From positions 1 to 23,055 of the IMG/VR virus record IMGVR_UViG_3300036398_004154: a DNA stretch of 23,055 bases; one strand, given 5' to 3'. Below, piece by piece: positions 1-23,055 of this stretch; position 1 is the first letter of the stretch; each line of letters opens with the position of its first letter. The DNA is from a virus. The notes below the pieces were generated by a model. That model was not told the origin of the DNA, ran no database searches, and was given only the letters and a program-made list of their open reading frames with translations. The position numbers and the translations under genes were made by a program.

Positions 1-2
1 TA

Positions 3-3000
3 GCAAACCCAACTTGGGTTAATGCTAAGAATGCTAGTGTTTTGGAAATAACAAATCCCAAAACATTTATTGGTAATCCAATCTTAACATTAAGACCCAA
101 ATTGTCTACTTTATCTGGTTTTAAACATGCTATTAAGAATTCTAAAATAATTCTCACTGGAAAATTTGATGCACCAATTTATGATTTGGTTGTTAATACG
201 ATAAAAGAAGGTAATGATTATATAGATATATCAGCGGAATCGATGGTGACGGAGGAGGAGGCACCGGGTATTGATTTGCGAAATTCAAATATAAAATGGA
301 CAGTTACTCCATATGATTCAGATGTAAAAATAAATTACCTATTAAAAGATTCTAATGGAAATTATAATCCTGTAAATTTTATATCAAACGATACCTTAAT
401 AACATATAATACAAATTCTTGGGCAGTAAGAGTATCTGGTTATGGTGGGAATCAAAAAAATATAACATTATTTTCACAAAAACAAAATAAAACATCTACG
501 ATAAAAACCGATTTATTTTTTTATGATGCATTTATAAATAAATCGTTAATAATAGATCCAAAAATACCATTAAATAATTTAAATCAAATAAAAACAATAA
601 CATTAAGAACTTTATTGCCTTATAAAGATAGAACGTATAATTTACCATCAACAAATAATATATATTGGGACTGGACTTATAATAATACATATAATAATAC
701 AACACCGATAACAGCATATTATGAAAATGGTAATGTTTATGAAAGAGGAGAAACAGGTCCAACACAAACATTAAGTTGTTTAAGTTTTAAAATACAACCT
801 GATAGTTCTATTAATCAATTTATAAACGATATAAAAATAAAAGTATATACCGCAGATACACCAGAATTAGTTTTTGGTTCATATGATTTACCAGTAGTTA
901 ATTTTCCTAGTTCAAGTATAATAAATGCAAATTTTAAAATAGTACATAATACACAACAAAGTGAAACCATACTAGATACATCTTTAAATGAAAATGTATT
1001 AACACGTTCCGCTTCACAAAATACAAACTTTTTACTCATACCTAATATTTTAAGTAATATATCTTATACATCATATCAATGGAGTATTTTGCAACCAAAT
1101 GGTACAACAGTAACAAACACAACAAATTATAATTATAATTATAATTTTACTCAAACTGGAAAGTATACTGTTACCTTTACATTAAAGGGTGCAAAAACTA
1201 ATACGTGGTCAATATTACATGATATACAAAAAACTATAACTATATATAAAATATCTGATTCAGAATTTAATAAACAATTAAAATTTATTTCATATCCACA
1301 ATATGCATGGAAAAATAGTGATCAAGTATCGATATTAACACCTTCTAATTTTAGCACAATAGCCGCTGGAACTACTGCATACGCATATAAAAAATCTAAC
1401 ACAGAAGTATTTTATGTTTCAGCAAATGGAAATTTTGATAGATATGTTTATCAACAAGGATCAAGTAGAGATACATTACTAGATACAACAAATGATGGTG
1501 TTAATACATTAACATTAAAATATACTGATGATTTTTTATCTTCGGTTGGAACTAAGTTATATCTTTCTGCATTCAATGAATATTTCCCATCAAATACTCC
1601 ATTATATTATAAAACTATAGAAGGTAGTAGTTTGGTTACTAAAAGTTATAATATTGTAGCAGAATCAATACCTTATAGTGTTAGTACTGCAAGTGATTCG
1701 TTATTTTTCCAGAATCCAAAATTGATGGACTATAATGGAATAACTCATACTTTTAGTGCTACCGTGACATCTTTTGATTTGGATGTTAATAGAAGTATAA
1801 TAGTAAGACAAAAGTTCAATACAAATCCTTTAAATACTCCAGCAAAAATACAATCTGAGCAATCTACTATTACATATATATTGTCCGCACCGAAATGGAT
1901 AGCGAAGAGGGAAATTCCAGCTGTTGATGGTACATATACGGTGTTTACCATAAGACCCGGTGATGATTTGTCACCACTTAGAGTCAAAAATACAACAATC
2001 AATACTTTATATTTAAATGCGAGTTCCAATTTAAATATAAAAATACCCGAATCTACATTTAATGAAATAAATGGAAATAATAATAATCAAGGTTTACTTC
2101 AAGGTGGAGATTTTTGGAATACTAAAAATATAACAATATCACAAAGATCTAATTGGGAAACATTACAGGCATATACTACATCAACACAACCGGAAATATT
2201 TTTAAATACTGCTTATACTTTATCTGGAAATCAAGTATTTGTAGAATTTAATACACCGGAATATACAAAAAATCCAATCATAAAATATGCTGTAAATTTT
2301 GGAGAAGGAAATATACAAGAAAAAAATAAAAACGAAACTTTTTATAATACATATAAAACATTAGGAACTTTTTATATAACATACAGTGCGATATATTCGG
2401 ACAATTCTAAAAAAGTATTCACAGAAAAAACACCATTTATTGTCAAAAAAAATTGGGATGAATATAACAAAGAAAGTATAAGAATTATAAGTGAGGCAAA
2501 TTTAGAATTGCCATATAGTTTAAATGATATTTCCATACAACCAAATGAATTTGGTGATGCGGATATATTCAATACATGTTTAACCAGAATTGATGAAAAT
2601 TTAAATTATTTAAAAAACAATATTCAAACAATTAATAGTAATGCTCCGTCATATTACTATGGATGGATGGGTTCAAATCAAGATAATAGATCGGATGGTA
2701 TAAGATGGTATACCCCAAGCTATGGTTCTGAGTTTTATGAGACTCCTAATTATGCAATATCAGAGGGAACATCATATTTCACAGACATAAAAGATATACA
2801 TATAGGAAAATACATATACGTGTTAGATGATAAAAGATTCAGACTTTTTGAAAAAGATAAAAATTGTAAAGAAATAAAATTTTTAAAAGCATCTGATATG
2901 GATGAATTATTTTTTAATCCACAATCAATTACAGTAAATGAAGATGAAACATCCATATATGTGGCAGATTCAATTAGGCATAAAATATACAGATTTGATT

Positions 3001-4181
3001 TTGATTTTAGTGATTTACAAAATCCTTTATTTGGATTGGTTTTAACTGTTGGAACCTTGGGTGGACTAAATGATAATAGCAGGTTCGATTTCCCATCTGA
3101 AATATTCTTATGGAATGATAATGTATTTGTTTTAGATTATAACAACAATTGCATAAAACAATACAGTGGATCTTTATCTTGGATACATACATACTATGAT
3201 GATGTTTTAAAAGATGATCAAATATTGAATTTTACAGTCCATGAAAGTGGATTAATATATGCAGTAACTAAAAATTTAAAAGTTCATATATTTGATGAGT
3301 TAGCAAAATCGGTATATTCCACATTTGATGTTGCTCAGATAGGAGAATCTGAAATAGTTAAAATGGAGTTTGATGAAAATGGAGAATTTTTATACATAAT
3401 AACTACCGGAAATGTTTTTAAATATTCTTCTGTTGGTGAATTTTTAACAACATTTAATTTACCAAATATAAATGGATTGAAATTTACATCGTGTAAACAT
3501 TCTTCAAATAGAGAATTGTATGTCTCGACCAACAAATCAATTTTAAAATTCCAAGACTTTGTTGACTTGTTTAAAATAGGAGATGGATTAGATTCTAAAT
3601 ACTGGTCTTTGGATCAAATATTATTAAAGAAAGAAGAATTTGCAACAGATATAAACTATAATTTGGCATTAAATAGAACCGCTCAAAATTTAAAAACATT
3701 TAGAAATTCATTAAATGGAAAATTTGTTTTAGTATCAGAACAAACAGCCAGAGGATCAGCAACATATTTTTCATTAATACCAATACTAAAAGAAGATAAT
3801 GTTGTATTAGTTTCAGATGTAGAAAATGAAAAATTAAAAATTGGTGTAAATGAATTTTATATTCCCGATGTAGTCAATAGAGAATTGAAAAAATTACACG
3901 ATTCTCAAATAAGTTTGAGGGAAAATTTGGACGTTTCATTTTCTGATAGTTCATCATCAAATTTAGACGGAGAAAAATCAAAATGTGGAGGAGATTTCTG
4001 TTGGTCTTGGAAAGCAATGTCGTGTTATGATTTGTCTCTACCGTTAATAAGACTTTGTAACATAAATCCGATAACATATGCAGAATTAATGAACACATTT
4101 CCTGTTAATTATGCACCGACAAAACTGTGGAAAGATGCAACATCAAATTGTTGTAATGAATATACATCACCATTAACATAA
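3..4181 (+). CDS. Giant structural protein with PKD-like domains and an NHL-type beta-propeller (5'-truncated)
   Basis: The reading frame is open to the left edge: codons from position 3 (A-N-P-T-W-V-N-A-K) run in frame into the TTG at 42, so the true start lies outside the window. At least 1,390 residues are present. The N-terminal two thirds is Asn/Thr/Ser-rich and beta-like. PKD-like segments are visible at about 1070-1250 (YQWSI...GKYTVTF) and 2270-2430 (KYAVNFGEG...GTFYITY). At about 2790-3560 there are repeats of the NHL/propeller kind (YIYVLDD, IYVADSIRHKIYRFD, VFVLDYNNNCIKQY, LIYAVTKN). A short helical stretch at about 3877-3945 and a Cys-containing C-terminus (KCGGDFCWSW...NCCNEY) follow. 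I infer a secreted-type or virion-surface structural protein, such as a tail, baseplate or fibre component. No enzymatic motif was seen. It is first in the visible collinear block, 12 nt before the tail-fibre gene. The exact virion role is unknown. Confidence 0.85.
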   Translation, partial: ANPTWVNAKNASVLEITNPKTFIGNPILTLRPKLSTLSGFKHAIKNSKIILTGKFDAPIYDLVVNTIKEGNDYIDISAESMVTEEEAPGIDLRNSNIKWTVTPYDSDVKINYLLKDSNGNYNPVNFISNDTLITYNTNSWAVRVSGYGGNQKNITLFSQKQNKTSTIKTDLFFYDAFINKSLIIDPKIPLNNLNQIKTITLRTLLPYKDRTYNLPSTNNIYWDWTYNNTYNNTTPITAYYENGNVYERGETGPTQTLSCLSFKIQPDSSINQFINDIKIKVYTADTPELVFGSYDLPVVNFPSSSIINANFKIVHNTQQSETILDTSLNENVLTRSASQNTNFLLIPNILSNISYTSYQWSILQPNGTTVTNTTNYNYNYNFTQTGKYTVTFTLKGAKTNTWSILHDIQKTITIYKISDSEFNKQLKFISYPQYAWKNSDQVSILTPSNFSTIAAGTTAYAYKKSNTEVFYVSANGNFDRYVYQQGSSRDTLLDTTNDGVNTLTLKYTDDFLSSVGTKLYLSAFNEYFPSNTPLYYKTIEGSSLVTKSYNIVAESIPYSVSTASDSLFFQNPKLMDYNGITHTFSATVTSFDLDVNRSIIVRQKFNTNPLNTPAKIQSEQSTITYILSAPKWIAKREIPAVDGTYTVFTIRPGDDLSPLRVKNTTINTLYLNASSNLNIKIPESTFNEINGNNNNQGLLQGGDFWNTKNITISQRSNWETLQAYTTSTQPEIFLNTAYTLSGNQVFVEFNTPEYTKNPIIKYAVNFGEGNIQEKNKNETFYNTYKTLGTFYITYSAIYSDNSKKVFTEKTPFIVKKNWDEYNKESIRIISEANLELPYSLNDISIQPNEFGDADIFNTCLTRIDENLNYLKNNIQTINSNAPSYYYGWMGSNQDNRSDGIRWYTPSYGSEFYETPNYAISEGTSYFTDIKDIHIGKYIYVLDDKRFRLFEKDKNCKEIKFLKASDMDELFFNPQSITVNEDETSIYVADSIRHKIYRFDFDFSDLQNPLFGLVLTVGTLGGLNDNSRFDFPSEIFLWNDNVFVLDYNNNCIKQYSGSLSWIHTYYDDVLKDDQILNFTVHESGLIYAVTKNLKVHIFDELAKSVYSTFDVAQIGESEIVKMEFDENGEFLYIITTGNVFKYSSVGEFLTTFNLPNINGLKFTSCKHSSNRELYVSTNKSILKFQDFVDLFKIGDGLDSKYWSLDQILLKKEEFATDINYNLALNRTAQNLKTFRNSLNGKFVLVSEQTARGSATYFSLIPILKEDNVVLVSDVENEKLKIGVNEFYIPDVVNRELKKLHDSQISLRENLDVSFSDSSSSNLDGEKSKCGGDFCWSWKAMSCYDLSLPLIRLCNINPITYAELMNTFPVNYAPTKLWKDATSNCCNEYTSPLT

Positions 4182-4193
4182 GTATTTAAAAAT

Positions 4194-6278
4194 ATGAGCA
4201 ATAGATTTCACTCGAAATATCACAGAAAAAACCATCACACATACGGAAATGCAACAAATCCTGATGCATCACACGACCCTATAGCAAGTCCAGATCAACC
4301 ATTCTTGGGAGATTTTTCATTACAAGGTGCGTTGTGTGCAGTTGCACCAGCAAGTGCATATGCGGGATATTTTTATTCTTCAAAAACAGGTGTTCGTACT
4401 ATAGGTGGAGAAATTGGTTTAGCAGCATTTAGTTTTAATACCCCACTTTCTACTGCATTTGGTAAAAACATAATGCATGGCACAGTTGGTATAAACAAAA
4501 ATACTATATCGAGTGGTTATGTTTTGGATGTATTAGGAAATACTAATTTAGACGGAAATTTAAATGTCGTGGGTGATGTTGATATAGACGGTGGAGATTT
4601 AACAGCATCTACTGCTACTTTTAATTTGTTAAATACATCACCAACCACAACAATTAATTTTGGTGGAAATGCTACAAATATAGAAATTGGTAGTAATGCT
4701 GACACTAGTACGGTTAATATAAACGGAACAGAAGAAAGCACTTCTTGTACAACAGGGGCATTGGTAGTCGATGGTGGAGTTGGTATTGCAAAAAATCTTA
4801 ATATTTGTGGACGTTTAGATTTGAACAATGACACAGAAAGCACATCTTGTACAACAGGAGCATTGGTAGTTGATGGTGGAGTTGGTATTGCAAAAAATTT
4901 AAATGTATGTGGCAGTGTAACAATCGCAAAAGATTTAACTGTATTGGGATCATATACATATTTGGATACCAAAGTACAGGTTACATCCGCAATGACAATT
5001 GAAAATACCGGAACTGGTCCTGCATTAAAAGTTACTCAATCCGGAACAGAACCAATTGCTCATTTTATAGATGCAAATGGAGGGGATATAGTTTTTAATG
5101 ATGATGGTTTTGTTGGAATAGGAACCATGATACCATCTCAAAAATTACATGTGAGTGATGATACAACTACCGGAGATGTTAGAATAGCTCTTGGAAAGGA
5201 TATAAATAGATTAGAATTTATTAGAAATGGAGAAAATGATAATTGGATTAGATCATTTGGTGGTTCATTTATAATAGATCAACAAAATTGTAATCCAATA
5301 ATTTTTAGAACTAATGCCACAGAAAAGATGCGTATAACGTGTGATGGAAAGGTTGGAATTGGGGGGGAAACATCACCAGAAGGATTATTACACGTAAAAA
5401 ATGGTTCAGCGGGTACGGTAACAGCACAGGCTAATAGTGTTGGAGTATTTGAAAATGATGCTAATTGTTATATATCATTATTATCACCAAGTCAAAATTA
5501 TGCGGGTGTTGTAATGGGAGGACCAGATGATTCTTATGCTTCTTATTTAAGCTGGAATCATGATAATTTAGATTTAAAACTCGCAACAAGTCATGCTAAT
5601 GCGGATATACAATTTTTAGTATCAAACGAACAATTTGCAATGCGAATAGATCCTTCTGGAAATGTTGGTATTGGAATTACTACACCGTCCGAAAAATTAA
5701 CAGTAAATGGAAGAGTTTCGGCTACTGGATTTAGATCAAATCAAGGTGCGCCATCTAATGCTGATTCATCAACCAATGGTTATGCTTTTGGATCTGATGG
5801 TGATACTGGTTTATTTAGTCCAATAATAGGAGCAGGAGGAGCAGCAAATGGTGTAGTATCACTATTCTCCAACAATGTTGAAAAATTAAGAGCAGATGGT
5901 AATGCCGTTACAGTATTTGGTACATTATCTACAACTGGTTCTTTCGTGGTTAACGGAACAATAAAAAATGATCCAAATGCACCTATAACAAAAACAGAAA
6001 CTTATCAGATAACACAAGATGATCACGATAAAACAATTTTGGCAAATCATGCAACAACTACTATAAATATCCAATTACCAACTGGTTTAAAGGAAGGAAC
6101 ACAAGTTTCCGTAATAAGAGTAGGTGCTGGTGTAGTACAATTTGCACAAGGTACAGGATCACCCACTATATTATCAACACCAAATAACGATTTTAAAAAA
6201 TTGGCATTTACAAATTCAGCGGCAAGCGCATACTGGACTGGTACATCTTGGTATCTTGTAGGAGATTTATTATCATAA
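4194..6278 (+). CDS. Tail-fibre-like structural protein
   Basis: The 694-residue product has the repetitive beta composition of a phage fibre. The N-terminus is His/basic-rich (MSNRFHSKYHRKNHHTYG) and is followed by a small-residue-rich stretch, which may be an attachment domain. Residues about 115-260 are short beta repeats, including two near-identical copies of S-C-TTGALVVDGGVGIAKNLN at 4734-4811 and 4836-4913. From about residue 310, fibre motifs recur (VGIGTMIPSQKLHV, KVGIGGETSPEGLLHV, VGIGITTPSEKLTVNG), followed by a GSDGDTGLFSP segment. The last 100 residues form a separate beta domain (TYQITQDDHDKTIL...WYLVGD). No S74 intramolecular-chaperone dyad or collagen-like Gly-X-Y stretch is apparent. 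The start ATG lies 12 nt after the preceding stop with an A/T-rich leader. Fibre identity rests on motif style. The position in the virion (long fibre, side fibre or whisker) cannot be told. Confidence 0.85.
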   Translation: MSNRFHSKYHRKNHHTYGNATNPDASHDPIASPDQPFLGDFSLQGALCAVAPASAYAGYFYSSKTGVRTIGGEIGLAAFSFNTPLSTAFGKNIMHGTVGINKNTISSGYVLDVLGNTNLDGNLNVVGDVDIDGGDLTASTATFNLLNTSPTTTINFGGNATNIEIGSNADTSTVNINGTEESTSCTTGALVVDGGVGIAKNLNICGRLDLNNDTESTSCTTGALVVDGGVGIAKNLNVCGSVTIAKDLTVLGSYTYLDTKVQVTSAMTIENTGTGPALKVTQSGTEPIAHFIDANGGDIVFNDDGFVGIGTMIPSQKLHVSDDTTTGDVRIALGKDINRLEFIRNGENDNWIRSFGGSFIIDQQNCNPIIFRTNATEKMRITCDGKVGIGGETSPEGLLHVKNGSAGTVTAQANSVGVFENDANCYISLLSPSQNYAGVVMGGPDDSYASYLSWNHDNLDLKLATSHANADIQFLVSNEQFAMRIDPSGNVGIGITTPSEKLTVNGRVSATGFRSNQGAPSNADSSTNGYAFGSDGDTGLFSPIIGAGGAANGVVSLFSNNVEKLRADGNAVTVFGTLSTTGSFVVNGTIKNDPNAPITKTETYQITQDDHDKTILANHATTTINIQLPTGLKEGTQVSVIRVGAGVVQFAQGTGSPTILSTPNNDFKKLAFTNSAASAYWTGTSWYLVGDLLS
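4734..4913 (+). repeat. Two-copy coding repeat in the fibre gene (26 codons each)
   Basis: Copy 1 is at 4734-4811 and copy 2 at 4836-4913. They encode almost the same 26 residues around TTGALVVDGGVGIAKNLN and differ at the penultimate hydrophobic residue (I versus V). The 24 nt between them encode a short linker. Synonymous differences (for example gtcgat versus gttgat) suggest an older duplication under protein-level selection. Repeats of this kind typically form successive short beta layers in fibre shafts. Confidence 0.85.
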
Positions 6279-6282
6279 TGAT

Positions 6283-7206
6283 ATGGCATCACTCGGACTA
6301 GGATATTATGGTAGTTGGTATAATGTTGTTTTAAATCTAACTACTCAAGCCAATGTCAATCTATATAATTTTATAACATCCAACAGTTCATGGAACAATA
6401 CTAGTAAAAAATTAAAGGCAATTATAACTATACCAGCAGGATATAGTATATATTCAACCGATCCTTCCACTCCTGCATTATTAATACCACCAAATTTATT
6501 TAGACCATACGACTTAATATTTTTAATAAACAATGGTTCTATTTTAGGTGCGGGTGGCACAATCGGAACAGGTGGAGAAGGGGATCAAACACCTACAAAT
6601 GGTACAAATGGAGGAAACGGAGGAACCGCATTAAAAGTACAAAGACAGATATATTTAAATAATAATGGAAATATATATGGTGGAGGTGGAGGCGGTGGTG
6701 GTGGAGGTGGTGGACAAGAAACATATACTTTAGGAGGAGAAGTTAATAATTGTTGTAGTGTCAGTAACTGTGATGATTGTCCGGTTAGTAAACTTTTACC
6801 ACAATGGAACGATTCCAGAAATTATGATTGTACTTCTACCAATAATAATTGTAGTCAATATTGTAGTGATTGTTTTTATTGTCCAGAATGTTGTGATTCA
6901 AACGGTAATGGAAAAACTCTTTCTGGTGGAACAAAATATTTCTGTAAAACAAAAATATGGTCATCCTCTAATGGAGGAAACGGTGGATTGGGACAAGGAT
7001 ATACACAATCTGCGGGATCTGGTCTAGCAGGAACAGGAAACGGTGGAACTGGAGGAAATGGTGGTACATGGGGAACAACTGCATCAAATGGTAATAATAG
7101 TCCAATTAAAAACGGTGGAATCGGAGGATCTGGTGGAAATTGGGTAGAGGGTATCGGTAATATAATTTTACAAAGTCAAACTAATGTATTGGGAGGACAA
7201 AGCTAA
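6283..7206 (+). CDS. Glycine-rich, Cys-rich tail adhesin-like protein (short paralogue)
   Basis: This 307-residue protein begins MASLGLGYYGSW. After an N-terminal beta region (residues 1-90) it has Gly-rich strings, a run of 12 consecutive glycines after NNGNIY (residues 133-144), a Cys-rich insert with 12 cysteines between residues 157 and 221, and more GGNGG-type motifs to the end. Consecutive glycine-rich motifs around a variable insert recall polyglycine-II-type receptor-binding adhesins such as gp38 of T-even-like phages. That is an architectural analogy, not a demonstrated homology. The next gene is a longer paralogue sharing the first 150 or so residues. The start is 4 nt after the fibre stop codon. 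The only GGAG (6261-6264) is too distant to be a good ribosome site, so translational coupling is likely. A role as host-recognition tip protein is inferred. Confidence 0.8.
   Translation: MASLGLGYYGSWYNVVLNLTTQANVNLYNFITSNSSWNNTSKKLKAIITIPAGYSIYSTDPSTPALLIPPNLFRPYDLIFLINNGSILGAGGTIGTGGEGDQTPTNGTNGGNGGTALKVQRQIYLNNNGNIYGGGGGGGGGGGGQETYTLGGEVNNCCSVSNCDDCPVSKLLPQWNDSRNYDCTSTNNNCSQYCSDCFYCPECCDSNGNGKTLSGGTKYFCKTKIWSSSNGGNGGLGQGYTQSAGSGLAGTGNGGTGGNGGTWGTTASNGNNSPIKNGGIGGSGGNWVEGIGNIILQSQTNVLGGQS
6295..6318 (+). repeat. Direct repeat A, copy 1 (start of the short adhesin gene)
   Basis: This 24-nt stretch encodes GLGYYGSW and is identical base for base to 7218-7241 in the paralogous gene, 923 nt downstream. 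The flanking codons differ (actc versus tctt), so the identity is confined to this block. Confidence 0.85.
6661..6689 (+). repeat. Direct repeat B, copy 1 (entry to the polyglycine run)
   Basis: A 29-nt block encoding NNGNIYGGGG is identical to 7599-7627 in the neighbouring paralogue. It sits just before the Cys-rich insert, which is unrelated in sequence between the two genes, so the conserved block borders a variable region. Confidence 0.8.
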
Positions 7207-9179
7207 TGGCATCTCTTGGACTAGGATATTATGGTAGTTGGTTAACAGTAGTTGATACAATAACTACTGACCAACAAAATTTAAATTTATGGACATATAT
7301 AAGTACTAGAGCAGCTAGTAGATTTAATTGGAATAGAAATGGTGGGAAAAAATTAAGAGGTATAATCACAATTAATGCTGGGGTAAATATATATTCCAAT
7401 AATCCATTAACACCAGCCATAACTATTCCAGCCGATAGTGCAAGTACTTTTAGATCATATGATCAGGTTATAATAATTAACAAAGGTTCAATATTAGGAG
7501 CAGCAGGAGTTGGTGCAATAGGAGGAGGTAGTACATCGGGTTTTGATGGTGGAAAAGGAGGAACTGCTATATACACTAGAAGAAACCTTATTATAACTAA
7601 TAATGGAAATATATATGGTGGAGGTGGTGGAGGAGGCGGTGGAGGTGGAGCATTTAAAACAGAAGTATTAACATCATCTACAAATTGTGGAGGAGCCTCT
7701 TATTGTAATAAATGTTGCATACTCAATTGTCAAGGAAGAAATTATTGTTCTACTCCAAATGACTGTACAGTTGGAGCAGCTTGTGGTTCTTCTTGTCAAT
7801 ATTATACCAATGCTTCTGATTGTAATGGTTCAACTGTTGGTACATGCAATACCAAATATAGAGTATGTACAACATACACTGGTGGAAAAGGAGGAAATGG
7901 ACAAGGTTATGGGTCTGTTCCAACGTCAGGTATAGCTGGCATAATATATGGAGCTTCTATATTTACCGGAAGCGGTGGAGATGGTGGAGCATGGGGGCAA
8001 GATGGAGAAAATGGATTAGCGGGTTCAACTACAAGTTTTGGTAACGGTGGACAGGGGGGTTGTTGGATAGATGGTTCAGAATTTACAACAATTCAAACCA
8101 ATAATGATGAGAGAGGTTATCAATGTACTAGTAGCGGATCTGGTACATTGCCAGTATTATGGTCTGGATGGAGTTCACAGCCTTCTATAACAACTACACC
8201 ATCGGATGGTTCTGGTGTAACAATTACTACACAATCAACTGATCTTTATATAGAACCTAGACAGGCATTAACTACTATAACAGTAAATTCACCAAACAAT
8301 CTTGGGGGTGCTATAGATTTATCAAATAGTAGATTGTTACAAACAATGACATGTAACACACAATCTATAGCATCATTGAATTTGACTAATTGTTCTAGTT
8401 TAAAAACACTTAATTTTAATAGTAATAATTTAAGTACTTTGAATGTGTCTCAATGTGTTTCATTGGAAACATTAAATTTAGAAAATAATAATATAGGGGG
8501 AAATTTAAGTGGACTATCTAATATTTCTTTAACACAAAATACAACAAGAACAATATCAATAAAAAACAACAATATGTCAGCAACAAATTTAAATGACATA
8601 TTTAATCAACTTCCACAAAAACCACCAAGCATAACACCAGAATGGTCTATATATGTAGATAATAATACAGGAACATGTTCATGTAATTGGGTTACTGCAA
8701 AAAATAAAGATTGGAGAGTTTATCCAACATTATATAGTTTAACTAAAACAATAAACGAATCAACGGTGACTTTTGGATTGGATACATCATTATTAGGCGA
8801 TGAAAATGTAGCATATACAATAACAGGAGTTACAACAGGTGAAATAAATGGAGCAAGTTTAACCGGAAATTTTGTTTTATACAAAGGATATGGAACACAA
8901 GCATTTACTGTCACCACATCAACAGCAGGAACTAAAACCATGACAATTACTATCAATGGTGCAACTTGTTCTACTTCTATATCAGTTACTATTGTTACAA
9001 CAACATCAACAGGTTGTAATGGTATTGTTACCTGTACTTGTACTGACAATACTCCTACCGATGGTTGTCCACCCGGATTTAATGGCGATCCATGCTTTGG
9101 AGGATGTTTTTGTGGTCGAAGTGGTAATACGTATAGTTATTGTGGTTATCAAACAACCGTATCGAGAACATTAACATAA
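7206..9179 (+). CDS. Modular adhesin-like protein: polyglycine/Cys-rich scaffold plus leucine-rich repeats and Ig-like domain (long paralogue)
   Basis: The product has 657 residues. Residues 1-290 repeat the neighbour's plan: MASLGLGYYGSW start, NNGNIYGGGG with 11 consecutive glycines (138-148), an insert with 12 cysteines (161-221), then GGNG-type motifs. Extra modules follow. Residues about 355-495 are short leucine-rich repeats (SLNLTNCSSLKTLNFNSNN and similar). Residues about 515-597 form an Ig-like/Calx-beta-like beta-sandwich (YTITGVTTGEINGASLTG...TKTMTITING). Residues 604-646 hold a Cys-rich, EGF-like knot (CTCTDN, CPPGFNGDPC). The ATG overlaps the previous stop codon by one base (TAATG). 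An unusually good Shine-Dalgarno match, GGGAGG at 7191-7196, lies 9 nt upstream and also encodes Gly-Gly of the upstream gene. LRR and Ig-like modules suggest protein or glycan binding, hence a host-attachment role. No enzymatic motif was seen. Confidence 0.8.
   Translation: MASLGLGYYGSWLTVVDTITTDQQNLNLWTYISTRAASRFNWNRNGGKKLRGIITINAGVNIYSNNPLTPAITIPADSASTFRSYDQVIIINKGSILGAAGVGAIGGGSTSGFDGGKGGTAIYTRRNLIITNNGNIYGGGGGGGGGGGAFKTEVLTSSTNCGGASYCNKCCILNCQGRNYCSTPNDCTVGAACGSSCQYYTNASDCNGSTVGTCNTKYRVCTTYTGGKGGNGQGYGSVPTSGIAGIIYGASIFTGSGGDGGAWGQDGENGLAGSTTSFGNGGQGGCWIDGSEFTTIQTNNDERGYQCTSSGSGTLPVLWSGWSSQPSITTTPSDGSGVTITTQSTDLYIEPRQALTTITVNSPNNLGGAIDLSNSRLLQTMTCNTQSIASLNLTNCSSLKTLNFNSNNLSTLNVSQCVSLETLNLENNNIGGNLSGLSNISLTQNTTRTISIKNNNMSATNLNDIFNQLPQKPPSITPEWSIYVDNNTGTCSCNWVTAKNKDWRVYPTLYSLTKTINESTVTFGLDTSLLGDENVAYTITGVTTGEINGASLTGNFVLYKGYGTQAFTVTTSTAGTKTMTITINGATCSTSISVTIVTTTSTGCNGIVTCTCTDNTPTDGCPPGFNGDPCFGGCFCGRSGNTYSYCGYQTTVSRTLT
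7218..7241 (+). repeat. Direct repeat A, copy 2 (start of the long adhesin gene)
   Basis: Second identical copy of the 24-nt block at 6295-6318. Together with the second shared block (6661-6689 and 7599-7627) it gives two short stretches of homology through which the two genes could recombine. Confidence 0.85.
7599..7627 (+). repeat. Direct repeat B, copy 2 (entry to the polyglycine run)
   Basis: Identical to 6661-6689. The sequence beyond it changes to a differently coded glycine run and then to an unrelated Cys-rich insert. Confidence 0.8.
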
Positions 9180-9220
9180 TAAAATAGAAAATTTAACACT
9201 TATTATTAAGTATTATATAA
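9180..9220 (+). promoter_or_regulatory. 41-nt A/T-rich leader with TAAGTATT motif and small inverted repeat
   Basis: This is the longest spacer within the plus-strand structural block. It contains ACTTA-ttat-TAAGT (9198-9211), a weak 5-bp hairpin, and TAAGTATTATATAA directly before the ATG at 9221. Nearly the same string precedes the ATGs at 4194 and 10630. It could be a leader, a translation-initiation context or part of a late promoter. The sequence does not decide between these. Confidence 0.3.
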
Positions 9221-9895
9221 ATGCTAAATTTTGAAAAAACAATAAATTTAACAACTTCTTTGCATAACACTACGATAAGTGATTATGCTCCTTTATCATT
9301 AACCATAAATCCATCAACATTAAATGTTTCTAAAAAAATATATAAAATTGAATATATATTTGATGATGAAATTAAGACACAAACTTTATTTTACAAAAAA
9401 CCAACTACCGAAACTCTACCATTTCTAACTGAAATAGGAGATCCGAGAAATTATAAATGCAATAAAACATTTTATATTACATCAACCGCCACATCGCAAA
9501 TTTTTGGAGTTAGTGCAAATGTTTATCAGTTAGGAGTAACGAATCCTACTAAAATTGAATTTAAATTAAATTTAAATGCTCCAATAATGGATGGTACAAA
9601 TGCAAATGCATTTTTTGATAGTGTACAATTGCTATATACAAGAATGTTCGGTGTAAATAACGACATATTATATGTTTTTGAATCGGTAAATCCTAATTAT
9701 TACATTCCGGTTGTGGTTAATTGGAATAATAAACCAGTAATAGAACCAATTGTTGATCTATCTTCTAAATCTAGAAGAGCATATAATATACTCAAACCAT
9801 TTCAAAATCAAAATGTGGAAACCCCATATAATATAGATTTTGTCGATAAACAAAAAGAAGTTGAAAATGATCCAAATTATCCAGATTGTAAATAG
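9221..9895 (+). CDS. Beta-rich structural protein of unknown function
   Basis: I do not recognise this 224-residue protein. It is Asn/Thr/Ile-rich with alternating hydrophobic residues (KIYKIEYIFDDEIKTQTLFY, FYITSTATSQIFGVSANVYQLG, ILYVFESVNPNYYIPVVVNW), consistent with a beta-sandwich, and ends in a charged tail (DKQKEVENDPNYPDCK). There is no signal peptide or membrane segment. The start ATG follows the A/T-rich leader at 9180-9220, and no Shine-Dalgarno is visible. The next gene starts 2 nt after its stop, so the two are probably co-translated. Its position between adhesin-like genes and a giant LamG/propeller protein suggests a virion component or connector, which is inference from context only. 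Confidence 0.7.
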   Translation: MLNFEKTINLTTSLHNTTISDYAPLSLTINPSTLNVSKKIYKIEYIFDDEIKTQTLFYKKPTTETLPFLTEIGDPRNYKCNKTFYITSTATSQIFGVSANVYQLGVTNPTKIEFKLNLNAPIMDGTNANAFFDSVQLLYTRMFGVNNDILYVFESVNPNYYIPVVVNWNNKPVIEPIVDLSSKSRRAYNILKPFQNQNVETPYNIDFVDKQKEVENDPNYPDCK

Positions 9896-9897
9896 TT

Positions 9898-10620
9898 ATG
9901 AATAAATTAATAGAGAATCAAACATCCGGTGAAATATGGATGAGAACTCCTAGTGGTAAAATATTACCATCTACTGATGCATTATCAGCTTTAAATTTAA
10001 AATATAGTACCATAGATTCAAATTTTCATTTTGAATTGATTAATAATGAAATAAAAAGATTTGACTTTTTTTACGATGTTATTTTTATAGAAACTGCATC
10101 AGGATATATTTTTGATAAATTGAGTAAAAGTGAAAATATATTGATACCAGAAAATAATGATAATAGATTAACCACAACAGAAAATGGTAATAAATTTCCA
10201 GATTATTGGTTGGATGAGGTAAATAAAAAAATATATGTCGTTGATAATGAAATAAAATATTGGACTTCTGTATCAGTTAAAATAAATGTAAAAATTAAAC
10301 AATTTGATATAACAAAAAATTTATATTCTACAAAATTTTCTTATGATATAAATTTAACATATTGTAATTTTTCCAATCTTACTAAAAAACCTATTTTAGA
10401 ACCATGTAAAATTTCATACAATAATGATACTAGATGTTTTAATGTATCTTTTATATTACGTGGAAATAATGATGAATTTGGTCTAATAAGCACCATTTTA
10501 AAAAAGGATCAAAATTTAGTAATAGATAATATAAATTGTTTATTACCATATACAACATTACAAGAAATAACATCGGATGTTATAATTGATAAATTATTAG
10601 AAACTGATTTTTACAGTTAA
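9898..10620 (+). CDS. Beta-rich structural protein of unknown function
   Basis: I do not recognise this 240-residue protein. It has alternating hydrophobic/polar beta-like segments (FHFELINNEIKRFDFFYDVIFIET, SVSVKINVKIKQFDIT, KFSYDINLTYCNF) and a hydrophobic-charged C-terminus (DVIIDKLLETDFYS). No enzymatic motif, signal peptide or membrane span is present. The ATG lies 2 nt after the upstream stop and no Shine-Dalgarno is seen, so coupling is likely. A TAAGTATTATAA string spans its stop codon and leads into the next ATG at 10630. Its size and composition match the preceding gene, so they may be partner subunits of one virion assembly. I could not see clear sequence similarity between them. 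Confidence 0.7.
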   Translation: MNKLIENQTSGEIWMRTPSGKILPSTDALSALNLKYSTIDSNFHFELINNEIKRFDFFYDVIFIETASGYIFDKLSKSENILIPENNDNRLTTTENGNKFPDYWLDEVNKKIYVVDNEIKYWTSVSVKINVKIKQFDITKNLYSTKFSYDINLTYCNFSNLTKKPILEPCKISYNNDTRCFNVSFILRGNNDEFGLISTILKKDQNLVIDNINCLLPYTTLQEITSDVIIDKLLETDFYS

Positions 10621-10629
10621 GTATTATAA

Positions 10630-13600
10630 ATGGAACTTTATTCAAAAAAAATATCAGATATATATTGGTATCCTATTAATTTTAATTTAATGGGTAATAA
10701 AATCAATATGAAAAAAACATATTTTGTTTTTAATAATGGATTTAAATCAAATATATATGAATTTTTAAAAGATCCAAATGATATAAAAATAAATAAAAAA
10801 ACCGGAATTGTTTTGACTAATTTTTTATCAGGACAGGATATGTTTGAAGATAAAAATTCTCCGGAGATTTTAACAAATCTTTCTAAGATAGAAACTCCTT
10901 TAAAAACAACAGATTCTTTTGTTTTAACACTTTCAACATATCAAAATAAAAACATATTATATAAATCATACAATAATAGCTTTTCATATTTAGATACCAT
11001 GAAAATAATATTCGATGATGATACAATTTCAATCGAATCATATAACGGAAATGTTTTAACTTACGATAATTCTAATAATTTATTTTTTTCATCTAGAATA
11101 TCACCGCCTTCAAATACACAAAAATTCAATTATTTTTTGGGTGAAGATAACATAGTATTATTTTCATATGATAGTAACTATACAAAAGCAGTAACTATAA
11201 ATTCAAATAGAATATTGTCACTTACTAATGTATCATATAATTTAAATTCTTCTTTAGGAAACTCTAATATATTAAACTTTATATCATATAAAAGAAATAA
11301 TTTGTTATCCGATAGCATTAAAAATAGTTATTTTTGTATATATGAATCTAGTCCATTATTATCCCAAAAAGATTTAATACCAACCGAAGAAAGTTTAAAA
11401 GAAAATTATAAACAAAATTTTTTATCATTTTTTCCATATAAAAATCCAAAATTTGACGATATCACCGAAACGGTAGATTATGATTTACAAATACATGGAT
11501 TGAAAAATTATCAAACACCGGAATACAATTATTCTAGAGGTGTTGATTATATTGGTAATTATCCATCGATTAGAAGAGTATATAATAATATATTCTCTGG
11601 AACCAATCAAGAAAATGGATTGGAAAATATATATTTAGGGTTTACTACAAATACATATTTAAAAAAATTTGAAACTGATAGAAACACAGTTTTTTACTTT
11701 CCACCAACAACTCAAAGAATATCGGTACAGGATGCAGGTTTGATAGAAGATGGGGCATATTATGGAGAATTGCCTTATGTTTCAGATAGAATATATACTA
11801 GACAGATATCATACGAGGAACTAACGCCAAATGTGCCACAGCCTCCGTCTATGCCTAGATTAGATGGAACATGGTTGTGTACATGGTTATCGGGAAATAC
11901 AATGGGTCAAAAGAAGTGGATGGATAGATATTTCAATTCCGCTTATTATACAACCGATACGGCATTGGGAGCAACTGATTTGTTGTACAACGAAAAGTTA
12001 AATCCAGATGTTGATTTTGAAGTTTGGGATCAACCATCGTCTTTATTTTTCGAACCCGGTGGGCAGTATATATACTTCCGTTCTGGACAAGAAAATTCTA
12101 AAACATTTTTGACATATTTGAGTTCAGATTTTTACAATCCACTAGGATCCAAAATATTAGATATATCAAATTTTACCAGTTCACCATTAATAGACAATAC
12201 ACCATATACAAACGATGGTTTCATAGTTGGAAACGAAGATTCAAATTTTAAAGGAGAATATTTAAATTTAAATGGAAAAAACCATATAGTATTTCCTGCT
12301 AAAAATGTATTATTAGAAAAAAATCATTTAACACTTTCCTTATGGTTAAGAGTTGAAGATTGGGGTAATATAAACGGAGATCAAATAATAGGAAATTATT
12401 ACGATAGTGGATTTGGATTTATAAATGAATCTTCCTTAACATCACCTCTTTTTACTGTTGTTGATTCCACATCAGGAAATATTTTCAATTTAAATTTTAA
12501 ACTTTCTCATATAGATAATATATCTATTCCATATGAACCAAATAGTCAAAATAATATAATACAAAGATTGATAGATTTCGGATATTGGGTGGTAGATTCA
12601 TATAATAGAATATTAAGAAAATATAACATAGAAGGAAAAATTGAAAAAACTATTAATATAAAAAACGATATAGCTTATATAGATCAACTAGAAATAGATT
12701 CTCAAGAAAATTTATATTTATATTGTGTAAAAGATAAAAAAGTAGTAAAACTTAATTCCGAAGGAATTTTATTAACAACTAATATACTCACAAAAGAATA
12801 CAAAAGAATTGAAATAGATTTAGATGATAATCTAAAATACTCTTATGGTAATACTTCATGTATCGATAATCAAAATAGTTTATGGGAAGTTATAGGTGGA
12901 AATTTATATAAAGACCAACAGATATATGCAAATCTAGGACCAATGCAACAAATAAGCTGTGATGCTAAAAATAATTTATGGTTGGTTCATCAAAAAGATA
13001 AAATAACAAAATTTAATATAACCGAAGACAGGTTTGAATTTACAAAAAGCATAGGAAAAAATGCTTTGATAGATGATGATTGTTTTGAATATAATGGTCA
13101 GTTTAGATTTTTAAACTTTATCAAGACACCTAAAATAAGCAAAGTATGCGTGGAAACATCTGATAAAACCGAAGACTTGGCTATATTAATTGATGATTCT
13201 GATAAAATAGCATACTTAATAAATTCCGAAGGAGCATTAGTTTCTAGATTAAGTTTATATGGATTATTAACAGTAGATTTAGCAACAGTAAAAGAAAACC
13301 ATAATTTCAAAGCATTAGGTGATTTTAGCAGTTATCAATTTTTAAGAAAATTTGGATCATTAGATAAAAATTTAAGTTGGAAATTTAAAATAGCAACTGC
13401 AAATGGAAAAGATGGAAGATTATTGAAATTGACATATGATGTTAAAGATCTGCCACCGGGCTGGCATAATTTTGTTTTTAATTTCGATTCAACAAATGGT
13501 ACTGCAAAATATTACATAGATACTATTTTAGTAGCTGATGAAAAATTCGATAAAGCAAAATATCAAATACAATACGATTACAAATCATCTTTATTGGTAG

Positions 13601-14397
13601 GTGCATCAAATATAAAAAATACTACATTAAATGATTTAATTCAGGTTGAGGATGCATATAAACTAATTGGAGATATTGGTCAAATTTTAATGTACAATAA
13701 ATCTTTAACACAGGGAGAAATCTCACAAATATATTTTGCATCTGATTTATCTATAGATAAAGGTCCATTAAAGTGGAATATTCCAATAGGAGAAAGAAAC
13801 TATGTGGAAGAAATAAAACATTGGTTTCAAATGCAATTACCAACAAGTAAGAGCAAATATTATAATATTAATATACATAATTTACAGGCAGACGATAGTG
13901 TTAAAAAATTAATAGAAGATTCTATTAGAAGTAATATCAAGAAAATTACTCCTGCGCATACCGATTTATATAAAATAAATTGGTTGGATTCAAATAGAGA
14001 AAAAACAGAATATTCCGAATATTCAAATCTTTGTATATTAACACCTACTCCAACACCTACTCCAACACCTACTCCAACAAGTACTCCAACTTCAACTCCT
14101 ACAAGTACTCCTACAATAACACCAACAAGTACCCCTACCAATACACCAACATCAACACCTACAAGCACTCCTACCAATACTCCAACAATAACACCAACAT
14201 CAACACCTACAAGCACTCCTACCAATACTCCAACAATAACACCAACATCAACACCTACAAGTACTCCTACCAATACTCCAACAATAACACCAACTTCAAC
14301 ACCTACAAGTACTCCTACTAATACACCTACGTATACACCACCTCCCGATCCGGGTCCTTATTCTTTGTTCTTGAATATTGATACAAATTTAACATAA
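10630..14397 (+). CDS. Giant virion protein: LamG-like lectin fold interrupted by a propeller, ending in a Thr-Pro linker
   Basis: The product has 1,255 residues. Residues 1-510 are an unrecognised beta-rich region with a Trp-rich patch near 415-450 ([20 protein letters not shown]). A concanavalin/LamG-like domain begins at about 520-600 ([26 protein letters not shown]). Its expected second half appears only at about 900-1040 ([49 protein letters not shown]). Between them are NHL-like propeller repeats ([50 protein letters not shown]). Residues about 1050-1137 are a separate mixed domain ([11 protein letters not shown]...[13 protein letters not shown]). Residues 1138-1237 are a Thr-Pro/Ser linker, and only 18 residues follow. 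Such folds bind glycans or build fibres, so a host-contact role is inferred. The next gene is in the same frame 9 nt after the TAA. Confidence 0.85.
14041..14340 (+). repeat. Thr-Pro/Ser-rich linker-coding region with four 48-bp tandem units
   Basis: This region encodes about 100 residues of (Thr-Pro-Thr-X)n. Within it, four tandem 48-bp units lie at 14143-14190, 14191-14238, 14239-14286 and 14287-14334, each coding [15 protein letters not shown] plus one variable residue. The first three differ by only one or two bases and the fourth is more diverged. Copy number is likely to vary by slippage or recombination. The antisense strand is also open and gives a Val-Gly repeat, which is a shadow. 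Confidence 0.9.
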
Positions 14398-14406
14398 TTA
14401 TTAACA

Positions 14407-16401
14407 ATGGCTACACCAAACAATCAATTTAGATTAAGACTTTACCCTAGCACATATTATAATTTTATTGTTGATTGGGGAGATGGTACTAGTGATGTTT
14501 TTAATGGAACCACACCAGTTTATCAAAATCCAGCTGGTCATCAAACACCCACCATTTCTCAACAAGCTGCTGTTTCAGCAACTTGGCCCGGTATTACCCA
14601 TACTTATGATCTAGCAGGAAAATACACCATAAAAATATCTGAAATTGTTTCCGGTGGATTTCCGGGTCTTCAATATGCTGGAGTAGATGATATTGGTGCT
14701 TGGGACTTTTCGCAAGAATTTAATAACGATTCTAAAAAAATAGAAAAAATATCTCAATGGGGATCGGTTACATGGAACCCATCAAAGGCAATGGTAAATT
14801 CTTTTGAAGGATGCATTAATTTAAAAGATGTTGTTACAGATGGTGGAACGAGTACTTTAAGTGCTTTAACTGATCTCACAAAAGCTTTTCAAGCTTGTAT
14901 TTCTTTGTCTTCTTTTGATTTAATTGATACATCAAATGTAAATGATTTTGATCAAGCATGGGAAAGCTGTACCGCTTTAATCTCGTTTCCTTTATTAGAC
15001 ACATCTAAAGGTACGTATTTCGGAAGAACGTGGTCAGACTGTAATAAGTTAAAAACATTTCCAGCTATAAACACAATTAGTGCCACAGATCTAGATAGAG
15101 CGTGGTTTAATTGTCAGTCGTTAACGGCTTTTCCTTTTATAAATACATCTAATGTAAAGATATTTGGAGGAATGAACACTCCAGATGGTGATGGAGCTTG
15201 GGGTCAATGCTATTCTCTTTCTTCATTTCCATTGATAGATACTTCAAACGCTACGTCTTTGCAAGGGGCTTGGAGAAATTGTAGGAATTTAATAACGTTT
15301 CCTGCTTTGAGTACTCCAAAAGTTACAAGTTTTATTACTGCTTGGCAAGGTTGTATATCTTTAACCTCTTTCCCGTTCATAGATACTTCTCAAGCTACGA
15401 ATGTGTATGCTGCTTGGAAAGATTGTAAAAAGTTAAAAACGTTTCCTGATATTGATCTTTCAAATTGTTTGTCTGTCGGTACTGACAGAGGGTTTTCAGC
15501 AGGAGCATGGGCTGGCTGCGCATCTCTAACCTCATTTCCTGAAATTGATATGCCTGTATGCGAACAGTTTCACAATGCTTGGAATGGTTGCGTTTCTCTA
15601 AGTTCTTTCCCATTAATTAATACTTCTAGAGGAATTAATTTTGCGAATGCTTGGTTAAATTGTACTTCTTTAACTGTATTTCCGTTAATTGATACTTCTA
15701 AAGGAAATAACTTTGAAAGTACTTGGAGCGGTTGCACTTCTTTAAAAACATTCCCGGTAATTAATATGCTTAGTGCAACAAATATTAATAATACGTGGCA
15801 CGGTTGTACATCTCTCACCGCTTTCCCGGCAGCCCTCTCATCTTTTCCTAATCATTCAGGAGCGTTATGGCAAACATGGGTTAATTGTTATGCACTAAAA
15901 TCTTTCCCTGTAATTAGTATACCGAAAGTGACGTCATTCAGACAAACGTGGGCTAATTGCACGAGTTTAGTTAATTTTCCGTTAATTGATACTTCAAATA
16001 TTACGGATATGGGTGCACCCTGGCTTGCAGGATGGGGCGCGTGGGCAGGTTGTTTTTCCTTAACTGCTTTTCCGCTTTTAGATACTTCAAATTGTACTAG
16101 TTTTTGGGCTACTTGGCAAAGTTGTAAAAATCTATCTGCATCAGATTTTCCGACTCTTGATATGTCTAAAATGACTAATGGTATAAATTGTTTTGCCGGA
16201 GTCAAATTAACAACGACTTCTTATAGTTCGCTTCTAACTTCTATATGTGCAACTAACATTAATACAGGAGTAACGTTCCATGGTGGAAATTCAACATTTA
16301 ATACTGCTGGATCTGCTGCTAAGGTGTTTTTAACTAGACCAATAGGTTCTGGCGGTAGAGGTTGGACGATTACAGATGGAGGTTATCAAGTAGGAACATA
16401 A
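14407..16401 (+). CDS. BspA-like (DUF285-type) repeat protein, putative adhesin
   Basis: The product has 664 residues. Residues 15-80 include VDWGDGTS and HTYDLAGKYTIKISE, a PKD-like beta module. From about residue 130 to 605 there are some 18 repeats of about 22-30 residues with consensus aW..C.sL.sFP.idTSn.t.f, a variant of the BspA/DUF285 repeat, with one Cys per repeat. The C-terminus (YSSLLTSICA...GWTITDGGYQVGT) resembles the usual closing segment of such proteins. BspA-like repeats are known from bacterial surface adhesins. Here a receptor-binding virion role is inferred. The first ATG is 9 nt after the upstream TAA and in frame with it, and there is no Shine-Dalgarno. The gene is more G+C-rich than its neighbours: 32 of 60 bases in 15481-15540 against 8 of 60 in 12601-12660. 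This may reflect repeat composition or later acquisition. Confidence 0.85.
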   Translation: MATPNNQFRLRLYPSTYYNFIVDWGDGTSDVFNGTTPVYQNPAGHQTPTISQQAAVSATWPGITHTYDLAGKYTIKISEIVSGGFPGLQYAGVDDIGAWDFSQEFNNDSKKIEKISQWGSVTWNPSKAMVNSFEGCINLKDVVTDGGTSTLSALTDLTKAFQACISLSSFDLIDTSNVNDFDQAWESCTALISFPLLDTSKGTYFGRTWSDCNKLKTFPAINTISATDLDRAWFNCQSLTAFPFINTSNVKIFGGMNTPDGDGAWGQCYSLSSFPLIDTSNATSLQGAWRNCRNLITFPALSTPKVTSFITAWQGCISLTSFPFIDTSQATNVYAAWKDCKKLKTFPDIDLSNCLSVGTDRGFSAGAWAGCASLTSFPEIDMPVCEQFHNAWNGCVSLSSFPLINTSRGINFANAWLNCTSLTVFPLIDTSKGNNFESTWSGCTSLKTFPVINMLSATNINNTWHGCTSLTAFPAALSSFPNHSGALWQTWVNCYALKSFPVISIPKVTSFRQTWANCTSLVNFPLIDTSNITDMGAPWLAGWGAWAGCFSLTAFPLLDTSNCTSFWATWQSCKNLSASDFPTLDMSKMTNGINCFAGVKLTTTSYSSLLTSICATNINTGVTFHGGNSTFNTAGSAAKVFLTRPIGSGGRGWTITDGGYQVGT

Positions 16402-16404
16402 GTT

Positions 16405-16626
16405 ATGAACGAACTAAACTATCCAGAAACAACAAAACACATAATAATTCATGATAACGAAATATTTAGTTATCATATTGTTGAACCACAAAATTGTTTA
16501 AGTACAGGTCAGCCTTTTATGGTGATATTTGATTCTGAAGAGGAAGCAAAAGAAAATTTTCCACAGGCTTTTCCAGAAAAACAAATTGAACAATTTCCAA
16601 CAATATCAAATGATAACCCAATTTAA
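16405..16626 (+). CDS. Small protein of unknown function at the end of the structural block
   Basis: I do not recognise this 73-residue acidic protein. It has a probable beta/alpha core (HIIIHDNEIFSYHIVE, FMVIFDSEEEAKENFP) and a polar tail. It starts 3 nt after the BspA-like gene, as expected for the same transcript. Its stop codon overlaps the stop of the convergent glycosyltransferase gene by 3 bases in the TTAA at 16623-16626. Small genes next to phage fibre genes are sometimes fibre-assembly factors, but nothing in the sequence shows that here. Confidence 0.65.
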   Translation: MNELNYPETTKHIIIHDNEIFSYHIVEPQNCLSTGQPFMVIFDSEEEAKENFPQAFPEKQIEQFPTISNDNPI

Positions 16627-18104
16627 AAAATAGGATAATAATAGTTGTTAAAATGATTATATATTTTAGAATATATTTTTATATCTCTATTGTATTGATG
16701 AACTATTGAAAATTTTTTATTATTTTCATTGAAAAATTTAGAATCATTATTTATTGTTATTTTATTTTTAAAATTTTCTTTATTATGAAAATATACATGA
16801 AGATTGCAACAAAAACCATCGTTAAAATTTTTAACATCAATTTCAAATTTATCCAAATATATTAATTTTTGTAAAATTGGTTGATCGCAACCATATTTTC
16901 CATTAATATTTATTTTTTTACTTTCTTCTATAATAGAATCACACAAATTAATAAAAGCATCTGATGTTCCACCTATAGCACCACCACATAATACCGAATT
17001 TTCTTTTATTTCGTCATATATATTTTGTGCATAAATTCCTTTAAATATATTAGTATTCCATGTTTCATTTTTAATTAAAATTTCTTCGGAACTTATAATC
17101 AAATTATTTTTTATATGAATAAATGGATCAGACTGAAATATCACATCCAGACAATCCGTGTGCAAAACTTTTTTATAATGTTTGTTATCATTTAAAAAAT
17201 TTCTATATGCATGATAACGATCTATAAAAATATTATCATGTTTTATTTCATGATAATAAACCTTTGCTCCAAATGCTTCTATTTGATTTATAAGATATTT
17301 ATCTGGATCTTTATCGGCTACACATATAACTAAATCATAACTATATCCAGAATAAATCATGGCACTTTTAATAAAAGACATCATGTTTTTTGGATCGGTT
17401 TGATTTTTTAAATAACTGATTAAAAGGTTTTCGTTTTTATGTTTTTTTGGACACAATATTTTAGGAACAATCGTTTGTTTATAAATGTTAGATGATATTG
17501 TTGTAAGATTTTTAACATATGCATTTTTATAAAAATCATATATATTAGTTTTTTGATTTTCCGGTATTACATATAATGTTTTAAGATTATTGGCATAATT
17601 TATTCCATCAAAATTTCTTGAATGATTTTGATATCCCATATCATATTTTACACTATGAGACTCATTTAATGTTACAACTTTAAAATTTTGTTTTCTTAGT
17701 TTATCATATAGATCATTATCTTCTGCTCCCCATCCCCAAAATGAATTTGAATAACCGCCCACTTTTAAAAACACCTCCATTTTCATTAAACAGCTACCAT
17801 AATCACCTAGATTATGGTATACTTCATTTGCATTTGGGAATTTCCATTCTCCTTCTATTGGTGTTATATCAACATGATGAATATATAACCATTCATATTC
17901 TTTATCTTTTATAAAGTCTATCAATGAATTACAGGGCATACCTGCATTCCAAGAACAATCTTGTTCCAATTCACATATTAAAATATCATATGTTAAATTT
18001 TGTTTATTGAAATATTCCGGAGTTTTTTCTAAAAATTTTTCCAAGTCTCTTTCTCTGTTCCTATAAGGAACAACAATTAACATGTCCTTTTTTAGTTTTT
18101 CCAT
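16623..18104 (-). CDS. Two-domain glycosyltransferase: GT7-like N-terminal domain plus second GT-A-like domain
   Basis: The product has 493 residues. The N-terminal 190 or so match the beta-1,4-galactosyltransferase family (GT7) in motif order: PYRNRERDL (13-21), HHVDITP (76-82, where the family usually has D-V-D), then YGSCLMK...GGYSN and FWGWGAEDNDLYDKL (122-136), the family's WGWG-E-D-D acceptor/metal loop. The C-terminal part (about 215-493) looks like a second transferase: RYHAYRNFL (296-304), LHTDCLDVIFQSDPF (314-328) with a DxD-type motif, CGGAIGGTSDAF, GCDQPILQKL and a late HQYNR (469-473). Sugar donors and acceptors cannot be read from sequence. There is no signal peptide or membrane anchor, so it acts in the host cytoplasm. 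It is the last gene of a three-gene minus-strand operon, starting 1 nt after the GT60-like stop. Met8 is a possible alternative start. Confidence 0.85.
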   Translation of the reverse strand: MEKLKKDMLIVVPYRNRERDLEKFLEKTPEYFNKQNLTYDILICELEQDCSWNAGMPCNSLIDFIKDKEYEWLYIHHVDITPIEGEWKFPNANEVYHNLGDYGSCLMKMEVFLKVGGYSNSFWGWGAEDNDLYDKLRKQNFKVVTLNESHSVKYDMGYQNHSRNFDGINYANNLKTLYVIPENQKTNIYDFYKNAYVKNLTTISSNIYKQTIVPKILCPKKHKNENLLISYLKNQTDPKNMMSFIKSAMIYSGYSYDLVICVADKDPDKYLINQIEAFGAKVYYHEIKHDNIFIDRYHAYRNFLNDNKHYKKVLHTDCLDVIFQSDPFIHIKNNLIISSEEILIKNETWNTNIFKGIYAQNIYDEIKENSVLCGGAIGGTSDAFINLCDSIIEESKKININGKYGCDQPILQKLIYLDKFEIDVKNFNDGFCCNLHVYFHNKENFKNKITINNDSKFFNENNKKFSIVHQYNRDIKIYSKIYNHFNNYYYPIF

Positions 18105-18105
18105 T

Positions 18106-19326
18106 TTAAATTTCTTTTTTTGTTAAATTTAACCAATTTAAATCTTTGCTATATGGCCAAATTATAAGAATTTTTGGTTCTTGTTCTGGACTATTATATT
18201 CAAATTCAAAATCACATTCTGTTTTTGTACCATTTAAAATATCAGAACATTCTTTTTGATCTATATCTTTTCTATATATTTCCTGATCATTTTTATCTTT
18301 AAAAATGAATGCCATAAATCTCAATTCCTTGCTGTGATCTATTTCATTCCAGTTCCATTTTGCGGTATACTTGTATTTTTTAATAATATAAGACCATTTA
18401 TATTTATCATTTAAATCTACCGGAGGTTCTTTTCCTTCCTTTGTATCTAAATGTAATATGTTTCTTTTAAAGTCTATACCAGAATAATTTTGAAAATCTT
18501 CCAACGTTCTTACATTTCCCAATCCATATATTCCTAAATTGTAATTTTTATTTCTATTCAATAAACAATTTAATCTATCGGTTGCTTTTATAGAATATTT
18601 TCCCCATTCCGAACAATCATCCCAATGTTTTTTATTATTTTTTCTAGTATAATAATGCCATATTATTATTTTATGAGGATGGTATAAATCATATCCATGT
18701 GTATAAAACCTAACTGCCAATGCTGTTTCTTCTCCACTAAAATAAAATTCTGGATCATATGTGACATCCTTTATATATGAACCTTTTCCAAATATAAATC
18801 CAGCCGCAACATGAATTGCTTTGTATGGAGTTGTTCTATTTTGCCAATTCGACGGAGTTCTTGGTCTTTGTTCCGTTTGACCATTTTTGAATGAATGTGT
18901 GTGAATAACATGCAAAGATTGACTCCATTGATTTTCTGGTTTATCTGGATAATATTCCGGTGGATATGATGTCAAAATAGCCTTATCATTTTTCAATTCT
19001 TTCCATAGATTTATAATTTCCTCGTCCCAGTTTTGTATAAATCTAGTATGAGAGTCTATTTGTAATGTATATTCTTCATTGGAATATAACAAGTTTACTT
19101 TGTTTCTAGCCCAACATACACCTTTGCTTTCTTTGTATGGTATATCTAATATTTTAAATTTTTCATTATTTATGAAATCATTTAAATTTTCATTTTCGTC
19201 GTGTTGCCATGCTATTCCAAATCTTAAATTTTCAGGATGTTTTGATTTTGATATACAATCATTAATTGTTTTAATTAATTCGGGATCTCTATATGATGCA
19301 ATCTGTACGAAAATTAAATTGTCCAT
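18106..19326 (-). CDS. GT60-type (polypeptide GlcNAc-transferase-like) glycosyltransferase
   Basis: The product has 406 residues. Motifs run in the order seen in the family of UDP-GlcNAc:polypeptide N-acetylglucosaminyltransferases (GT60, Skp1-type): IASYRDPEL (9-17), RFGIAWQHDE (35-44), WARNKVNLLY (72-81), LQIDSHTRF (88-96, the metal-binding DxH), AGFIFG (175-180), EFYFSGEETALAVRFYTHGYDLYHP (193-217), WHYY (223-226) and GNVRTLEDFQNYSGIDF (270-286). Residues about 305-406 are an extra beta-rich domain of unknown role. Known GT60 enzymes add GlcNAc to hydroxyproline or Thr of polypeptides. The acceptor here is unknown, although Thr-Pro-rich virion linkers are encoded nearby. There is no signal peptide. 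It starts 1 nt after the ferritin-like gene and ends 1 nt before the GT7-like gene, so it is co-transcribed. Confidence 0.85.
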   Translation of the reverse strand: MDNLIFVQIASYRDPELIKTINDCISKSKHPENLRFGIAWQHDENENLNDFINNEKFKILDIPYKESKGVCWARNKVNLLYSNEEYTLQIDSHTRFIQNWDEEIINLWKELKNDKAILTSYPPEYYPDKPENQWSQSLHVIHTHSFKNGQTEQRPRTPSNWQNRTTPYKAIHVAAGFIFGKGSYIKDVTYDPEFYFSGEETALAVRFYTHGYDLYHPHKIIIWHYYTRKNNKKHWDDCSEWGKYSIKATDRLNCLLNRNKNYNLGIYGLGNVRTLEDFQNYSGIDFKRNILHLDTKEGKEPPVDLNDKYKWSYIIKKYKYTAKWNWNEIDHSKELRFMAFIFKDKNDQEIYRKDIDQKECSDILNGTKTECDFEFEYNSPEQEPKILIIWPYSKDLNWLNLTKKEI

Positions 19327-19327
19327 A

Positions 19328-19801
19328 TTAAATTTTAACTAATGAAAGTAAATAATTTGCTTTATTTAATGCGGATAAAATTTCTTCTTTGGTATTATTT
19401 AATCCAGATATAACCGAACTGGTGTATGAATCAAATTCTGGCGAGTTTAATGATGAACAAATCGATCCACACACATCATAATATGTTTTTAATATTGAAC
19501 CTTCACAATCTACATACGATTGTATATCGTCTAAGTTGATTTCATTTGATATATGAGGAAATTGTTTTGATTGTTGTTTACATGTACCAATTATTTCTTC
19601 TTGTAAATCATCAAAAGAATCGCTCAATGAACTGTACAAGTTTCCTAGAATGTTATGAGCATCGTAATTTTCCGTATACCAATGACACATTTTAATAACA
19701 GATAAAGATTTATTTAAAAATAAACCAAATGATCTAGTTGAATCCAAAGAATTTTCTATTCCATCTTGAGATGAAATTATAGTTATGTTTACATTATTCA
19801 T
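19328..19801 (-). CDS. Ferritin/Dps-like helical-bundle protein (DUF5856-like)
   Basis: The 157-residue product is predicted to be mostly helical, with a conserved-looking segment at residues 30-76: CHWYTENYDAH, then D64/D65 and E68/E69. This HW...H...D..E spacing recalls the metal-binding helices of Dps-like ferritins and the small phage family DUF5856. Four helices are plausible (about 20-45, 48-75, 92-118, 122-153). Several cysteines (39, 74, 99, 111, 115) are unusual for Dps. It is the promoter-proximal gene of the minus-strand operon that continues into two glycosyltransferases, so a link with them may be only transcriptional. If functional as a ferritin, it might protect against oxidative damage or bind iron. 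That is inferred, and the key residues deserve structural checking. Confidence 0.65.
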   Translation of the reverse strand: MNNVNITIISSQDGIENSLDSTRSFGLFLNKSLSVIKMCHWYTENYDAHNILGNLYSSLSDSFDDLQEEIIGTCKQQSKQFPHISNEINLDDIQSYVDCEGSILKTYYDVCGSICSSLNSPEFDSYTSSVISGLNNTKEEILSALNKANYLLSLVKI

Positions 19802-19878
19802 TTAAACTAATTATAAAAAATTTAAAAATTTTCAATAAAATATTTGACATTTATATTTGTTTATATAATATATAATAT
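19802..19878. promoter_or_regulatory. Divergent intergenic region with candidate promoters in both directions
   Basis: This 77-nt, almost pure A/T spacer separates the minus-strand operon from the plus-strand pair. On the plus strand, TTGACA (19844-19849) and TATAAT (19864-19869) are exact sigma-70-type boxes but are only 14 nt apart. A second TATAAT lies at 19871-19876, 21 nt away. On the minus strand, TTGAAA (19835-19830) and TATAAT (19815-19810) are also 14 nt apart. A normal spacer is 16-18 nt, so these may be chance matches in A/T-rich DNA or a phage-specific variant. The ATG at 19879 would leave almost no leader. Confidence 0.4.
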
Positions 19879-20295
19879 ATGAATATTGATCCAAATTACC
19901 AACATTTATCTAAAATATTTTTAGAACTTTTAACCTTAAATAATGATTTTAAAACATCATTTCAAACATTGGCTCCAGAAATTTATGCAGATATTGAATC
20001 TGCATCAACAAACCCAAATTGTTCTTGTAGAGGTAAAGTAGAAAATTATGTGAACACTAACAGAGAAAGATGTGCAAAATTTTTAAATGAATCTTCAGCA
20101 GAAATTAAATCTTTAATCAATTTACAAGATATTGAAGAAAAATACAAATTCGTAATTTATAATGGAAAAGTAGAAAGAGTAAAGGTTACTGAATGGAGTA
20201 ATTTTTCTCAAAAATTAAATAATGATAGAGCAATGTATAGACAATTTTCTCTTTTGAAAGTAGATGATGAATATGTTGATGTTTTCTTTTTATGA
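19879..20295 (+). CDS. Small helical protein of unknown function with a CSCR motif
   Basis: I do not recognise this 138-residue protein. It is mostly helical at the N-terminus (SKIFLELLTLNNDFKTSF), has an NPNCSCRGKVENYV segment at residues 46-59, a third cysteine at 65, and ends in a beta-like region (KFVIYNGKVERVKV, FSLLKVDDEYVDVFFL). The clustered cysteines could bind metal or another protein. There is no signal peptide. Its TGA overlaps the ATG of the next gene (ATGA at 20292-20295), so the two are translationally coupled. It follows the candidate plus-strand promoter in the preceding spacer. Confidence 0.7.
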   Translation: MNIDPNYQHLSKIFLELLTLNNDFKTSFQTLAPEIYADIESASTNPNCSCRGKVENYVNTNRERCAKFLNESSAEIKSLINLQDIEEKYKFVIYNGKVERVKVTEWSNFSQKLNNDRAMYRQFSLLKVDDEYVDVFFL

Positions 20296-20585
20296 TATTT
20301 TTTGAATTTTTAACATACATAATACTAAGTTTGGGTGTTAGTTTTATGTGGAGTTTTTCTGAAATATTTTCTCCGGTTAGAAATTTGGTTGCAAGAATTC
20401 CATACATAAGAAAACCTTTGATATGTCCGGAATGTAGTAGTTTTTGGATGGGGGTATTAACTAGTTTATTTTATAATCCACTTTTTAACACATTGGGGTA
20501 TTATTCATATCCTTTTTGTGGTTTGTCCGTACATTTATTTGCTTGTTTTTTATATAAAATTTATTTTAAAATTATTAACAATTAG
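20292..20585 (+). CDS. Small integral membrane protein with CPEC motif
   Basis: The product has 97 residues. A hydrophobic helix at residues 2-21, a short basic loop (VRNLVARIPYIRKP), a CPECSSFWMGVL segment (45-56) and a second or third hydrophobic stretch (about 50-63 and 72-90) indicate two or three membrane spans. A loop with two cysteines followed by FW(M/I)G resembles small membrane proteins with a C-P-x-C-xxx-W motif (DUF1360-like). That match is by eye only. The start overlaps the upstream stop as ATGA. The 3' end overlaps the 3' end of the convergent large gene by 11 nt. A membrane role such as holin or superinfection exclusion is conceivable but not shown. Confidence 0.65.
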   Translation: MIFFEFLTYIILSLGVSFMWSFSEIFSPVRNLVARIPYIRKPLICPECSSFWMGVLTSLFYNPLFNTLGYYSYPFCGLSVHLFACFLYKIYFKIINN

Positions 20586-23055
20586 AATTATCATACAAAC
20601 ATGATCCATCATCACAGTTATAATTAACATTTGGATTATAATTAGATGAACAATAGTCGGTACATCCTCTTAATTCCGGTAAACAAGATCCATCATTTAT
20701 ATTGGCATTATAATCATAATTTGGAGAACAAGGATTAGTACATCCGTTTATAGGAACAAAAAAGAAAAATCTAACACTTCCGGTTATGCCATATGGTCCC
20801 CCGTGGTTCGCATTTTTATATGTATATGATATTCGCAGACGAACATAATTTCCTTCGTCTATTACTTGCACCGATGATGTACCAGTTGCAGCACCCAAAG
20901 TACATTCCGGTCTGGTTGATCCATCGTCTGAAAAATCTCCTATGGTTCCTGTATTGTCAAAATTTACACTAACATCAGCATATGGTGTTAGTCCCTGAAC
21001 ACAAGACTTTAAAAATTGCATGGATGTTACATTTCCCGAATCTGTAAGATTGCTACAAGATGCTGTACCATCTCCAGATGGACAAGGTTGACCTGCACTT
21101 GGGCATTCGTCATACCAATGGTAATCGTTTAATGACACGATTTCTTCATAAATACATGGTTCTGTTGGAGTATCGGTTGGAGTACTTGTTGGAGTGTCAG
21201 TTGGAGTGGTAGTCGGTGTACTTGTTGGAGTTGAAGTTGGTGTTGAAGTAGGAGTACTTGTTGGAGTGTCAGTTGGAGTGGTAGTCGGTGTACTTGTTGG
21301 AGTTGAAGTTGGTGTTGAAGTAGGAGTACTTGTTGGAGTGTCAGTTGGAGTGGTAGTCGGTGTACTTGTTGGAGTAGTAGTCGGTGTACTGGTAGGAGTA
21401 CTGGTTGGTGTTGAAGTTGGTGTACTTGTAGGAGTACTGGTTGGTGTTATTGGAGTACTGGTTGGTGTTGTTGTTGGAGTTTTAAACAACCCATAATCGT
21501 TTCCGAAAATGTCGGTTCTCCAATTTGTCATAATACCTCTATTGACTAACAATCCGGTTTTTCTTAATTCATAGGTTTGTGCCATCAATTCTTTTCGGAA
21601 TGTTAAAGGATAATTCTTTTCATCGTTCCATATGGCAGGTAAAGTGTTATTCCAAAATTCTATCGGATCATCCTGTCTTGTTACACCATGACTATTTTTT
21701 CCTATTATCTCATAAGAAGATTGATAAGGAGTAAACTTTTGATTTTCTAATGTGTTTATGTGCATTCCCATTCTGCTACCAGAATTAAAAGAATCCACCA
21801 TCCATCTATTATCCACATATTTTACTACAGCAGGAGAAATTTGATCATTTTTTGATAATCCTCTATTTCTATTTGCATATTTATTTGGATCGAAAAAGGT
21901 TCTTTCGGCACTGGTTGAATCATAGACCGTAATTTGATCTTTATCAATTTCAATTGAATATCCCTTTCCTCTGTAATAAGGAACACCTAGATTCAAAGGG
22001 GTTAAATATCCACCGAAATGTTTTTCTGATACCATCAATTTAGGAATAGAAACAGTAGCAATTGTTGGGAAGTGTGTATTTAATAAATTACAATAAGGTT
22101 CAGATGGAGTTAAAATAGATCCGGTATTGAACACTACAAATGTATTTTCACATCTATCTTTGTTAAATAATTCTTGAGTATATGTGAAAGCATTTCTGGC
22201 AAAATAGTTGTATCGTGATATTCTGAAATCAGAATAACTCTCTAACAACATATCACTTACTTCATCGCTACTTTCTCCATAGAAATCAAAGTCACCATTT
22301 TTTAATATTTCACTTAAATTTGATGTGTGTCTATAGAAATTTATCTTATTCCATTGGTAGTCAGATAATGTAGTTGATAAGGTTATTGGTTGAATCCAAT
22401 CAAATGATGTATTCTTTCTTCTAAAATATTGAATAAAACTTCCATTTTCAATAATAATATTTGATACATCTGGTTGTCTTATAGGAACATAATCATTAAA
22501 AAATCTCAATTGTCCAGAAAAATGATTGCTTTCCTTTTCAAATCTTTTTTCTAATGTGGGTAATGTGTCAGATACACCCCAAAATGGTTTACCGCCATAT
22601 ATTTCACCTATAAATTTAGGATCAAATTTCTTTAAATCATAATCCCATCCGTTTAATTTTGAATTGAATGTAAATGATAAACCAGCTTGTGAAAAACTGG
22701 AATTGGCATCTTCGCTTATATAGTTAACTTCTGCCGCATGGACATAAACCAAAAAATCACCAGGTCTCATGACCATATCTGACTTTTCATTTAATGCTGT
22801 CCATATTCCAGATGAATTTTTAACAGCTTTTTTCCAACTCGGAACAACCGATTCACAACCATTAATGTTGGATGCCAATATATTTGCAAATGTTAATACA
22901 TCTCCATTTCCTTCTTTTAGATAACCTTCCAAATTATAATATTTCGTTGAATCAGATGCTAAGGTTTCCAATAAATTGTTATTATAAGATCTCAACCCAA
23001 TATCAACCGTATATATTTCTACATTCTTTTGAGTTTTTAATGTCTTAGCATAATC
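20575..23055 (-). CDS. Large modular protein: von Willebrand A domain end, structural region, Thr-Pro linker, beta-sandwich, GCT/DGSC repeats (5'-truncated)
   Basis: The frame stays open through the right edge. The codon at 22995 is TTG, and upstream codons continue in frame (DYAKTLKTQKNVEIYTVDIG), so the N-terminus is missing. About 827 residues are visible. Positions 23055 to about 22863 read like the last third of a vWA domain: V-EIYTVDIG, LLETLAS, YYNLEG, and then TFANILASNI. A 400-residue unrecognised region follows (PKFIGEIYGGKPFWG, QSSYEIIGKNSHGV, PLTFRKELMAQTYELR). A Thr-Pro linker is at 21480-21163, a beta-sandwich at about 21100-20750, and two Cys repeats at 20745-20578 (GCTNPCSPNY..., GCTDYCSSNY...). 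The GCT...DGSC repeat is widespread in extracellular proteins of aquatic Bacteroidota. I infer a secreted or virion-surface adhesin-like protein. It is convergent with the small membrane-protein gene. Confidence 0.8.
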   Translation of the reverse strand, partial: DYAKTLKTQKNVEIYTVDIGLRSYNNNLLETLASDSTKYYNLEGYLKEGNGDVLTFANILASNINGCESVVPSWKKAVKNSSGIWTALNEKSDMVMRPGDFLVYVHAAEVNYISEDANSSFSQAGLSFTFNSKLNGWDYDLKKFDPKFIGEIYGGKPFWGVSDTLPTLEKRFEKESNHFSGQLRFFNDYVPIRQPDVSNIIIENGSFIQYFRRKNTSFDWIQPITLSTTLSDYQWNKINFYRHTSNLSEILKNGDFDFYGESSDEVSDMLLESYSDFRISRYNYFARNAFTYTQELFNKDRCENTFVVFNTGSILTPSEPYCNLLNTHFPTIATVSIPKLMVSEKHFGGYLTPLNLGVPYYRGKGYSIEIDKDQITVYDSTSAERTFFDPNKYANRNRGLSKNDQISPAVVKYVDNRWMVDSFNSGSRMGMHINTLENQKFTPYQSSYEIIGKNSHGVTRQDDPIEFWNNTLPAIWNDEKNYPLTFRKELMAQTYELRKTGLLVNRGIMTNWRTDIFGNDYGLFKTPTTTPTSTPITPTSTPTSTPTSTPTSTPTSTPTTTPTSTPTTTPTDTPTSTPTSTPTSTPTSTPTTTPTDTPTSTPTSTPTSTPTSTPTTTPTDTPTSTPTDTPTEPCIYEEIVSLNDYHWYDECPSAGQPCPSGDGTASCSNLTDSGNVTSMQFLKSCVQGLTPYADVSVNFDNTGTIGDFSDDGSTRPECTLGAATGTSSVQVIDEGNYVRLRISYTYKNANHGGPYGITGSVRFFFFVPINGCTNPCSPNYDYNANINDGSCLPELRGCTDYCSSNYNPNVNYNCDDGSCLYDNSNC
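21163..21480 (-). repeat. Thr-Pro/Ser-rich linker-coding region with 72-bp tandem units
   Basis: Read on the minus strand, 106 codons encode (Thr-Pro-Thr-X)n with X = Ser, Thr or Asp. A 72-bp period (24 codons) is exact for two copies, 21179-21250 and 21251-21322, and continues for about 53 bp of a third (21323-21375). Base-perfect copies imply recent duplication. The linker joins the structural half of the protein to its C-terminal beta-sandwich. Confidence 0.9.

Follow-up and report, generated by a model that had tools for sequence, protein, structure and literature searches.

A three-gene cassette in the genome of a tailed phage is interpreted here, with a probability of about 0.7, as a phage-encoded cytoplasmic O-glycosylation system acting on the phage's own virion proteins. 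In the proposed mechanism, an enzyme of family GT60 would use a UDP-sugar to attach the first HexNAc, most likely GlcNAc, to Thr/Ser residues of Thr-Pro linkers in adhesin or tail proteins, and a two-domain GT7 enzyme would then extend the glycan, probably with Gal first and another sugar next. The resulting glycan-coated linkers may serve as stiff, protease-resistant stalks between receptor-binding modules.

Organization of the cassette and its virion context

The window analysed is the whole 23,055-nt stretch of IMGVR_UViG_3300036398_004154, which contains the following features:

4194..6278 (+), tail-fibre-like protein, virion context (phrog_9942 and phrog_18345, tail fiber)
10630..14397 (+), P7, 1255-aa virion-type linker carrier with a weak pentraxin-like match (ORF, profile search)
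14041..14340 (+), Thr-Pro linker of 100 aa with 28 TP near the P7 C-terminus, candidate acceptor (density, tandem repeats)
14407..16401 (+), P8, BspA-like repeat protein as judged by eye (phrog_34853, E 5.7e-41)
16623..18104 (-), two-domain glycosyltransferase, GT7 plus a second GT-like domain, 493 aa (PF02709, PF13733, phrog_1579)
18106..19326 (-), GT60-type polypeptide HexNAc-transferase, predicted, 406 aa (PF11397, phrog_24687, model, Foldseek)
19328..19801 (-), Dps-like/DUF5856 protein, 157 aa (PF19174, phrog_858)
20575..23055 (-), TP2, large virion-type protein with its N-terminus outside the window (ORF, homologues)
21166..21480 (-), Thr-Pro linker of 105 aa with 27 TP inside TP2, candidate acceptor (density)

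The ORF calls bear out the operon with 1-nt gaps described in the original prediction, with three genes between 16623 and 19801, all on the minus strand, separated by single bases at positions 18105 and 19327. First in the transcription unit is the Dps-like gene, whose product matches PF19174 (36.8 bits, cut-off 34.6) and phrog_858 (E 1.2e-10), and which also lies upstream of GT60 at loci L003, L007/L014, and L008. This gene was inside the interval originally delimited, where it was left without description.

The cassette had also been placed between blocks encoding Thr-Pro linkers, and such linkers were indeed found on both sides, so that the glycosyltransferase genes adjoin candidate acceptor virion genes. 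Their density, measured as [ST]P per 40 aa because an earlier simple regular expression missed runs and undercounted, reaches 13 in P7 and 11 in TP2, compared with maxima of 5 and 6, respectively, in 1000 shuffles of each protein. P8 shares the frame of P7, with a single TAA stop between them, and is probably a distal module of the P7 linker protein. P7 relatives in L003 and L014 stop just short of the linker, and TP2, encoded on the same strand as the cassette, has homologues in L005 and L007.

The linkers are approximately 27% Pro, a composition that would also suit a Skp1-like variant in which the acceptor is hydroxyproline, generated by a prolyl hydroxylase of either phage or host, and not Thr/Ser. 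There is a precedent in Dictyostelium, where Gnt1 acts on hydroxyproline in a protein of the cytoplasm and a bifunctional enzyme extends the glycan (PMC8724618). However, PF13640 2OG-Fe(II) oxygenases were detected in only 3 of 23 GT60 records and in none of the genes of the window; hydroxyproline was thus rejected as a general route, and the variant is considered highly improbable.

The GT60 enzyme is predicted to act on polypeptides

The assignment of the 406-aa protein to GT60, made originally by inspection of the sequence, was strongly upheld by its match to PF11397 (GlcNAc, GT60; 241 bits, cut-off 21, E 2.9e-71) and by a full-length match to phrog_24687 (E 1.6e-96). The predicted structure, modelled with confidence (pLDDT 94), comprises a GT-A catalytic domain (residues ~1-300) and a C-terminal beta-rich domain (~314-405). 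The 50 best PDB matches retrieved with Foldseek were all mucin-initiating polypeptide GalNAc-transferases (ppGalNAc-Ts), and several of these structures contain mucin peptides. The ppGalNAc-Ts carry a metal-binding DxH motif and a distal His; residues D91, H93, and H224, invariant among 36 homologues, fit this pattern. The C-terminal domain is short and gave no match to ricin profiles, indicating that the enzyme lacks a ricin lectin domain. Phmmer and hmmsearch comparisons with the PDB yielded zero matches, as did a search of NCBIfam. Altogether, profile matches and model suggest that this GT60 family member would transfer sugar to polypeptides.

The best-known phage glycosyltransferases are those that modify DNA, according to work cited in a passage of PMC12619734, and the cassette could in principle hypermodify phage DNA with sugars, as happens in T4 and other phages. 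The location of the GT60 gene of phage XacN1 near genes for a DNA polymerase and a carbamoyltransferase would be in line with such a role. Nevertheless, family and fold are those of polypeptide transferases, the window contains no recognised gene for base modification, and the adjacency of Thr-Pro genes would be left unexplained, which makes DNA a very improbable acceptor.

The second enzyme is predicted to be a two-domain glycosyltransferase

In the 493-aa enzyme, PF02709 (E 7.2e-13, 48.4 bits) and PF13733 (E 1.4e-10, 41.3 bits) match residues 6-148, both above cut-off, and phrog_1579 (glycosyltransferase, E 3.5e-10) matches residues 271-399; the fusion of a GT7-like enzyme to another, putative transferase domain is therefore regarded as real, in agreement with what had been predicted. 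The N-terminal part is beta-4-GalT-like (phmmer with B4GalT1/7, E 3.6e-10). The GT7 motif WGWGxEDDD reads WGWGAEDND and is kept in five relatives except for one A/G position, and DVD reads HVD. The GT7 family includes donors besides galactose.

The second GT-like domain spans residues ~225-420 and is recognised by phrog_1579 and by an LH3-like Foldseek match on a low-confidence model (mean pLDDT only 63.5), in which LH3, K4CP, and B4GalT were the enzymes matched. Searches of this domain against the PDB (phmmer, hmmsearch) and Pfam returned zero matches, and hhalign revealed no significant similarity between it and a neighbouring small GT-like family. A tblastn search of INPHARED with the fusion enzyme gave zero matches.

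GT60 co-occurs with Thr-Pro linkers

The survey of transferases and Thr-Pro linkers across genomes proposed with the original prediction gave a positive result. Among 42 virus records selected by an unrelated capsid gene, Thr-Pro linker DNA was present in all 7 records with GT60 and in 7 of the 35 without it (p=1.3e-4), kinship among GT60 loci being only partly controlled both here and in the adjacency statistics. The association was kept within the T4-like set (p=0.004), was borderline in set B by itself (p=0.055), and persisted when only GT2-bearing records were considered (6/6 vs 6/17, p=0.014). Across the sample as a whole, the presence of GT2 was also correlated with that of linkers (p=0.008), but this did not hold in the T4-like subset, and none of the five large T4-like records with GT2 and without GT60 had linkers. 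In records of at least 100 kb, where at least two hits were required to score a record or isolate as positive, linkers were found in 17 of 18 with GT60 and in 0 of 6 without (p=5e-5). GT60 occurs in three INPHARED records; outside these, none of 17 well-known large phage isolates had two or more hits, whereas the GT60-bearing isolates XacN1 and RAS14 had 51 and 22, respectively.

The pairing is not strict in either direction. Linkers without GT60, found in those 7 of 35 marker records and in approximately 60% of the records selected for TP, many of them fragments, indicate that linkers do not need GT60. Conversely, 20 of 50 GT60 records, fragments included, lack the linker pattern. Genomes keeping the cassette without linkers, originally named as evidence against the prediction, are partly represented: G006, a 122-kb record with GT60, shows no linker pattern, and the P7 linker is missing from L003 and L014, but the L014 contig retains the other linker and L003 represents a fragment of just 19 kb.

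Both features might also be shared by large phages through host or habitat, with no functional link between them. The result for set B fits this explanation, as does the outcome of strict single-linkage clustering at 60% GT60 identity, which leaves 8 viral groups and removes both power and significance as the sample size collapses. Nonetheless, the association within the T4-like set and among GT2-bearing records, the pairing in isolates as different in origin as XacN1 (plant pathogen) and RAS14 (sewage), and an adjacency that requires no host explanation render a mere host association quite unlikely.

Gene neighbourhood and distribution of GT60

A Thr-Pro gene adjoins GT60 in 17 of 34 informative viral loci, against 6.1 expected, and the adjacent neighbours form 12 mutually non-homologous groups. 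Other glycosyltransferases lie within three genes of GT60 in 47 of 77 loci, in variable clusters. Because related phages so often show this pairing of GT60 with linkers, it is probable that they glycosylate their own linkers.

An alternative is that the cassette remodels a host surface polysaccharide (LPS or capsule), for instance in superinfection exclusion, the linkers being unglycosylated flexible spacers merely common in the same phages. Consistent with this, the Pfam name of GT25, one of the partners, denotes a family of LPS biosynthesis, HtrL_YibB is bacterial, GT2 correlates with linkers overall, and many linker-bearing records lack GT60. Yet GT60 and GT27-like folds are polypeptide-directed (Foldseek; PMC8724618), the adjacency with unrelated neighbours far exceeds expectation, large T4-like records with GT2 but without GT60 lack linkers, and the genes sit within virion blocks of a window in which no flippase-like gene was seen. 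Host polysaccharide is thus an unlikely target.

Glycosylation of the phage's own proteins remains the preferred reading. We further lean towards a conserved GT60 initiator and exchangeable extenders, among them GT7, GT25, HtrL_YibB, and GT10, acting on Thr-Pro stalks of receptor-binding proteins in many large environmental phages, which would amount to a phage version of mucin-type O-glycosylation that is widespread but has so far escaped recognition, and would provide a phage-specific glycan coat. As a whole, the original interpretation stands in its pairing of a polypeptide-directed first transferase and an extender with Thr-Pro linkers, given the co-occurrence and the mucin-initiator fold, but not in its view of these families as known mainly in eukaryotes, since GT60 is common in phages and bacteria alike, with viral loci in the hundreds and no fewer than 77 loci in bacteria.

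If correct, this would mean that dense mucin-type O-glycosylation exists in phages, encoded by the virus and not by the host, and would account for the presence in many environmental phages of long repeats of Thr-Pro and of glycosyltransferase clusters that have lacked an explanation. It would also provide prokaryotic relatives of protist and animal mucin initiators for evolutionary and enzymological studies, and soluble O-glycosylation enzymes for expression in bacteria.

Comparison with known systems

A cultured counterpart is the Xanthomonas jumbo phage XacN1, whose virions reportedly contain at least two glycoproteins (PMC5852040). It resembles the present phage in having a GT60 family enzyme (ORF334) and many Thr-Pro-rich proteins, with dense linkers in a group of ORFs surrounding the tail-sheath genes (350, 369, 370, and 372) as well as in ORFs 325 and 384. 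It differs in that the partners are GT9 and the adjoining carbamoyltransferase, the GT7 fusion is absent, and no linker gene is adjacent to GT60. The main text of PMC5852040 draws no tie between enzyme and linkers, and no paper on phage GT60 or Thr-Pro glycosylation was found among those searched.

Two GT-A-type domains per chain, as predicted for the fusion enzyme, are present in its top Foldseek neighbours, E. coli K4 chondroitin polymerase (K4CP) and LH3/PLOD; however, they are a polysaccharide polymerase and a collagen enzyme, and the second domain has no detected sequence homology. The Skp1 pathway of Dictyostelium resembles the proposed system in combining a cytoplasmic GlcNAc-transferase initiator with a two-domain extender, but its acceptor is hydroxyproline, and no prolyl hydroxylase is evident here. 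The domains of the Skp1 extension enzyme come from other families. Animal mucin-type O-glycosylation (ppGalNAc-T, GT27) offers the closest solved fold and dense Thr/Ser-rich acceptors, whereas the phage enzyme shares no detected sequence similarity with PDB entries, lacks the lectin domain, and probably adds GlcNAc first.

In mycobacteriophages, phage-encoded glycosyltransferases are said to have been implicated in virion glycosylation by Freeman in 2023. Structural proteins carry glycans there, much as envisaged for the present phage, although, as cited in a passage of PMC12619734, at the C-termini of capsid and tail-tube subunits. Relatives of GT60 constitute the protist mucin-type initiator family (PMC8724618), and in T. 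cruzi it is such enzymes that start mucin-type O-glycosylation, with Thr as the acceptor residue (PMC3769586). As proposed here, TcOGNT-2 and the protist pp-alpha-GlcNAcTs add the first sugar to Thr of Thr-rich, mucin-like stretches and leave extension to further enzymes; they do so in the eukaryotic Golgi, whereas the present gene belongs to a phage, its product would work in the bacterial cytoplasm, and virion proteins are the likely acceptors.

Gene layout

The window, a single AT-rich IMG/VR virus record of 23,055 bp in which no tRNAs were found, is mostly filled by virion-type genes (P1, P2, P3, P4, P7 and TP2). The original prediction's observation of a transferase operon with 1-nt gaps beside Thr-Pro-rich virion proteins is confirmed: the window holds a three-gene cassette with one base between neighbouring genes, as well as dense Thr-Pro-rich linkers at 14041-14340 (in P7) and 21166-21480 (in TP2), whose [ST]P density is far above that of shuffled sequence.

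P1, P7 (10630-14397, plus strand) and TP2 (20575-23055, minus strand): large virion-type proteins
P2: tail-fibre-like protein
P3 and P4: glycine-rich proteins
14407-16401, plus strand: P8, BspA-like
16623-19801, minus strand: cassette, comprising the next three genes
19328-19801, minus strand: Dps-like/DUF5856 protein, 157 aa, first gene of the transcription unit
18106-19326, minus strand: GT60 enzyme, 406 aa
16623-18104, minus strand: two-domain enzyme, 493 aa

The Dps-like/DUF5856 gene heading this glycosyltransferase unit is retained upstream of GT60 in several relatives. The C-terminus of TP2 carries Cys-rich repeats with the pattern GCTxPCSPNYDYNANINDGSC; its visible N-terminus looks, by eye, like the end of a vWA domain.

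The GT60 enzyme and its partners

The GT60 protein matched PF11397 with 241 bits, and its AlphaFold model, built with 36 phage and bacterial relatives in the alignment, reached a mean pLDDT of 94. No PDB match was obtained by sequence; by structure (Foldseek), all of the best 50 PDB matches were polypeptide GalNAc-transferases (best E 2.1e-11). D91-x-H93 and H224, which we take to be the counterparts of the metal ligands of these transferases, are invariant throughout the GT60 alignment. GT60 is the family of protist mucin-type initiators, kin of GT27 and devoid of the ricin domain (PMC8724618); TcOGNT-2 of T. cruzi attaches alpha-GlcNAc to Thr. The description of GT60 as known mainly in eukaryotes could not be maintained, with at least 579 relatives detected in IMG/VR and at least 77 in GTDB.

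The two-domain enzyme contains a clear GT7 domain, with HVD in place of DVD in the metal motif, and a second GT-like domain found by PHROGs and weakly by structure. The proposed order of GlcNAc, Gal and a third sugar in the candidate glycan is only plausible. Since a stand-alone GT7 protein (271-279 aa) adjoins GT60 in seven other loci and the two-domain form lies beside GT60 in relatives of this window, the fusion is a lineage-specific form of a partner that occurs more generally. Glycosyltransferase-related genes near phage GT60 included HtrL_YibB (PF09612; 41 loci), GT7 (17), GT25 (16) and GT10 fucosyltransferase (6), along with further GT-like families. At least one GT-like partner was present within three genes of GT60 in 47 of 77 viral loci, and at least two in 24, counts in which some clusters are classed as GT-like solely by genomic context or visual inspection of the sequence (two of the seven lacked a Pfam match). 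GT25 passed the cut-off in five records, four of which place it about 2 kb or less from GT60. One constant initiating enzyme joined by varying extenders is the pattern of an O-glycan pathway. HtrL_YibB is the most frequent neighbour (e.g., in locus L061), which suggests that it is a glycosyltransferase of this pathway. XacN1 ORF330 resembles HtrL_YibB by eye.

Association of GT60 with Thr-Pro proteins

Among the 77 non-redundant viral GT60 loci, 34 encoded a Thr-Pro protein, with 8 or more [ST]P in 40 aa as the threshold. In 17 of these 34 its gene directly adjoined GT60, compared with 6.1 expected if GT60 took the place of another large gene in that locus; 16 of the 17 were no more than 100 bp away, and 15 of those 16 shared the GT60 strand. 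Strict GT60 clustering left too few groups for testing, which is a genuine limit of the adjacency result. The 21 adjacent proteins, some near-duplicates, fell into 12 groups without detectable homology beyond the repeats, and both positions, upstream and downstream of GT60, are represented; the pairing therefore probably arose repeatedly. Bacterial GT60 loci with Thr-Pro-rich proteins were also observed (L117, L126, L100, L159, L104; L123, L134, L154): the two genes adjoin in several metagenome genomes, and lie 4-5 kb apart, in a similar position, in Paraburkholderia and Trinickia.

The association was also evaluated in 42 virus records of at least 18 kb picked by gp23, a marker unrelated to the question, and scored for GT60 (PF11397) and for linker DNA (at least 3 hits of a TPTxTPT DNA pattern). 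Linker DNA was present in 7/7 records with GT60 versus 7/35 without (Fisher p=1.3e-4); within the T4-like set the figures were 2/2 and 0/20 (p=0.004), and the other set was borderline (p=0.055). With the pattern reversed as a control, no strand of any record gave more than 1 hit. When only records of 100 kb or more were compared, at least 2 hits occurred in 17/18 GT60-selected records versus 0/6 lacking GT60 (p=5e-5). Conversely, 37 records selected for Thr-Pro DNA yielded GT60 in 14, among them 10 of the 16 that reach 100 kb. Generic GT2 enzymes also correlated with linkers when all 42 records were pooled (p=0.008), a correlation absent from the T4-like set (p=1); within GT2-positive records, linkers accompanied GT60 in 6/6 versus 6/17 without it (p=0.014), and GT2-positive records of at least 100 kb lacking GT60 had linkers (at least 2 hits) in 0/5. 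The association is real and wider than originally claimed. The coupling is not strict: a 122-kb GT60 record (G006) lacks the pattern, and two close relatives of the window (L003:3636-7010 and L014:5623-9003) keep the cassette while their P7 stops right where the linker of the window P7 begins.

P8 is also missing in these two relatives, so that the Thr-Pro linker, in which the window P7 terminates, and the distal module P8 look like an add-on cassette. Between P7 and P8 (14395-14409), one in-frame TAA is followed by three sense codons and a same-frame ATG; gene disruption, read-through or a difference in assembly may account for this.

Together, gene association and predicted fold point to a probable phage-encoded mucin-type O-glycosylation of virion linkers. 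Prolyl-hydroxylase-like (PF13640) genes are rare in GT60 records (3/23), making Thr/Ser a likelier acceptor than hydroxyproline.

Comparison with isolated phages

In INPHARED, tblastn detected GT60 in XacN1, CM1 and RAS14 only. Two of these three were scanned for the TPTxTPT pattern, which gave 51 hits in the Xanthomonas jumbo phage XacN1 and 22 in RAS14, and none, bar one single hit, in 17 large well-known phages, including RaK2-type XacN1 relatives and marine T4-like phages. Dense Thr-Pro regions are found in XacN1 ORFs 350, 369, 370, 372, 384 and 325, several of them beside tail-sheath genes. The main text of PMC5852040 draws no link between such proteins and virion glycoproteins; it reports at least two glycoproteins in XacN1 virions and suggests the phage's own transferases as their makers.
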